This document shows positions 1 to 64,000 of a stretch of DNA of 64,000 nucleotides, piece by piece (position 1 is the first letter of the stretch; each line of letters begins with the position of its first letter). The stretch comes from Maribacter stanieri. GTDB taxonomy: Bacteria; Bacteroidota; Bacteroidia; Flavobacteriales; Flavobacteriaceae. The stretch is from positions 545,856 to 609,855 of the forward strand of contig NZ_FOYX01000001.1 of NCBI RefSeq assembly GCF_900112245.1, in the 5' to 3' direction. Below the pieces are notes generated by a model, which was given only the letters and a program-made list of their open reading frames with translations, made no database searches and had not been told where the DNA came from. A program made the position numbers and the translations under genes.

Positions 1-1625
1 GTACTATATTGTAAGTGTTTAAATTCTGCCCCTAAAGTAAAAGCAAACTCTTCTTTAACTACGGTTTGAATATATAGTTGATTTGTAAAGTCAGATACAT
101 TCAAATTAATTGTATTAATTCGGCTTCCTGTGCCAACCTCAAAATTATCCTCTATTAAATCGAAATTTATTTCCTGTTCAAAATCATTGAATCTAGAATT
201 AAAACCAAAACTCCAATACGAACCTTTATCTACATAATACTCGAAATTATATCTAATATTATCCCCTAAAATTAAATCAAAGGAAGCAACATCATCCTTT
301 GATAATATTCTATGCTTTGTCAGGTTAATAATTGCAGCACTTTTATACAAATCATCAAAGTGAGCTCCTAATCTTAAAAATGAGGTATTCCTAGTTTCAT
401 CTAAAGGAAGAATTAAATCTTCTCCTCCATTTAAATTATCTAGCAATTTGTATTTTATGGTTCTAAAATTACCTGTTGCAGATAAATTACTAATACCCTG
501 TTGTAGTTTTTTAAAATTAATAGATTCATCTAAATTGAATCGTAATTTACCTTTTACATACCCTCTTGTATGATTAGTATTACCATCAATCAACAATCTA
601 TTTACCGTAAGTTCTTCATCTGCCTCAATTACAGAGATTGAATTTTTGTTCTTCTTATAATCTGTTGCCAGCTCTCTTAATTCTTCTATTTTTAAATTTG
701 CAGCATCTTCACCGGTTTTAACTATGTCTGCCAATTTATTGAAATCCAATACGGTATAATCTTCTATTTTAGGTTTTATATAAATATCGGTTTTTGCAGA
801 CTTAACTTTCATATCCGCAACCGTTCTATAATTATTAATCTGCAATAGAATTTCAGTAGCGGACAACAATGCTTCCCTGTCAGATAAATCATGCTGAACA
901 TCTACACCAATTATTATATCTGCTCCCATAGCCCTTACTTCATCTATAGGATAATTATTAACCACACCACCATCTATTAAAACTTTATCATTAATAACGG
1001 TAGGCTCAAATAAAGACGGCAAAGTACCACTTGCCAAAATAGCCTCTGGCAAATAACCAGAATTCAAAATTACTTGTTTACCTGTTTCAATATCGGTTGC
1101 TATGCAGACAAATGGGGTAGGCAATTTATTAAAGTCATCTATATCTTTCACATGATACAAAAGTCTAACAAACTCATTATATATATTCTGACCACTAGAA
1201 AATGCTGGTGGTACAGTTACTTTAAAGTTTTTAAAAGGCAGCGTTAATGCGTACCGTTCAGAGTCCTCTTTTTCATAAAAAGTCTTAGCACTTCTAGGGA
1301 GATTATCTTGTATTAACGAGCCTATATTTGTCGCTTTAAATAACGAATCTAATTCATTAGCGGTGTAACCTGCGGCATATAATGCCCCAACAATAGCACC
1401 CATACTAGAGCCACCAATATAATCGATTTCAATACCAGCTTCCTCAATTACTTTTAAAGCACCAATATGTGCCATCCCTTTTGCTCCGCCACCACTTAAA
1501 ACAAGACCTATCTTTGGCTTCTTCTTTTCCTCCACATTTTGAGACATTAAAGAACTAGCGGTTAACATTGCCACCACTACCCAGATTATTGTTTTATCCA
1601 AATTATTATTTATGAAAAGACTCAT
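1..1625 (-). CDS. Patatin-like phospholipase with C-terminal outer-membrane barrel (partial)
   Basis: This reads as a PlpD-type protein: a patatin lipid hydrolase fused to an outer-membrane beta-barrel. It runs off the left window edge, so the C-terminus is missing (about 541 codons visible). The ATG at 1625 lies inside the 3' end of uvrC and is followed by a hydrophobic signal segment (about residues 11-29). The patatin domain shows SGGGAKG (44-50, oxyanion loop), GSSMG (72-76, nucleophile Ser74) and a DGG motif (Asp218) completing the Ser-Asp dyad. The last visible residues (for example FTLGAEFKH) alternate like barrel strands, and the frame stays open to base 1. The 20-base overlap with uvrC suggests co-transcription. 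The family and dyad are clear; the substrate (membrane phospholipid) and surface location are inferred from family. Confidence 0.88.
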   Translation of the reverse strand, partial: MSLFINNNLDKTIIWVVVAMLTASSLMSQNVEEKKKPKIGLVLSGGGAKGMAHIGALKVIEEAGIEIDYIGGSSMGAIVGALYAAGYTANELDSLFKATNIGSLIQDNLPRSAKTFYEKEDSERYALTLPFKNFKVTVPPAFSSGQNIYNEFVRLLYHVKDIDDFNKLPTPFVCIATDIETGKQVILNSGYLPEAILASGTLPSLFEPTVINDKVLIDGGVVNNYPIDEVRAMGADIIIGVDVQHDLSDREALLSATEILLQINNYRTVADMKVKSAKTDIYIKPKIEDYTVLDFNKLADIVKTGEDAANLKIEELRELATDYKKNKNSISVIEADEELTVNRLLIDGNTNHTRGYVKGKLRFNLDESINFKKLQQGISNLSATGNFRTIKYKLLDNLNGGEDLILPLDETRNTSFLRLGAHFDDLYKSAAIINLTKHRILSKDDVASFDLILGDNIRYNFEYYVDKGSYWSFGFNSRFNDFEQEINFDLIEDNFEVGTGSRINTINLNVSDFTNQLYIQTVVKEEFAFTLGAEFKHLQYS

Positions 1626-3396
1626 ATATCTTTTTTGCTTTTGACACACCTACCTCTTGACTTAAACTCTCTACCGAAGCTTCTTTGATACGCTTTACCG
1701 ATTTAAATTTTTTCAATAATTGCTGTGCCGTTTTTTCACCCACTCCATCTATACTTTCTAGCTCAGAATTAATAGCTCCTTTACTTCTTTTATTCCTATG
1801 AAGGGTAATACCAAATCTATGCGCCTCATTTCTTGCAGTCTGAATGATCTTTAAACTTTCAGATTTTTTATCTAAATAGAGCGGAATTGGATCTTCTGGA
1901 AAATAAATTTCCTCTAACCTTTTTGCAATTCCTACAATAGCAATTTTACCTCTTAAACCTAAAAGGTCAAGACTTTTTAAAGCTGAAGATAGCTGCCCCT
2001 TACCACCGTCAATAACAATTAACTGAGGCAAAGGTTGCATTTCTTCCTGTAATCTTTTATACCTGCGATACACAACCTCTTCCATCGAGGCAAAATCGTC
2101 AGGTCCGGTTACTGTCTTTATATTATAATGTCGGTATTCTTTTTTCGACGGTTTACCATCTTTAAAGACAACACATGCAGCTACAGGGTTACTACCTTGT
2201 ATATTACTATTATCAAAACATTCAATATGCCTAGGCTCTGCAGATAATCTGAGATCTTTTTTCATTTGTGCCATAATCCTATTGGTATGGCGATCGGGAT
2301 CAATTATTTTAATTTGGTTGAATCGTTCTTGCCTAAAAAATTTGGCATTACGTTCAGACAGATCAAGTATCCGTTTTTTATCCCCTAGTTTAGGAACAGT
2401 TACCTTAAGACCTGGTGACACTGCAATTTCAAAAGGGACATAAAGTTCTTTTGAATCTGAGTTGAATCTTTCCCTTATTTCAACAACGGCCAATTCTAAA
2501 AGATCTTCATCTTGCTCTTCAAGCTTCTTTTTTATCTCCATGGTATGAGACCTAATTATAGAACCATGTGCCAATTGAAGAAAATTTACATAAGCAAAAG
2601 AATTGTCTGATATAATACTGAATACATCAACATTACTAATCTTAGGGTTTACAATGGTAGATTTAACCTGATAGTTTTCAAGTACATCTATCTTATCTTT
2701 AATTTCCTGAGCTTCCTCATATTTCATTTCAGCAGCCAAAGCTTTCATTTGACTTTTAAAATAAGTAATAGACGATTTAAAATTACCCTTAACAATTTGC
2801 CTTATATCATCTATTTGACGTTCATATTCGGTTATAGATTGATACCCCTCACAAGGTCCTTTACAATTCCCTAAATGATATTCTAAACATACCTTATACT
2901 TACCTGCATTAATTTTCTCTGCGGATAAATCATAATTACAAGTTCTTAAAGGATATACACTTTTAATAAGGTCTAAAAGGACTCTTACCGTTTTCATACT
3001 AGTATAAGGTCCAAAATATTCTGAGCCATCCTTTATCACCCTTCTCGTCGGGAATAATCTTGGAAACCGTTCATTTTTCAAGCATAACCAAGGATATGAT
3101 TTATCATCCTTTAATAACACGTTGTACCTAGGTCTTAGCTCTTTTATTAAATTGTTCTCTAACAAAAGGGCATCTGATTCCGTAGGGACTACTATATGTT
3201 TTATAGCCCTAATTTTTTTTACTAAAACACGTGTTTTTCCGTACTCATGATTCTTATTAAAATATGAGGAAACACGTTTCTTTAAATTCTTTGCTTTCCC
3301 TACATATAAAATACTGTCATTACTATCATAAAATTGATAAACCCCCGGTCCGGTAGGCAATGCACTTAATTGTATGTTTAAGGGAATTTCTGTCAT
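1606..3396 (-). CDS. uvrC: Excinuclease ABC subunit C
   Basis: UvrC makes the two incisions in nucleotide excision repair after UvrA/UvrB damage recognition. The 596-residue length fits the family. An N-terminal GIY-YIG nuclease domain begins at GPGVYQF and YVGKAKNLKKR (about residues 17-42). A four-cysteine cluster between about 153 and 182 (C...C...GNCKGPC) matches the Fe-S site reported for UvrC. A UVR motif (about 203-238, UvrB contact) follows, then the RNase H-like second nuclease domain (ECFDNSNIQG) and C-terminal tandem HhH motifs (SIDGVGEKTAQQLLKKF). The gene is the first of a two-gene unit with the overlapping patatin gene. No canonical -7 box was found upstream. Confidence 0.97.
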   Translation of the reverse strand: MTEIPLNIQLSALPTGPGVYQFYDSNDSILYVGKAKNLKKRVSSYFNKNHEYGKTRVLVKKIRAIKHIVVPTESDALLLENNLIKELRPRYNVLLKDDKSYPWLCLKNERFPRLFPTRRVIKDGSEYFGPYTSMKTVRVLLDLIKSVYPLRTCNYDLSAEKINAGKYKVCLEYHLGNCKGPCEGYQSITEYERQIDDIRQIVKGNFKSSITYFKSQMKALAAEMKYEEAQEIKDKIDVLENYQVKSTIVNPKISNVDVFSIISDNSFAYVNFLQLAHGSIIRSHTMEIKKKLEEQDEDLLELAVVEIRERFNSDSKELYVPFEIAVSPGLKVTVPKLGDKKRILDLSERNAKFFRQERFNQIKIIDPDRHTNRIMAQMKKDLRLSAEPRHIECFDNSNIQGSNPVAACVVFKDGKPSKKEYRHYNIKTVTGPDDFASMEEVVYRRYKRLQEEMQPLPQLIVIDGGKGQLSSALKSLDLLGLRGKIAIVGIAKRLEEIYFPEDPIPLYLDKKSESLKIIQTARNEAHRFGITLHRNKRSKGAINSELESIDGVGEKTAQQLLKKFKSVKRIKEASVESLSQEVGVSKAKKIYESFHK

Positions 3397-3654
3397 AATT
3401 CAACACCACTAATTTAGTCTATAATAGCCACTTTATATTACACAACAATGCTTAATTATTAATGCTAAAACCATAATTGCAGTTTACGAATTTGATATTT
3501 TTATAAATCTGAAATTGACAATTAAATAAAATTACAAACGTTAAATTATAACATTAATAATGTGTTTAAATCTTGATATAATTAATTTATTGATTTTCAG
3601 GTGATTAGATTAATAAATGTTGAGAAATATATACCATAATGTTAATTTTATTAT

Positions 3655-3692
3655 AAAAAAGTGCATTTCAACGAGAAAAAAGTGCATTTCAA
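3655..3692. repeat. Two 17-base direct repeats with 21-base period
   Basis: The 17-mer AAAAAAGTGCATTTCAA occurs at 3655-3671 and again, identical, at 3676-3692, separated by four bases (CGAG). A 21-base period equals two helical turns, so both copies face the same side of the DNA, as expected for a tandem operator. The pair sits in the 493-base interval between uvrC and the 5-formyl-THF cyclo-ligase gene, 78 bases upstream of a 28-codon ORF. The repeat is certain; a regulatory role is inference. Confidence 0.75.
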
Positions 3693-3769
3693 GGATAGTG
3701 TATTAATTATTTTACCTATTTTTAACTCAACAACAACGATTATTGGCTCATTTACAAAAAACAAAGACT

Positions 3770-3856
3770 ATGGACAGTTATATCATCACCTTGGGAACTT
3801 ATCTTATTTTAATGTTATTTTTTAAGGTATTTTTTGCTGTTGCAGGTAAAGAATAA
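3770..3856 (+). CDS. Possible 28-residue membrane microprotein
   Basis: A short ATG...TAA frame encodes a 28-residue hydrophobic peptide with one predicted transmembrane span (TYLILMLFFKVFFAVAG) and a charged C-terminal end (KE). It lies in the otherwise empty interval 3397-3889, downstream of the 21-base-period repeat and 33 bases before the next gene, so it could be a leader or a small membrane protein. A near-canonical -7 box (TATTTTTA) lies at 3717-3724. I do not recognise a family and an AT-rich stretch can produce such a frame by chance. The rest of the interval is AT-rich with no other gene visible. Confidence 0.3.
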   Translation: MDSYIITLGTYLILMLFFKVFFAVAGKE

Positions 3857-3889
3857 TTTGATAAATAATATCATTATACTCTCTTCACT

Positions 3890-4459
3890 ATGCTGAAGAA
3901 AGATTTACGCATAAAATATTCTCTGCTACGTAGTTCCTTATCTACCCAAGAATTATCATCTAAAAGTATTGCAATTGCAAATTCAGTTTTGCAATTGCCA
4001 ATATGGAATAATCAATATTTCCATATTTTTCTACCTATTGAGCAAAAGACTGAAATAGATACAGAAGGCATTATATCTATACTTCTTGGTTTGGATAAAA
4101 ATGTAATTGTCCCAAAAGTTATTTCACCTACTCAACTGGAACACTTTCTACTTACTGACAATACAAAGTTTACAACCAATAATTTAAATATACCTGAACC
4201 TGTTGATGGTATTACCATTGAAACTAGCAAACTGGATGTAATATTTATTCCGCTTTTAGCTTTTGATGAATCAGGAAATAGAATAGGATACGGCAAAGGA
4301 TACTATGATCGTTTTCTTAAAAATTGTAGAAAAGATGTCATAAAAATAGGTCTATCATTTTTTGAAGCTGAGGAAAAAATAGATGATATTGCACCAACAG
4401 ATATACCGTTAGACTATTGTGTTACCCCTTATAAGACCTACTCTTTTAGAACTTCTTAA
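3890..4459 (+). CDS. 5-formyltetrahydrofolate cyclo-ligase
   Basis: ATP-dependent enzyme converting 5-formyl-THF to 5,10-methenyl-THF, returning a storage or inhibitory folate to one-carbon metabolism. The length (189 residues) is typical. The family signature GYGKGYYDRFL (about residues 134-144, phosphate/ATP site) is intact, and the N-terminus has the usual basic start followed by a Rossmann-like core. The stop codon TAA shares the self-complementary TTAA at 4456-4459 with the stop of the convergent lspA. No hairpin terminator was seen at that junction. Confidence 0.95.
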   Translation: MLKKDLRIKYSLLRSSLSTQELSSKSIAIANSVLQLPIWNNQYFHIFLPIEQKTEIDTEGIISILLGLDKNVIVPKVISPTQLEHFLLTDNTKFTTNNLNIPEPVDGITIETSKLDVIFIPLLAFDESGNRIGYGKGYYDRFLKNCRKDVIKIGLSFFEAEEKIDDIAPTDIPLDYCVTPYKTYSFRTS

Positions 4460-5109
4460 TCTTGCAAAGTTTCATTTGCTTCAACAGCAACTTCTTCCTC
4501 TTTGTTAAAAGCACGTTTATTGAAAACAAGTAGAATACCAACACCTGTACTTATTGCTGTATCTGCAATATTGAATACTGGTTCAAAAAATCTAAAATTC
4601 TGACCTCCTACCATAGGCATCCAAGAGGGCCACGTAGAATCTACCATTGGGAAATATAACATATCCACTACTTTACCATAAAACAATTTACCATATGGCT
4701 CATCAGAAAAGAGCGTTGCTACTTCATTATAACTTTCATTGAAAATTGCACCGTAGAAGACTGAATCTAAAATATTCCCCAAAGCTCCCGCAAATATTAA
4801 TGAAACTGCCCAAATCAAAGTATTGGATGCTTTTTTCTTAATAACATCAAAAAGCCAATAGCCAATGCCAAAAATTGCAAATAACCTAAAAACGGTCAGT
4901 ACTAGTTTTCCTATATTATCTGATATAGGTAAGACATCACTTAGCTTTGCTCCCCAGGCGGCTCCTTCATTTTCAATGAAAAGAATTTTAAACCAGTTAA
5001 ACACTTCAACAGATTCTCCCAACACAAAATGGGTCTTTATATAAATTTTACTCCATTGATCAATTATTAATATCAATAAAATAAATAGTACAGATTTTTT
5101 AATGTTCAT
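4456..5109 (-). CDS. lspA: Lipoprotein signal peptidase (signal peptidase II)
   Basis: Inner-membrane aspartyl protease that removes the signal peptide from diacylglyceryl prolipoproteins. Four hydrophobic spans are visible (about residues 5-22, 70-88, 98-118 and 180-197). The catalytic aspartates are Asp115 in GNILDSV and Asp183 in NIADTAIS; the substrate-side motif NEGAAWG (about 47-53) is present. At 217 residues it exceeds the about 165 of E. coli because of a long periplasmic loop between the catalytic motifs, a common Bacteroidota form. It serves the many lipoproteins in this window. It lies 33 bases after a DUF4097-like gene, probably in one transcript. Confidence 0.96.
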   Translation of the reverse strand: MNIKKSVLFILLILIIDQWSKIYIKTHFVLGESVEVFNWFKILFIENEGAAWGAKLSDVLPISDNIGKLVLTVFRLFAIFGIGYWLFDVIKKKASNTLIWAVSLIFAGALGNILDSVFYGAIFNESYNEVATLFSDEPYGKLFYGKVVDMLYFPMVDSTWPSWMPMVGGQNFRFFEPVFNIADTAISTGVGILLVFNKRAFNKEEEVAVEANETLQD

Positions 5110-5142
5110 GGGCTTTAATCAATGAGCGCAAAAATATAAATA

Positions 5143-5763
5143 TTATTCGGTTTTACTAAGATCTATATTTCCGGTAACAGTTTCTAATTTATAAGTAGAT
5201 GTTCCATAGGGAATAGAATTAAAAGATACTTTGCCATATTTACTTGTAGCGTTAATTTGAGCTGACTCAGAGACTACTTTTATATTACCACTCTGCGATT
5301 TAACCGTAGCATCTGCATCTACATTATTCAACAAGCAAGTGCCATCAGATAAGGACACGTTAAGCTCTTTATATACTCCATCTATGACAACTCTAGAATT
5401 AGTACCGAAGATTTCTAACTTTTTATGTACAGGCATGTTCAACCTCAACAAAATAGAAATTACTTTATGTGCACTTAATTTATCATTAGGATTTTCAAAA
5501 CTTGGTGTAAAACCTGTTTCTACAATCAATGTATTACCATTTGTTACAACCTCTAAACCTAAATCTTGACTATACTCGCCTTCTATTTCTGCCTCTACGC
5601 TAATCTCGTTCCCTAAGCTAGTATGCACTTCTACAATGTAGCAATTGGTAGCATCTATTTGTATTAAGCCTATATGATCTGCTAATATTTTATTGTAAAT
5701 TTTCTTTTGAGCATTAAGCCCCAAACAAAGCAATAGCAGAAAATACAGTAAACACTTCTTCAA
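5143..5763 (-). CDS. Exported DUF4097-like beta-repeat protein
   Basis: A 206-residue protein with an N-terminal signal peptide (residues 1-18, LLYFLLLLCLGLNAQ) and a body of repeated short beta strands ending in VTGNIDLS-type turns, the pattern of DUF4097 / GIN-type adhesin-head domains. Function is unknown; an envelope location is likely. The start appears to be TTG at 5763: no in-frame ATG lies upstream, and the next ATG would remove the signal peptide. A strong hairpin terminator of the upstream operon ends only 15 bases before this start. It precedes lspA by 33 bases. Confidence 0.72.
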   Translation of the reverse strand: MKKCLLYFLLLLCLGLNAQKKIYNKILADHIGLIQIDATNCYIVEVHTSLGNEISVEAEIEGEYSQDLGLEVVTNGNTLIVETGFTPSFENPNDKLSAHKVISILLRLNMPVHKKLEIFGTNSRVVIDGVYKELNVSLSDGTCLLNNVDADATVKSQSGNIKVVSESAQINATSKYGKVSFNSIPYGTSTYKLETVTGNIDLSKTE

Positions 5764-5777
5764 AATATAGCTATTAA

Positions 5778-5799
5778 AAAACGCCCCTAAAGGCGTTTT
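5778..5799 (-). terminator. Rho-independent terminator of the ileS/dksA-like operon
   Basis: The arms AAAACGCC (5778-5785) and GGCGTTTT (5792-5799) form an 8-base stem with a 6-base loop, followed on the minus strand by a T run. It begins three bases after the stop of the DksA-like gene. It also lies directly ahead of the next minus-strand gene, so that gene needs readthrough or a promoter in the hairpin region. Confidence 0.85.
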
Positions 5800-5801
5800 A
5801 A

Positions 5802-6185
5802 TTATGATTGCATATTCTTAGCTTCAATACTAAGCGTGGCATGCGGCACAAGTTTTAACCGTTCTTTGTTGATTAGTTTTCCTGTAACACGACAAATGCC
5901 ATATGTTTTATTTTCTATACGTAGCATTGCATTCTTAAGATCACGAATAAATTTTTCTTGTCTAATAGCCAATTGCGTATTAGCTTCTTTACTCATTGTT
6001 TCAGAACCTTCTTCAAAAGCTTTAAAGGTAGGCGATGTATCATCTGTACCATTATTACCATCATTCATATAAGCACTTTTTAATAGCTCTAAATGACTTT
6101 TAGCCTTTTCTATTTTCTCTTCGATTAATACCTTAAATTCTGCCAAATCTTTGTCAGAATACCTCACTTTTAAATCTTCTGCCAT
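5802..6185 (-). CDS. TraR/DksA family RNA polymerase-binding regulator, degenerate zinc finger
   Basis: A 127-residue DksA-like protein with a long helical hairpin (about residues 10-95) and a C-terminal globular part, YGICRVTGKLINKERL followed by VPHATLS. Canonical DksA has a four-cysteine zinc site; here only one cysteine remains and the rest are replaced, so it probably folds without zinc. Such forms are common in Bacteroidota. By family it would bind the secondary channel of RNA polymerase and modulate initiation, perhaps with ppGpp; the target genes are unknown. It starts three bases after ileS and shares that transcript, ending at a strong terminator. Confidence 0.9.
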   Translation of the reverse strand: MAEDLKVRYSDKDLAEFKVLIEEKIEKAKSHLELLKSAYMNDGNNGTDDTSPTFKAFEEGSETMSKEANTQLAIRQEKFIRDLKNAMLRIENKTYGICRVTGKLINKERLKLVPHATLSIEAKNMQS

Positions 6186-6188
6186 CTC

Positions 6189-9100
6189 TTAATGTTTTTC
6201 AATAAACAATTTTGTGTTCACCTCGTCAAAAGTAATTTCAACACCTTCGTCCAATTTTTCTTCAAAAACCAATTCTGCTGTTAAAGTCTCCGTTTTAATA
6301 TACTCAATATTATTCTGAACAGCTACTTCAACAAAACCGTCTTTTAAAATTTTAACCGTAATCTTATCAGTTACTTCAAAACCAGAATCTTTTCTTATGT
6401 TTTGAATTCTATTCACTAATTCCCTTGCAACACCTTCATTCCTTAATTCCTCATTGATGGTAACATCTAAAGCAACGGTTAATTTTCCCGAAGTTGCCAC
6501 CATCCATCCTTCAATATCTTGCGAAGAGATTTCTACATCTTGTAACTGTAAAGTAATACTTTTATTATTTAATTCGATTGTTAATTCGCCATCCTGCTCA
6601 ATTTTTTGGATGTCATTCTGAGTAAACCCGTTAACAACTTGAGCAATTTGCTTCATTTCCTTTCCGAATTTTGGACCTAAAGTCTTGAAATTCGGCTTAA
6701 TACGTTTTACCAATATTCCAGATGCATCATCTAGCAATTGAATTTCCTTAACGTTAACTTCAGATTTTATTAATTCTGATACTGCTTCAATTTCTTCTCT
6801 GTCCTTATTATCTAGAACAGGAATCATAATTTTCTGCAATGGTTGACGGACTTTTATCTTCTCTTTTTGGCGAATAGATAATACCAAAGACGAAATTGTC
6901 TGTGCTTTCTCCATTTTAACCTCTAAGCTTGTATCTATCAAGGTTTCATCTGCTACAGGGAAATCTGCCAAATGAACACTTTCAAATCCTTTTTTCACGG
7001 TTGCTTTATTTAAATCTAAATACAAACGATCCATAAAAAACGGAGCAATCGGTGCCGACAATTTAGCAACTACATCTAAACAGGTATACAAAGTTTGATA
7101 AGCCGCAATTTTATCTTGAGCATATTCCCCTTTCCAGAAACGTCTTCTGCACAAACGTACATACCAGTTACTTAAGTTCTCTTGAACGAAATCTGATATT
7201 GCTCTCGCTGCCTTGGTAGGCTCATATTCTTCATAAGCCGTGTCTACAATCTTTATTAACGAATTCAATTCTGACAAAATCCAACGGTCAATCTCTGTAC
7301 GTTGAGCCATTGGCACGTCTTCCTCGGCATATGTAAACTTGTCTAAATTTGCATATAGACCAAAAAACGAATACGTATTATATAAGGTTCCAAAAAACTT
7401 ACGCTTAACCTCTGCTATACCTTCTGTGTCAAATTTTAAGTTGTCCCAAGGGTTGGCATTGCTAATCATATACCATCTTGTGGCATCTGCACCATGAGCG
7501 TTCATAGTCTCAAAAGGATCCACGGCATTGCCCAATCGCTTAGACATTTTCTTACCATCTTTATCTAAAACCAGACCATTAGAGACTACGTTCTTATATG
7601 CGACCGAGTCAAATACCATTGTTGCTATAGCATGCAATGTGTAGAACCAACCACGAGTTTGATCCACACCCTCTGCAATAAAATCTGCAGGAAATGTCTT
7701 TCCTTCATCTATCAACTCTTTATTTTCAAATGGGTAATGCCACTGGGCATAAGGCATAGAACCACTATCAAACCAAACATCGATCAAATCACTTTCTCGT
7801 TTCATCGGCTTACCTGAAGCCGAAACTAATGTAATTTGGTCAACAATATTTTTATGTAAATCTATTTTATCATAGTTCTCTTCAGACATATCGTCCACTA
7901 CGAAATCTGCATAAATATCCTTTTCTAAAACTCCAGCCTCAACAGCCTTTTTCATTTCAGATTTTAATTCCGCAACAGAACCAATGATTATTTCTTCCTT
8001 ACCATCTTCTGTTCTCCAAATTGGTAATGGAATACCCCAATATCTTGAACGAGACAAATTCCAGTCATTGGCGTTTGCCAACCAATTTCCAAATCTACCT
8101 TCACCTGTTGCTTTTGGTTTCCAGTTAATGGTTTTGTTCAACTCAAACATCTGATCTTTTACATCAGTTACTTTAATGAACCAAGAATCTAATGGATAAT
8201 ATAGAATTGGTTTGTCCGTACGCCAACAGTTAGGGTAACTGTGTACATATTTTTCAACCTTAAAGGCTTTGTTCTCTTCTTTTAATTTAATGGCAATTTC
8301 AACATCTATAGAACGTTCTGGAGCTTCGCCATCTTCATAGTACTCGTTCTTAACATACTTACCACCTAATTCTTTTAATTCAGGTCTAAACTTACCTTGC
8401 AAATCGACCAAAGGAACCAAGTTTGCGTTTTCATCCAATACTAGCATTGGCGGAATTTCCGGTACTGCTTGTTTAGCTACAAAGGCATCATCTGCACCAA
8501 AAGTAGGTGCCGTATGCACTATTCCGGTACCATCTTCTGTTGTAACGAAATCACCAGCTATTATTCTAAAAGCATTTTCAGCATTTTCATACGGAAGCAC
8601 ATAATCTAACAACTGCTCATACCTAATACCTAATAAGTCTTTACCCTTAAACTCTTTTACAACATAAAAAGGGATTTTTTTATCACCAGAAGTGTATTCA
8701 AGCAATTCAGATTTATCTGAAACTTCATTGAACTTTCCTGAGAACTGCTTACCTACCAAGTTTTTGGCAAGAATAACGTTCATGGGTTCAAAAGTATATT
8801 GGTTATAAGACTCAACTAATACATAATCTATTTTAGAACCTACAGTTAGTGCCGTATTAGAAGGAAGAGTCCAAGGTGTGGTAGTCCAAGCCAAGAAATA
8901 AATAGTGCCTTCGTTCTGCAAAAAATCTGGCAATGTTTCTTCTACAGCTTTAAACTGTGCAGTTACCGTAGTATCTGTAACATCTTGGTACGTACCCGGT
9001 TGGTTTAACTCATGAGAACTTAAACCTGTACCTGCTTTTGGTGAATATGGTTGTATGGTGTAGCCTTTATAAATCAAACCTTTTGAATAGATTTGCTTTA

Positions 9101-9587
9101 ACAGCCACCAAACGGTTTCCATGTATTTAGATTTGTAGGTAATGTACGGATCCTCCATATCTACCCAATACCCTACTTGTTCGGTCATTGAATTCCAAAC
9201 ATCCGTATATCTCATAACCGCTTTCTTACAAGCAGCATTATACTCTTCAACTGAAATCTTTACTCCGATATCTTCTTTTGTAATACCCAGTTCTTTTTCA
9301 ACTCCAAGTTCAATTGGAAGACCATGCGTATCCCAACCAGCTTTACGTTTTACTTGAAAGCCTTTCATGGTCTTATACCTAGGGAAAATATCCTTTATGG
9401 TTCGAGCCATTACATGATGTATACCAGGCATACCATTTGCAGACGGCGGACCTTCATAGAATACATAACTATCCTTACCCTCACGGGAAGAAATACTTTT
9501 CTCAAAAATGGCATTCTTTGACCAGTAGTCAAGTATTTCTTCTGCGACCTTTGGTAAATTCAATCCTTGATATTCTGTGAACTTCAT
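6189..9587 (-). CDS. ileS: Isoleucyl-tRNA synthetase, type 2, with swapped GIHH signature
   Basis: Class I aminoacyl-tRNA synthetase charging tRNA-Ile. At 1132 residues it matches the longer IleRS2 branch (E. coli IleRS1 has 938). The N-terminal signature after PPSANGMP reads G55-I56-H57-H58, that is GXHH instead of the canonical HXGH. The KMSKR loop (about residue 679) is intact, as are the editing insertion and the anticodon-binding C-terminus (motifs WDTHGLP, DVWFDSGS, RGWFYTL). Published work on IleRS2 links GXHH to mupirocin hyper-resistance. The gene heads an operon with the DksA-like gene three bases downstream. A -7 box lies at 9622-9629. Confidence 0.98.
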   Translation of the reverse strand: MKFTEYQGLNLPKVAEEILDYWSKNAIFEKSISSREGKDSYVFYEGPPSANGMPGIHHVMARTIKDIFPRYKTMKGFQVKRKAGWDTHGLPIELGVEKELGITKEDIGVKISVEEYNAACKKAVMRYTDVWNSMTEQVGYWVDMEDPYITYKSKYMETVWWLLKQIYSKGLIYKGYTIQPYSPKAGTGLSSHELNQPGTYQDVTDTTVTAQFKAVEETLPDFLQNEGTIYFLAWTTTPWTLPSNTALTVGSKIDYVLVESYNQYTFEPMNVILAKNLVGKQFSGKFNEVSDKSELLEYTSGDKKIPFYVVKEFKGKDLLGIRYEQLLDYVLPYENAENAFRIIAGDFVTTEDGTGIVHTAPTFGADDAFVAKQAVPEIPPMLVLDENANLVPLVDLQGKFRPELKELGGKYVKNEYYEDGEAPERSIDVEIAIKLKEENKAFKVEKYVHSYPNCWRTDKPILYYPLDSWFIKVTDVKDQMFELNKTINWKPKATGEGRFGNWLANANDWNLSRSRYWGIPLPIWRTEDGKEEIIIGSVAELKSEMKKAVEAGVLEKDIYADFVVDDMSEENYDKIDLHKNIVDQITLVSASGKPMKRESDLIDVWFDSGSMPYAQWHYPFENKELIDEGKTFPADFIAEGVDQTRGWFYTLHAIATMVFDSVAYKNVVSNGLVLDKDGKKMSKRLGNAVDPFETMNAHGADATRWYMISNANPWDNLKFDTEGIAEVKRKFFGTLYNTYSFFGLYANLDKFTYAEEDVPMAQRTEIDRWILSELNSLIKIVDTAYEEYEPTKAARAISDFVQENLSNWYVRLCRRRFWKGEYAQDKIAAYQTLYTCLDVVAKLSAPIAPFFMDRLYLDLNKATVKKGFESVHLADFPVADETLIDTSLEVKMEKAQTISSLVLSIRQKEKIKVRQPLQKIMIPVLDNKDREEIEAVSELIKSEVNVKEIQLLDDASGILVKRIKPNFKTLGPKFGKEMKQIAQVVNGFTQNDIQKIEQDGELTIELNNKSITLQLQDVEISSQDIEGWMVATSGKLTVALDVTINEELRNEGVARELVNRIQNIRKDSGFEVTDKITVKILKDGFVEVAVQNNIEYIKTETLTAELVFEEKLDEGVEITFDEVNTKLFIEKH

Positions 9588-9621
9588 ACGAAATGCTTAT
9601 TGTACTGGGATTTAAAGGCTG

Positions 9622-9629
9622 CAAAATTA
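9622..9629 (-). promoter_or_regulatory. Candidate -7 box for ileS
   Basis: The minus strand reads TAATTTTG, matching the Bacteroidota TAnnTTTG element, 34 bases before the ileS ATG. No well-spaced TTG (-33) is visible, so this is only half a promoter. Confidence 0.45.
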
Positions 9630-9775
9630 TAAAATTTTGGTCAAAAAGGAGCGTATTAATAGCATTGAAATGCCTCTAAACCATGTAATAAATGAATTAT
9701 TAACCTGCTAAACATCCAAAAGTTAAATTTCTACGTATATAACTCCGAACAATTAACCATTAAACGTTTACACAA

Positions 9776-10180
9776 ATGAAAAAAGTAATTTTAGGATCAT
9801 TAGCAATTTTAGCACTTAGTATGTCTGTTTCATGTAGAGATGCTGCCGACAAAGCTAAATCTGCAACTGAAGAAGCTGGCGCTGCTTTAGAAAATGCAGG
9901 AGAAGAGTTAAAAGAAGCAGGTCAAGATTTAGAAGAAGCTGGCGAAGGTGCAATGGATGCTGCTAAAGAAGCAAGCGAAAATGCAATGGATGCTGCTGAA
10001 GATGCAGCTGAATCAGTAAAGGAAGCTGGTCAAGAAGGTATGGATGCCGCTAAAAAAGCAGGTGAGGATACTATGGATGCTGCTAAAGAAGCAGGTAATG
10101 ATGTAAAAAAAGCAGCTAACGATGCAGCTGATCAAGCAGCAAAAAAAGCTGACGAAGTAAAGAAGGCGGTTAAACACTAA
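9776..10180 (+). CDS. Ala/Lys/Glu-rich repeat lipoprotein (LEA/apolipoprotein-like)
   Basis: A 134-residue protein with a signal peptide (residues 1-19) ending at a cysteine (SMSVSC), probably a lipoprotein although the -3 residue is not the usual leucine. The rest is an almost continuous amphipathic helix built from 11-residue-like units around MDAAKEAGE and ENAMDAAEDA. This resembles LEA group 3 or apolipoprotein-type helices, which suggests a membrane-surface or desiccation/osmotic protective role, but that is only an analogy. It is monocistronic, with its own terminator 27 bases after the stop. The start is fixed by the signal peptide. Confidence 0.75.
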   Translation: MKKVILGSLAILALSMSVSCRDAADKAKSATEEAGAALENAGEELKEAGQDLEEAGEGAMDAAKEASENAMDAAEDAAESVKEAGQEGMDAAKKAGEDTMDAAKEAGNDVKKAANDAADQAAKKADEVKKAVKH

Positions 10181-10207
10181 CAATAACCTTTTTTTTATAA
10201 TTATAAG

Positions 10208-10236
10208 AGACCCGTTAATAGCGGGTCTTTTTATTT
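10208..10236 (+). terminator. Rho-independent terminator after the repeat lipoprotein
   Basis: The arms AGACCCG (10208-10214) and CGGGTCT (10222-10228) form a perfect 7-base stem with a 7-base loop, followed by a TTTATTT tract on the plus strand. It lies between two convergent genes and fits the plus-strand lipoprotein best. Confidence 0.88.
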
Positions 10237-12664
10237 AAAAATTATACCCTACACCAATAATTAAATTTATTCCCGGCGCTACTATACCAGAAGAATATGT
10301 TCTATATCGCTGATCGGTAAAATTTTCTAAACTACCTGTTACCTTAAAACGGTTGGTAATATCATACTGAGAGCGAAAATTTAAAGTATACCATGATGGT
10401 GCATATGGGTTTCCATTTTCATCTACAGCATAGATATACTCTTTTGATTGCTCTGACATTGCCAAATCATCATTAGCTATTTCCCCATTGTAATTCATAA
10501 ACAAATCTGTGCGCAGCCTTTGATTTTTCCATACCACATGAAAATCTCCAAAAGTTGGTGCCGCATGTCTTGCAGGTGTTTCCGTACCGTCATCTTCTTC
10601 TTCTATACCTTCCGTCAACGTTAAATTAGAAGATAACGACCACTGCTCAGTCAAATATGCTTCTACTCCAAATTCAAATCCATAAACATATGCTTTCGCT
10701 GCATTTTGAATGGCTTGTACATTACTTAATTCACCACCATATTCTATTTCTGAGAAACCATTGAAACTAAAATCTCTACGCACCAAAGCATCTACTAAAT
10801 AGGTATAATAAGCAGTACCTTTTAAAATAATCTTATCATTTATATTTCGCTGAACTCCTACTTCGACATTATATGCATACTCAGGTTCTAAATCTGTATT
10901 TGGTACAACAACAGAACCTGGCTCTGAATCGAAAATTTTACCAACATCGTCAATATTTGGAGCTCTAAAACCGGTAGACCCGTTTAGTGTAACCTGGAGA
11001 TTTGCTCTAGGAAACCAGCTAAAACCTATACTACCGGTCAATGCTCCCGTACTTAAATCTGCTGTTTCAAATGGAAAGTCATAAAAAGTATCATCAAAAA
11101 TTGCATCGACCCATACGTGACTGTAACGCAAACCAGACATTATTGTAAAATTTGGTTTTGCCTTGTATTCCCCATTTACATAACCTGCCAAACTTTGCCA
11201 TGATGAATCATCTGGATATCGCGATGCCGCCGCGGTTCTTTCATTAGTATTGATATTCAGATCAAAACCGGTGGATCCAATTTTATTGTAGATATACTCA
11301 CTACCATAATAAAGCCTAAAATCACCTAATTTTTTATTTTCGAAATCTACAGTAAAGTTTACTGCATCTACTTTTTCTTTGGTCGTATTTCTTACTTCAT
11401 CTTGAAAATCCCTATTAATTCTGCTTTCTTCAAAATGTTGATATGCCAAGCCTAATTTTAAACCGTCGTATACTTTACCATCTCCCTTTTTCTGTAATTG
11501 AGCATTACCCATAAACCATTTTTGCGGTCCATAATACCATTCTGCAGAGCGCAAGCCCAAACCATCGCTCGTTGGTCTAATTAAACGATCATATCTAGAA
11601 TAGTCTGAAGTTTCAGTGTAATATGCACCTAAATTTAAATCCCACTTAGCCTTTGGTTTATATAGGAATTTCTGCATTAGATTAATTTGATCGTAACCGG
11701 TTGGCACTTGCTTCTTTGGTGAATTATTCTCCACCAATTCATCAACTCCATTTACCGTGCGAACAAACGTATTTCTTAAATAAGAATCAGGACCATGGGC
11801 ACCCATTCTCAAATCATTAAAGTTATTATAAGTAATACTGGTTAACGACGACCATGTTTTCTTTCCTAAATTAATATCTGCATGTACCGTATTCTCCATA
11901 TTGGCAGAGGCAAACCTATAGTTGGTATTTCCATGCAATAAAATACTATCATTCTGGGACAGCATAGGTTTGTTCGTATAGAAATTCATTACCCCACCAA
12001 TAGCATCGCTCCCATAAATAACCGATCCAGGACCAAATATTACCTCTGTATTTTTAATGGTAAAAGGGTCTATTGATATTACATTTTGCACATTACCTCC
12101 TCTAAATATCGCATTGTTCATACGTACCCCATCTACTGTCAATAACAATCTATTTGTAGCGAAGCCCCTAATCATAGGGCTACCACCACCCATTTGGCTT
12201 TTTTGAACAAATACTTTACCACTATTTTGAAGTAAATCTGCAGCCGTCTGTGGTGTAGTAAAGGCAATTGACCTGGCATCAAGAGAAATTATTCTATTTG
12301 GAATATCTCGTTTTTGCTGCTCCCATTTAGAAACCGACATTACCACTTCATCCAGTTGCTGCGCTTTCATAATCAAGAAAGCCTTATGACCTTGTCTCTG
12401 TAATTGTAGCCTGGTTGTTTTAAATTCTTGATAACCAATATGCTTTAAGGTAATGCGCTCTTTATCCATAAAGACGGCTGCATCAAAAACACCGTCAAAA
12501 TTCGTTAATGCAATTTTAGACTTGTCTTTGTTAAATACGGCAACATTGGCAATCTCTTCACCACTATCCGCGTCTAAGACAGTTATTTGCTGGGCACTAA
12601 CAATAGTGCTACATAAAAAAAGTGCTACAAACAGATACTTATACATACGTATTGAAAACTTCAT
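10235..12664 (-). CDS. TonB-dependent outer-membrane receptor, haem-receptor-like
   Basis: An 809-residue receptor with a signal peptide (about residues 1-24), an N-terminal carboxypeptidase-like domain (QITVLDADSGEEIANVAVF), a plug (GGGSPMIRGFATNRLLL, VDGVRMNN) and a 22-stranded-type barrel ending in the aromatic residue F (VGYNF). In the barrel, STGFRAPNIDD matches the FRAP motif of haem/haemoglobin receptors, but the partner NPNL is replaced by PNTDL and the intervening histidine is absent. The substrate is therefore uncertain (haem, siderophore or cobalamin). No SusD partner is present. The start overlaps the end of recO by 26 bases; an internal ATG at 12646 would still keep a signal peptide. 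Confidence 0.9.
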   Translation of the reverse strand: MKFSIRMYKYLFVALFLCSTIVSAQQITVLDADSGEEIANVAVFNKDKSKIALTNFDGVFDAAVFMDKERITLKHIGYQEFKTTRLQLQRQGHKAFLIMKAQQLDEVVMSVSKWEQQKRDIPNRIISLDARSIAFTTPQTAADLLQNSGKVFVQKSQMGGGSPMIRGFATNRLLLTVDGVRMNNAIFRGGNVQNVISIDPFTIKNTEVIFGPGSVIYGSDAIGGVMNFYTNKPMLSQNDSILLHGNTNYRFASANMENTVHADINLGKKTWSSLTSITYNNFNDLRMGAHGPDSYLRNTFVRTVNGVDELVENNSPKKQVPTGYDQINLMQKFLYKPKAKWDLNLGAYYTETSDYSRYDRLIRPTSDGLGLRSAEWYYGPQKWFMGNAQLQKKGDGKVYDGLKLGLAYQHFEESRINRDFQDEVRNTTKEKVDAVNFTVDFENKKLGDFRLYYGSEYIYNKIGSTGFDLNINTNERTAAASRYPDDSSWQSLAGYVNGEYKAKPNFTIMSGLRYSHVWVDAIFDDTFYDFPFETADLSTGALTGSIGFSWFPRANLQVTLNGSTGFRAPNIDDVGKIFDSEPGSVVVPNTDLEPEYAYNVEVGVQRNINDKIILKGTAYYTYLVDALVRRDFSFNGFSEIEYGGELSNVQAIQNAAKAYVYGFEFGVEAYLTEQWSLSSNLTLTEGIEEEDDGTETPARHAAPTFGDFHVVWKNQRLRTDLFMNYNGEIANDDLAMSEQSKEYIYAVDENGNPYAPSWYTLNFRSQYDITNRFKVTGSLENFTDQRYRTYSSGIVAPGINLIIGVGYNF

Positions 12665-13367
12665 TTAAAACGGCAAGCGACTTTGGTTTCCTGAATCCTT
12701 GTAAGTGTAATTCAAAATAAAGTATTAAGGATTTAAGTAATTCTTGGCGATTGGTTTTTTTCATCTTTACGGTATGCATTGCATCAAAATTTATGCCCAA
12801 GAAGGTCTTGAAATAATAAATATTTTCTCCCCTAAGAATCGGATTCAATGATTCTATAGCTACAAACTCACCTTCTAGCAAATCAAAATACGGCTTATCT
12901 ATCTGATATACATCTGGATAAAAACCTAAAAACCGAGTTAATGACAACATAAAATACAGATGAAAATTAGCCACATCTTTATTCATATCCAACCATTGTA
13001 ACGATGCTATAAGATATTCGAATAAATCCTCATTCTGTTCCTCTTCTCGAATACTATTGCCTAAAAGCTCTGCTAAAAATAATGTCATGGCATTTTTAGC
13101 CATATCTGCATAAAGTGTTTGGTAATGATAAGACACCTTTGCTTCTTTTATCGTCTCTAAAGTACCTTTGTTTTTATGGTTCGCTACAATTTCTAATTGC
13201 GTTAAAGGCTGAAAATAGGCTGACTTTAATTTCCCTTTTTTTGAAGCTAAAACTCCTCTTAACAAATAAGATTTAATACCGTCTGATGCTGTAAAGGCTT
13301 TTACAATAAGACTTGTGTCGCCATATTTAATTGCAGAAAATACTATCGCCTTTGTCGTTACCTGCAT
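12639..13367 (-). CDS. recO: DNA repair protein RecO
   Basis: RecO loads RecA onto SSB-coated single strands together with RecR. The 242-residue length fits. The N-terminal OB fold is visible (TTKAIVFSAIKYGDTSLIVKAFT, residues 4-26, and SYLLRGVLASKKGKLK), followed by the helical domain. The C-terminal zinc-binding cysteines of some RecO proteins are lacking. The TonB receptor gene starts inside its 3' end, so the two are probably translationally coupled although functionally unrelated. A TATCTTTG -7 box lies 20 bases before the ATG. Confidence 0.95.
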   Translation of the reverse strand: MQVTTKAIVFSAIKYGDTSLIVKAFTASDGIKSYLLRGVLASKKGKLKSAYFQPLTQLEIVANHKNKGTLETIKEAKVSYHYQTLYADMAKNAMTLFLAELLGNSIREEEQNEDLFEYLIASLQWLDMNKDVANFHLYFMLSLTRFLGFYPDVYQIDKPYFDLLEGEFVAIESLNPILRGENIYYFKTFLGINFDAMHTVKMKKTNRQELLKSLILYFELHLQGFRKPKSLAVLNEVFNTYV

Positions 13368-13386
13368 ATTATAACATCTATTTCAA

Positions 13387-13394
13387 CAAAGATA
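13387..13394 (-). promoter_or_regulatory. Candidate -7 box for recO/TonB receptor
   Basis: The minus strand reads TATCTTTG, 19 bases before the recO ATG and downstream of the gdhA terminator, so it would start the recO-receptor transcript. No clear -33 TTG at standard spacing. Confidence 0.5.
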
Positions 13395-13429
13395 GTTGAT
13401 TGGAGCTTGGTGACGAAAGGGTATAAAAA

Positions 13430-13460
13430 AATGCGAGGTTTCATAATAGAACCTCGCATT
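13430..13460 (-). terminator. Rho-independent terminator of gdhA
   Basis: A perfect 11-base stem, AATGCGAGGTT (13430-13440) with AACCTCGCATT (13450-13460), has a 9-base loop. On the minus strand it is followed by a seven-T run. It lies 25 bases after the gdhA stop. Confidence 0.92.
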
Positions 13461-13485
13461 ATATATAAAAAAGATATATTTAATA

Positions 13486-14847
<1,362 letters not shown>

Positions 14848-14875
14848 TTAAATTATTGATTTCAAAATATAACGT

Positions 14876-14883
14876 CAAAATTA
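14876..14883 (-). promoter_or_regulatory. Candidate -7 box for gdhA
   Basis: The minus strand reads TAATTTTG about 46 bases before the gdhA ATG. No TTG at standard spacing was found, so the assignment is partial. Confidence 0.4.
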
Positions 14884-14989
14884 TGCTATTTGTGTAATTT
14901 GATTGCTTATTTTTTTAAAAATCGATATAAATTGTTGTTTTGGCAACAAACTACCTATTCTTACTACACATAATTTAACATTTAGGCAA

Positions 14990-16144
14990 TTATCCTATCG
15001 CTTGCTCTAAATCTGCTATTAAATCATTAACATCTTCAATACCAACACTCAATCTAATTAACGAATCTTCTATTCCACTTTTTAGTCGTTCCTCCTTTGG
15101 AATACTTGCATGGGTCATACTTGCCGGATGACCTGCTAAGCTTTCTACCCCACCCAAAGACTCTGCTAATGTAAATATGCGTAGCTGCTCTACAATCTTA
15201 ATTGTATCGTTATAACTACTTCCTTTGGGCACGAAAGAAATCATACCCCCAAAATCTTTCATTTGCTCTTTTGCAACTTTATGATTGGGATGGTCCTCAA
15301 AACCAGGCCAATATACTTTTTCAACCTTTGGGTTACTTTTTAAATATTCTGCTATTGCTCTTCCATTTTCACAATGGCGTTGCATACGTACATGTAATGT
15401 TTTAATACCTCTCAATACTAAAAAGCTATCCATTGGCCCACACACGGCACCACTTGCATTTTGAATAAAATAAAGCCTATCTGCTAATTCCTTCTCCTTA
15501 ACTATTAGTGCACCAACAACAGTATCACTATGACCCCCAAGATATTTAGTTGCCGAATGCATAACAATGTCTGCACCCAACTCTAATGGTAACTGTAAAT
15601 AAGGCGTGGCAAAAGTATTATCTACCGCTAAGAGAATATCCTTATCCTTAATCAAATTGGCTACTGCTTTTATATCTATGATATTCATCATAGGGTTCGT
15701 AGGTGTTTCTACCCAAATCAACTTTGTTTTGGAATTGATTTTATCTTGAATTGCATCCGCACTTTGCATACCTACAAAATGAAATACTATACCAAAGTTT
15801 TCAAAAATCTTTTTAAAAATTCTATAAGACCCACCATACAGGTCATTGGTTGAAATTACTTCGTCACCTGGCTTTAATAATTTCATTACTGCATCTATTG
15901 CCGCTAACCCACTACCAAAAGCCAAACCAAACTCACCACCTTCTATGCTTGCCAATGAATTTTCTAAGGCAGTTCTTGTAGGGTTAGCACTACGAGAATA
16001 CTCATACCCCTTATGCCCACCTGGTGTAGTCTGTGCATATGTAGAAGTTTGATAAATAGGAGGCATTACCGCCCCATAGGCTTCATCTGGTTGTTGACCA
16101 CCGTGTATTGTCTTTGTATTAAACTTTATGTCTTTTGCAGCCAT
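14990..16144 (-). CDS. Cystathionine gamma-synthase/lyase-type PLP enzyme
   Basis: Cys/Met metabolism PLP enzyme of the transsulfuration family (384 residues). Visible features are the YGAVMPPIYQTSTY entrance, EYSRSANPTR (phosphate and substrate contacts), the PLP-stacking region ENFGIVFHFVG, the cofactor aspartate VDNTFATPYL, and the Schiff-base lysine in HSATKYLGGHSD. Sequence alone does not separate cystathionine gamma-synthase (MetB, methionine synthesis) from gamma-lyase. I chose the ATG at 16144 because an in-frame TTG at 16165 lies within the promoter -7 box. The leader would be very short, leaving no room for a SAM riboswitch. Confidence 0.92.
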   Translation of the reverse strand: MAAKDIKFNTKTIHGGQQPDEAYGAVMPPIYQTSTYAQTTPGGHKGYEYSRSANPTRTALENSLASIEGGEFGLAFGSGLAAIDAVMKLLKPGDEVISTNDLYGGSYRIFKKIFENFGIVFHFVGMQSADAIQDKINSKTKLIWVETPTNPMMNIIDIKAVANLIKDKDILLAVDNTFATPYLQLPLELGADIVMHSATKYLGGHSDTVVGALIVKEKELADRLYFIQNASGAVCGPMDSFLVLRGIKTLHVRMQRHCENGRAIAEYLKSNPKVEKVYWPGFEDHPNHKVAKEQMKDFGGMISFVPKGSSYNDTIKIVEQLRIFTLAESLGGVESLAGHPASMTHASIPKEERLKSGIEDSLIRLSVGIEDVNDLIADLEQAIG

Positions 16145-16162
16145 ATTAAAGTATTTATCATA

Positions 16163-16193
16163 CAAATGTATCGTTATGTTTTGGGGTATACAA
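16163..16193 (-). promoter_or_regulatory. Promoter of the transsulfuration enzyme gene
   Basis: The minus strand has TTG at 16193-16191, a 20-base spacer, then TACATTTG at 16170-16163, a full match to the Bacteroidota TTG/TAnnTTTG promoter. Transcription would start near 16157, giving a leader of about 12 bases. Confidence 0.65.
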
Positions 16194-16228
16194 TGAAGCT
16201 GTATTTTTACACTAAATCTAATTTTTCC

Positions 16229-16972
16229 ATGAAGTCCAAGTTTACCTGCCTTATCATCTGTATTCTTCTTTTTGCCTGCAATAATAAGAACACTCTTTCT
16301 TTTGAACCACTAACAATAGCTACTGATTCTTGTGAAAACTGTACTACGGTAACCATAGAAATCCCTACTGCTAAAGGCAATACCAAACTAAGTGAAACCA
16401 TTAATTCTGCTTTAGAAGGAGAAATAATAGCTTTGTTAAATTTTGATGAAGAAAGCAATGCCCAAAATCTTGAAGATGCTAAAAAAGCTTTCGTTTTTGA
16501 TTACGAAGAACTAAACGGAAAATTTCCTGAGGAATCTATGCCATGGGAAGCTAATATCGAAGGCACTATTACCCACGAAAATGAAGAAATAATTACCATT
16601 GAAATACAAACATATATTTATACCGGTGGAGCACATGGCTACGGCACTAACCGCTATTTAAACTTTGACAAAGTAAAGGGCTCAGAATTATACCAAGAAA
16701 ACTTATTCAAAGACATAGATGGTTTCAAATCTTTTGCCGAAACCTTATTTAGAAAACAAGAAAATATACCTGCAACAGGCTCTATTAACGATACTGGTTT
16801 TATGTTTGAAACTGAAAGTTTTTATTTACCCGATAATATTGGATATACTGAAAACGGATTAATTCTATTCTATGAACCATACGAAATAGCATCTTTTGCA
16901 GATGGTCCAATTATTTTGACCATACCCTACACAGATGCAAATCCCTTTTTAAACTTTCCACAAAAACTGTAG
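16229..16972 (+). CDS. DUF3298/DUF4163-like lipoprotein
   Basis: A 247-residue lipoprotein: signal peptide with lipobox LFAC (Cys17), then a DUF4163-like region (about 30-120) and a C-terminal DUF3298-like domain containing YTGGAHGYGTNRYLNF and PYTDANPFL. The same fold occurs in the extracellular part of RsiV-type anti-sigma factors and in many Bacteroidota lipoproteins; lysozyme or muropeptide binding is possible but unproven. I chose the ATG at 16229 because it gives the lipoprotein signal; the longer open frame upstream runs over the divergent gene. It ends two bases before the convergent DinB-like gene. Confidence 0.8.
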   Translation: MKSKFTCLIICILLFACNNKNTLSFEPLTIATDSCENCTTVTIEIPTAKGNTKLSETINSALEGEIIALLNFDEESNAQNLEDAKKAFVFDYEELNGKFPEESMPWEANIEGTITHENEEIITIEIQTYIYTGGAHGYGTNRYLNFDKVKGSELYQENLFKDIDGFKSFAETLFRKQENIPATGSINDTGFMFETESFYLPDNIGYTENGLILFYEPYEIASFADGPIILTIPYTDANPFLNFPQKL

Positions 16973-16974
16973 CA

Positions 16975-17433
16975 CTACTGCTTTAGCAACAAAGATATTT
17001 GCCCAATATGTAATCCTTCATGAAATAAATTAAAAGCTATGGCATCCTCTACATTTCTAAGGGTTACACGAGCACTTGTGGTATACTCATTAAAAGTTTG
17101 AAAAAGCGCAGTATTATAATCTTCAATAAGCCATTCTGCCGTTGAAATCAAAAAATCTGCAACCTTCATGATTTCCTCATCTGAGGCAGTACCATCTGGA
17201 ACAGTTCCTTTACTAAATTTCGAAATCAAATCATCTGGCACACGCATTTGTAAACCACTGAATTTATATATTAGAATTTGTTGTGTAACTACGGTATGCG
17301 CAATATTCCAATAAACATTATTATTAAATCCTTCTGGTATTTTAAGTAATTTTTCTTTTGGTGTTTTTGTCAATATCGCATGTAGATTTCTACGATTTTG
17401 TAACATTACTTCAAAAATATTCTCTGTCATCAT
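16975..17433 (-). CDS. DinB-like four-helix bundle protein
   Basis: A 152-residue DinB_2-superfamily protein. Candidate metal ligands are the His in NIAHTVVTQQ (helix 2) and the two His of FHEGLHIGQI (HxxxH, last helix), which matches the three-histidine site of the fold. These proteins are often damage- or stress-related or act as thiol S-transferases; no specific role can be read here. The open frame extends upstream to a TTG at 17511, but the Met pair at 17433/17430 (MMTENIFE) fits family length better. Confidence 0.8.
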   Translation of the reverse strand: MMTENIFEVMLQNRRNLHAILTKTPKEKLLKIPEGFNNNVYWNIAHTVVTQQILIYKFSGLQMRVPDDLISKFSKGTVPDGTASDEEIMKVADFLISTAEWLIEDYNTALFQTFNEYTTSARVTLRNVEDAIAFNLFHEGLHIGQISLLLKQ

Positions 17434-17568
17434 TTCACATTTAAATGCATTGTAAAAGTAGCACATTAAATGATATTTAAGTTTCTTTGTACTCCTAACA
17501 TCGTTTTTCAAAAACGAGTGTTTTAATCATCTATAGTATTAAATACACTTAATAAAATATCCAAAAGC

Positions 17569-17922
17569 ATGAAAAAAATATACCATTTAAGTACTTGTTC
17601 TACCTGCCAGAGGATTATTAAAGAATTACAACCACTTACTGATTTCGAATTACAGGATATAAAAACAGAACCGATTACCGCTTCTCAATTAGAGCAAATG
17701 CATAGCCTTTCTAATAGCTATGAATCTTTATTCAGCAAAAGAGCAGTTTTATACCGTGAGAGAAACTTAAAAGAACAAAATCTTACAGAAGCAGATTTCA
17801 AAGACCTAATTTTAGAACAATACACCTTTTTAAAACGACCTGTTATTATTGTAGAAAACCAAATTTTTATTGGGAACAGTAAAAAAGTGGTTGAAGCCGC
17901 TAAAATGGCAATTCACTCGTGA
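17569..17922 (+). CDS. ArsC/Spx-family thioredoxin-fold protein
   Basis: A 117-residue ArsC/Spx-family protein. It keeps the N-terminal motif STCSTCQRI (residues 7-15) and the C-terminal RPVIIV (cis-proline region) of the fold. The basic triad expected in true arsenate reductases is not evident, and no ars genes are nearby, so a reductase of unknown substrate or a YffB/Spx-like role is as likely. It overlaps the downstream transporter gene by four bases (GTGA), indicating a two-gene operon. Confidence 0.85.
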   Translation: MKKIYHLSTCSTCQRIIKELQPLTDFELQDIKTEPITASQLEQMHSLSNSYESLFSKRAVLYRERNLKEQNLTEADFKDLILEQYTFLKRPVIIVENQIFIGNSKKVVEAAKMAIHS

Positions 17923-18821
17923 ACAAAAGACTACTCGCCATACTTGCTGCCTTAGGAGCAACTACCATCTATGGGGTAAACCACACTATCGCTAAAGGGA
18001 TAATGCCACATTATGTTCAACCTTTTGGTTTCATTATCCTTAGGGTAACAGGTGCCGCTATTTTATTTTGGCTGATTTCACCTTTAGGGCCAAAAGAACG
18101 TATTGATCCTAAAGATTATCTACGTATGCTCATCTGTGCTTTATTAGGCATGGCAATGAATATGTTGGTTTTTTTTAAAGGGTTATCACTTTCTACCCCT
18201 ATTAATAGTGCCGTATTAATAACCACTGTACCTATCGTAGTCTTAATACTATCGGCTGTAATTTTAAAAGAAAAGATTTCAGGCAGAAAAGTTCTAGGTA
18301 TTGCCATAGGACTTCTTGGGGCTCTAGGTTTAATATTATTTGGAACTGAAGTTAGGCAAGACGCCCCAAATATTCCTCTTGGGAATTTCTTGATATTTAT
18401 GAATTCTGTATTCTACGGCTCCTACCTTGTTTTAGTCAAAGTACTAATTTCCAAATACCACCCATTCACTTTCATGAAATGGCTATTCTCATTAGGTGTA
18501 CTTATTTGTTTACCGTTCGGGTATGAAGAATTTATGGAAATATCATGGAATACATTACCCCCTGAAGCTTATTTTGGTATTGGCTTTGTAATTCTAGGAA
18601 CTACATTTTGTACATACCTATTTAATATTTTTGCCTTAACCCAATTAAAAGCTTCCACGCTAAGTGCTTTTGTTTATGTTCAGCCTTTAGTAGGAATATT
18701 TTATGCCGTATTAACGGGACAAGATACAATCACAACTATTAAAATTGTAGCTGGTTGTTTTGTTTTAGTTGGTGTTTACCTTTCTAGTAAAAGACCAAAG
18801 CGACAAGTTCAAGAAATTTAA
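17919..18821 (+). CDS. EamA/DMT-family transporter
   Basis: A 300-residue inner-membrane protein with about ten hydrophobic helices arranged as two EamA repeats (about 5-140 and 152-293). The first contains GATTIYGVNHTIAK and the second ends in LSSKRPKR on the cytoplasmic side. DMT proteins export or import small metabolites; the substrate is unknown. The GTG start at 17919 overlaps the TGA stop of the Spx/ArsC-like gene. Its TAA stop shares TTAA (18818-18821) with the convergent regulator gene. Confidence 0.9.
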   Translation: MNKRLLAILAALGATTIYGVNHTIAKGIMPHYVQPFGFIILRVTGAAILFWLISPLGPKERIDPKDYLRMLICALLGMAMNMLVFFKGLSLSTPINSAVLITTVPIVVLILSAVILKEKISGRKVLGIAIGLLGALGLILFGTEVRQDAPNIPLGNFLIFMNSVFYGSYLVLVKVLISKYHPFTFMKWLFSLGVLICLPFGYEEFMEISWNTLPPEAYFGIGFVILGTTFCTYLFNIFALTQLKASTLSAFVYVQPLVGIFYAVLTGQDTITTIKIVAGCFVLVGVYLSSKRPKRQVQEI

Positions 18822-19435
18822 AGATGTGATTTTTTAGCGTTTTCTAAATGAAGTGATATTATTTTTACAGCTTGTTCCTCATCTCGTTGATGCATAGCTG
18901 ACACCAAATTAAGATGTTCTTTCATAATTTCATTCAAAGGTCTATTTAAACCCACAAGATCCATGAATGATAAGATTTTTGCAGATTTAAAAAGCTGGTA
19001 TAATGTTCTATTACCACAATTTTTAGCAATAAACTCATGAAAATATCTATCTATCTTATAGAAAACGTAGTTGTTTTTTGGACCATTTTCAAATGGAACA
19101 AGAAGATTCCTTAAGTCATCAATTTTAGATTGTGGCGCGTTACGGGTAAATAATTTTACCGTCATTGTTTCCAACGCTATTCTACAATCAAACATTTCTG
19201 CAATCTCTTGTTCACACAATTCCCTAACCAGAAGACCACTGTCCAAACTCCCTACCAGTAGATTCTCTTGTTTTAGCTGAAGCAGCACAACTGGTATGGT
19301 ATCGTCTTTAATATTTAAGGTGTGCGATAGCCTATGTTCAGTTATTAGCTGACCAGGCGCCAATTTCTTGGTGACAATCAACTTTTTAACTTTACCGTAT
19401 GTCTCTTGAAATACTTCTTCTGGTAGGCTAACCAT
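18818..19435 (-). CDS. GntR-family transcriptional regulator with FCD domain
   Basis: A 205-residue FadR/VanR-type regulator. An N-terminal winged helix (about 5-72; ITEHRLSHTLNI and VVLLQLKQENLLV) is followed by an all-helical FCD ligand domain (about 78-203). The FCD metal-site residues are visible: DRYFHEF (Asp/His), KEHLNLVSAM (His) and SLHLENAKK (His), so it probably binds a metal and a carboxylate ligand. The classical arginine-rich recognition helix is weakly conserved. The target is unknown; the convergent EamA gene and the nearby thioesterase are candidates only by proximity. Confidence 0.87.
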   Translation of the reverse strand: MVSLPEEVFQETYGKVKKLIVTKKLAPGQLITEHRLSHTLNIKDDTIPVVLLQLKQENLLVGSLDSGLLVRELCEQEIAEMFDCRIALETMTVKLFTRNAPQSKIDDLRNLLVPFENGPKNNYVFYKIDRYFHEFIAKNCGNRTLYQLFKSAKILSFMDLVGLNRPLNEIMKEHLNLVSAMHQRDEEQAVKIISLHLENAKKSHL

Positions 19436-19486
19436 TAATTCATTATAATTTGTTACTTAAAAATAACCTTTTTAACATTCCAATTC

Positions 19487-19960
19487 CTATAAATTTTTAG
19501 GAACTCTCGCGAATTTTCTAGAATCTTCTTTTGTAAGCACCTTAAAACCATCTGCTTTTTCTAGCGCACTGAACTTACTAAGTAAATCATTAGTTAAGCC
19601 TGTAAGCTTTCTAGCTTTTAAATCTATCCACGCACCCATCATTTCGCAACGGGCTATATTCTCGCCTTTATGATTATAAAAATTATGATGAAACTCAAAA
19701 AACATTCCATCTTCGCTTAAACCCATAATTTCTAAAGAAACTTTTATTGGCTTGCCAGGAAATGCTTCTTTAAAATAATATACATGCTCATAAAACACCA
19801 CAGGTCCTATTTCATGGGCAGCCATTGTCTTATGATCAAAACCTTGCTCTATTAAAAAAGCCATACGCGTATGGCTCATAAAGTTAATATATGCCGAATT
19901 GGCCAAGTGACGGTTTGCATCAACATCGCTCCATCGTATCTCAAAATCTTTAAAGTACAT
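19487..19960 (-). CDS. Acyl-CoA thioesterase, hotdog fold
   Basis: A 157-residue single-domain hotdog thioesterase of the YbgC/4-HBT type. The catalytic region is DVDANRHLANSAYINFM (Asp in DANRH) near the N-terminus, followed by the central helix and a five-strand sheet. It hydrolyses acyl-CoA thioesters; chain preference cannot be read. I preferred the ATG at 19960 (MYFKDFEIRW) over an ATG at 19996 because it begins at the first conserved strand. Confidence 0.88.
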   Translation of the reverse strand: MYFKDFEIRWSDVDANRHLANSAYINFMSHTRMAFLIEQGFDHKTMAAHEIGPVVFYEHVYYFKEAFPGKPIKVSLEIMGLSEDGMFFEFHHNFYNHKGENIARCEMMGAWIDLKARKLTGLTNDLLSKFSALEKADGFKVLTKEDSRKFARVPKNL

Positions 19961-20082
19961 ATTTATATTTTTTGTTATGCATGCATAATACCCCATAAAA
20001 ATAACATAGTTTTGAAATCTAAGAAATAAAGAACACCGTTTTTTATAGTTATTTTTAAGTCTCTTTCAAAATTCATATTGTT

Positions 20083-21057
20083 ATGTCAACAAAACCTGCT
20101 TTCATAAAAGAATTATCATTACCAATAGTTGCAGCTCCAATGTTTTTAATTTCTGGACCACAGTTGGTCATTGAATGCTGTAAAAATGGTATTGTCGGTA
20201 CTTTTCCTGCTTTGAACCAACGTTCAACTGAAGGATTTGAGGAATGGGTTATTGAAATTAAATCTGCCTTAAAAACGTTTGAAGAAGAAACAGGTAAAAA
20301 AGCTGCACCGTTTGGTGTAAATCTAATTGTGCACGCAACAAACCCAAGATTAGAAGCTGATATTAAAATTTGTGTAAAACATAAGGTACCGTTAATTATT
20401 ACTTCACTAGGTGCAGTTTCACAAGTTGTAGATACTATTCATAGTTATGGCGGACTGGTTTTTCACGATGTTATTAAAAAACGTCACGCAGAAAAGGCGG
20501 CAGAAGCTGGTGTTGACGGATTAATTCTTGTTGCAGCTGGTGCCGGAGGTCATGCGGGTAACATTAACCCAATGCCATTAGTTGCAGAAATAAAGAAATT
20601 TTTCCATAAAACTATTCTACTTTCTGGTTGCATAAGTACTGGTAGAGATATTGCCTCTGCATTACAAATGGGCGCGGATTTAGCATATATGGGAACTCGC
20701 TTTATTAATACCAATGAAAGTAAAGCCACACCAGAATATCGCCAAATGATTATTGATGCCGGTGCTAGCGATGTGGTTTATACCGCTTCTATTTCTGGGG
20801 TACATGCCAATTTCCTTAGTGCCAGCTTAAAAGCTGCAGGTATTACGGAAGACGATTTAAAAAAAGATGTAAAAATAGATTTTGGAAAAGAGCTGGATAC
20901 TGAGGCTAAAGCATGGAAAACCATTTGGTCGGCTGGGCAAGGTTCCGCTCTTATTAATGATTCTACCTCGGTAACCGAATTGGTATCCCATTTAAAAACT
21001 GAATTTAAGGAAGCCGTTGAAGAACAAATAAAAGTATTGGAAACTTACCCAAAGTAA
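20083..21057 (+). CDS. Nitronate monooxygenase-family FMN protein
   Basis: A 324-residue TIM-barrel flavoprotein of the 2-nitropropane dioxygenase/nitronate monooxygenase family. The FMN phosphate motif GAGGHAGN (about residues 153-160) and the second-half phosphate loop GADLAYMGTRFINT are intact, and the N-terminus PIVAAPMFLISGP is typical. It may detoxify nitronates (such as propionate 3-nitronate), but the family also includes enoyl reductase-like enzymes. The YheT-like hydrolase gene starts 27 bases downstream, probably in the same transcript. Confidence 0.88.
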   Translation: MSTKPAFIKELSLPIVAAPMFLISGPQLVIECCKNGIVGTFPALNQRSTEGFEEWVIEIKSALKTFEEETGKKAAPFGVNLIVHATNPRLEADIKICVKHKVPLIITSLGAVSQVVDTIHSYGGLVFHDVIKKRHAEKAAEAGVDGLILVAAGAGGHAGNINPMPLVAEIKKFFHKTILLSGCISTGRDIASALQMGADLAYMGTRFINTNESKATPEYRQMIIDAGASDVVYTASISGVHANFLSASLKAAGITEDDLKKDVKIDFGKELDTEAKAWKTIWSAGQGSALINDSTSVTELVSHLKTEFKEAVEEQIKVLETYPK

Positions 21058-21084
21058 ATTCAGAAATTTAGCTTTTATATAAAG

Positions 21085-22047
21085 ATGCCTTTAATAGATT
21101 CTTCATACAACCCGCCTTTATTTTTTAAAAACGGACACCTGTCTACCATATATTCTGGACTGGTAAGAAAGGTTGAAAATCTAGAACAAATACGCATTCG
21201 TATTACTTTGCCCGATTCTGACTTTTTAGACACCGACTGGAGTTATGGAAAATCTCCTTCAAACAAACTGGTAATAATAATTCATGGTTTAGAGGGTAGT
21301 ACAAAACGGGCATATATAAAGGGAAGTGCTAAATTATTGACACAATCTGGCTTTGATGTTTGCGCTATAAACTTAAGAGGATGTAGTGGTACTGCAAATA
21401 AGCTCTTTCGCTCTTACCATTCTGGTGCCACCGAAGATTTACAAGCGGTCATTGAACATGTATTACAATTAGATGAATACACTAACATTTATTTACACGG
21501 TTTCAGTCTTGGTGGTAATCTGTTACTAAAGTACCTAGGTGAAGAAAGACAATTACCTAAAGAAATTAAAGGCGCGGTTGCTATTTCCGTTCCTTGTCAA
21601 TTAGCAGATTCACTTCACCAGTTACTTCAATTTAAAAATGCATTGTATGCTAGAAGATTCAGAGGAAACCTTATTGATAAGCTAAAACTAAAACAAGAGC
21701 TCTTCCCTGATAATATCTCTGATACCGATATTGATAATATTAAAACTCTTAAAGACTTTGACGACATTTATACGAGTAGGGCTCATGGCTTTAAAGATGC
21801 AATGGATTATTACACAAAGAGCAGTAGTCTTCAATTTTTAGAAAATATTACGGTCCCAACGCTAATTATCAATGCTCTAAACGATTCTTTTTTAGGATCT
21901 GAATGTTACCCTATAGAAATTGCAAAACACCACAGAAACCTTTATCTAGAAACACCAAAATATGGGGGCCATGTTGGTTTTTATGGCAGCAACAACTTTA
22001 CTTATGCAGAACGCCGTACATTAGAATTTTTAGAGAATCTCGCCTAA
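21085..22047 (+). CDS. YheT-type alpha/beta hydrolase
   Basis: A 320-residue member of the YheT/ABHD1-3 alpha/beta-hydrolase family. An HGLEGS oxyanion loop is followed by the nucleophile elbow GFSLGGN (Ser in the GxSxG), a late Asp in NALNDSFLG and the catalytic His in GGHVGF. Eukaryotic relatives are lipid or acyl-ester hydrolases; the bacterial substrate is unknown. It lies 27 bases after the nitronate monooxygenase-like gene. Confidence 0.9.
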   Translation: MPLIDSSYNPPLFFKNGHLSTIYSGLVRKVENLEQIRIRITLPDSDFLDTDWSYGKSPSNKLVIIIHGLEGSTKRAYIKGSAKLLTQSGFDVCAINLRGCSGTANKLFRSYHSGATEDLQAVIEHVLQLDEYTNIYLHGFSLGGNLLLKYLGEERQLPKEIKGAVAISVPCQLADSLHQLLQFKNALYARRFRGNLIDKLKLKQELFPDNISDTDIDNIKTLKDFDDIYTSRAHGFKDAMDYYTKSSSLQFLENITVPTLIINALNDSFLGSECYPIEIAKHHRNLYLETPKYGGHVGFYGSNNFTYAERRTLEFLENLA

Positions 22048-22217
22048 AACAAGCCTCTTAAATAGAACAGATATAAATTGATATCACAAATTTGTTAATT
22101 GCTTACTATTATTGGTGAAAATCCATAATACAACATTATTAAAATATACTGCAACCCCGCAAAAATTCATATATTAGTCGCTCATTTGATAGACAACATT
22201 TAAAATATAAAAAAGGT

Positions 22218-22697
22218 ATGCGCAAATTATTCACTTTATTAGCTCTTAGCACATTGATTATCAGCTGCGGAGAAAAGAAAGAAGAGAAAAAAGAAGGTTT
22301 TGAAATGAACAGAACCAAAAAAGAAGTTAAAGCTGAAACAGCAAGCCAAAGTGTACCAGTAGATTTAGATAATAAAGGTGTTGGTCCTATAACTAGTGTC
22401 AAATTTGACGATACTATAAACGAGGAAATGGCTGCTGCCGGTAAAGAAAAATTTCAGGCAATTTGTACTGCTTGTCATATGGCAGAACAACGTATGATCG
22501 GACCTGCATTAAAAGGGGTTTACGAGCGTAGAAGTCCAGAATGGGTTATGAACATGATTATCAATCCTGATAAAATGTTGAAAGAAGATCCAATTGCAAA
22601 GGCATTATTGAAAGAATACAACAATGCTATTATGCTTAATCAAAATTTAAATGAAGAAGAGGCGCGTAACTTAGCAGAATACTTACGTACACTCTAA
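22218..22697 (+). CDS. Class I cytochrome c lipoprotein
   Basis: A 159-residue periplasm-facing lipoprotein: signal peptide with lipobox IISC (Cys17), a charged linker of about 45 residues, and a mono-haem cytochrome c domain (about 67-159). The haem motif CTACH is at 83-87; the distal Met ligand probably lies in NAIMLNQNL, and the C-terminal helix AEYLRTL is conserved. It probably carries electrons in respiration. It is monocistronic, followed by a strong terminator. Confidence 0.92.
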   Translation: MRKLFTLLALSTLIISCGEKKEEKKEGFEMNRTKKEVKAETASQSVPVDLDNKGVGPITSVKFDDTINEEMAAAGKEKFQAICTACHMAEQRMIGPALKGVYERRSPEWVMNMIINPDKMLKEDPIAKALLKEYNNAIMLNQNLNEEEARNLAEYLRTL

Positions 22698-22719
22698 ATT
22701 AAAACGCCAACCTAATACC

Positions 22720-22757
22720 GAAAACCCTTTCATATTTATGAAAGGGTTTTCTTTTTT
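22720..22757 (+). terminator. Rho-independent terminator after the cytochrome c gene
   Basis: A 14-base perfect stem (22720-22733 with 22738-22751) around a 4-base ATTT loop is followed by CTTTTTTT on the plus strand, 22 bases after the stop. Confidence 0.93.
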
Positions 22758-22840
22758 TAAGCAACTCCCATTATCTTTATAAAAAGTATGTTTTCACCAC
22801 TTTTTACGACCAAGTAGGGGTAATATGAAATGATCGAGAT

Positions 22841-23530
22841 ATGCAAAACGATAAAATAAAAATAGATATAGTTTCTGATGTAGCTTGCCCTTGGTGTTAT
22901 GTTGGTAAGAAGAGATTAGAGAAAGCAATAGCGCAGTGGGATGGTGCCGAAATAGAAATAGAGTGGCATCCTTTTCAATTAGACCCTAATATTCCAAAAG
23001 AAGGATTGGATAGAGACACATACTTAACCAACAAATTTGGAAGTCTTGACGGTCCTCTTGAAATGACAAACCGCTTAATAGAAAGTGGGAAAGAAGAAGG
23101 TATTACTTTTAATTTTGGTAACAAATGGTTGGCCGTAAATACCTTACCATTACATCAACTATTACATATTGCAGGTGAAGAAGGATTTAAAGATGAATTG
23201 AAAGAACGTTTTATGAAAGCTTATTTTGATGAAAATCTTATTTTAAACGATGTTGATGTTTTAAGTTCCATCATGTCAGAATATGAATGGTCTGCTGAAA
23301 AAACACAGAATATACTTAATGATGACGCTATCGCATATGCGGTAAAACAAGAAATTGCACATTACCAACAACGTGGTGTTAATAGCGTTCCATTTTTTAT
23401 AATCAATGATAAATTTGGTATTAGTGGTGCACAACCACCAGCTGCCTTTTTAGAAGCTTTTCAACAAGTGGCTCCTTTAAAAATTATAGGTATAGGAGAC
23501 AGCTGCGACCCTAGTACTGGAGCTTGTTAA
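22841..23530 (+). CDS. DsbA-family oxidoreductase (FrnE-like)
   Basis: A 229-residue thioredoxin-fold protein with a helical insertion. The active site is C16-P-W-C19 (SDVACPWCYVG), and the cis-proline region is GVNSVPFFI. It has no signal peptide, so it is a cytoplasmic FrnE/2-hydroxychromene-2-carboxylate isomerase-like disulfide protein rather than a periplasmic DsbA. A second cysteine pair at the C-terminus (GDSCDPSTGAC) could be redox-active, as in FrnE. It precedes a thioredoxin gene by 36 bases, which suggests a reductant/partner pair. Confidence 0.9.
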   Translation: MQNDKIKIDIVSDVACPWCYVGKKRLEKAIAQWDGAEIEIEWHPFQLDPNIPKEGLDRDTYLTNKFGSLDGPLEMTNRLIESGKEEGITFNFGNKWLAVNTLPLHQLLHIAGEEGFKDELKERFMKAYFDENLILNDVDVLSSIMSEYEWSAEKTQNILNDDAIAYAVKQEIAHYQQRGVNSVPFFIINDKFGISGAQPPAAFLEAFQQVAPLKIIGIGDSCDPSTGAC

Positions 23531-23566
23531 TTTTAAAACTAATATAAAACTGATAAATCAAAAGAT

Positions 23567-23863
23567 ATGAAATCATCATTTTCTGAAATAATAAAAGGGG
23601 AAACTCCAGTTTTAGTAGACTTTTTTGCTGATTGGTGTGGACCATGTAAAACGCTTGCTCCTATTTTAAAGGAAGTAAAGGGAGACTTAGGCGACGCTAT
23701 TAAAGTCGTTAAAATTGATGTAGATAAAAACCAAGCATTAGCCTCTCAATATCAAGTTAGGGGTGTGCCTACTATGATTTTGTTCAAAGATGGCAAGCAA
23801 GTCTGGAGACAGTCTGGAGTAGTTCCAAAAAACGACTTACTACAGGTCATTAAATCTAACTAG
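23567..23863 (+). CDS. trxA: Thioredoxin
   Basis: A 98-residue thioredoxin with the canonical active site W23-C24-G25-P26-C27-K28 and the cis-proline in RGVPTMILF. It is slightly shorter than E. coli TrxA at the N-terminus. It lies 36 bases downstream of the FrnE-like gene, probably co-transcribed. Its TAG stop sits in the palindrome CTAG at 23860-23863, which also supplies the stop of the convergent lactonase gene. Confidence 0.93.
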   Translation: MKSSFSEIIKGETPVLVDFFADWCGPCKTLAPILKEVKGDLGDAIKVVKIDVDKNQALASQYQVRGVPTMILFKDGKQVWRQSGVVPKNDLLQVIKSN

Positions 23864-24969
23864 TAAAATTTTAAGCATACTGGACTAGGCAAATCAACCT
23901 GGCTTACAAAACCTAGGGTTCCATTCTCTGTATCCCTTTTAAAAACAACAATATTGTTGCTTCGTTGATTTGCTACCAGTACATATTTTCCTGAAGGATC
24001 AATAGTGAAATTTCTGGGCCAATCTCCTTTTACAGACTCTCTGCCCAACAATTTTAATTTTCCTGTAGTATCATCTATTTTAAAAATTACTACAGTATTC
24101 TCACCTCTGTTGGTACCATATAAAAATTTACCATCTGGAGATAAATGAAGATCTGCGCCATAGCTATCACCTTCAAAATCTGACGCTACCGTATCAAGGG
24201 TTTCAATACCATAATATTTATCTCCATCTTTTTTAAATACGGTAATGGTAGAATTCAACTCATTAATAACATAAAGATATTCTCCGTTAGCAGAAGTTAC
24301 AAAATGTCTTGGCCCAGCACCTTCGGCAACCACCAATTCTTTCTGGTTACTTGCAACGAATTTTCCATTCAATTCACTGTATTTTTTTATTCTGTCTAAC
24401 CCCAAGTCTGACACAATTAATTCATCATTTAAAAACGATGCCATGTGAGCGTGTGCCGTTTTACTTGTATCTATATGCTTATGATCAATTACTTGAGGAG
24501 ACGGTTTAAGACTCCCATCTTTTAAAGCATTATAAATCGCTACATTTCCGCCGGTGTAATTGGCAACGGCAACTAATTTTCCATTTTCACTAACACCAAC
24601 ATAACATGGATTAGCACCATAAGTAGACTGTTCATTAACCTTAACAAGGGCTGTATCTTTAACTGTAAATGTGGTAATTGAACCATCATCCTTTTTGAAA
24701 TCATTTACCTCGCTTACGGCATATAAAGAACTTCCGTTTGTAGAAAATGCTATATAAGAAGGATTCTTAATTTTTGCAGCTACTACTTTATTTTTTAATT
24801 CCCCGGTATCTAGATTGAAATTAAATCTATAGATTCCTTCACTATCACCATCTGTATAGGTTCCTACGAATAGTACCTCTTCATTTTTAACTTCTTCCAC
24901 TTTACAGCTGTTTATAATACATAATGTGGTAATAGTTATTAAGACTACTACTATGGCTTTATATTTCAT
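23860..24969 (-). CDS. Lactonase-family seven-bladed beta-propeller lipoprotein
   Basis: A 369-residue YbhE/Pgl-type lactonase propeller with a signal peptide and lipobox-like cysteine (INSC, residue 22), so a secreted lipoprotein rather than the cytoplasmic 6-phosphogluconolactonase. Typical repeats are visible (FVGTYTDGDSEGIYRF, NPSYIAFS, GPRHFV, PRNFTIDPSGKYVLVANQ). Without enzymatic evidence the substrate is open; extracellular sugar lactones are plausible. It overlaps the convergent thioredoxin gene by four bases. Confidence 0.88.
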   Translation of the reverse strand: MKYKAIVVVLITITTLCIINSCKVEEVKNEEVLFVGTYTDGDSEGIYRFNFNLDTGELKNKVVAAKIKNPSYIAFSTNGSSLYAVSEVNDFKKDDGSITTFTVKDTALVKVNEQSTYGANPCYVGVSENGKLVAVANYTGGNVAIYNALKDGSLKPSPQVIDHKHIDTSKTAHAHMASFLNDELIVSDLGLDRIKKYSELNGKFVASNQKELVVAEGAGPRHFVTSANGEYLYVINELNSTITVFKKDGDKYYGIETLDTVASDFEGDSYGADLHLSPDGKFLYGTNRGENTVVIFKIDDTTGKLKLLGRESVKGDWPRNFTIDPSGKYVLVANQRSNNIVVFKRDTENGTLGFVSQVDLPSPVCLKFY

Positions 24970-25037
24970 CCTTTAAAAATAAGAACAATTTTTACGCGCA
25001 ACACCTATGTCGTAACAAAAATTGCTTTATTAAATGA

Positions 25038-25394
25038 TTAGAACTTAGCCTCTAAAAGTGATGTAAAATCAATATAATCTAAGGTCTTTTTATGGGTAGC
25101 TTCTAAAACTACAGCAGGAGCAACACCAGCTTTATAAGCTTGTAACCAACGTTTAGCACATAAACACCATTTATCACCTGCTTTTAGACCTGGAAAATTA
25201 TACATGGACAACGGAGTGATTAAATCATTTCCTTGATTTTTTGAGTATTCTAAAAATTCTTTGGTCATAACGGCGCATACTGTATGTGTGCCGCTATCTT
25301 CTAGTCCTGTTTTGCAGAAACCGTCACGATAAAAACCAGTTAGTGGCTCGTAACAACAGGCTATTAATTTGGTATTTAGAACATTAACTTCCAT
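25038..25394 (-). CDS. DUF2237 family protein
   Basis: A 118-residue protein matching the conserved DUF2237 family. Landmarks are the opening LNTKLIACCYEPLTGFYRDGFC region split around CC and C, the THTVCAVMTKEFL block, and a central GDKWCLCAKRW motif. The several conserved cysteines suggest a metal or redox site. There is no signal peptide, so it is cytosolic. No function is known. It is possibly co-transcribed with the DoxX-like gene 61 bases upstream. Confidence 0.85.
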   Translation of the reverse strand: MEVNVLNTKLIACCYEPLTGFYRDGFCKTGLEDSGTHTVCAVMTKEFLEYSKNQGNDLITPLSMYNFPGLKAGDKWCLCAKRWLQAYKAGVAPAVVLEATHKKTLDYIDFTSLLEAKF

Positions 25395-25455
25395 ACTTTA
25401 AATTTTAAAGTTTCTTAATGAATTATCAAGGTAAATAATTTCTATACCATTAAAA

Positions 25456-25833
25456 TCATTCATTTTCAAATCGAAATAAAATTACAAACAATATCATGTT
25501 TAAGACAGCATAAAATAAAGAAGGAAAAGATAATATAAATGGGTCTTTAATTTTAACTCTTACCATAAACCCAATAGCCATTAAAACCGCCAAACCTAAA
25601 CTTGCTAATATTGCCCAATTTTTTGAAAAAAAACCAAGAAAAAGACCTAACGAGCCTAATAATTGAAGTAGACCTACCAAAACTCTAAATTTCTCTAAAT
25701 CATATCTTTTAAACTCTAGAACCATAAAATTCGAGAACAAACAACTGATTCCAAAAAACAGAAATGATACTCCCGAAAATATGATAATCGCCTTGGTCAA
25801 CCACATGTATTCTTTAAAATTTGTAAATAACAT
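25456..25833 (-). CDS. DoxX-like membrane protein (minus-strand member of a divergent pair)
   Basis: A 125-residue inner-membrane protein with four predicted helices in the DoxX-like fold. Its last half (LAVLMAIGFMVRVKIKDP) matches the divergent neighbour (LMAILMVGAILMHVKIKDS), so the two are paralogues arranged head to head. The open frame begins with TTG at 25839, but the ATG at 25833 is preferred. DoxX relatives are linked to quinone or thiol redox chemistry, but no function can be assigned. A TATATTTG -7 box lies at 25868-25875. Confidence 0.78.
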   Translation of the reverse strand: MLFTNFKEYMWLTKAIIIFSGVSFLFFGISCLFSNFMVLEFKRYDLEKFRVLVGLLQLLGSLGLFLGFFSKNWAILASLGLAVLMAIGFMVRVKIKDPFILSFPSLFYAVLNMILFVILFRFENE

Positions 25834-25867
25834 ATCCAAGTTTAAAATATTTTGTTTAATTTTATTT

Positions 25868-25875
25868 CAAATATA
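25868..25875 (-). promoter_or_regulatory. Candidate -7 box for the minus-strand DoxX-like gene
   Basis: The minus strand reads TATATTTG, 34 bases before its ATG and only 9 bases before the divergent gene's ATG, so the two promoters must overlap. Confidence 0.42.
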
Positions 25876-25884
25876 TTAAACAAA

Positions 25885-26259
25885 ATGGATTATATCAGTA
25901 TTCTAGCCAAAGTAATTATCTTCATATCAATAATTAATGTGTGGTTTTTTCGCTTTAATAAGAAAACAATGTACAGAGGAGGTGACGCTTCTTCAATGAA
26001 AGAAGAATTCGCCGCTTATGGATTATCAGAATCTACTATGTATTTTATTGGCGCCTTAAAAGTACTTAGTGCTCTAGGCTTAATAGTTTCAATCTGGGCA
26101 CCTATGTTAACCCTACCTTCTGCCGGTTTAATGGCAATACTAATGGTAGGTGCCATATTAATGCATGTAAAGATTAAAGATTCACTAAAACAGTCAATGC
26201 CCGCAGCAATATTCCTACTACTATCTCTTTTTATTATTAGTCAATCCTACATGGTATAA
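25885..26259 (+). CDS. DoxX-like membrane protein (plus-strand member of a divergent pair)
   Basis: A 124-residue four-helix membrane protein of the DoxX-like family. The ATG at 25885 (MDYISILAKV) is preferred over the TTG at 25852, which would overlap the other gene's leader. It shares the LM.G...HVKIKD core with its divergent paralogue but has a charged loop (GGDASSMKEEFAAYGL) typical of this subfamily. Function is unknown. Confidence 0.8.
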   Translation: MDYISILAKVIIFISIINVWFFRFNKKTMYRGGDASSMKEEFAAYGLSESTMYFIGALKVLSALGLIVSIWAPMLTLPSAGLMAILMVGAILMHVKIKDSLKQSMPAAIFLLLSLFIISQSYMV

Positions 26260-26378
26260 ATGGCTAAAAAAGATATGCTATCCTTGATAATTTAGAATCT
26301 TATAAGTAGCACCCATATATTAAAATAGATAAGATTTTATGTAACAAAACCTCCAAATTCTCTACATATAAGAAAGAT

Positions 26379-26654
26379 ATGACGATGGGATTCTCAGGGC
26401 ATGCAACACAAGTTTTAAAGTCAAATAGGCTTTTACTTAAGAAAAGTAGAAGCTTTAGAGAATTACGTAAAGATTATATTGACTACTCACAAGAAACAAA
26501 ACTTCACTTTAAAGAACTAACCGATCTTGAGCGTAAAGTAGTACGTGACAAAATAAGAGCTCAAGCCAAAAAAGATAACATACAAGAAATAGGTTTTTAT
26601 ATACTTTCTCTAGCTATTGTTTTAGGAATCTTTTACGCTATCTATCAATTTTAA
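26379..26654 (+). CDS. Conserved small protein with C-terminal membrane anchor
   Basis: A 91-residue protein: a glycine-containing start (MGFSGHATQVLKSNRLLL), a strongly basic helical middle (about 20-66) and one C-terminal transmembrane helix (ILSLAIVLGIFYAIY). Short proteins with this GFSGH...NR.LL opening recur in Bacteroidota as conserved hypotheticals; I know of no function. The Met at 26385 is an alternative start. It stands alone between a DoxX-like gene and a convergent SulP gene. Confidence 0.7.
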   Translation: MTMGFSGHATQVLKSNRLLLKKSRSFRELRKDYIDYSQETKLHFKELTDLERKVVRDKIRAQAKKDNIQEIGFYILSLAIVLGIFYAIYQF

Positions 26655-26682
26655 GTAACAACAATACCTTAAGTAAGGTCTT

Positions 26683-28308
26683 CTATAAACCCCAAAGTTT
26701 AAATGGGTTTTTGGTTTCGGCATCTTTTGTTTTAGAAAGAGGCTTGTTTACCATAACCTTATATGTTGGGTCTTCCATAACATTTACCTCAATAATTTCT
26801 TCAGCATCAGCTAATAAACGAATGCAGTCTTTACTTAAATGACGTAGATGAAGTTTTTTACCGACTTTGGCATATCGTTCTGTAATTTTATTCAAGGCTT
26901 CTATACCACTCATATCAGCAATACGGCTTTCTTTAAAATCGATAATTACTTCATTTGGATCTCCTTGAACATCGAATTTTTCATTAAAAAGTGTTGTAGA
27001 ACCGAAGAATAAAGGTCCGTAGATTTCATAATGCTTAACACCAAATTCATCAACGTATTTTCTAGCTCTAATTCTTTTAGCACTTTCCCAAGCAAATACT
27101 AATGCTGAAATTATTACTCCTATCAAAACTGCCAACGCTAAATTGTGTAAAATAACCGTAATTAAAGTTACCAAAATCATTACAAAAATATCTGATTTAG
27201 GCATTCTTCTAAAAGCTTTAAAACTTGCCCATTCAAATGTACCTACCGATACCATGACCATAACCCCTACTAATGCAGCTATAGGAACAAGTTCTATTAC
27301 AGGTGCTCCAAACAATATTATTAACAATATAGTTAACGCAGCAATTATACCAGACAACCGAGCTCTTGAACCAGCGGATAGATTAACCAATGTTTGTGCA
27401 ATCATTGGACAACCACCCATTCCTCCAAAAAATCCATTCAATATATTTGCTCCTCCTTGAGCCAAACACTCTCTGTTACTATTACCTTTTGTACCAGTAA
27501 TCTCATCTACCAAGTTTAACGTAAGCAATCCTTCTGTAAGTCCAACTGCTGCCATTATTAATCCGTACGGTAAAATAATTTTAAAGGCTTCTAATGTAAA
27601 AGGAATAGTTGGTATATGAAAAGAGGGTAAAGACCCACTAAGCGACTTTAGTTCTTCTCCAGGTAGCGTGTCTTGATTGATGATATCCACTACTTGTTTG
27701 GTATCAATATTTAAAAAATACACCACTATAAAAACCACAATAATCCCTATTAATGAAGCTGGGACTGCTTTGGTAATTCTAGGAACAAAAACAATTATTG
27801 CAATTGTAAATAACACCAAGCCTACCATAGTGTACATGGCAGAACCGGTAAGCCAAACTGCAGCATCTCCTACGCCTACCTTAAATTGGTCCATTTGGGC
27901 CATAAAAATAATAATGGCCAAACCATTAACAAACCCAAACATAACGGGCTGTGGTACCAAACGAATAAACTTACCAAGCTTTAAAAAACCTACAATCAAC
28001 TGAAATACACCTGCCAAAGCAACTGCTGCAAAAACGTATTCTAGACCGTGAGAATTCATTAGTGCCATTAGTACAACCACGGTCGCACCTGCTCCACCAG
28101 AAATTAATCCTGGTCTACCACCAAAAATTGCAGTAACCAATCCCATTATAAAAGCACCATACAAACCTACTAATGGTGAAAATCCTGCAAGAATTGCAAA
28201 CATCAATGATTCTGGAATCATTGTCATAGCGACCGTTAAGCCCGCTAAAATTTCATTTTTATAATCTACCTTCTGATTGAAATCGAATAAATTGAAAACC
28301 TTCGCCAT
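26683..28308 (-). CDS. SulP-family anion transporter with STAS domain
   Basis: A 541-residue SLC26/SulP transporter. The first about 400 residues form the membrane core (PESLMFAILAGFSPLVGLYGAF, and FGGMGGCPMIAQTLVN in the middle). A cytoplasmic STAS domain follows (about 430-515; EVIIDFKESRIADMSGIEAL). The usual substrates are sulfate, bicarbonate or other anions; no neighbour narrows this. It is monocistronic, with a well-formed promoter at 28331-28363. Confidence 0.94.
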   Translation of the reverse strand: MAKVFNLFDFNQKVDYKNEILAGLTVAMTMIPESLMFAILAGFSPLVGLYGAFIMGLVTAIFGGRPGLISGGAGATVVVLMALMNSHGLEYVFAAVALAGVFQLIVGFLKLGKFIRLVPQPVMFGFVNGLAIIIFMAQMDQFKVGVGDAAVWLTGSAMYTMVGLVLFTIAIIVFVPRITKAVPASLIGIIVVFIVVYFLNIDTKQVVDIINQDTLPGEELKSLSGSLPSFHIPTIPFTLEAFKIILPYGLIMAAVGLTEGLLTLNLVDEITGTKGNSNRECLAQGGANILNGFFGGMGGCPMIAQTLVNLSAGSRARLSGIIAALTILLIILFGAPVIELVPIAALVGVMVMVSVGTFEWASFKAFRRMPKSDIFVMILVTLITVILHNLALAVLIGVIISALVFAWESAKRIRARKYVDEFGVKHYEIYGPLFFGSTTLFNEKFDVQGDPNEVIIDFKESRIADMSGIEALNKITERYAKVGKKLHLRHLSKDCIRLLADAEEIIEVNVMEDPTYKVMVNKPLSKTKDAETKNPFKLWGL

Positions 28309-28330
28309 GTTCCTCTAACTTTAAAGGGCG

Positions 28331-28363
28331 CAAAAATAGTAATATTTACTGGCCTCACCACAA
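28331..28363 (-). promoter_or_regulatory. Promoter of the SulP gene
   Basis: The minus strand has TTG (28363-28361), a 22-base spacer and TATTTTTG (28338-28331), 23 bases before the ATG: a full Bacteroidota-type promoter. Confidence 0.6.
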
Positions 28364-28391
28364 ACCTGCTAATTATTACCAAATTATCTGT

Positions 28392-29366
28392 CTACCAGTC
28401 TTTTAATCCCAATAATCTTTCTCCTAACGGTGATAGTTTAGCAGTTTCATATTTGGTTTGTTCCCATTTACGCGGATCACCCGGAAATGCATACCCTTCA
28501 GGGGCGATTTTGTTCTTCCAAGAGTTGACTCTCCAATTACGCATTTCTTCATTTTCTGGCTCAGCTGGCATCATTGAAATGTACTGTGCTATCCTAACTT
28601 TATCTTCAGATTTATTAGGTCTTATACCATGTGGTTGGGTACTATTGAAAATCAATAAATCTCCCGCATTCATTTTTACTTTTACAATTTTATCTTCCAA
28701 ACCATCTAAAGAAGGTTGAAAACGGTCTCTATCATCTGGTTGTGATAATTTCCAAGAATCATAATTGCGGTACAACCATGGTATACATTGAAAGCCACCC
28801 ATATTCTCATCATCTTGATCAGCCAATGCCAATACTCCTTGAACGTTTTGTGGTTTGGTTTCCGGATCATAATCCCAATGAATAAATCCTTTCTTTTCTA
28901 CTCCCTTAGGTAATGGAAAATTGAGATTAGCTCGATCAATGGTCACCCATAACTTTTCTGTTCCCCATACATCTACAAATGCATCATATACTCTTTGCAT
29001 TTGTCTATTGTTCCATAAATGTTGATGGTTGTAAACCTCAACCATACCTGTTCCAGTTAATTCTTTCATTTGCATTTCTGCTCTTGGTGGCGCGTACCAT
29101 GTTGAAGAATCTGTAGGATTCTTTTCATCAAATTCCCAAAGAAAATCAGCGGTTGCTTTTGCCTGGTCTAAAGGCACTGCATTTTTAATGACAATGTATC
29201 CGTTCTCTATCCAAAATTTCCAATCCTCTTCGCTGAGTACACGAAGTGAATTTCCATTAGAACGATCATTTAATTTTTGTTTACTACTAGTTGCGGTAGA
29301 TGGATTTCCTGGAATATCTTTGTGTGCTTTATTACCTTGCTCTACAATATTTTTAGTCTGTTTCAT
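28392..29366 (-). CDS. Phytanoyl-CoA dioxygenase (PhyH) family enzyme
   Basis: A 324-residue Fe(II)/2-oxoglutarate oxygenase of the PhyH family. The iron ligands are visible as HWD in FIHWDYDPE and the distal His in STQPHGIRPN, followed by the 2-oxoglutarate arginine in KVRIAQY. The first about 45 residues are polar and probably disordered. The substrate is unknown; bacterial members hydroxylate lipids, osmolytes or small acids. It is divergently transcribed from an AraC-type regulator across 144 bases, which suggests the regulator controls it. Confidence 0.9.
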   Translation of the reverse strand: MKQTKNIVEQGNKAHKDIPGNPSTATSSKQKLNDRSNGNSLRVLSEEDWKFWIENGYIVIKNAVPLDQAKATADFLWEFDEKNPTDSSTWYAPPRAEMQMKELTGTGMVEVYNHQHLWNNRQMQRVYDAFVDVWGTEKLWVTIDRANLNFPLPKGVEKKGFIHWDYDPETKPQNVQGVLALADQDDENMGGFQCIPWLYRNYDSWKLSQPDDRDRFQPSLDGLEDKIVKVKMNAGDLLIFNSTQPHGIRPNKSEDKVRIAQYISMMPAEPENEEMRNWRVNSWKNKIAPEGYAFPGDPRKWEQTKYETAKLSPLGERLLGLKDW

Positions 29367-29394
29367 AATGTTTGATTTAAGTTATTGTTCATAT

Positions 29395-29402
29395 CAAAAC
29401 TA
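29395..29402 (-). promoter_or_regulatory. Candidate -7 box for the PhyH gene
   Basis: The minus strand reads TAGTTTTG, 28 bases before the ATG, in the PhyH/AraC divergent spacer. No TTG at good spacing, which would suit an activator-dependent promoter. Confidence 0.42.
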
Positions 29403-29510
29403 TTGAGTCTTAGCAACTTAAACCACCGTAATATTGACCATAATTTGAACAATATTGATTTATAAAACCCTAAACACATAAATTATCTGCAATTTTGTTA
29501 CATTTATCGA

Positions 29511-30359
29511 ATGAAGATTGAACTAGAAACCATCGATTCTAACTCTAAAAGTCCGTTCAGACTTTTGCACGACCCCAAGTTGAGCCATCTTTTCTTTTGG
29601 CATTTTCATCCAGAATATGAGCTAGTATATATTGAGAATGCAAATGGAACTAGACATGTTGGCGACCACATTTCTGAATTCGAAGAAACAGACTTAGTTC
29701 TTATTGGATCTAATATTCCCCACTTAAATTTCGACTATGGCGTCAATACAGATTATCGTAAAGAAGTTTTACATATTAAACCCAGTTTTAAGAACACATT
29801 TGTAGACCCTTTACCAGAATTACAAAGCCTAAATAGATTATTAGATTTATCACGCTACGGAATTGCATTTCATGGCGAAACAAAGAAAGAAGTGGGTAAT
29901 TTATTAAAGGAACTGCACACTCTTAAACCTTTTGAATATTTTATGGCTATTATGAGTATTCTTAAAAGATTGTCGCAAAGCAATGAGTTCGAATTACTTC
30001 ATAAGAAGCCTTATAAAAATAGATACAGTAAAAAAGAGCAAAGCAGAATACGTGATATTTATGCACTAATTGATGAACGTTACCAAGGTAAAATTTCTGT
30101 AGATGAAGTTGCTAAATTCTGTAATTTAACGAAACCAGCGTTCTGCCGATATTTTAAAAAAGCTACCGGCAGTACTTTTATAGAATTCTTAAATCAATAT
30201 CGTATTAGCCAGTCTAAACGCATGTTACTTACTGGAAAAAATGTAACTGAAACATGCTTTGAATGTGGTTTTGAAAGTCTTTCTTATTTCAATAGAACAT
30301 TTAAGAAAGTAACAGGGGAAAATCCATCTGCGTTCAAAAAAAGATTGCACACCAGTTAA
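29511..30359 (+). CDS. AraC-family transcriptional regulator with cupin sensor
   Basis: A 282-residue regulator. The N-terminal cupin (about 15-110; FFWHFHPEYELVYI and GSNIPHLNFDYG) is a small-molecule sensor. The C-terminal double helix-turn-helix (about 180-280) shows the standard AraC signature (VDEVAKFCNLTKPAFCRYFKK, split here, and the terminal FNRTFKKVTGENPSAF). Its divergent position to the PhyH oxygenase predicts local control, perhaps by the oxygenase substrate. The ligand is unknown. Confidence 0.92.
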   Translation: MKIELETIDSNSKSPFRLLHDPKLSHLFFWHFHPEYELVYIENANGTRHVGDHISEFEETDLVLIGSNIPHLNFDYGVNTDYRKEVLHIKPSFKNTFVDPLPELQSLNRLLDLSRYGIAFHGETKKEVGNLLKELHTLKPFEYFMAIMSILKRLSQSNEFELLHKKPYKNRYSKKEQSRIRDIYALIDERYQGKISVDEVAKFCNLTKPAFCRYFKKATGSTFIEFLNQYRISQSKRMLLTGKNVTETCFECGFESLSYFNRTFKKVTGENPSAFKKRLHTS

Positions 30360-30483
30360 ATGAAGCATCATTATAGGCAATAGAGGAAACTTATAAAGTG
30401 AGACCATATTATTTTTAGAAAAATATTATTAATCTGTACAGCATAGCACATTTGCGACACTGTTTAGTTTCTAAAAAACAACC

Positions 30484-31011
30484 ATGGAAATCTTTGATCC
30501 ACTTTCTTTGAAAACCGTTTTACAAATGTGTATTGCGGCTGTTTTCATCTATTTATATATTATGTTCGTTACTAGAGTAACCGGTAAAAGAACATTTGCA
30601 AAAATGACAAGTTTCGATTTTGCCGTTACTATTGCAATGGGGTCTATTCTTGCTGATGCAGTAAACAAACCTGTTTCTAGTTTGATGCCTGCAATTGTCT
30701 CTCTTGCCCTATTGGCAGGATTACAAGCCATATTCGCAAAAATACTATCATCTTCTGATACGGCTCAAAAAGTTATAACAAACACTCCCATTTTATTAAT
30801 GAAGAATGGTGTTATTCTTAGAGAAAATTTAAATAAAGCTTTGGTAAGTCAAGCTGATTTAATGGGGAAGTTACGAGAGGCTAATGTTTTACAACTATCC
30901 CAAGTAAAGGCAGTCATATTTGAAACAACTGGAGATATTTCCGTTTTACATTCAGAAGACCAAATAGATATTGATGCTATAATTATGGAAGATGTTAAAT
31001 CTGATACTTAA
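30484..31011 (+). CDS. DUF421 (YetF-like) membrane protein
   Basis: A 175-residue DUF421 protein: an N-terminal membrane part with about three helices (to about residue 85) containing the hallmark VTRVTGKRTFAKMTSFDFAV, split at TFAKMTSFDF, and a cytoplasmic C-terminal domain (ILRENLNKALVSQADLMGKLRE). In Bacillus, YetF relatives contribute to germination or heat sensing; here the role is unknown. The near-perfect palindrome at 31016-31044 follows five bases after the stop. Confidence 0.88.
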   Translation: MEIFDPLSLKTVLQMCIAAVFIYLYIMFVTRVTGKRTFAKMTSFDFAVTIAMGSILADAVNKPVSSLMPAIVSLALLAGLQAIFAKILSSSDTAQKVITNTPILLMKNGVILRENLNKALVSQADLMGKLREANVLQLSQVKAVIFETTGDISVLHSEDQIDIDAIIMEDVKSDT

Positions 31012-31015
31012 AAAA

Positions 31016-31044
31016 AATGCCCTATTCAAATTGAATAGGGCATT
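31016..31044. terminator. Bidirectional terminator between DUF421 and lipoprotein genes
   Basis: A 29-base near-perfect palindrome has the arms AATGCCCTATTCAA (31016-31029) and TTGAATAGGGCATT (31031-31044). Minus-strand transcripts then meet a T8 run, so it suits the minus-strand lipoprotein gene best; plus-strand transcripts have only a weak T tract. Confidence 0.88.
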
Positions 31045-31066
31045 CTTAAGACAATCAACTTAAAAA

Positions 31067-31981
31067 CTATTTTGCTTTCTTCCTTTCAACATTCATTGTT
31101 GGGTTAGAAGATTTACTTCTCTTTTTACTCTCTGCACTTTTACTAGACTTCAAATACTCTTGGTAACCCCTTCCTTTAAATTCGTAAGTAGTTCCACTAT
31201 CTGGGTGATATAATTCTATAGTGCTATCGTTTATTACATATAGTTCAAAATAATCATCACCCATAAAATTATAGTCTAAAGTCAATGTTTTCAATGAATT
31301 ATCACCCTGTATATTGTACACTTGGTAATCACCTTCAAAATCCCATTGTAAATAAGAAATATTCGTATTTGGGGCATCTAAAGAAGACCTGAAAAAACGT
31401 GGTAAAAACTGTAGGTAATTTTCATTATCAAAATCATTTAATGCACCTGTTTCACTGGTATAGATTTTCTCCCAAGCATCATACTCTTGTATGAAGTAGT
31501 TGATATTATCATAGAATACCGTGTTATAATCAAAATTATTAATCTGGTACCCTTTCAAATAATAAGAAGTATCTGTACTGGCATCATACAACTCAATGGT
31601 ATTATTATTAACCGCGTAAACTTCTAAAAACCAAGACCCGTCAATATCATGATCTATATCTACTGTACCTCTTAGGGTACCATAAGTACCTACATCAATA
31701 CCATAGCCACCACCTGTTTTACCTATACCAACAATGTTATTATTAGCATATAATACGCCGCGATCAAAAGAAACCGTAAACGCCCTTTGTAAAAAAGGAA
31801 CCTCACCATTACCACGTGTTGCATTGATATCTACATACCAAAGGTCATAGCTTTGCAAAACTTGATCTGTATTAAAAGCTGACTCTTCTATAAAATCATC
31901 TTCAATAATTACCTCTGTATAACAAGAAACCATTAAAGTGGCCAAAAGGAAATATCCTGTGAGTAGTTTTATTGTTTTCAT
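31067..31981 (-). CDS. Lipoprotein with two related beta-sandwich-like repeats
   Basis: A 304-residue lipoprotein (lipobox MVSC, Cys20). It contains two similar segments: one with WFLEVYAVNNNTIELYDAST followed by TSYYLKGY, the other with YFELYVINDSTIELYHPDSG followed by TTYEFKGRGY. Both resemble Ig-like or lipocalin-like beta domains, so an internal duplication is likely. The C-terminal tail is basic (SAESKKRSKSS...RKKAK). Relatives in Flavobacteriaceae are often labelled nicotinic acid mononucleotide adenylyltransferase, for which no catalytic motif is visible here. Function unknown. Confidence 0.7.
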   Translation of the reverse strand: MKTIKLLTGYFLLATLMVSCYTEVIIEDDFIEESAFNTDQVLQSYDLWYVDINATRGNGEVPFLQRAFTVSFDRGVLYANNNIVGIGKTGGGYGIDVGTYGTLRGTVDIDHDIDGSWFLEVYAVNNNTIELYDASTDTSYYLKGYQINNFDYNTVFYDNINYFIQEYDAWEKIYTSETGALNDFDNENYLQFLPRFFRSSLDAPNTNISYLQWDFEGDYQVYNIQGDNSLKTLTLDYNFMGDDYFELYVINDSTIELYHPDSGTTYEFKGRGYQEYLKSSKSAESKKRSKSSNPTMNVERKKAK

Positions 31982-32091
31982 ATGATTTGATTTAAAAGAT
32001 TATCTACCTAGAAACAATCTCTATGCCAAAATTTAAATAAGACTGATACTAATCATATTATGAGCATCTAAATATTTGGTAAATTTACACC

Positions 32092-33093
32092 ATGAACAAG
32101 GATGCGAAATTTGCGGTTTTAGGAGGTGGAAGTTGGGCTACGGCTATTGTTAAGATGTTGACCAACAACCAAAAACAAGTAGGTTGGTATATGAGAAATA
32201 CCGATGCTATTGAACATATAAAAACTCAAAAACACAATCCAAATTACCTTACTTCGGTTGAATTTAAACCTGAGCAATTACTCTTAACCAGTGATATCAA
32301 TGAAGCAGTCGACAATGCAGATGTTTTGATTTTTGCAATTCCTTCTGCCTTTTTAGTAGGTGAATTAGAAAATTTAACCTCTTCACTAAAAGACAAAATT
32401 ATTTTTTCCGCTATTAAGGGTATCGTACCTGAATCTGGATTAATAGTTGGCGAGCATTTTCATGAAGTTTTTAAAATACCATTTGATCACATTGGTGTTA
32501 TTACCGGTCCATGCCATGCAGAAGAAGTTGCTATGGAACGCCTTTCATATTTAACGATTGCATGTGCAGATAAAGAAAAAGCCCAACTGATAGCGAAAAA
32601 CTTATCAAGTAATTACATTAAAACGAATATTAGTAAGGATATCATTGGTACAGAATATGCCGCAATGCTAAAAAATATATATGCTATTGCAGCTGGAATT
32701 GCCCATGGTCTGGGATATGGAGATAATTTTCAAAGTGTATTGATGAGCAATGCAATTCGTGAAATGAAGCGATACACTAAACGTATTCATAACCTGGATC
32801 GTAACATTAATAAATCTGCCTACTTAGGGGATTTATTGGTTACAGGATACTCCATTTTTAGCCGAAACAGAATGTTCGGCAATATGATAGGTAAAGGGTA
32901 CACGGTAAAAAGTGCACAAATGGAAATGAGTATGATCGCTGAAGGATATTACGCAGCAAAAAGCGCTTATAACATTAAAGAAAACTTCAGCAAAAAGGTT
33001 AAAACACCTATTATAGATGCTGTCTATAAAGTTCTCTATGAAAATAAGAATCCTAAAAAGGTTTTCCACGATTTAACCGACAAACTAGATTAA
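32092..33093 (+). CDS. gpsA: Glycerol-3-phosphate dehydrogenase [NAD(P)+]
   Basis: A 333-residue soluble enzyme reducing dihydroxyacetone phosphate to sn-glycerol-3-phosphate for phospholipid synthesis. The N-terminal NAD(P) loop GGGSWATAI (residues 10-18), the GPCHAEEVA motif and the catalytic lysine region YAAMLKNIYAIAAGI are all present. Its TAA stop shares TTAA (33090-33093) with the stop of the facing glpD, which catalyses the opposite direction. Confidence 0.96.
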   Translation: MNKDAKFAVLGGGSWATAIVKMLTNNQKQVGWYMRNTDAIEHIKTQKHNPNYLTSVEFKPEQLLLTSDINEAVDNADVLIFAIPSAFLVGELENLTSSLKDKIIFSAIKGIVPESGLIVGEHFHEVFKIPFDHIGVITGPCHAEEVAMERLSYLTIACADKEKAQLIAKNLSSNYIKTNISKDIIGTEYAAMLKNIYAIAAGIAHGLGYGDNFQSVLMSNAIREMKRYTKRIHNLDRNINKSAYLGDLLVTGYSIFSRNRMFGNMIGKGYTVKSAQMEMSMIAEGYYAAKSAYNIKENFSKKVKTPIIDAVYKVLYENKNPKKVFHDLTDKLD

Positions 33094-34757
33094 GGTCTTT
33101 CTAAAGAAAAATCTGAATGTTCTTTTAGTTCAGCATTAAGAGTTGTTCTCCATTCTTCAACTCTAGCATCGTCGACGCCAAATCTAAGTTTAAATTCTGC
33201 TAATATAGGCTCCATAAGAGTTCTTATACTGTCAATATCGAAATATAATCTACCCGTTCTTCTTATAAAGAAGTCCATTGGGTTCTGTACCATTTCATAA
33301 TCAATACCAAATGCTAATTCTGCCTTAGCTAAACGAACATATTTATCTTCGTCAACTAATGTAGCGTAAGTTTCAAGGATCTTAGAGGTTTGTTTACCAT
33401 AATTAGTTACTAAAAACCAAGCATCATGTTTGGTAAAACCTTCTTCTTTAATTTCACTATACACCTGATCAATGTATTTTTTAACGTGTTTAAATTTCTT
33501 GAAATTATCATTTCCACTTAAAAATATCTTCTCGGTGTAGCAATCTTTTAATTCAATATCATGCTCATCCTCCATCTTTTTAGCAATACGGTCTACCACT
33601 CTTTCCGCCATTTTACGGTAACCTGTTAACTTACCACCTGCAATACTTATTAAGCCCGAGTCTGATACAAAAATCTCGTCTTTTCTTGATAATTCTGAAG
33701 CAGATTTACCTTCTTCATGTATTAAAGGACGTAAACCTGCCCAAGAAGAAACAATATCATCTAACTCTAAATTAATATCTGGAAACATGTTATTCACCGC
33801 TGAAATTAAATAGATGGCATCGGCTATATTTGTTGTTACCTTGTCTTTATTATCATTATAGTTTGTATCTGTAGTACCAACATAGGTGATTTTACCTCTA
33901 GGTATAGCAAACATCATTCTACCGTCTGGAATATCAAAATACACAGATTGTTTAACCGGTAATTTCTCATAAGGGAATACCAAATGCACACCTTTGGTTA
34001 AATGAAGTTGTTTCCCTTTTTTAGAATTGTTTAAACTTCTTAAATCATCTACCCATGGGCCAGCTGCACTGATTACGTATTTAGATTTAATCGTAAATTC
34101 TTGACCTGTAACCTCATCTGTTGCTTTTACTCCGGCAACTTTCTCATTTTCATATATAAACGCGTTCACTTTGGCATAATTTAACGCCTGTGCTCCAAAT
34201 AACAAACTTGTTTTAATGTTTTCAATAGTTAAACGGGCGTCATCCGTTCTGTATTCGGCATAATATCCCGCACCGTTTAAAATTTTCTTAGGTAATAAAG
34301 GCTCCAACTTCATAGCCTCCTTCTTTTCTATCATTTTTCGTTTATCGTCTCCAGATACCTGAGCCAGAATATCATAAACTTTAAGACCAATAGATGTTAA
34401 CCATTTACCATAAGAGCCATTTTCAATTAACGGTAATAACATCTTCTCTGGCAATACCAAATGTGGCGCTAATTTATGTACAATTGCACGTTCAGAACCT
34501 ACTTCTTTTACCAACCAAAAATCGAACTGTTTTAAATAACGAAGACCACCATGAATTAATTTGGTTGACTTACTACTAGTACCAGAAGCAAAATCACCTT
34601 TTTCCAGCAAAGCGACCTTTAATCCGCGAGATGCGGCGTCTAATGCTATTCCACCTCCAGTAATTCCACCACCAATAACCACTAAATCAAAATCTTCAGA
34701 TTTTAGATTATCTATTGTTTTTTGGCGTTCCAAATTGGTGAATTTTATATATTTCAT
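33090..34757 (-). CDS. glpD: Aerobic glycerol-3-phosphate dehydrogenase (FAD)
   Basis: A 555-residue membrane-associated flavoprotein oxidising glycerol-3-phosphate to dihydroxyacetone phosphate and feeding electrons to quinone. The FAD motif GGGITGGGIALDAA (about 29-42) and the signature SSKSTKLIHGGLRYL are intact; the C-terminal DAO_C domain (about 410-540) is complete. The glpK gene lies 114 bases upstream on the same strand, so they may form a glycerol-use operon, although glpD has its own -7 box (34805-34812). No glpF or glpR is visible. Confidence 0.96.
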   Translation of the reverse strand: MKYIKFTNLERQKTIDNLKSEDFDLVVIGGGITGGGIALDAASRGLKVALLEKGDFASGTSSKSTKLIHGGLRYLKQFDFWLVKEVGSERAIVHKLAPHLVLPEKMLLPLIENGSYGKWLTSIGLKVYDILAQVSGDDKRKMIEKKEAMKLEPLLPKKILNGAGYYAEYRTDDARLTIENIKTSLLFGAQALNYAKVNAFIYENEKVAGVKATDEVTGQEFTIKSKYVISAAGPWVDDLRSLNNSKKGKQLHLTKGVHLVFPYEKLPVKQSVYFDIPDGRMMFAIPRGKITYVGTTDTNYNDNKDKVTTNIADAIYLISAVNNMFPDINLELDDIVSSWAGLRPLIHEEGKSASELSRKDEIFVSDSGLISIAGGKLTGYRKMAERVVDRIAKKMEDEHDIELKDCYTEKIFLSGNDNFKKFKHVKKYIDQVYSEIKEEGFTKHDAWFLVTNYGKQTSKILETYATLVDEDKYVRLAKAELAFGIDYEMVQNPMDFFIRRTGRLYFDIDSIRTLMEPILAEFKLRFGVDDARVEEWRTTLNAELKEHSDFSLERP

Positions 34758-34804
34758 CAGTAGCGATCTATTTAGTTATTTAAAAGGTACTTATATAAAT
34801 AAAG

Positions 34805-34812
34805 CAAAGTTA
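34805..34812 (-). promoter_or_regulatory. Candidate -7 box for glpD
   Basis: The minus strand reads TAACTTTG about 47 bases before the glpD ATG in the glpK-glpD spacer. No clear -33 TTG. Confidence 0.38.
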
Positions 34813-34871
34813 AAGCCCATTACCTCCTATTCTATGCTCTAAAGAATTAAAAAATTGTAAAATTGATTCGT

Positions 34872-36365
34872 CTACAATTCTTCGTCTTCCCATCCTTTGG
34901 TGCGTTCTACCGCTTTCTGCCATTTTTTATACAGACGCTTTCTTTTTACCCTATCAAAAGTTGGTTTAAAGATTCTGTCCATTGGTCTGCTTTCATCAAT
35001 ATCCGATTGCTTCCAAAAACCTACTTGTATTCCTGCAAGAAATGCAGCTCCCATGGCTGTAGATTCAATTATCTCTGGTCTATGAACTTCAGAATCCAAA
35101 ATATCGGCTTGAAATTGCATTAAATGATTGTTGGCACATGCACCACCATCTACACGAAGGTTTTTAAGTTGAATACCAGAATCATCTTCCATTGCTTTTA
35201 AAATATCTTTGGTCTGATATGCCAACGCTTCTAAAGTTGCCTTTGCTAAATGTGCTTTGCCTGTATCCCTAGTTAACCCGAAAACGGCACCTCTTGCATA
35301 CATATCCCAGTAGGGTGCTCCTAAGCCTGCAAATGCAGGAACTACATAAACAGGATTTTCACCTTCAATAGAGTTAGCCAGTTCCTCCGTTTCATTTGCA
35401 TCTTCTATAAGCTCTAAACCATCTCTTAACCATTGTATAGCCGCCCCTGCAATGAAAATACTGCCTTCTAAAGCATAATTAACCTTACCATCTAAACCGT
35501 AGGCAATCGTAGTTAAAAGTCCGTTTTTAGAAAACTGTGGTTTTTCTCCGGTATTCATCAACATAAAACAACCTGTGCCGTATGTGTTTTTTGCAGTGCC
35601 CTTCTTAAAACAAGCTTGACCAAAAAGAGCCGCTTGTTGATCCCCGGCAATACCTGCAATAGGAATCTTTATACCATCAATTTCGTAATCGCCAAAATGA
35701 GCCGAAGATGGCTTTACTTCTGGCAACATAGATTTTGGTATCTCAAGAACCTTTAACATTTTATCGTCCCATTTTAGATTTACAATATCATAAATCATGG
35801 TTCTTGACGCATTGGTATAATCGGTACAATGCTTTTGATCTTTCGTCATATTCCAAACCAACCAAGTATCTATAGTGCCCATCAATAAATCACCCGCTTG
35901 GGCTTTCTTTTTTGCGCCATCTACATTATCAAGTATCCATTTTACCTTGGTTCCAGAAAAATAAGAGTCAATGACTAAACCCGTGGTCTTCTTAACATGC
36001 TCTGTTAATCCAATTTTTTTAAGGTGTTCGCAAATGTTTGCTGTTCGTTTATCTTGCCAAACAATTGCATTATATACAGGCTCACCGGTGTTTTTATCCC
36101 AGACAACAGTAGTTTCTCTCTGGTTGGTAATACCAATACCCACTATTTCTGTAGGTTTCACTTTTTCCTTTTCCAGAAGCTCTTTTAAAACTTCTAACTG
36201 TGAGGATAATATTTCTTTTGGATCGTGTTCTACCCAACCAGATTTAGGAAATATCTGCTTAAATTCTTTTTGAACCATTCCTTGAATAGTTCCATCATGG
36301 TCAACCAATAAAGCTCTAGAGCTCGTTGTACCTTGATCTAATGATACTATAAATTGCCTTGCCAT
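34872..36365 (-). CDS. glpK: Glycerol kinase
   Basis: A 497-residue FGGY-family kinase phosphorylating glycerol to sn-glycerol-3-phosphate. The N-terminal phosphate loop [18 protein letters not shown], the glycerol contact [10 protein letters not shown], and the ATPase core [13 protein letters not shown] and YGTGCFM are intact. Its product is the substrate of GlpD downstream. The length is standard and the start is supported by the first conserved strand ([11 protein letters not shown]). Confidence 0.97.
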
Positions 36366-36528
36366 GTGTTTTTAAGTTATTTCTTTAAATATAGCAGATT
36401 TAATACCTAATTCAAATATGAACTATAGAGGTATTAAGAATTTCTATAAAATGAAAAAATAACCTGAAGAAGATTTATCAAGTCAACACACGTACTACAT
36501 AAAAAAAGGATAAATTTTTAAGCTTAAT

Positions 36529-36885
36529 CTAATTTATAAACTCTTTTTCTACAAAATAAGAAACAATAGCCTCTTTCATTAAAACAGTTTGCTCCCCCGC
36601 TTTTAATGTTGGCAATTCTTCAACCACGTTATAATGCGGCCAACCTTCTTCATCAAAAAAACTAAACTCATAAAAACCATAAGGTTCTAAAAGACGACAG
36701 ATGGCAATGTGCATTAAATCTAATTTATCATCCTTTTTATACTTTCTATGGTATTGCCCTAATTCTTGCACTCCGACTAAATAAATTATAGCATCTAACT
36801 CCAAAGGATCACCATCAGAAAACTTTCCAGAAAGCTTTTCCACCAAATAATCCCATCGTTCTTTTAATTGTATATCCCTAGCCAT
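36529..36885 (-). CDS. Conserved cytosolic protein of unknown function
   Basis: A 118-residue soluble protein (MARDIQLKERWDYLVEKL...) with a helical N-terminus, a central QELGQYHRKYKKDDKLDLMHIA segment split around HRKYKKDDK, and a mixed C-terminus. There is no signal peptide or metal motif. I recognise it only as a conserved hypothetical seen in Bacteroidota. The open frame extends to a TTG at 36933, but that lies upstream of a -7-like box, so the ATG at 36885 is used. It is divergent from a cvpA-like gene. Confidence 0.65.
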   Translation of the reverse strand: MARDIQLKERWDYLVEKLSGKFSDGDPLELDAIIYLVGVQELGQYHRKYKKDDKLDLMHIAICRLLEPYGFYEFSFFDEEGWPHYNVVEELPTLKAGEQTVLMKEAIVSYFVEKEFIN

Positions 36886-36919
36886 ATAAATTTGTTGAGC
36901 CTGTAGTAAGGTACAGACC

Positions 36920-36951
36920 TTGCAAAGGTACAAATCAAAGTTCTATCTTTG
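36920..36951 (+). promoter_or_regulatory. Promoter of the cvpA-like gene
   Basis: TTG (36920-36922), a 21-base spacer and TATCTTTG (36944-36951), with the ATG 17 bases downstream. This is one of the best promoter matches in the window and overlaps the divergent promoter of the minus-strand gene. Confidence 0.62.
36923..36930 (-). promoter_or_regulatory. Candidate -7 box, minus strand, in divergent promoter region
   Basis: The minus strand reads TACCTTTG, 38 bases before the ATG at 36885. It abuts the plus-strand -33 box of the divergent cvpA-like promoter (36920-36922). Confidence 0.42.
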
Positions 36952-36967
36952 TTAAAACACTTTACTA

Positions 36968-37492
36968 ATGGGACTTTTGGATATTTTACTTGGATTACCC
37001 TTAATTTGGGGGCTATGGAAGGGATATAAAAATGGTCTTTTTATGGAAATAGCCTCTATTGTGGCATTAGTTGCCGGCATTTTTGGGGCAATCCATTTTT
37101 CATACATTACGGGTAACTACCTATCGGAACATTTAGATTGGGATGAAAGAAATATGAGTATTATAGCTTTTATTATTACATTAATTCTCATAATTATCAT
37201 CGTTAATCTTGCAGGTAAAATATTGACCAAAGTTGCCAACTTTGCCATGCTTGGCTCTTTAAATAAAATTGCAGGTGGAATTTTTGGGGTTTTAAAGGTT
37301 GCTATTCTTTTAGGTGCCGCTTTCATATTTTTTGACCGAATGGATAACACATTTGGTCTAATAAAAGAGGAAACTAAACAGGAGTCTGTTCTCTACCAAC
37401 CAATTAAGGATATTGGAGCACTAATTTTTGATACAGTATTGAAAAGTGAAGTATTGCCAAAAGAGTCTACCGAAGAACCTGTTACCATATAA
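36968..37492 (+). CDS. CvpA-family membrane protein
   Basis: A 174-residue CvpA-family inner-membrane protein. It has four hydrophobic segments (about 2-12, 24-43, 62-84, 100-122) with the family's WGLWKGYKNGL start and GGIFGVLK turn, then a short cytoplasmic tail. In E. coli CvpA affects colicin V production and envelope resistance; the molecular role is unknown. A full promoter lies just upstream. Confidence 0.87.
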   Translation: MGLLDILLGLPLIWGLWKGYKNGLFMEIASIVALVAGIFGAIHFSYITGNYLSEHLDWDERNMSIIAFIITLILIIIIVNLAGKILTKVANFAMLGSLNKIAGGIFGVLKVAILLGAAFIFFDRMDNTFGLIKEETKQESVLYQPIKDIGALIFDTVLKSEVLPKESTEEPVTI

Positions 37493-37680
37493 CTACACTG
37501 AACGCTAATCTTACTTTTTATACACTTTATCGAATAAGCATTTTTGTTATCATCCTGCATTTAATTTTTCAATAATATTACTATATCGATAACCCAAATC
37601 GATTTAGAGAACTTAGAACATTCTCGTTTTTCTTACCTACTACGCTACGCCGAGAGGCTACATAATTAAAAGACACTTAT

Positions 37681-38160
37681 ATGAAAATGAGATTGCTTTA
37701 TGCGGTCCCTGTCTTTTTATTACTTTTTCTTGGTTCTTGCACTAGCGACTCTGTTGATGATACGCCGGTACTTGAAGCTGAAAATGTATTAACTATAGAA
37801 CAGGACCTTCTAGAAATTGTCAATGAGCATCGATTAAGCTTAAATACCAATACTTTGGAATTTAGCGATGTGGCATACAAATACGCGAACCTTCATACTG
37901 ATTACATGATATCTAAGGGCAGCATTAGTCATGATAATTTTAGCTCAAGAGCATCTAATATTAATACTGAGATAGCTGTTGAAATGGTAGCAGAGAACGT
38001 TGCCAAAGATTATCAAACTGCCATTGAAGCTTTTGAAGGTTGGTATACAAGTAGCAGTCATAAAAAAACCATGGAAGGAGATTTTACTCACACCGGTATT
38101 AGTGTAAAGAAAGACGATTTGGGTAATTATTATTTTACCCAACTATTTTACAAGCAATAA
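37681..38160 (+). CDS. CAP/SCP-domain lipoprotein, first of a tandem pair
   Basis: A 159-residue lipoprotein (lipobox LGSC, Cys20) with a CAP (cysteine-rich secretory, SCP/PR1) domain without the eukaryotic cysteines. Family residues are visible: NEHRLSL start, ANLHTDYM, SHDNF, AENVA and the second His in SSSHKKTM. Bacterial CAP lipoproteins are surface proteins; lipid binding is known for some CAP proteins, but no role can be assigned here. The next gene is a clear paralogue 268 bases downstream. The 188 bases upstream hold no clear promoter. Confidence 0.88.
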   Translation: MKMRLLYAVPVFLLLFLGSCTSDSVDDTPVLEAENVLTIEQDLLEIVNEHRLSLNTNTLEFSDVAYKYANLHTDYMISKGSISHDNFSSRASNINTEIAVEMVAENVAKDYQTAIEAFEGWYTSSSHKKTMEGDFTHTGISVKKDDLGNYYFTQLFYKQ

Positions 38161-38208
38161 TCAACTAGCTATTATTACCTAAAAACAGATAATTTTTAAC
38201 TGCAGTTT

Positions 38209-38222
38209 AACCCATATGGGTT
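38209..38222. promoter_or_regulatory. Perfect 14-base palindrome between CAP genes
   Basis: AACCCATATGGGTT is a perfect dyad-symmetric sequence with no loop, in the spacer between the tandem CAP-domain genes and about 207 bases before the second start. The symmetry is certain; an operator role is inference. Confidence 0.4.
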
Positions 38223-38393
38223 GACATGGTTCTTTAGTCGGACAAAGTGGGAAAAATCATATTAAATACACTTTTTGACGTTGAAATTTTACTTGTATTT
38301 TATCGATGAGGACCGTTTTTATCAATAGACGTAGCTTAACGAGTTTTTTGCCCTCTCTATAGATGTTTTTCTTCTTACCATTTACGTTGAGCC

Positions 38394-38401
38394 TATTTTT
38401 G
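38394..38401 (+). promoter_or_regulatory. Candidate -7 box for the second CAP gene
   Basis: TATTTTTG lies 27 bases before the ATG at 38429. It supports that start and excludes the upstream ATG at 38363, which would place the promoter inside the gene. No good -33 TTG. Confidence 0.48.
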
Positions 38402-38428
38402 AAACTCAATAAAAAAAGTTTCCCACTT

Positions 38429-38932
38429 ATGAAGTACACATTAACTTACTTAGTATTAATCATTTCGCTATTATCATCTTGTTCTAAATATGAAAACTTT
38501 GCAGGATATGACAATGCAGAGGAACCTTTAACAAATTTTACTTTAGCTTCTTCTGAATCTCACAGTACTTTAGAAGATGAGCTTTTTGAAATGATAAATG
38601 ATCATAGAGTTAATTTAGGTTTAAATGCATTGGTATTTGAAAGTACCACCTATTATTATGCAAATCTTCATACAGCCTATATGATTTCTAAAGGAAATAC
38701 CAGTCATGATAATTTTACCAAACGTGCAGAGAATATTGCAAAAAGGACAGATGCTATCTTTATTGCTGAAAATGTAGCAAGAAATTACGATACTATAGAA
38801 GAGGTTTTCGATGCTTGGAAAAAAAGTTCTGGGCATAGAGAAAATATAGAAGGCGATTACGATTATTCTGCAATTAGCATTATACAGAATAGCCATGGTG
38901 ATTTTTATTTTACACAAGTATTTTTTAGATAA
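38429..38932 (+). CDS. CAP/SCP-domain lipoprotein, second of a tandem pair
   Basis: A 167-residue lipoprotein (lipobox LSSC) paralogous to the gene before it: ANLHTAYMISKG, SHDNF, AENVA, the second His as SSGHREN and the ending YFTQVFFR all line up with the first copy. The ATG at 38429 gives the signal peptide and sits after a -7 box; the open frame from 38363 adds only a spurious extension. A terminator follows at 38958. Confidence 0.88.
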   Translation: MKYTLTYLVLIISLLSSCSKYENFAGYDNAEEPLTNFTLASSESHSTLEDELFEMINDHRVNLGLNALVFESTTYYYANLHTAYMISKGNTSHDNFTKRAENIAKRTDAIFIAENVARNYDTIEEVFDAWKKSSGHRENIEGDYDYSAISIIQNSHGDFYFTQVFFR

Positions 38933-38957
38933 GCTTAAAAGAAACTAATTTTATAAT

Positions 38958-38984
38958 AGCCTTTGTAATTCAAAGGCTTTTTTT
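38958..38984 (+). terminator. Rho-independent terminator after the CAP genes
   Basis: The arms AGCCTTTG (38958-38965) and CAAAGGCT (38971-38978) form an 8-base stem with a 5-base loop, followed by a T7 run. Confidence 0.9.
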
Positions 38985-39043
38985 ATGCTTAACTTTTAGG
39001 TAAGAAATAACGGTTTATTTAACTTTCACTTAAATTCATAAAA

Positions 39044-39586
39044 ATGAGTATACAAGCACCATTTAATCTAACTAAATGGATAGAGGAAAACCGAGGGCTT
39101 CTTAAGCCACCGGTAGGAAATAAAAACCTATATAAAGATGCCGGAGACTATATTGTTATGATCGTTGCCGGACCTAACGCTAGAAAAGACTACCATTATA
39201 ATGAAACAGAAGAGCTTTTCTATCAACTTGAAGGCGAAATAGAAGTACACATTCAAGAAGATGGTAAAAAAAGAACCATGCAACTAGGACCTGGTGATAT
39301 GTATTTACATCCTGCCAAAGTGCCCCATTCCCCTGTGCGTAAAGAAGGTTCTATTGGTTTAGTCATAGAGCGTAAACGTGCAAACATGAATGTTGATGAC
39401 GGCTTATTATGGTTCTGCGATAATTGCAATCACAAGCTATATGAAGCTTATTTTACGCTTCATGATATTGAAAAAGATTTCCTTTCACATTTTAAGCATT
39501 TTTACAGTTCAAAAGAATTAAGAACTTGCGATAATTGCGGCACTGTTATGCCTGTAGACGAACGTTTTATAGCTAAAGAAGAATGA
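39044..39586 (+). CDS. nbaC: 3-hydroxyanthranilate 3,4-dioxygenase
   Basis: A 180-residue cupin dioxygenase opening the ring of 3-hydroxyanthranilate in the kynurenine branch of tryptophan breakdown (leading to quinolinate or to oxidative degradation). Iron ligands are visible in HYNETEELFYQ (His/Glu) and VPHSPVRK (His). The bacterial-type C-terminal rubredoxin-like site has two CxxC motifs (CDNCNHK and CDNCGTV). No other kynurenine-pathway gene is visible here. The DUF1304 gene overlaps by four bases (ATGA). Confidence 0.93.
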   Translation: MSIQAPFNLTKWIEENRGLLKPPVGNKNLYKDAGDYIVMIVAGPNARKDYHYNETEELFYQLEGEIEVHIQEDGKKRTMQLGPGDMYLHPAKVPHSPVRKEGSIGLVIERKRANMNVDDGLLWFCDNCNHKLYEAYFTLHDIEKDFLSHFKHFYSSKELRTCDNCGTVMPVDERFIAKEE

Positions 39587-39954
39587 TAATTATAGCCAAA
39601 ATTATTACCGCACTTGTTGCGCTCATACATATTTACATTCTTTGGATAGAAATGTTCTCATGGACCACTACTGGCAAAAAAGTATTTAAAAATTTTCCTA
39701 AAGATTTATTTGAACCTACCATACAAATGGCAGCCAACCAAGGTCTCTATAATGGTTTCTTAGCAGCTGGTTTAATTTGGTCATTTTTAATAGATAGTAC
39801 AGAATGGTCAACAAACGTTGCTCTTTTCTTTTTAGGCTGTGTTACCGTTGCAGGTATTTACGGTGCTATTTCTGTAAGTAAAAAAATATTCATTATCCAG
39901 AGCATACCTGCTTTGATCGGAATTGTTTTATGGTCTATCATAAAATTTTCATAG
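39583..39954 (+). CDS. DUF1304 membrane protein
   Basis: A 123-residue inner-membrane protein with four helices (about 2-22, 54-72, 78-97, 103-120), of the DUF1304 family (HIYILWIEMFSW start and NQGLYNGFLAAGL). Function unknown. The start codon overlaps the stop of the dioxygenase gene, so it is translated from the same mRNA; whether it transports or protects a pathway intermediate is open. Confidence 0.85.
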   Translation: MIIIAKIITALVALIHIYILWIEMFSWTTTGKKVFKNFPKDLFEPTIQMAANQGLYNGFLAAGLIWSFLIDSTEWSTNVALFFLGCVTVAGIYGAISVSKKIFIIQSIPALIGIVLWSIIKFS

Positions 39955-39970
39955 TTTCAATTAGTTCTAC

Positions 39971-39997
39971 TTGTGGATAAAATTCTTTGTATTTTTG
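39971..39997 (+). promoter_or_regulatory. Promoter of the ALDH7-type gene
   Basis: TTG (39971-39973), a 16-base spacer and TATTTTTG (39990-39997); the ATG at 40035 is 38 bases downstream. It shows that the upstream in-frame codons from 39987 are not translated. Confidence 0.6.
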
Positions 39998-40034
39998 TAA
40001 TATATCTAACATAAATCACGTAAAAAGTTATAAA

Positions 40035-41588
40035 ATGTCAAAAATAGCAGCAGATTTCGGAATACACGACGCTCTTAAAGCATTAGGAATTAAAGATGTC
40101 AATGAGGGAACTTCAACGGGATCCAATAATTTTTCATCCGGAGATATTATTTCTTCATATTCTCCAGTAGATGGTTCTTTGATTGCAAAAGTGAAGTCAA
40201 CTACAAAAGCAGATTATGAAAAGGTAATGTCTACTGCTACAACTACATTCAAAGAATGGAGAACAAAACCTGCTCCTTTACGTGGAGAAATTGTTAGACA
40301 ATTTGGTGACAAATTAAGAGAACTTAAAGAGCCGTTAGGTAAACTTGTTTCTTACGAAATGGGTAAAAGCTACCAAGAAGGTTTAGGTGAAGTTCAAGAA
40401 ATGATAGATATTTGTGATTTTGCAGTGGGTCTCTCTCGTCAATTACACGGGTTAACTATGCACTCAGAAAGACCTGGGCATAGAATGTACGAGCAATATC
40501 ACTCTTTGGGTGTGGTTGGTATTATTTCTGCTTTTAATTTTCCTGTAGCCGTGTGGGCATGGAATACTGCATTAGCTTGGATCTGTGGTGATGTTTGCGT
40601 TTGGAAGCCATCAGAAAAAACACCTTTATGTGGAATAGCATGTCAAAATATTGCTGCTGAAGTTCTTAAAGCAAATAATCTTCCTGAAGGCATTTCTTGT
40701 TTAATAAACGGTGATTATAAAGTAGGTGAGTTAATGACTCAAGACAATAGAATTCCGTTAGTATCCGCTACTGGATCTATTAGAATGGGTAAAATTGTTG
40801 CCCAAGCAGTTGCTGCTCGATTAGGAAAATCTTTATTAGAACTTGGTGGTAATAATGCTATTATAGTTACTCCTGATGCTGATTTAAAAATGACAGTTAT
40901 TGGTGCCGTTTTCGGTGCTGTAGGTACCGCCGGTCAACGTTGCACATCTACTAGAAGATTAATCATTCATGATTCTATGTACGATAAAGTAAAAGAAGCA
41001 GTGGTTGCAGCATACCAACAATTAAGAATCGGTAACCCATTAGATGAAAATAATCATGTAGGTCCATTAATAGATACTGATGCTGTAGCACAATACAACA
41101 AGGCCTTAGAAAGAGTTGTCAAAGAAGGTGGTAAATTAATTGTTGAAGGCGGAGTGTTAGAAGGTGAGGGCTATGAAAGTGGTTGCTATGTAAAGCCTGC
41201 TATAGCTGAGGCTAAAAACGACTTTGAAATTGTACAGCATGAGACTTTTGCCCCTGTTCTTTATCTTTTAAAATATTCTGGTGATGTTGAAAATGCCATA
41301 GCAATTCAAAACGGAGTAGTTCAAGGTCTTTCTTCGGCAATTATGACAAACAATCTTCGTGAGGCAGAGCATTTCCTATCTGCATGGGGTAGCGATTGTG
41401 GAATTGCAAATGTTAACATTGGTACTTCTGGAGCTGAAATTGGCGGTGCCTTTGGTGGTGAAAAAGAAACAGGTGGTGGTCGTGAAAGTGGATCTGATGC
41501 TTGGAAAGTTTATATGCGAAGACAAACGAACACCATAAATTACACTACTGAGCTACCATTAGCACAGGGTATAAAATTTGATTTATAG
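40035..41588 (+). CDS. amaB: ALDH7-type (alpha-aminoadipic semialdehyde) dehydrogenase
   Basis: A 517-residue aldehyde dehydrogenase closest to the ALDH7/antiquitin group: ELGGNNAIIV, the catalytic cysteine in GTAGQRCTSTRRL, ETFAPVLY, GTSGAEIGGAFGGEK and the typical ending LPLAQGIKFDL. These enzymes oxidise alpha-aminoadipate semialdehyde (piperideine-6-carboxylate) in lysine catabolism. Substrate choice is inferred from family; the upstream kynurenine dioxygenase does not change it. Start ATG at 40035, with the promoter just upstream. Confidence 0.9.
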   Translation: MSKIAADFGIHDALKALGIKDVNEGTSTGSNNFSSGDIISSYSPVDGSLIAKVKSTTKADYEKVMSTATTTFKEWRTKPAPLRGEIVRQFGDKLRELKEPLGKLVSYEMGKSYQEGLGEVQEMIDICDFAVGLSRQLHGLTMHSERPGHRMYEQYHSLGVVGIISAFNFPVAVWAWNTALAWICGDVCVWKPSEKTPLCGIACQNIAAEVLKANNLPEGISCLINGDYKVGELMTQDNRIPLVSATGSIRMGKIVAQAVAARLGKSLLELGGNNAIIVTPDADLKMTVIGAVFGAVGTAGQRCTSTRRLIIHDSMYDKVKEAVVAAYQQLRIGNPLDENNHVGPLIDTDAVAQYNKALERVVKEGGKLIVEGGVLEGEGYESGCYVKPAIAEAKNDFEIVQHETFAPVLYLLKYSGDVENAIAIQNGVVQGLSSAIMTNNLREAEHFLSAWGSDCGIANVNIGTSGAEIGGAFGGEKETGGGRESGSDAWKVYMRRQTNTINYTTELPLAQGIKFDL

Positions 41589-41598
41589 ATAATTTTTT

Positions 41599-41710
41599 AA
41601 TTTTCTTTGCATGCTGCTTACTAGGTTGCTTTTCTGCCAGCTGGTTCATTAGACCAACTACCATGTAGTAAAGTTTGAGCACCCAGTACAATAAACATGC
41701 AAAGAAAATT
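41599..41710. repeat. 112-base nested inverted-repeat element
   Basis: A perfect 15-base inverted repeat (AATTTTCTTTGCATG at 41599-41613 with its complement at 41696-41710) encloses 82 bases. Inside are further pairs: TTACTA/TAGTAA (41618-41623 / 41666-41671) and a CCAGCTGG palindrome. It starts 11 bases after the ALDH7 stop. It could be an RNA structure at the mRNA 3' end or a small mobile element remnant; no clear target-site duplication is visible. Confidence 0.55.
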
Positions 41711-41752
41711 TATAGTATTTTTTATTTTTTTCTTCATTTTTACAAGTGTAAA

Positions 41753-41897
41753 TACCTTTGTATTAAACTAGTAAATTCCTCTATTGATTTCAATAAATTC
41801 TGTACGGCTTTACACAAATATTGTATAGTTGGATCATAGATTAGATAAATCTTAAACATAAAAAAATCCTGTCTACTAAAAGAAGACAGGATTTTTT
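41753..41897 (+). ncRNA. Candidate small RNA with three stem-loops
   Basis: A TACCTTTG -7 box at 41753-41760 is followed by about 130 bases containing the hairpins TATTGA-TT-TCAATA (41782-41795), AGATT-AGATA-AATCT (41838-41852) and the strong terminator at 41861-41897. No ORF of useful length lies between, and the ALDH7 gene ends 270 bases upstream, so the terminator needs another transcript. No -33 TTG was found. The rest of the 41589-42170 spacer (41898-42170) holds no gene that I can see; a GTATAGTTGG decamer occurs twice (41823, 42038). Confidence 0.35.
41861..41897. terminator. Orphan bidirectional terminator
   Basis: A 14-base stem (41861-41874 with 41884-41897) formed around TCCTGTCT/AGACAGGA, with A and T runs on each side, can terminate in either direction. 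It lies 270 bases after ALDH7 and 274 before the OmpA-like gene, with no protein gene in between. Confidence 0.88.
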
Positions 41898-42170
41898 AAC
41901 CAACTAACTCAAAACTTTACACTGTATACTCAATGCCCAAACCTTGTGGGGAGAAATATACCGTTTAAGTATCTACGCAAAAATGCAAATAATAGTTGTT
42001 GTTCCTTACACTTTTTTTACCATCTAACACGTAGATCGTATAGTTGGTAATATATTTAACATATCTGAAATTTAGATAATGATTGATTCTAAGGTAATTA
42101 GGTTACAATCTTTTAACATTTTTAAGATTTTTTTAATAAATTGTGGACTAAACACTAAACATAAATTACA

Positions 42171-43079
42171 ATGACGAAAACAACAAGGTATTTATTATAC
42201 ATGTTGATTGCCATTGTAGTTGGTACATTCCTTTACATAACCTATTGCAGCGAATGTGGTGCAGTAGCCACTGTGACAGAGCCAACTACAGAAAAGGTAA
42301 TCATAAAAGAGCCCTCGGCAACATCATATCCATTTGCAATTGATGGTAATGGGTTCGCCTATAATACCAATGATAATTATAATTTTAATGTTTCTTCCCA
42401 TAATATTCTTATGCCTTTAGGAGCTGAATTAACACAAGGTATTTCTGGATTACAGAATCATTTAGAAACCAATGACAGTAACGTTATAAACATAACGGGT
42501 TACTATACCAGTGAGGAAGAAAATAATACTGCATTTCCCAACCTAGGACTTGCAAGAGCAAATTCTATTAAAAATGATTTAGCATCTAAAGGTATTTCTA
42601 CCGCTCAAATTAACACAATGGGTAAACTTATGGATGAGATGATTCCAAAAGATGGCACATATTGGGGCGCTGCTACCTTTGGCATTGTAGAAAAATCTGC
42701 AACCGCAGAAGATGATCTTAAGGCATTGTATGAAAAAATAAATGCAGATCCTTTAATTCTATATTTTAACTCCGCAGAAGCATCAATTAGTTTAGACGCT
42801 ACCCAAAGACAAAAGGTTGCGGATATTTCTAGGTATTTAGATAAAGTTGCCGGAGCTACTACAAATGTAGTTGGGCATACAGATGCAACTGGGCAAGCAA
42901 GTACAAATATGAGATTAGGTAAAGAAAGAGCTGAATTTGCTAAAAGCTATCTAATGAAAAACGGTATCGCTGCCGATAAAATTATAGTTTCTTCTAAAGG
43001 ACAATCACAACCAATTGCTACTAATGCAACTGAAGAAGGCAGAGTAAAAAATAGACGAACAGTAATTACATTAAACTAA
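42171..43079 (+). CDS. OmpA-family protein with degenerate second OmpA-like half
   Basis: A 302-residue protein with an N-terminal membrane anchor (about 6-26) and two OmpA-like halves. The C-terminal one (about 195-302) is canonical: GHTDATGQASTNMRLGKER carries the Asp and Arg that hold diaminopimelate of peptidoglycan. The first (about 60-150; INITGYYTSEEENN...LGLARANSIKND) has the fold pattern but lacks the ligand Asp. So it bridges the membrane and cell wall. The HhH protein gene lies 32 bases downstream, in one operon ending at 43830. Confidence 0.87.
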   Translation: MTKTTRYLLYMLIAIVVGTFLYITYCSECGAVATVTEPTTEKVIIKEPSATSYPFAIDGNGFAYNTNDNYNFNVSSHNILMPLGAELTQGISGLQNHLETNDSNVINITGYYTSEEENNTAFPNLGLARANSIKNDLASKGISTAQINTMGKLMDEMIPKDGTYWGAATFGIVEKSATAEDDLKALYEKINADPLILYFNSAEASISLDATQRQKVADISRYLDKVAGATTNVVGHTDATGQASTNMRLGKERAEFAKSYLMKNGIAADKIIVSSKGQSQPIATNATEEGRVKNRRTVITLN

Positions 43080-43111
43080 GACATACACTAATCCTATAAA
43101 TAAGTAAAATC

Positions 43112-43777
43112 ATGAATTTTGAAAATATGAATATTTGGTGCTGGCTAATTCCAGCTTTAGTTGGTATTATCTGCGGTATATTAGGCTACCTAATAGGTAG
43201 ACTTTTTGGTAAAGATTCTGTAGAAGTTGTAGATAATTCAGTCGAAATATCTAATCTTAAAGCTAATAACGACAAGTTAAAAACTGACTTAGCTGATTTA
43301 AATAACCTTAAGGCAACCAACAGCAAGTTAAAAGCAGATTTAGATGCATGTAACCAAAGAGTAATTGCCGCAAGCAAGGTCGTTAAACCTGCTCCGGTTA
43401 CTCCAAGTGCGCCAAGTACAAATCTTGGTGCCTCTGCTGCTTCTTTCGCTGCAGGTGCCGCTACAAGTAGCGCGTTAGCTTTTGACGGATCTGCTGCCAA
43501 AGCTGCTTTCGGAAAGAATATAAAACAAGACGATTTAAAACTGGTTGAAGGCATAGGTCCTAAAATTGAAGGTATGTTCAAAGACCATGGAATTAAAACT
43601 TGGAAAGAACTGTCTGAAGCTAGTTTAACAGAATGCCAAAAAATATTGGATACAGGCGGAACTAGGTATAAGATTCATGATCCTTCTTCTTGGCCTTTAC
43701 AAGCAAAAATGTGCTACGAAGGTAAATGGGCAGAACTTGTGAAATGGCAACAAGAACATAAACACGGTAAACTATAG
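43112..43777 (+). CDS. Membrane-anchored coiled-coil protein with C-terminal HhH-like domain
   Basis: A 221-residue protein: one transmembrane helix (about 8-30), a heptad-rich coiled coil (about 42-90, repeated SNLKANNDKLKTDL-like units), an Ala/Pro/Ser linker, and a C-terminal helix-hairpin-helix-like domain beginning KLVEGIGPKIEGMFKDHG. This last domain occurs widely in Bacteroidota, often alone or fused to OmpA-type proteins, and is sometimes mislabelled as a ribosomal protein. DNA or protein binding is possible; function unknown. It is in an operon with the OmpA-like gene. Confidence 0.8.
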   Translation: MNFENMNIWCWLIPALVGIICGILGYLIGRLFGKDSVEVVDNSVEISNLKANNDKLKTDLADLNNLKATNSKLKADLDACNQRVIAASKVVKPAPVTPSAPSTNLGASAASFAAGAATSSALAFDGSAAKAAFGKNIKQDDLKLVEGIGPKIEGMFKDHGIKTWKELSEASLTECQKILDTGGTRYKIHDPSSWPLQAKMCYEGKWAELVKWQQEHKHGKL

Positions 43778-43796
43778 CTTACTGTTTAAAGCAAAA

Positions 43797-43830
43797 AAAA
43801 AATCCCGATCATAACCGATCGGGATTTTTT
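43797..43830. terminator. Bidirectional terminator between the HhH and desaturase genes
   Basis: A 14-base stem (43797-43810 with 43817-43830) built on ATCCCGATC/GATCGGGAT has A and T runs on both sides, so it serves both convergent genes. Confidence 0.93.
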
Positions 43831-43832
43831 AT

Positions 43833-44831
43833 TTATAATGCTCCGTTTGCCTCTACCCACTTAAAGTGATATTGGTCTTGAGGAAATTTCATTCGCTCTG
43901 CAATTCTCTCTAATCTAGAAGGTAACTTAATTAAATAGTCACGTGCCTTTTCAGCTTCTTCATTTAATGAACGCACTGAATCTAATTCCCAATACGCATT
44001 TAGCTTTCTTAGAATCTCTACATAATCTTGTGCCGTATACACACCTAAGCGTTGTGCACAGTTAGAGAAATTCTCAAACGCTGATCCTATTGTACCACCA
44101 GACTCACGTAAAAAGTGCGCGGGCATTACAATCTTTTTCTTCATCATATCAGCAAAGGCAATCATCATACCAGATGGATCCTCACCAAGAATAGTCTTTA
44201 CAAATTCTCTATATGCTAAATGGTGTCTCATTTCGTCACCAGCAATAATTGTACACATTTTACCTAGAAGGACATTTCCTTTTTTCTTGGCCATTTGCCC
44301 AACACGCTTATGAGAAATATTGGTTGCTAATTCTTGAAATGATGTATAAACAAAGTTTTTATATGGATCACGATCCGTACCAATATCAAAACCGTCAGAT
44401 ATTAAATGCTGGGTTGTTATTTCTATTTCTCTCATATTTACCCTTCCAGATAAATACAGATATTTATTCAACACATCTCCATGTCTATTTTCTTCAGCTG
44501 TCCATGCGCGAACCCATTTTGCCCAACCATTTGTTTTATGATCTCCATGCTGGTCCACACCTACTACATCCATTAACCAAGACTCATAAGTTGGCAATGC
44601 TTCTTCTGTAATAGTATCAGCTACCATGGTAACCCAAAAATCATATCCTAATTCTTTAGACTCCTCACGAATATCTTTTACTTCTTGTAAGAAAGTATCT
44701 TTCTCAGAATTTGGTAAAAAATCTGTTGGCTGCCATATATCCTCTGGTTGTATAAGGAAGGAATCCATAAATCCTTCTACCTGAGGTTCTAGAGCCTGCA
44801 TCACTTCTAATCTTATATTTTTAGTAGACAT
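43833..44831 (-). CDS. Acyl-ACP desaturase (soluble di-iron)
   Basis: A 332-residue soluble fatty acid desaturase of the plant stearoyl-ACP type. The two di-iron helices are visible as EENRHGD (about residues 109-115) and GDEMRHH (about 195-201), with further Glu ligands in the preceding helices. It would introduce a double bond into acyl-ACP for membrane-fluidity control, using ferredoxin or flavodoxin as reductant. It is monocistronic, with a shared terminator at its end. Confidence 0.92.
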   Translation of the reverse strand: MSTKNIRLEVMQALEPQVEGFMDSFLIQPEDIWQPTDFLPNSEKDTFLQEVKDIREESKELGYDFWVTMVADTITEEALPTYESWLMDVVGVDQHGDHKTNGWAKWVRAWTAEENRHGDVLNKYLYLSGRVNMREIEITTQHLISDGFDIGTDRDPYKNFVYTSFQELATNISHKRVGQMAKKKGNVLLGKMCTIIAGDEMRHHLAYREFVKTILGEDPSGMMIAFADMMKKKIVMPAHFLRESGGTIGSAFENFSNCAQRLGVYTAQDYVEILRKLNAYWELDSVRSLNEEAEKARDYLIKLPSRLERIAERMKFPQDQYHFKWVEANGAL

Positions 44832-44895
44832 AGTTTAGTTTTTATCAAAGATCGTCATTAAAACAATCTATTTTTTAGTAAAGTTAACGGTTTTC

Positions 44896-45630
44896 TTAGT
44901 TTCTTCCATTTTCATTAGGATAAAAGGTATATACCGGCTCACTTTGCCAATACTCTTTAGTATCCGCATTAAATACTGTCAATGGACCTTTGAATGCTGC
45001 ACCCGTATCAATATTCCAAACATTGGCTGCTTTTTGCGGCGTAGTTTTTCCTATTCTTGTAACTGGCGTATGACCAATATAAATTTCCGAATAATTTTTT
45101 AATCGCTTCGGATAATGAATATGATCTTCTTCTAAGTCTTTATTAAGTGAAAGTGCTAACTCCCACAAGGTACGATCCCAATAGAACGTCTTTTTAAAAT
45201 ATTCATGCTCTATACCCTTTAAGTTTGTAAAACCTGCATGTAAAAACAACCTGCTTTCCGAATCTAAATGATAGTTCTGCAAGTTTTCATAAAACTTTAA
45301 ATGCAAATCTTTGGTTTCCTTCGAGGCGTTACCATATGAATTGGATGTTGCTTCGCCACCATGCATAAACCAGGTTGGGTTATCCGCTTTGCCAGTTAAC
45401 CACTCATAACAAAGTTCATCATGGTTACCTCTTAAATAAATACAATTATACTTTTCCTTTAATTGTAAAAGATAATTTACAGTTTCTACCGCTTCACTCC
45501 ATCCATCAATATAATCTCCTAAAAAAATTATAGTATCCTTTTCTGTAATGGCAGCTTTTTCAAGTACCTGTTTTAAGGCTTGTAAACCTGAATGAATGTC
45601 ACCTACTACCAGTGTTCTTTTTAAATTCAT
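44896..45630 (-). CDS. PPP-type metallophosphoesterase (Ser/Thr phosphatase-like)
   Basis: A 244-residue calcineurin-like phosphoesterase with the full PPP signature: GDIHSG, GDYIDGW, RGNHDE, and later HAGF and GHTPV metal histidines. This group includes bacterial Ser/Thr protein phosphatases and diadenosine tetraphosphatases. Its start overlaps the zinc-ribbon gene by four bases, and it ends a three-gene minus-strand unit behind an SPFH protein, so a role in regulating that membrane system is possible but unproven. Confidence 0.87.
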   Translation of the reverse strand: MNLKRTLVVGDIHSGLQALKQVLEKAAITEKDTIIFLGDYIDGWSEAVETVNYLLQLKEKYNCIYLRGNHDELCYEWLTGKADNPTWFMHGGEATSNSYGNASKETKDLHLKFYENLQNYHLDSESRLFLHAGFTNLKGIEHEYFKKTFYWDRTLWELALSLNKDLEEDHIHYPKRLKNYSEIYIGHTPVTRIGKTTPQKAANVWNIDTGAAFKGPLTVFNADTKEYWQSEPVYTFYPNENGRN

Positions 45631-46709
45631 TTAGCAAAAATCGCAATTATGGCTATTATGACAAGGATAAATATTACTAAAAAGAAAATTTTCCAAAACG
45701 AATAAGGTCTATTTCCGCTTAGTACTCCTGTTTGGCCGTTAATGTAAAAATTGAACTCTTTACCATCATACCTATATGAACTTAGATAAATCGGAAGTAG
45801 TACATGTTTAAATTTCTCATCTGTTAACTTAATATCGGCATTTGCTACTCTTTGAGTATCCCCGCCAATATCTCGCTTAATCCAATTATAAGCTATCTTT
45901 TTAGCTTCTTGAAAAGATTTATGATGCCCTTCTTTTAAGGAAACCGTATATTTTTCCGTTACAAAACCTGATAGATATTTAGAATTGAAAACAACCAAAT
46001 CTTTCAAGTTCCAAAAAGCGACTTTAGCGGGAATTTCCCTGCGTTTCTTTTCTGAAGCATTGATTAAAATATCATCTACAAAACCATCTACCTTGCCAGA
46101 AGCATACGTCCACCTTGTTTTTCTAACCTGTCTTGTTCTTTTTCCTTTATTACTATTATAAGTTTGGGTTTCATAGTAATAATCTCCACGTTGCCCTTGA
46201 TAAGATGCAAACAGATTGGCATCAAACGTCCAATAAGGCACATAAAGACCGTGTAATCCTTCTGGATCTAAAGCAGCTTTTTTTAAATTGTCTGGTGCAA
46301 ACCAAATTTTACCTACCCATCCTTTAAATATGGCTTGTGCCTTTTTAGCATCTAACTGAAATGGCACCAGAGCTCCAGGTAAAATCCACCCTTCTTTTTC
46401 AATATCTTCACGAATTAAAGGTTCGCTACAATACACACAGTTTAACGATTTATAATTCTCCTCTACATGTTGGTTGGCACCGCAATTTTTGCAATGCAAT
46501 AGCTCTATGGTTTCGGTATACGCATTTTCGCCTACTATTTTTAGGTAGTGATCTAATTCTAGTTCTTCAAAACTACTTTTTGATTGCTCAATAAATTCCT
46601 CATAACCACAGTATTCACATGTAAGCTGATGAGAGCCTGGCTTAAATTTAAGCTCTGCCCCACAATTGGCACATGCTTTTTTAAACTCCGATTGTTGAAT
46701 ATCGTCCAT
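45627..46709 (-). CDS. Double zinc-ribbon membrane protein (TFIIB-ribbon type)
   Basis: A 360-residue protein with two zinc ribbons at the N-terminus (CANC...CEYC, about 13-36, and CKNC...CVYC, about 73-96), a long beta-rich domain with GLYVPYWTFDANL, and a C-terminal transmembrane helix (about 338-358). Proteins of this architecture (Bacillus YdjG-type) sit next to SPFH proteins and can anchor PspA to membranes. No pspA homologue is visible here. It lies 51 bases after the SPFH gene and overlaps the phosphatase gene. Confidence 0.83.
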   Translation of the reverse strand: MDDIQQSEFKKACANCGAELKFKPGSHQLTCEYCGYEEFIEQSKSSFEELELDHYLKIVGENAYTETIELLHCKNCGANQHVEENYKSLNCVYCSEPLIREDIEKEGWILPGALVPFQLDAKKAQAIFKGWVGKIWFAPDNLKKAALDPEGLHGLYVPYWTFDANLFASYQGQRGDYYYETQTYNSNKGKRTRQVRKTRWTYASGKVDGFVDDILINASEKKRREIPAKVAFWNLKDLVVFNSKYLSGFVTEKYTVSLKEGHHKSFQEAKKIAYNWIKRDIGGDTQRVANADIKLTDEKFKHVLLPIYLSSYRYDGKEFNFYINGQTGVLSGNRPYSFWKIFFLVIFILVIIAIIAIFAK

Positions 46710-46760
46710 AGAAAGTATCCCTTATCTATAAAAGGTATGTTATATGATAATTGTTTCTGA

Positions 46761-47894
46761 TTATGCCGTTGGTAAAGGTGGTGGTGTATTACCGCCTAAG
46801 AAAGATTTTAATTCTTCTACTTCTTTCAAAGCGGTCCAACTTGCCATTCCTTGTTTCCAAATCAGAGAATCCCTATTAATGGTTCTGCTTGCAAATAACT
46901 CCTTAAGCTTTTCTAATGAAACCGGACCCAATTGCTGACCACTTACCGCATAAAAGTATGTAATCTGCGCAGGCATTGGCGGTGGTGCTTGTGGCTGTGC
47001 AGCTTGACCCCCAAATGGTTGTGCCGCAGGTTGCCCCATTAGACCACCCATTTGTTGTGCCAAAACAAAACCCATGCCCATGCCCATACCGGCACCAGCG
47101 GTACCACCTTCGTTTTTAGCCGCTAATTCCATTGCTTTTGCAGCTTTGAACTGGGCTAATTTGGTCATGTCCAACTTATCTAATCGGCTGTATTCGAAAA
47201 TTTCTTTCTTCAGTTCTTCTGGCATCGATACATTTTCGATGTAGAATTTCTCTAATTCTATACCTACCCTATTAAATTCTGGTTGCATAACCACCTGGCA
47301 TGTTTCAGAAAGCTCACTGGTATTGGCAGCATATAATTCTATTGGCAAGTTAGCCTCGCCTACTGTATCTGTAAAACGGGTTACTATTAAACTTTTTAAA
47401 TGTTCATTTACTTCATAATTCGTGAAGTTACCATCTGTGCCAACTACATCTATAATAAACTTACCTGGGTCATTAATTCTAAAACTGTATGTCCCAAAAG
47501 CACGTATTTCTACAAAACCAAATCTATCATCACTAAGTATAAATGGGTTTTTAGTACCCCATTTTTCATCGGTAAAAAGGTGTGTATTTACAAAATACAC
47601 CTCAGCTTTGAACGGACTGTCAAAACCGTATTTCCAACCTTTTAAAGTCGTTAATATTGGTAGATTTTGAGTGTTTAAAGTATAAGTACCAGGTTTAAAA
47701 ACATCTGCTAATTGCCCTTCATTAATAAAAACTGCTGTTTGTCCTTCACGAACAATTAACTGTGCGTTGTTCTTTATCTCATTTTGATAACGTTCAAAAC
47801 GATGGACTATAGTATCGTTTGTAGTATCTAGCCATTCAATAATATCAATAAACTCATGGCTTAGTTTCTTCTTAATCTCATCAAATATACTCAT
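46761..47894 (-). CDS. SPFH-domain protein with C-terminal GYF_2 domain (YdjI-like)
   Basis: A 377-residue protein: an SPFH/virion-core-like N-terminal part (about 1-280; SIFDEIKKKLSHEFIDIIEW start, then EGQTAVFINEGQLADVF), a glycine/proline-rich linker (GMGMGMGF, QPFGGQAAQPQAPPP) and a C-terminal GYF_2 module (about 313-370; YFYAVSGQQLGPVSLEKL...WKQGMASW). It is a candidate scaffold for membrane microdomains. I chose the ATG at 47894 because the longer frame (to 47975) starts upstream of a -7 box. Confidence 0.87.
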   Translation of the reverse strand: MSIFDEIKKKLSHEFIDIIEWLDTTNDTIVHRFERYQNEIKNNAQLIVREGQTAVFINEGQLADVFKPGTYTLNTQNLPILTTLKGWKYGFDSPFKAEVYFVNTHLFTDEKWGTKNPFILSDDRFGFVEIRAFGTYSFRINDPGKFIIDVVGTDGNFTNYEVNEHLKSLIVTRFTDTVGEANLPIELYAANTSELSETCQVVMQPEFNRVGIELEKFYIENVSMPEELKKEIFEYSRLDKLDMTKLAQFKAAKAMELAAKNEGGTAGAGMGMGMGFVLAQQMGGLMGQPAAQPFGGQAAQPQAPPPMPAQITYFYAVSGQQLGPVSLEKLKELFASRTINRDSLIWKQGMASWTALKEVEELKSFLGGNTPPPLPTA

Positions 47895-47950
47895 GGTTAG
47901 TGTGTGTTTTAAAATGTATAATATCAAGATATGAATTTCATGACCAGAGC

Positions 47951-47958
47951 CAAAATTA
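47951..47958 (-). promoter_or_regulatory. Candidate -7 box for the SPFH operon
   Basis: The minus strand reads TAATTTTG, 56 bases before the ATG at 47894; a TTG lies at a short 14-base spacing (47975-47973). Confidence 0.42.
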
Positions 47959-48080
47959 GCGGCATAATAAATCAAGAAAATAATCTACAAACTACAATAA
48001 TTTAATATTTCCTTAAGAATATTTAGGAAGTAGGTCCTTTTTCTAATTAACTTAGATTTCCTTATTTTTCTTTTAGAACT

Positions 48081-49025
48081 ATGAAAAAAGTATTTTGTAT
48101 TGGTGAATTGCTAATTGATTTCGTTGCTGAAAACCAAGGTAAAGATTTATCTAAAGCTAAAGAATTTTCTAAAAAAGCCGGTGGGGCACCTGCCAATGTT
48201 TCTTGCGCTATTAGCAAGCTTGGTGGCGAAAGTCTTTTTATTGGATGCGTAGGTGACGACCCCTTTGGCACCTTTTTATTACGTATTCTTGAAAATGAAA
48301 AAGTAGACATTTCTTCAGCACAAAAAAGTGACACCTTTACTACTCTAGCATTTGTATCGATTGATGCCGATGGAGAGCGAGATTTTGTTTTTAGCCGTGG
48401 TGCAGACAAAGAACTTACCTATGATTCATCTCTTAAATCTAGATTTGAAAATAATATATTGCATTTTGGGGCTGCTACCGCGCTTTTGGGTGGTTCATTA
48501 GAGGAGACGTATAACAGATATTTATTTGACGGAATCACTAAAAATGCTTTCATCAGTTTTGACCCAAACTACAGGGTAGACCTTTGGAAAAACAAAGAGG
48601 ATGTTTTTATTCGTAAATGCCATCCTTACATAGAAAAATCTCATTTATGTAAATTTAGTTTGGAGGAAGCACAACTTCTTTCAGGCAAGGATAATTTAGA
48701 TGAGGCATGTCAAGTTTTCCATGAAATGGGAACCCAAATTATAGTAATTACCCTAGGTAGCGAAGGCACATTACTAAGTACTGCTAAATTCAGTAAAACT
48801 ATACCAAGTATAAAAGTTAACCCAAAGGATACAACAGGTGCCGGCGACGCTTTTATAGGCTGTTTATTGCAACAAATCTCGCAACATTCTAAGTTTGAAA
48901 ATGTATTAGCAGATGAAAAATTGCTAACCAATATGGTTGCCAGAGCTAATAAGGCTGGAGCAATTACTACCGAGAATTTTGGGGCAATTGAATCACTTCC
49001 TACTTTACAACAATTAGACTCTTAA
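48081..49025 (+). CDS. Fructokinase (PfkB family)
   Basis: A 314-residue PfkB-family sugar kinase. The N-terminal signature GGAPANVSCAISKLGG and the C-terminal DTTGAGDAFIGCLL (catalytic Asp, anion hole) are intact. Assignment to fructose is from the close fructokinase resemblance (ELLIDF start, FDPNYRVDLW) and from context: the amylosucrase gene begins one base after its stop, and that enzyme releases fructose from sucrose. It would yield fructose-6-phosphate. Confidence 0.9.
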   Translation: MKKVFCIGELLIDFVAENQGKDLSKAKEFSKKAGGAPANVSCAISKLGGESLFIGCVGDDPFGTFLLRILENEKVDISSAQKSDTFTTLAFVSIDADGERDFVFSRGADKELTYDSSLKSRFENNILHFGAATALLGGSLEETYNRYLFDGITKNAFISFDPNYRVDLWKNKEDVFIRKCHPYIEKSHLCKFSLEEAQLLSGKDNLDEACQVFHEMGTQIIVITLGSEGTLLSTAKFSKTIPSIKVNPKDTTGAGDAFIGCLLQQISQHSKFENVLADEKLLTNMVARANKAGAITTENFGAIESLPTLQQLDS

Positions 49026-49026
49026 A

Positions 49027-50967
49027 ATGAACCAAGCTGAATTACTAAGGTTATTGGCTGAGAGAGGTCAAAAGAAAAAAGGTACAAATTCTTTAACTTC
49101 TTTATTTGAGCAAAGATTAGCGACCAATCTTTCTATTATTAAAACGCAGTTTTTTTCATTATACCCAGAATCAGAGCATAAAGCCTTTTTCTATACTCTT
49201 TTAGATAAAATAGAGTTACTGTTCAAAGCCCGCCCTACAGAACTTCAAAAGCAAGATATTGAAAGATTAGAGTCTGGAAACTGGTACCAGAGCGAACAAA
49301 TGGTAGGTATGCAGATGTATGTTGATCGCTTTAACAAGGACATTAACGGACTAAAAGATAAATTATCATACTTTGATGACCTAGGCGTAAACTTTCTTCA
49401 CCTTATGCCCATTACCACTAGACCAGCTGGTGAAAATGATGGTGGGTACGCTGTAAATAGCTATCATGAGATTGATAGTAAATATGGCACAAAAAATGAT
49501 TTTACAACCTTTACAAAAAAAGCTAGAGAACATAACATATTCTTAATGCTTGATTTTGTTGTCAACCATACTTCAGATGAATTTGAGTGGGCACAGAAAG
49601 CAAAAGAAGGAAGCTTACACCATCAAAATTATTATTATACCTATTCTGACCGTCATATACCAGACGAATTTGAAAAAACACTACCTGAAATTTTCCCACA
49701 ATCGGCACCAGGAAATTTCACCTATAATAAGGAAATGGAAAAATGGGTAATGACCTGTTTTAACAACTATCAGTGGGATTTAAATTATAGAAATCCAGAG
49801 GTATTTATAGAAATGCTTGGTAACTTAATGTCATTAGCCAACTTAGGTGTTGATGTTATCCGTTTTGATGCACTTGCTTTTCTTTGGAAAAAATTAGGAA
49901 CCTTATCTCAGAATTTGCCAGAGGCACATACACTTATTTCTCTTTTTAGAATGTGCCTACAAGTTATAGCCCCAGGTGTTATTCTATTAGCAGAAGCTAT
50001 CGTTGCCCCAAGAGATATCATTAAATATTTTGGAGAAGGTACTGCTGAGGGCAATGAATGCGAAATTGCTTATAACGCTTCATTAATGGCATTGTTATGG
50101 AATTCAATTGCCACCAAAAAGGCATCTTTAATGGTTAAAAGTGTAACCGAAGTACCAAACAAACCTAAAGATGGTACCTGGATCAATTATATACGATGCC
50201 ATGACGACATAGGTCTTGGTTACGAGGATGATTTTGTACGTGCAATAGGATCTGAACCTGCTGCCCACAAACAGTTTTTATTAAATTATTACTGTGGCAA
50301 ATTAGAATGGTCTCCGGCAAAAGGGCTCATGTTCATGTATAACCCTAAAAATGGTGATGGTAGAATTACCGGAAGTGCGGCATCTTTACTAGGACTAGAA
50401 ACTGCTCTAGAACAAAACAACAAGAATATAATTGACTATGCTATCTCCAAAATTTTAATGATGCATGGTGTTATTCTAACCTATGGCGGTATTCCAATGA
50501 TTTATGCTGGTGATGAAATAGGGACATTAAACGATTATAGTTACGAGCAGAATGAGGACCATGTTAATGATAATAGATGGGTAAATAGGCCTATGCAAGA
50601 TTGGGACGCTGTAGCTCAATTGAAAAAATCCGATAACAATACTTCTGCTATTATATTCAACGGATTAAAGCATATGATTCGTCTAAGAAAAGAACATAGC
50701 GTATTTGCAGATTCCAATGATATAAAAATTCACGGCTGCCCTAATCAACATGTTTTTGCTTTCCAAAGAACCCATGAAGATGAAAGTGTTTGGGTACTGT
50801 CTAATTTTAATGAAGTTACCGAAACCCTAAATATTGGCTGGTTACTTTCTATAGGTATTCACGCAGGTGAAAATTCTATTGACCTACTTACTGGGAAAAA
50901 TTTTGAGCTTATCCATAATGAGTTGCCATTAAAGCCCTACGAACAACTTTGGATTAAGAATATTTAA
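49027..50967 (+). CDS. Amylosucrase-type GH13 glucosyltransferase
   Basis: A 646-residue GH13_4-like enzyme matching amylosucrase in length and order: an all-helical N-terminal domain (about 1-95), the (beta/alpha)8 barrel, and a C-terminal beta domain. Catalytic residues are visible: nucleophile Asp in DVIRFDALAF, acid/base Glu in LLAEAIV and the stabilising Asp in RCHDDIG. It would cleave sucrose and transfer glucose to an alpha-1,4-glucan (or to water or other acceptors), freeing fructose. There is no signal peptide, so the sucrose must be taken up; no transporter is adjacent. Its 3' end overlaps the facing AlbA_2 gene by 14 bases. Confidence 0.9.
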   Translation: MNQAELLRLLAERGQKKKGTNSLTSLFEQRLATNLSIIKTQFFSLYPESEHKAFFYTLLDKIELLFKARPTELQKQDIERLESGNWYQSEQMVGMQMYVDRFNKDINGLKDKLSYFDDLGVNFLHLMPITTRPAGENDGGYAVNSYHEIDSKYGTKNDFTTFTKKAREHNIFLMLDFVVNHTSDEFEWAQKAKEGSLHHQNYYYTYSDRHIPDEFEKTLPEIFPQSAPGNFTYNKEMEKWVMTCFNNYQWDLNYRNPEVFIEMLGNLMSLANLGVDVIRFDALAFLWKKLGTLSQNLPEAHTLISLFRMCLQVIAPGVILLAEAIVAPRDIIKYFGEGTAEGNECEIAYNASLMALLWNSIATKKASLMVKSVTEVPNKPKDGTWINYIRCHDDIGLGYEDDFVRAIGSEPAAHKQFLLNYYCGKLEWSPAKGLMFMYNPKNGDGRITGSAASLLGLETALEQNNKNIIDYAISKILMMHGVILTYGGIPMIYAGDEIGTLNDYSYEQNEDHVNDNRWVNRPMQDWDAVAQLKKSDNNTSAIIFNGLKHMIRLRKEHSVFADSNDIKIHGCPNQHVFAFQRTHEDESVWVLSNFNEVTETLNIGWLLSIGIHAGENSIDLLTGKNFELIHNELPLKPYEQLWIKNI

Positions 50968-52090
50968 CTTTCCTAAGCACGCGGAGAGCCTCTTTTAAAG
51001 AAGCATTTATTTTTGGGTATTTTGGTTTTAAGACTTGTCTGGCAAATTCCATTTGTTCTTTAGCTTCTTCAAATCCGTTTAAAAAGCATATTAAATAAGA
51101 ATCTGCTAAATACTTTAAACTCCTTACCTCCTTAATGGATAGCTCCATACTTTTCTCCACCTTTACTACCAACTCATTATTACGCTTGTAAATCTTTTGT
51201 AATTCGGTAACATCATATGTTGGTGGCTCAAAAAGCAAATCGCTCTTAATTTGGTATTTGCCATTTTCACTGAAATTGATGACCACTTTTTCTAACGGAA
51301 AATATTTTTGCTTTGCCCCAAGACCCAGTTGCACAAATTCAATTGTAGTAAAAGAGTCATTATCAAAGCTAATAGTGACCTCATCTAAATTGGAGTAGAA
51401 TAGTTTTACCTGTTCGTTTATTAATTCTATATCCACACGATAGTGGTAAGTAATTCCATTAACTACTTTTTTGTTCCCAGCCCAACATACTACAAATTGT
51501 TCTTTAAAAACTTTATAGTTGCTTTCAAGGTCTTTATGCCTGTAGTTTATAAAATCAATAACACCATCTAGGGTAAGTTCAATATTGTTTTTAGCATGCT
51601 GCTCAATAGTAGCAACAGCATCAGAATTTATATCTTTTAACTCTATACCATAGGCTTTAGGTAAACTAATACTCCCCTCTCTAAAAAAAACGGAACCCCC
51701 ATAATATTTCCAGATATTCTTACGAAGAGAACAAACTTTACCTATAGATTTTATAGTCACCAAACCCACCACCTTACCTTCTGGTAAATGGGGGAAAGGT
51801 ATGTTCTCATATGATATTAACGGAGGGTTATCTAAGTAGGCGTTTACCAAATTTTGAATTTTACTGTCATCAAAAAAATCAACACCTACTATTTTATTAT
51901 CCTCATCTTCTACCCCAACTACTATAAAAGAATTGTTTGCCGGGTTACTGTTTGCCAATGCACAAACGTGCTTTAAAAATTTCCCTTTTCCCTCTTTTTC
52001 TCCAATGGAAATAAATCGCTTTTTGTCGTAAAAACTATTCTCGTCGTTATGTGCGAGCAAGTTCTTTACCAAAAGGCGTTTATTGATCAT
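50954..52090 (-). CDS. AlbA_2 (Schlafen-like) domain protein
   Basis: A 378-residue protein with an N-terminal AlbA_2 domain (about 15-150; FISIGEKEGKGKFLKHVCALANS, split at EKEGKGKFL, and FIVVGVEDEDNKIVG) and an unrecognised C-terminal region (about 170-378) of beta strands followed by helices. AlbA_2 proteins are called divergent AAA-4 or ATP-binding, but ATP use is unproven; some relatives act as RNases or regulators. No defence partner (nuclease, HTH, TA antitoxin) is adjacent. It overlaps amylosucrase by 14 bases and is 45 bases from the SDR gene. Confidence 0.8.
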   Translation of the reverse strand: MINKRLLVKNLLAHNDENSFYDKKRFISIGEKEGKGKFLKHVCALANSNPANNSFIVVGVEDEDNKIVGVDFFDDSKIQNLVNAYLDNPPLISYENIPFPHLPEGKVVGLVTIKSIGKVCSLRKNIWKYYGGSVFFREGSISLPKAYGIELKDINSDAVATIEQHAKNNIELTLDGVIDFINYRHKDLESNYKVFKEQFVVCWAGNKKVVNGITYHYRVDIELINEQVKLFYSNLDEVTISFDNDSFTTIEFVQLGLGAKQKYFPLEKVVINFSENGKYQIKSDLLFEPPTYDVTELQKIYKRNNELVVKVEKSMELSIKEVRSLKYLADSYLICFLNGFEEAKEQMEFARQVLKPKYPKINASLKEALRVLRKVKYS

Positions 52091-52135
52091 TTTTTAAATA
52101 TTTAGCTCTTTAAAGGTTTGCAATATGTGGGAAGA

Positions 52136-52888
52136 CTAAGATTTATTTACAATAGTTGAAGATGCTTGTGCGGTTGGCATAACAACTAAATCCGCAATAT
52201 TTACATGGTATGGTCTAGTAACTACAAAGTAAATTATATCTGCTATATCTTCTGGTTTTAAAGGTTGAAATCCTTTGTAGACATTCTCTGCCCTATCTTC
52301 ATCTCCTTTAAAACGAACATTACTAAATTCTGTTTCAACTAAACCTGGGTTTACCGCCCCAACACGAATACCTGTTCCATTTAAATCTATACGCATACCC
52401 TGGTTAATTGCATCTACAGCATGCTTACTGGCACAATATACATTTCCTTTTGGGTAGACTTCCTTACCTGCGGTAGAGCCAATATTTATAATATGACCAC
52501 ATTTTTGAGCAATCATTTTTGGAATTAATGCTTTTGAAACATAAAGTAATCCCTTCACGTTTATATCTAACATAGCATCCCAATCATCTAAACTACCATC
52601 TTGTATGGTATCTAAACCATGGGCATTACCGGCATTATTAATTAAAATATCTATTTGGGAAAATTCTTTTGGTAAGGAATCTATAGCCTCTTTTACTGAT
52701 TCTTTATCTCGAATATCAAAATTTAAGATATGTACTTGTACCTCTTTACCAAGCTCTTCTTTTAAAGCATCTAACCGATCTTGTCGTCTACCACACAAAA
52801 CCAAGTTGATTCCGTTAATTGCAAAATGAATTGCTGTTGATTTTCCAATTCCGCTTGTAGCTCCTGTAATGAATGCTGTTTTTGTCAT
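52136..52888 (-). CDS. Short-chain dehydrogenase/reductase (YdfG-like)
   Basis: A 250-residue SDR with the NADP-type motif TGATSGIG (residues 9-16), RRQD arginines favouring NADPH, NNAG, and the catalytic Ser and YCASK tetrad. It resembles YdfG-like 3-hydroxy acid dehydrogenases (FQPLKPEDIADII near the end). The substrate is unconfirmed. It follows the aldo-keto reductase gene by 12 bases; the two may form a carbonyl-reducing pair. Confidence 0.9.
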   Translation of the reverse strand: MTKTAFITGATSGIGKSTAIHFAINGINLVLCGRRQDRLDALKEELGKEVQVHILNFDIRDKESVKEAIDSLPKEFSQIDILINNAGNAHGLDTIQDGSLDDWDAMLDINVKGLLYVSKALIPKMIAQKCGHIINIGSTAGKEVYPKGNVYCASKHAVDAINQGMRIDLNGTGIRVGAVNPGLVETEFSNVRFKGDEDRAENVYKGFQPLKPEDIADIIYFVVTRPYHVNIADLVVMPTAQASSTIVNKS

Positions 52889-52900
52889 TTTATCAATTAA

Positions 52901-53764
52901 TTATGCAACTTCATGCCCTTCGTTAGCTTCTAACATCAGAAACCAATCTTGTAATTCTAAATTAATGGCTACTGCCTCCATCGCCATTTTTAAACGTTTT
53001 GGTGTCGCCGTACCAACAACAGGATGCACATTTGACGGGTGTTTTAAAACCCAAGCCAATAAAAGCTGATCTTCTGTAGCATCATATTTTTTAGTAAGCT
53101 CCACTAAAACCTTTTTAATTCTATCATTTGCCTTAGATTCTTCTCTAAAATAACTTCCAAGAGGACTCCAGCTCATTGCTAACCTATCATAAGTTATGCA
53201 ATCATCTAAAGTACCATCGTTCATAACTGCATTAGAAGATAACGAAAACTCCACTTGATTGGCTTCTACCTGAACTTCCTTTTCTATAAGTTGTATTTGA
53301 GACGGAGTAAAATTAGACACTCCAAATTGTCTAATTTTCCCATCCTCACTTAACTTATCTACAGCCTCTGCAATTTCTGAAGGATTCATCAACGGGCTTG
53401 GTCTATGTAATAAAAGTAAATCTAAGTAATCTGTCTGTAGCATTTTTAAAGACCTTTCTACAGATGAGATAATATAATCCTTATCGTAATCATAATGCTT
53501 TACCCTATTGGATCTTTCTTTTACATCAAATTGAATCCCGCATTTACTGATCAGCTGAATATTTTCTCTCTTTATACCACTCTTATTGAACGCTTTGCCA
53601 AAATCTTCTTCGTTTGTATAATCACCATAAATATCGGCATGATCAAAAGTGGTAATATTATTTTCCACACAATGATTCATCAACGCTATCATTTCAGCTG
53701 CAGAATGTTGTTTCCCCCATTTGCCCCAGGTCATAGTTCCTGCAATAATTCTAGAATATTTCAA
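52901..53764 (-). CDS. Aldo/keto reductase (YdhF-like)
   Basis: A 287-residue (beta/alpha)8 AKR. The catalytic Tyr is in FDHADIYGDYTNEE, with Lys in ISKCGIQF and His in LLLHRPSP. The start appears to be TTG at 53764: the first strand (YSRIIAGTMTWG) needs it, and an in-frame stop lies upstream without an ATG. It precedes the SDR gene by 12 bases. Confidence 0.9.
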   Translation of the reverse strand: MKYSRIIAGTMTWGKWGKQHSAAEMIALMNHCVENNITTFDHADIYGDYTNEEDFGKAFNKSGIKRENIQLISKCGIQFDVKERSNRVKHYDYDKDYIISSVERSLKMLQTDYLDLLLLHRPSPLMNPSEIAEAVDKLSEDGKIRQFGVSNFTPSQIQLIEKEVQVEANQVEFSLSSNAVMNDGTLDDCITYDRLAMSWSPLGSYFREESKANDRIKKVLVELTKKYDATEDQLLLAWVLKHPSNVHPVVGTATPKRLKMAMEAVAINLELQDWFLMLEANEGHEVA

Positions 53765-53935
53765 TATATTGTTATTTGATTAATGAAATTAAAAAGAAAT
53801 CCCTTAAAACCTTCATAAAAATAAGGGGTTTTCCAATTTTTTAACCTATCATTAACAGCGACTGAATGAATAAATTTTCAATTTGCATGACTGTTAAAAT
53901 TAGAAGCCTTAACAATCAATAATATAAAGTTTTAA

Positions 53936-54937
53936 ATGGAAGAAAATACTTCAATTGACATTAGTGCCGTAAATGAGAAGATTGCTCGCGAAAGTGCTTT
54001 TATCGATTTACTGATGCTTGAAATGAATAAGGTAATCGTTGGCCAAAAGTATATGGTAGAACGATTACTAATTGGTCTTTTAGGGCAAGGGCATATCTTA
54101 TTAGAAGGTGTTCCCGGTCTAGCAAAAACCTTAGCCATTAATACGCTTTCAAAAGCTGTTAAAGGTAGTTTTAGTAGAATACAGTTTACACCAGATTTGC
54201 TTCCTGCAGATGTTGTAGGTACGTTGATCTATAACATGAAATTAAACGACTTCTCTATTAAGAAAGGTCCAATTTTCGCCAATTTTGTTCTTGCGGATGA
54301 GATTAACCGTGCACCAGCAAAAGTGCAGTCTGCATTATTAGAGGCAATGCAAGAAAAGCAAGTTACTATTGGTGACGAAACTTTTATTCTTGACAAGCCT
54401 TTTCTAGTGATGGCTACTCAAAACCCGGTAGAGCAAGAAGGAACCTATCCACTTCCGGAAGCACAGGTTGACCGTTTTATGTTGAAAACGGTTATCGATT
54501 ATCCAAAAATTAATGAGGAGCAATTAATAATGCGCCAAAATTTATTGGGTAACTATGAGACCGTAAATGCTGTGGTATCTATAGAACAAATACTAAGCGC
54601 ACAGAAAGCGGTACGTGAAGTATATATGGACGAAAAAATCGAAAAATATATTCTTGATATTGTCTTCGCTACTAGATATCCTGAAAAATATAATTTAGAA
54701 AGCTTAAAACCTTTAATCAGTTTTGGTGCTTCGCCAAGGGGAAGTATCAATTTAGGTGTCGCTGCAAAATGTTATGCCTTCATTAAAAGAAGGGGCTACG
54801 TTGTTCCTGAAGATGTACGAGCTATTGTACATGATGTTTTAAGACATAGAATAGGAATTACCTACGAGGCCGAAGCTGAAAATATTACCTCTGTTGATAT
54901 CATCAACAAAATTGTAAACGAGATCGAAGTACCTTAA
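53936..54937 (+). CDS. moxR: MoxR-family AAA+ ATPase
   Basis: A 333-residue MoxR/RavA-type ATPase. Walker A is EGVPGLAKTLAIN, Walker B is LADEINRAP, sensor 1 is MATQNP and the sensor-2 region is in SPRGSINLGVAAK. MoxR proteins act as chaperone-like remodellers of VWA proteins. Here it opens the locus DUF58 - BatD-like - batABCDE, so it most likely acts on those VWA products. A 96-base gap separates it from DUF58; co-transcription is probable. Confidence 0.95.
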   Translation: MEENTSIDISAVNEKIARESAFIDLLMLEMNKVIVGQKYMVERLLIGLLGQGHILLEGVPGLAKTLAINTLSKAVKGSFSRIQFTPDLLPADVVGTLIYNMKLNDFSIKKGPIFANFVLADEINRAPAKVQSALLEAMQEKQVTIGDETFILDKPFLVMATQNPVEQEGTYPLPEAQVDRFMLKTVIDYPKINEEQLIMRQNLLGNYETVNAVVSIEQILSAQKAVREVYMDEKIEKYILDIVFATRYPEKYNLESLKPLISFGASPRGSINLGVAAKCYAFIKRRGYVVPEDVRAIVHDVLRHRIGITYEAEAENITSVDIINKIVNEIEVP

Positions 54938-55033
54938 ATTCAGTTCTTAATATTTATCGCTCGTAATATATTTTATTACTAAATGCTAAATATGATTTAC
55001 TGAAACAGAGACTGTAAACTGTTTACTATAAAA

Positions 55034-55900
55034 ATGGATACCAAAGAGCTACTCAAAAAAGTACGGAAAATAGAAATAAAGACGAGACGTCTTTCTGACC
55101 ATATATTTGGTGGGGAATACCACTCTACCTTTAAAGGTCGTGGTATGACGTTTAGTGAAGTACGCCAGTACCAATTTGGGGATGATGTAAGAAATATTGA
55201 TTGGAATGTTACCGCCCGCTATAGTGAGCCTTATATAAAAGTTTTTGAAGAGGAGCGAGAATTAACCATGATGCTTGTGGTAGATATTAGTGGTTCAGAA
55301 TTATTTGGTACCACTAATCAATTTAAAAATGATATAGTAACAGAAATATCGGCAACCTTAGCGTTTAGTGCACTAAAAAACAATGATAAGGTAGGTATCG
55401 TTTTATTCTCTGATCAGATAGAGCTTTTTATTCCGCCTAAAAAAGGGAAGACTCACGCTTTACGTATCATTAGAGAATTACTAGAGTTTAAACCAAAAAG
55501 CAATAAAACAGATATAGCCCAAGCATTAAAATTCTTGAGCAGCGTCATGAAAAAGAAAGCCATTGTCTTTGTCCTTTCCGATTTTATTGATGAAGGATAT
55601 GAAAAAACCTTGAAAATTACCGGAAGAAGACATGATTTAACCGGTATTCGTATTTATGATGAACGAGAAGAATCTATCCCAAATTTAGGGATGGTTCAAA
55701 TGCAAGATGCCGAAACAGGAAAATTACAATTGGTAAATACCGCGTCTAAAAAAGTAAGAAATGCGTATGCAGAATTTCACAGAGAACGTGTAACTTATTT
55801 CAAAGAGTCTTTCACGAAATCTGGATGTGGGGTTTTAGATTGTAGAGTAGACGAAAGTTACGTTAAAAAATTATTGGGCTATTTTAAAAGAAGAGGTTGA
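55034..55900 (+). CDS. DUF58 protein (VWA-like), Bat locus
   Basis: A 288-residue cytoplasmic DUF58 protein. The DUF58 signature is visible as FKGRGMTFSEVRQYQFGDD and RNIDWNVTAR. It is followed by a VWA-like fold with a modified metal site VVDISGSE (DxSxS) instead of DxSxSM. It is the usual partner between MoxR and the Bat membrane proteins. It ends five bases before the next gene. Confidence 0.92.
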   Translation: MDTKELLKKVRKIEIKTRRLSDHIFGGEYHSTFKGRGMTFSEVRQYQFGDDVRNIDWNVTARYSEPYIKVFEEERELTMMLVVDISGSELFGTTNQFKNDIVTEISATLAFSALKNNDKVGIVLFSDQIELFIPPKKGKTHALRIIRELLEFKPKSNKTDIAQALKFLSSVMKKKAIVFVLSDFIDEGYEKTLKITGRRHDLTGIRIYDEREESIPNLGMVQMQDAETGKLQLVNTASKKVRNAYAEFHRERVTYFKESFTKSGCGVLDCRVDESYVKKLLGYFKRRG

Positions 55901-55905
55901 TACGA

Positions 55906-57567
55906 ATGATTTATATAAATAGAATAATTGAAAATGGTGCTTCGTTCATAAAACGAATATCACCCTTATTCGTATTTCTACTGTTCATTTTTGAGCTATC
56001 TGCGCAAGAACGCCCAAATATCTCTACGAAGGTTGACACTACTTTCATAAAAATTGGCGAGCAAGTTCAATGGACCGTTACTGTTGATATAGATTCTACC
56101 GACTTTGTTATTTTCCCTGAAGGACAAACATTTTCCCCTTTAGAAACTGTAGAAGCTTTTGCGACAGATACCACAAGAAAAAAAGATAGACTAACACTTC
56201 AAAAAATATATGCCCTAACCCAGTTCGATTCTGGCGCATACAAGTTACCGTCTCAACGTATTGATATTAATGGAACAGGTTTTATGACCGATTCTATGTT
56301 GATTAATGTGGCTACTATTCCCGTAGACACACTAAATCAGAAAATGTATGACATTAAGCCACTTATTAATGTTGAGAAAAGTAACTACGATTTTTGGACC
56401 TACTTACTTATAGGTCTTTTAATCCTATCTATTTTAGGGGGATTATTATATTGGTTCGTATTCCGTAAAAAACCGTTGACAGAAGAGGAAAAAGTAGCCC
56501 TGTTACCTCCTTATGATAGAGCCTTACTTGAACTTAAGCGTTTAGAAAATTCTAAATACTTAATACAAGATGAATACAAACAATACTACTCTGAATTAAC
56601 CACCATTGTACGTTCTTATCTAGAAGAAGATGCGCATGTAACAGCATTAGAAAGTACTACCGGACAATTAATTGAGAAATTGGAACTCTTAAAAGATGCC
56701 GGTGAATTGAAATTGGATGATGATACCATCAAACAATTTCAACAAATACTACAGACGGCAGATTTGGTGAAATTCGCTAAGAACAAACCATCTACTACCG
56801 TTGCAGAACAAGATAGAAAACTGGTAGAACAGATTGTAGAAAAAACTCATGAAGCTTTACCAGAACCTACAGAAGAGGAATTACTGGAACAAGCAGAATA
56901 CCAAGAAGAATTAGAGCGTAGAGCTAAAAAGAAGAAAATTAAAATTGCCATAATATCCACTATTGCCGTGATACTTATAGGCATTACTATTGCTGGGGTC
57001 AAATTTGGGTTTGGCTACATGAAAGATACTGTTCTTGGTCATCCAACAAAAGAATTATTAGAAGGAGAATGGATTCGTAGCAGCTACGGTTTCCCTCCTA
57101 TACAATTAGAGACTCCACAAGTATTAATACGTCAAAAAATAAAACTACCTGCAGAGGCAAAAGCTGCAATAGCAGATATACAAGCGTTTCAATATGCAAG
57201 TCCAATTGGTCTTTTTAATATTGGTACTACTTCCATTACTCTAACACAACAAGATGTTGAACCCGATTTTGAAAAAACAATTGAGCAAATTCTATCGAAT
57301 TTTGAAAGTCAAGGCGCAAAAAACATCATTACAAAACAAGAAGAATTTAGTACCATAAGCGGGGTTAAAGGTCTAAAAGTTTATGGAAGTGGTCAGTTTA
57401 TAGCACCTGGTGCAAAAAAATTAACGGAAGGTGAATATACCGTACTACTTTTTGGTGGCAAAGGTTTTCAGCAATACATTATTCTAACTTGGTTAGAAGA
57501 CGATAACTACGCTCAAGAAATAGTAGACCGAATTTTAGCATCGGTAGAAGTTAAAACAGAATTATAA
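55906..57567 (+). CDS. BatD-like membrane protein of the Bat locus
   Basis: A 553-residue envelope protein. After a signal peptide (about residues 18-33) comes a BatD-like beta domain (about 35-145), a transmembrane helix (about 163-183), a cytosolic helical stretch with the YYSELTTIVRSYLEE motif, a second helix (about 346-368) and a further beta-rich domain. The ATG at 55906 is preferred over an upstream TTG at 55897. It is typical of Flavobacteriaceae Bat loci, between DUF58 and batA. Its exact role is unknown. Confidence 0.8.
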   Translation: MIYINRIIENGASFIKRISPLFVFLLFIFELSAQERPNISTKVDTTFIKIGEQVQWTVTVDIDSTDFVIFPEGQTFSPLETVEAFATDTTRKKDRLTLQKIYALTQFDSGAYKLPSQRIDINGTGFMTDSMLINVATIPVDTLNQKMYDIKPLINVEKSNYDFWTYLLIGLLILSILGGLLYWFVFRKKPLTEEEKVALLPPYDRALLELKRLENSKYLIQDEYKQYYSELTTIVRSYLEEDAHVTALESTTGQLIEKLELLKDAGELKLDDDTIKQFQQILQTADLVKFAKNKPSTTVAEQDRKLVEQIVEKTHEALPEPTEEELLEQAEYQEELERRAKKKKIKIAIISTIAVILIGITIAGVKFGFGYMKDTVLGHPTKELLEGEWIRSSYGFPPIQLETPQVLIRQKIKLPAEAKAAIADIQAFQYASPIGLFNIGTTSITLTQQDVEPDFEKTIEQILSNFESQGAKNIITKQEEFSTISGVKGLKVYGSGQFIAPGAKKLTEGEYTVLLFGGKGFQQYIILTWLEDDNYAQEIVDRILASVEVKTEL

Positions 57568-58566
57568 ATGTTCGATAATATATCATTTGCAAATCCTGAT
57601 TTCTTTTGGCTGTTCCTATTACTGCCATTGGCAATTGTGTGGTATATCTTTAAACAAAAAGAGCAAACTGCATCTCTACGAATTTCTAGCGCCAAAGGAT
57701 TCAGTTACAATAGCATTTTACCAAAACTAAAACCAGGTTTATTCCTTTTAAGATTGTTGGCGTTAGGTGCTATTATTGTAGCATTGGCAAGACCACAAAC
57801 AGAAGATATTTCTACACGATCTAAGACCACTAAAGGTATTGACATTGTTATGGCAATAGATGTGTCTTCTAGTATGTTAGCACGAGATTTAAAGCCAAAT
57901 AGACTTTCTGCATTAAAAGAAGTAGCTGCAGATTTTATTAAAGAAAGACCAAATGATCGTATAGGTCTTGTTGTTTATGCAGGTGAAGGTTACACAAAAA
58001 CACCTATTACTACAGACAAGTCAATTGTACTTAACGCGCTTTCAGAAATTAGTTACGGGCAATTAGATGATGGTACCGCAATAGGTATGGGGTTAGCCAC
58101 TTCGGTTAACCGTTTAAAGGAAAGTAAGGCTAAAAGTAAAATTATTATTCTATTGACAGATGGTGTAAACAACTCCGGTTTTATTGAACCACAAACTGCT
58201 GCAGATCTTGCTATTGAATTTGGAATTAAAACCTACACTATTGGTATCGGTACAAATGGTAATGCCTTAACACCTATTCAATACAATCCTGATGGTTCTT
58301 TTAGATATGGAATGCGACAAGTTGAGATAGACGAAAACCTATTAAAAGATATTGCTACCGCTACCGGTGGAAAGTATTTTAGAGCTACTGATAATGAATC
58401 TTTAGAGGAAATCTATGACGAAATCAATAAACTAGAAAAAACAGAGGTAGAAGAATTTAAATACTACCGCTACGAAGAGAAATTTAGACCTTGGATTTTA
58501 TTGGCGGGAATATTGCTGTTGTTAGAATGGATTTTAAGAAATACGCTATTTAGAAGCTTTGTATAA
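57568..58566 (+). CDS. batA: BatA, VWA-domain membrane protein
   Basis: A 332-residue protein: an N-terminal aerotolerance helix pair (about 8-27 and 55-75), a VWA domain (about 90-295) with an intact MIDAS site (MAIDVSSSMLARD, then the threonine in TTDKS and the aspartate in LLTDG), and a C-terminal anchor (about 309-328). It follows the previous gene without a gap and precedes batB by one base. The role is envelope-stress or aerotolerance, inferred from the bat loci of Bacteroides and Leptospira. Confidence 0.94.
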   Translation: MFDNISFANPDFFWLFLLLPLAIVWYIFKQKEQTASLRISSAKGFSYNSILPKLKPGLFLLRLLALGAIIVALARPQTEDISTRSKTTKGIDIVMAIDVSSSMLARDLKPNRLSALKEVAADFIKERPNDRIGLVVYAGEGYTKTPITTDKSIVLNALSEISYGQLDDGTAIGMGLATSVNRLKESKAKSKIIILLTDGVNNSGFIEPQTAADLAIEFGIKTYTIGIGTNGNALTPIQYNPDGSFRYGMRQVEIDENLLKDIATATGGKYFRATDNESLEEIYDEINKLEKTEVEEFKYYRYEEKFRPWILLAGILLLLEWILRNTLFRSFV

Positions 58567-58567
58567 T

Positions 58568-59614
58568 ATGATACAGTACGACGAAACATTATATTTCTAT
58601 TTGCTCATTATCATTCCAGTGATAGTGGTGTTGTATCTATTGGTATTGGTATGGAAAAAGAGAACCCAAAAGAAGTTTGCAAATACCGATCTTCTAAAAA
58701 GGTTAACTCCAAACCGTTCATATAACAAAGCAGGTATAAAATTAATTGTTTTCATCCTTGCATTGGCGTTATTAATTATTGGCTTGGTTAACCCTAAAAT
58801 AGGGACAAAATTAGAAACCGTAAAGAGAGAGGGAGTTGATATCGTTTTTGCAGTAGATGTTAGTAAAAGTATGCTAGCGGAAGATATTGCACCAAACAGA
58901 TTGGAAAAAGCTAAAAGATTGGTTTCTGAAATTATAAATCAATTAGCAAGTGACCGTATTGGTATCATTGCCTATGCCGGGCAAGCATACCCTCAATTAC
59001 CGATTACCACAGATTATGGCGCAGCAAAAATGTTCTTGCAAGGCATGAATACAGATATGCTAACGTCACAAGGTACAGCCATTGATCAAGCAATAGAATT
59101 GGCTACTACCTTTTATGATGATGCTGAACAGACTAATCGTGTTTTGTTCATAATTTCTGATGGTGAAGACCATTCTGAAGGCTCAACTTTAGATGCTGTA
59201 GAGGATGCTGTTGATGAAGGAATTATAATTTACACTATTGGTGTTGGTAAAGAAAAAGGAGCTCCCATACCAATTAAGAGAAACGGAATTTTAGAAAGCT
59301 TAAAAAAGGATAGTCAAGGCGAAACCGTTATTACCAAATTAAATGAAAGTATTTTGGTTGATATCGCTAATGAGGGAGAAGGGCAATATATAGATGGTTC
59401 TAATACAGATGTAGCAGTAGAATTTATTAAGGAGGAGTTGTTAAAAATGGACAAGAAGGAATTTGAAGCCAAACAATTCGCAGAATATAAAGATCAGTTT
59501 CAATGGTTTATCGGTGGGGCATTGTTGCTTCTTTTTTTAGATATATTTATCTTGGACCGCAAGACGAGCTGGTTAAAAAAACTCAATTTGTTCAATGAGA
59601 AAAGAAATGAATAA
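58568..59614 (+). CDS. batB: BatB, VWA-domain membrane protein
   Basis: A 348-residue paralogue of BatA: two N-terminal helices (about 10-28 and 58-76), a VWA domain with a full MIDAS (FAVDVSKSMLAED, TTDYG, ISDGEDHS) and a C-terminal helix (about 311-328). The ATG at 58568 is preferred to a TTG at 58559 inside batA. Its 3' end overlaps batC. Confidence 0.94.
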   Translation: MIQYDETLYFYLLIIIPVIVVLYLLVLVWKKRTQKKFANTDLLKRLTPNRSYNKAGIKLIVFILALALLIIGLVNPKIGTKLETVKREGVDIVFAVDVSKSMLAEDIAPNRLEKAKRLVSEIINQLASDRIGIIAYAGQAYPQLPITTDYGAAKMFLQGMNTDMLTSQGTAIDQAIELATTFYDDAEQTNRVLFIISDGEDHSEGSTLDAVEDAVDEGIIIYTIGVGKEKGAPIPIKRNGILESLKKDSQGETVITKLNESILVDIANEGEGQYIDGSNTDVAVEFIKEELLKMDKKEFEAKQFAEYKDQFQWFIGGALLLLFLDIFILDRKTSWLKKLNLFNEKRNE

Positions 59615-60470
59615 AATTAGCGCAATTTTACTTTTGGTTTTTGCTTGCTTATCATCTTTTGCTCAAGAAGTTGACGAGAAGGAAAAAGAAAAGGCATTAA
59701 AATCATCTACAAACCTTACGTGGGATGCTAACAAGGCATTATCAGAAGATAATTTTGTTGCAGCAGAAGTAGATTATAGAAAAGCAATTGCTAAAAGTGG
59801 AGAAAATAGTGCAGCTCCCTATAATTTAGGAAACGCCTATTACGAAAACGAAACGTACAACGAAGCTTTTGGAAGATTTAAAGAAGCTGGCGAAGCATCT
59901 ACTTCAAAAGCTGATAAACACAAAGCCTATCATAATATGGGTAATGTTTTCATGAAACGTAAAGACTATGCTAAAGCTGTTGAAGCTTATAAGGAAGCTT
60001 TGCGTAATGATCCTACAGATGAAGAAACTCGCTACAACTTAGCTTTGGCGAAAGAACTCCTTAAAAAAGACCAAGACGATAACAAACAGGATCAAGACGA
60101 TAAGGATAAGGATAAGGACAAAGATCAAGACGAGGATAAAGATCAGGACAAAAAGGACGAAGGAGAAAACGAGGATAAAAAAGATCAGGGAGACGAAGGT
60201 GACAAGGGTGATGAAGGCGATAAAGATGAAGAAAAGAAAGACGACAATAAAGAAGGCGAAGGAGATAACAAGTCTGATCAAAAGAAAAAGCCAGAACAAG
60301 GCGAAGGTGATAACGAGCAAGAGCAACAACAACCTAGACCAAATCAACTTTCTAAGCAACAAGTTGAAAATCTATTGAGAGCCATGCAAAATGCAGAAAA
60401 AAAGGTTCAAGATAAAATAGATGCAAAAAAAGTAAAAGGTGCTAAAATTAAAAACGAAAAGGATTGGTAG
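59595..60470 (+). CDS. batC: BatC, TPR protein with acidic low-complexity tail
   Basis: A 291-residue exported TPR protein: signal peptide (ILLLVFACLSSFAQ), TPR units (about 45-150; YNLGNAYYEN, YHNMGNVFMKR, TRYNLALAK) and a long Asp/Lys/Glu/Gln-rich low-complexity region (about 157-255). It is expected to scaffold the VWA proteins in the periplasm. The start overlaps batB by 20 bases; Met at 59607 is an alternative with a cleaner signal peptide. Confidence 0.9.
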   Translation: MRKEMNKISAILLLVFACLSSFAQEVDEKEKEKALKSSTNLTWDANKALSEDNFVAAEVDYRKAIAKSGENSAAPYNLGNAYYENETYNEAFGRFKEAGEASTSKADKHKAYHNMGNVFMKRKDYAKAVEAYKEALRNDPTDEETRYNLALAKELLKKDQDDNKQDQDDKDKDKDKDQDEDKDQDKKDEGENEDKKDQGDEGDKGDEGDKDEEKKDDNKEGEGDNKSDQKKKPEQGEGDNEQEQQQPRPNQLSKQQVENLLRAMQNAEKKVQDKIDAKKVKGAKIKNEKDW

Positions 60471-62254
60471 ACTTTAAGTCCATAACAAAACTTGGGTTAC
60501 TTATAACCATTTTTCTATCATCAATATTGATGATGGGACAAGATAGTGATACCGTAACTTTTGAAATGAAATTGAGCAAACCAAAGCTTGGTTTAAACGA
60601 AAGATTACGCGTAGATTTTATCATGAACCGTGATGGCGATAATTTTAACCCTCCGGATTTTACCGGATTTAAAGTAGTTATGGGACCATCACAATCCATT
60701 AGTTCTTCTTGGATAAATGGTGTTAGAAGTTATTCCAAATCTTATTCTTATACACTAGCTCCTACTTCAAGAGGTAAATTCACTATTAAGCAAGCTTCTA
60801 TTGTTATTGGTGGAGAAACTTATAAATCATTAGCTAAGGAAGTTGAAGTTACCGCTGCTGTAGATAAACCTAGCGATCAGATGACCGCTGATGATGTGGC
60901 AGATGAAAATCTACATTTAGTTGCTGAAATTTCAAAAACGAATCCGTATTTGAATGAAGCCATAACTGTAATTTATAAGCTATACGTTAGCCCTAACATA
61001 AGTGTATCAAACTATCAACCGCTAGATAATCCAACATATAATAACTTCTGGAGTCAAGACATTAAAGTAAATGCCCTTAGTGCACAAAATGGCACTTACA
61101 AAGGCAAACCTTATCGTTATGTAATATTAAAACGCGTTGTTCTTTATCCGCAGAAATCAGGCAAACTAGATATTGAACCTCTTTCTCTTGATGTTACCGT
61201 AGACGTACCTTCTAACAGACGAAATTTCTTTGGTCAAAGAATGTATGACCAAACTAACAAAACCGTATCTGCAGGTAAAAGAACAATTAATGTAAAGCCT
61301 TTGCCTTTAGAAAACCAGCCTGCTGATTTCAACGGTGCTGTAGGTGATTTTGATTTTTCAGTAACAACGAGCAAAACAAGCTTAAATGCTTCAGAATCTT
61401 TACAAGCAACCGTAGAGGTAAGTGGAAAAGGAAATCTTAAATTATTTAAGCTTCCTGAATTGGAATTACCAAGTGCGTTAGAGGTTTACGAGCCTGAATT
61501 CACAGAAGGTGTAAGAACAACTTTAGCAGGTATGCAGGGCAAGGTGAGCAACCAATATACCATTGTGCCTTCATTTAGAGGTAAATATCCTATTTCACCT
61601 TTAAATTTTAGTTATTTCAATCCGTCTACCGGGAAATACACCACCTTAACATCAGACGAAATTGTTATAAATGTTTTAGAAGGTCCACTAAGTGCATCTG
61701 CTAATGCCGAACAAAATTCAAATACTCAAAAACAGTCTATAATTACCAGTGGAGATCAATTTAATTTTATAAAATTGAATCCTGACTTAACAAGCAAATC
61801 TGTATCATACTTTTTTGGATCCACTTCATTCTATATTTGGCTGTTGTGTCCACTACTATTAATTCCTTTAGCTATAGTATTTAGAAAAAGAAGAGACTCC
61901 TTAGCCGGTGATGTTGTAGGTAATAAAATTAGAAAGGCGAACAAACTAGCCCGTAAGTATCTATCCGCCGCTAAAAAAGAACTTGGAAACAAAGAATCTT
62001 TTTACGTTGCCCTAGAGCGAGCGCTACATAACTATTTGAAAGCAAAGTTAAAGATTGAAACTTCTGAATTCAGTAAAGATAAAATTACGGAACTGCTTAC
62101 AGAAAAACAGATAGACGATGCTACCGTAAACAGTTTCATCGACCTTCTTAAAAATTGTGAATCTGCCAGATATAGCCCTTTTTCTAACGTACAAATGCAG
62201 GCAGATTATGATAAGGCAAGTGAAGTAATCTCTAAAATGGATAAACAATTATAG
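60464..62254 (+). CDS. batD: BatD, aerotolerance-locus membrane protein
   Basis: A 596-residue BatD-family protein: a signal peptide (about residues 7-25), repeated Ig-like beta domains (about 30-450; TFEMKLSKPKLGLNERLRV, split after PKLGLNERL) and a membrane helix near 465-485, followed by a cytosolic helical tail. No ATG lies in the proper place: the start is TTG at 60464, seven bases before the end of batC, and the next Met would delete the signal peptide. So translation is probably coupled to batC. Confidence 0.9.
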   Translation: MVDFKSITKLGLLITIFLSSILMMGQDSDTVTFEMKLSKPKLGLNERLRVDFIMNRDGDNFNPPDFTGFKVVMGPSQSISSSWINGVRSYSKSYSYTLAPTSRGKFTIKQASIVIGGETYKSLAKEVEVTAAVDKPSDQMTADDVADENLHLVAEISKTNPYLNEAITVIYKLYVSPNISVSNYQPLDNPTYNNFWSQDIKVNALSAQNGTYKGKPYRYVILKRVVLYPQKSGKLDIEPLSLDVTVDVPSNRRNFFGQRMYDQTNKTVSAGKRTINVKPLPLENQPADFNGAVGDFDFSVTTSKTSLNASESLQATVEVSGKGNLKLFKLPELELPSALEVYEPEFTEGVRTTLAGMQGKVSNQYTIVPSFRGKYPISPLNFSYFNPSTGKYTTLTSDEIVINVLEGPLSASANAEQNSNTQKQSIITSGDQFNFIKLNPDLTSKSVSYFFGSTSFYIWLLCPLLLIPLAIVFRKRRDSLAGDVVGNKIRKANKLARKYLSAAKKELGNKESFYVALERALHNYLKAKLKIETSEFSKDKITELLTEKQIDDATVNSFIDLLKNCESARYSPFSNVQMQADYDKASEVISKMDKQL

Positions 62255-62256
62255 GT

Positions 62257-63018
62257 ATGTTCAAAAAGCTAACTACACTTATTATCCTCTTTACAGCGGT
62301 TCTTTGTGCTGCTCAGAACAATCAATTATTTGAGCAAGCAACTGAAGCATACAATGCCGGTGAATATGAAAAAGCTATAAGTTATTACGAGAATATTTTA
62401 ACGAACGAAAAGCATTCGGCTGCAGTGTATTATAACCTCGGAAATTCTTACTATAAGCTTAATAATATTGCCGAGAGTATATATTATTACGAAAAAGCGT
62501 TGTTGTTATCCCCAAATGACAAGGAGATAAAAACGAATTTAAGTTATGCCCAAAATATGACCATAGATGCAATAGATACTATGCCAGAAACGGGTTTGTC
62601 TAGATTATATAAAAATATAACCGGTAAATTAACTTTTGACCAATGGGCTTATACAGCTATAGGGTTTATGCTCCTTTTTGTACTATTTTATATCCTATTT
62701 TACTATTCTAATTTTTCCACTAGAAAAAGGTTTACGTTTATTGGTAGTATAGTTGCCCTATTTCTTTGCATTATCTCAATTCTTTTTGCCTACATACAAC
62801 GAAATGATTTTGACCAATACCAACCTGCAATTATATTTGCAGAGGAAAGCGTTATTAAATCTGAACCAAACGATACTAGCGCTCAAGTATTTTTAATTCA
62901 TGCAGGAACAAAAGTGAATGTTCTAGATCAATTAGATTCATGGAAAAAAATTAAATTAGCAGACGGAAAGACTGGTTGGATTCAAAAAGAAGAACTAAAA
63001 ATGTTGAAGGATTTTTAG
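62257..63018 (+). CDS. batE: BatE, TPR and SH3-like membrane protein
   Basis: A 253-residue protein: a signal peptide (about residues 5-18), TPR repeats (about 22-105; YYNLGNSYYKL), two membrane helices (about 130-150 and 160-180) and a C-terminal SH3b domain (about 195-250; VIKSEPNDTSAQVFLIHAG, KTGWIQKEEL). It is the last gene of the bat locus, two bases after batD. Confidence 0.9.
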   Translation: MFKKLTTLIILFTAVLCAAQNNQLFEQATEAYNAGEYEKAISYYENILTNEKHSAAVYYNLGNSYYKLNNIAESIYYYEKALLLSPNDKEIKTNLSYAQNMTIDAIDTMPETGLSRLYKNITGKLTFDQWAYTAIGFMLLFVLFYILFYYSNFSTRKRFTFIGSIVALFLCIISILFAYIQRNDFDQYQPAIIFAEESVIKSEPNDTSAQVFLIHAGTKVNVLDQLDSWKKIKLADGKTGWIQKEELKMLKDF

Positions 63019-63076
63019 AAATTTGTTAACAGTTTTTAAACCTTTGCAAACTATCTTTACCGCTCGATTTTAGTAT

Positions 63077-63370
63077 ATGAAATTTTTTGCACGCATTATT
63101 CTTTTGTTATTATGGCTTTTTGCAGTTACTGCACCAAGCATAGTAACTTTATGCGATGTTGAGAACCCAATTGTAATTACCAATCTTAACGAAGAAGAGC
63201 AAGAGACTGGTAAAAAATCTATGGGCGAAGAAAAGTTTGTTAAAGAAAGTTTATTAGATTTTTCAATAGCAGCCATTTTTGAAAATTCTATAATCAGCAA
63301 CTTCAGCATGATAGGCTATATAGATCTGTCATTAGAAGTTCCATCTCCTCCTCCCGACTACATTAGTTAA
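63077..63370 (+). CDS. Small exported protein upstream of SulP
   Basis: A 97-residue protein with a signal peptide or single membrane helix (IILLLLWLFAVTAPSIV, about residues 7-23), one cysteine, a charged middle and a proline-rich C-terminus (VPSPPPDYIS). It is conserved-looking but has no recognised domain. It lies 73 bases before a SulP gene, so it may belong to that transport unit. Function unknown. Confidence 0.65.
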   Translation: MKFFARIILLLLWLFAVTAPSIVTLCDVENPIVITNLNEEEQETGKKSMGEEKFVKESLLDFSIAAIFENSIISNFSMIGYIDLSLEVPSPPPDYIS

Positions 63371-63415
63371 TTTCTTCTTTTTTATTTTATATCAATTAAC
63401 TAATCTGTTCCAAAA

Positions 63416-63423
63416 TAACTTTG
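63416..63423 (+). promoter_or_regulatory. Candidate -7 box for the second SulP gene
   Basis: TAACTTTG lies 20 bases before the ATG at 63443. No good -33 TTG was found. Confidence 0.42.
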
Positions 63424-63442
63424 GGACATAAACTTTTTATAC

Positions 63443-64000
63443 ATGTTTAAACATATTAAGAGCGATATTCCTGCGAGTATCGTTGTATTCTTTGTAGCCC
63501 TACCATTATGTCTTGGTATAGCATTAGCTAGTGGCGCACCTTTATTTTCAGGATTAATTGCTGGTATTGTTGGTGGTATTTTTGTTGGCGCACTTAGTGG
63601 TTCCAAAATTGGAGTAAGTGGTCCTGCAGCTGGTTTAGCCGCAATTGTATTAACCGCAATAGGTGCTTTAGGTGGTTATGAAAATTTCTTGGTAGCCGTT
63701 GTATTAGGTGGTATTATTCAAATTATTTTCGGAATTTTAAAAGCAGGTGTCATAGGATATTATTTTCCTTCTTCTGTAATTAAAGGTATGCTTACCGGTA
63801 TTGGTATCATCATAATTCTTAAGCAAATACCTCATTTCTTCGGTTATGATCCTGATCCAGAAGGCGATTGGGCTTTCTTTCAAGTTGATGGGGAAAATAC
63901 CTTTTCAGAAATTTTCAATACCATAAATAATATTAGTCCTGGTGCAACTCTTGTTGCCGTTATAGGTATGGCCATTCTTTTATTATGGGATAAAGTTCTT
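63443..64000 (+). CDS. SulP-family anion transporter (partial)
   Basis: The first 186 codons of a SulP/SLC26-type transporter, cut by the right window edge. The sequence begins MFKHIKSDIPASIVVFFVAL and shows the core LPLCLGIALASGAP and SGSKIGVSGPAAGL, with further membrane helices. It is more distant from the STAS-type SulP at 26.7 kb than a recent duplicate would be. In many Bacteroidota this subfamily is followed by a carbonic anhydrase, suggesting bicarbonate uptake; that cannot be seen here. Confidence 0.92.
   Translation, partial: MFKHIKSDIPASIVVFFVALPLCLGIALASGAPLFSGLIAGIVGGIFVGALSGSKIGVSGPAAGLAAIVLTAIGALGGYENFLVAVVLGGIIQIIFGILKAGVIGYYFPSSVIKGMLTGIGIIIILKQIPHFFGYDPDPEGDWAFFQVDGENTFSEIFNTINNISPGATLVAVIGMAILLLWDKVL

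Follow-up and report, generated by a model that had tools for sequence, protein, structure and literature searches.

A natural GIHH signature in the only isoleucyl-tRNA synthetase found in Maribacter stanieri, and GXHH in its sampled relatives across Bacteroidota

Results

The ileS locus

The window considered here is a stretch of 64,000 nucleotides from contig NZ_FOYX01000001.1 of Maribacter stanieri (assembly GCF_900112245.1), and it contains ileS, the gene for isoleucyl-tRNA synthetase (IleRS), together with the features listed in Table 1. The product scores 1002.8 bits against TIGR00392, for which the cut-off is 621.4, and has Pfam matches to tRNA-synt_1 (PF00133), Anticodon_1, and DUF5915. 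An initial annotation of this DNA had placed the gene at the right coordinates and left its strand unstated. The strand is the minus one, on which the 1132-residue frame runs uninterrupted, whereas plus-strand translation of the same interval is full of stops. Two further blocks found in the product, WTTTPWTLPSN and GTGIVHTAPTFGADD, are ones that we take to be part of the editing domain. A search of the window with Rfam gave no family at or above its gathering score, and so no T-box leader was detected at that threshold.

Table 1. Features of the ileS locus, in window coordinates
Feature	Position	Strand	Basis
ileS, isoleucyl-tRNA synthetase type 2, 1132 aa	6189..9587	-	TIGR00392, Pfam domains, ORF
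GIHH in place of HXGH, codons 55-58	9414..9425	-	translation, DNA, alignment to 8c8u/8c8w
HYPFE, eukaryote-like (IleRS2) marker, codons 617-621	7725..7739	-	marker from PMC4861432
KMSKR, second class I signature, codons 680-684	7536..7550	-	sequence
Anticodon-binding domain PF08264, residues 767-919	6831..7289	-	Pfam
C-terminal DUF5915 (PF19302), residues 938-1131	6195..6776	-	Pfam
TraR/DksA-type zinc-finger protein, 3 bp downstream of ileS	5802..6185	-	PF01258

After ileS, the interval 4456-6185 holds the TraR/DksA-type gene, a neighbour that the motif does not require, then a DUF4097 gene and lspA. A scan of genome contigs for relatives gave at least 593 matching stretches, of which the best 80 were used; 74 of these 80 have more than 2.5 kb of downstream sequence. 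The TraR/DksA-type gene adjoins ileS in all 74 and lspA lies near it in 67, a gene order that fits vertical inheritance of a core gene. Elsewhere in the window, MoxR-like ATPase, DUF58/VWA-type, and TPR-like proteins follow one another on the plus strand at 53936-63018, in a gene order that resembles a Bat operon.

An IleRS of type 2

The product had been described as being of the long IleRS2 type, and several features bear this out. HYPFE is present and the IleRS1 marker NKIL is absent, both being markers described in PMC4861432, and the IleRS1-type zinc-finger domain is missing among the Pfam matches at E <= 0.001. HYPFE itself is not invariant, its H being kept in 79 and its E in 74 of 81 aligned loci. 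Scores against chains of the PDB point the same way, with 809.6 bits for the IleRS2 chain 8c8w compared with 301.3 for the best IleRS1 chain (8c9f, a GMHH mutant) and 293.5 for wild-type IleRS1 (8c9e). The closest solved sequences are thus those of Priestia megaterium IleRS2, and the best match among them is the GVHH mutant 8c8w rather than the wild-type HVGH chains 8c8u (804.5 bits) and 8c8v (802.9 bits), although the sequences as printed differ at a few further residues beyond the motif. The motif context of the mutant, GPPTANGLPGVHH, is almost the same as that of the Maribacter enzyme, GPPSANGMPGIHH. In P. megaterium, however, the natural IleRS2 has the canonical HVGH and occurs alongside an IleRS1, whereas in Maribacter GIHH is natural and the gene stands alone. 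The available part of one source on IleRS types lists IleRS2 in Gram-positives, chlamydiae, spirochaetes, and deinococcales, and Bacteroidota are unnamed there (PMC4861432).

GIHH in place of HXGH

Residues 46-58 of the enzyme read GPPSANGMPGIHH, and the place of HXGH is taken by G55-I56-H57-H58, encoded by ggt ata cat cat (window positions 9425..9414). The exchange of the first and third signature residues that the initial annotation had noticed therefore stands at the level of protein, DNA, and alignment: in phmmer alignments, G55 and H57 fall opposite the H and G of the wild-type HVGH (8c8u, 8c8v), and the GVHH mutant 8c8w has G and H at the same two places. Other class I enzymes detected by PF00133 in the same genome keep HXGH, as HMGH in the ValRS-like, HVGH in the LeuRS-like, and HIGH in the MetRS-like protein; within this set, the swap is specific to IleRS. 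The nearest proteins, from Maribacter orientalis and M. zhoushanensis, are 95% identical to the window's, in keeping with a marine, Maribacter-like flavobacterium, and GPPSANGMPGIHH is identical to the letter at both Maribacter loci (L006 and L007).

A single ileS in the genome

Only one ileS above the TIGR00392 cut-off was found in the 4.46 Mb genome, an assembly of nine contigs that is not closed and is rated 100% complete with 0.1 contamination. The search for a second, canonical copy, raised in the initial annotation as a check, found none with either TIGR00392 or PF00133. The remaining PF00133 matches are ValRS-, LeuRS-, and MetRS-like frames of 897, 1008, and 695 residues, with the motif contexts PPPNVTGILHMGH, PYPSGAGLHVGH, and PYTNGPIHIGH, which we take to be those of ValRS, LeuRS, and MetRS. 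Because the sole ileS found lies in a genome rated complete, the earlier suggestion that it is probably the housekeeping enzyme is supported.

GXHH among relatives and across the phylum

The count of GXHH that had been proposed as a check, made here on relatives, left no exception. The best 80 of at least 593 loci, whose titles name flavobacteria or unclassified Bacteroidetes and which are headed by the two from Maribacter, have GIHH (59) or GVHH (21) in 80 of 80 cases. A broader sample comprised 198 genomes of the phylum in 103 genera. A match to the Maribacter IleRS at E <= 1e-50 was present in 197 of the 198, and exactly one TIGR00392 match at E <= 1e-100 in 196 (four candidates scored per genome). 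The motif was read in 114 ileS genes, those of 114 of the 198 genomes with at least one genome for each of the 103 genera, and all 114 have GXHH and none HXGH.

These 114 genes were gathered in two parts. The first 81, with the window's own genome among them, consist of 30 returned loci and 51 taken from among the matches listed, one per further genus, and divide into GIHH (69) and GVHH (12). Since this listing favoured high scores, 33 further genes were added, one for every genus still unrepresented (32) and, in addition, the copy in genome G176, and they have GIHH (29), GVHH (2), GMHH (1), or GLHH (1). Across the 82 rows of an alignment that joins the first 81 loci to the window, whose own gene it therefore contains twice, no change is seen at G55, H57, or H58, at pairwise identities as low as 43% (median 51%).

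Two genomes appeared to be exceptions and both turned out to carry GIHH: in G190 the two TIGR00392 matches belong to one frame of 1269 residues (locus L184), and in G176 the ileS is a fragment at a contig end (L207). The family match of the L184 frame (G190:C10:23828-26995) comes in two pieces, which suggests an insertion inside the synthetase.

Discussion

A swapped class I signature in IleRS is not unprecedented, and the link between GXHH and mupirocin hyper-resistance to which the initial annotation appealed is real (Brkic et al., 2023; PMC10485003). Among the 379 prokaryotic IleRSs compared in that study, IleRS2 enzymes have HXGH in 77 cases and G/AXHH in 86, and the swap was never found in IleRS1; that split is the study's own, while our sampling of IleRS2 lies within one phylum. 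G/AXHH was tied to a high mupirocin Ki by exchanging the motif in both directions. The natural ALHH enzyme of Deinococcus radiodurans, for example, has a Ki of 6.6 mM, which falls 823-fold when the canonical motif is introduced, and a catalytic efficiency like that of canonical IleRS2, and the Streptomyces griseus IleRS2, also with a non-canonical motif, has a Ki in the millimolar range. Mutant structures from P. megaterium indicate that the third His of IleRS2 can occupy the acting place of the first, and in modelling it collides with mupirocin, a clash that the authors offer as a hypothesis (Brkic et al., 2023). That study's main text nowhere uses the stem 'Bacteroid', and Bacteroidota may well be among its 86 G/AXHH enzymes.

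The Maribacter IleRS is an ordinary member of this published and well-explained kind. It shares with the D. radiodurans and S. griseus enzymes the IleRS2 type, a Gly or Ala at the first position, and a His at the third, and its KMSK is intact; IleRS identity, type 2, Gly first with His third, and the KMSKR loop were all found in it. It differs from them in being flavobacterial, with GIHH and a Ki that is only predicted. We consider it highly probable that this sole housekeeping IleRS2, with its natural GXHH, should charge isoleucine and resist mupirocin, activity and resistance being read from the motif and its published counterparts. The His at the third position would take over the role of the first His of HXGH, isoleucine charging would be normal, and the same His would clash with mupirocin and confer resistance to very high concentrations of it, probably from high micromolar to millimolar.

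How far the published constants carry over is a separate matter. Two IleRS2 enzymes engineered to carry the swap reached a Ki of only 35 and 460 micromolar, with kcat or KM changed by up to 10-fold (Brkic et al., 2023), and set against the 6.6 mM of the natural enzyme these values mean that the size of the GXHH effect depends on its background. Reasoning from the motif alone also ignores other contacts with mupirocin, such as that of residue 672, and this counts against a simple carry-over of a published Ki. Residue 672 (window positions 7572-7574) is Leu where the aligned residue of P. megaterium IleRS2 is His582, and the 82 aligned rows have Leu in 75 and His in 7. The IleRS1 counterpart of His582, Phe586, lies near adenine and mupirocin according to the same study, and residue 672 could influence how adenine and mupirocin are contacted next to GXHH. 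Our literature search found no measurement on this enzyme or on any Bacteroidota IleRS2 and no direct paper on Bacteroidota mupirocin MICs; slight support comes from a model, in the part of the source available, which predicts that mupirocin (5 micrograms per ml) raises Bacteroidaceae diversity on plates (PMC13085705).

GXHH looks fixed throughout the phylum in its sole housekeeping IleRS, and thus looks to be the normal state of the phylum and not a peculiarity of this organism. This is a modest addition to what was known, and no paper stating such fixation was found in our literature search. It is tempting to suppose that drift, or some catalytic reason, fixed the motif at an early stage of the phylum's history as an equally good catalytic arrangement, with mupirocin resistance a by-product that was never selected. 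This account concerns origin and is compatible with the expectation of an active, resistant enzyme; we give it somewhat less than an even chance. In its favour, all 114 genes, covering every sampled genus, have GXHH, and the efficiency of the D. radiodurans ALHH enzyme points the same way. On the other side, Brkic et al. (2023), as far as the available text goes, presume that an environmental antibiotic selected the motif and infer at least two origins and one reversion, and other IleRS2 lineages have HXGH, in one case by reversion; in addition, ancient antibiotic exposure is possible. A stronger version, in which GXHH is the ancestral and near-universal signature of the phylum's only IleRS and brought target-level hyper-resistance without antibiotic selection as its cause, is offered more tentatively still. 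Given that every sampled genus has GXHH and genomes have one ileS each, the balance leans to a catalytic variant that is old and stable and whose resistance is intrinsic to the target; a response to antibiotic in recent times, or a strain-specific acquisition, is the less likely account.

Could the gene instead be a MupA/MupB-type resistance copy that arrived by horizontal transfer? These synthetases are IleRS relatives by NCBIfam score, and MupB (780.5 bits) and MupA (733.7 bits) are indeed the next-best NCBIfam matches. Both scores are far below the curated NCBIfam exception cut-offs of 1900 bits, however, and the Maribacter ileS is chromosomal and the only copy found. The traR/dksA and lspA neighbours shared with relatives, and the flavobacterial or unclassified Bacteroidetes affiliation of the best 80 loci, with Maribacter nearest, also speak for a resident gene. 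We therefore reject acquisition as very improbable. Poorest of all is the notion that GIHH is a sequencing or frame artefact, in favour of which we found no point and which we regard as practically negligible: the frame is unbroken, the same letters recur in independent assemblies, relatives carry GXHH, and a sequencing slip is very unlikely when two Maribacter species share GPPSANGMPGIHH and G55, H57, and H58 are invariant in all aligned rows.

The old, stable housekeeping variant favoured here has consequences beyond one flavobacterium. In this organism and in every relative of the phylum that was read, the housekeeping enzyme has as its normal state an active-site rearrangement that is already in the literature, which predicts target-level indifference to mupirocin for the group. 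It is also a warning to resistome surveys, at least one of which lists ileS as a mupirocin-resistance gene in the part available (PMC11170968), that such ileS genes should not be counted as acquired resistance. The conserved link between ileS and a DksA-like gene invites a question about the stringent response. For enzymology, the phylum offers many natural enzymes in which a His at the third position must replace the first, and if GXHH is truly ancestral, these enzymes would represent a stable second way to build a class I active site.
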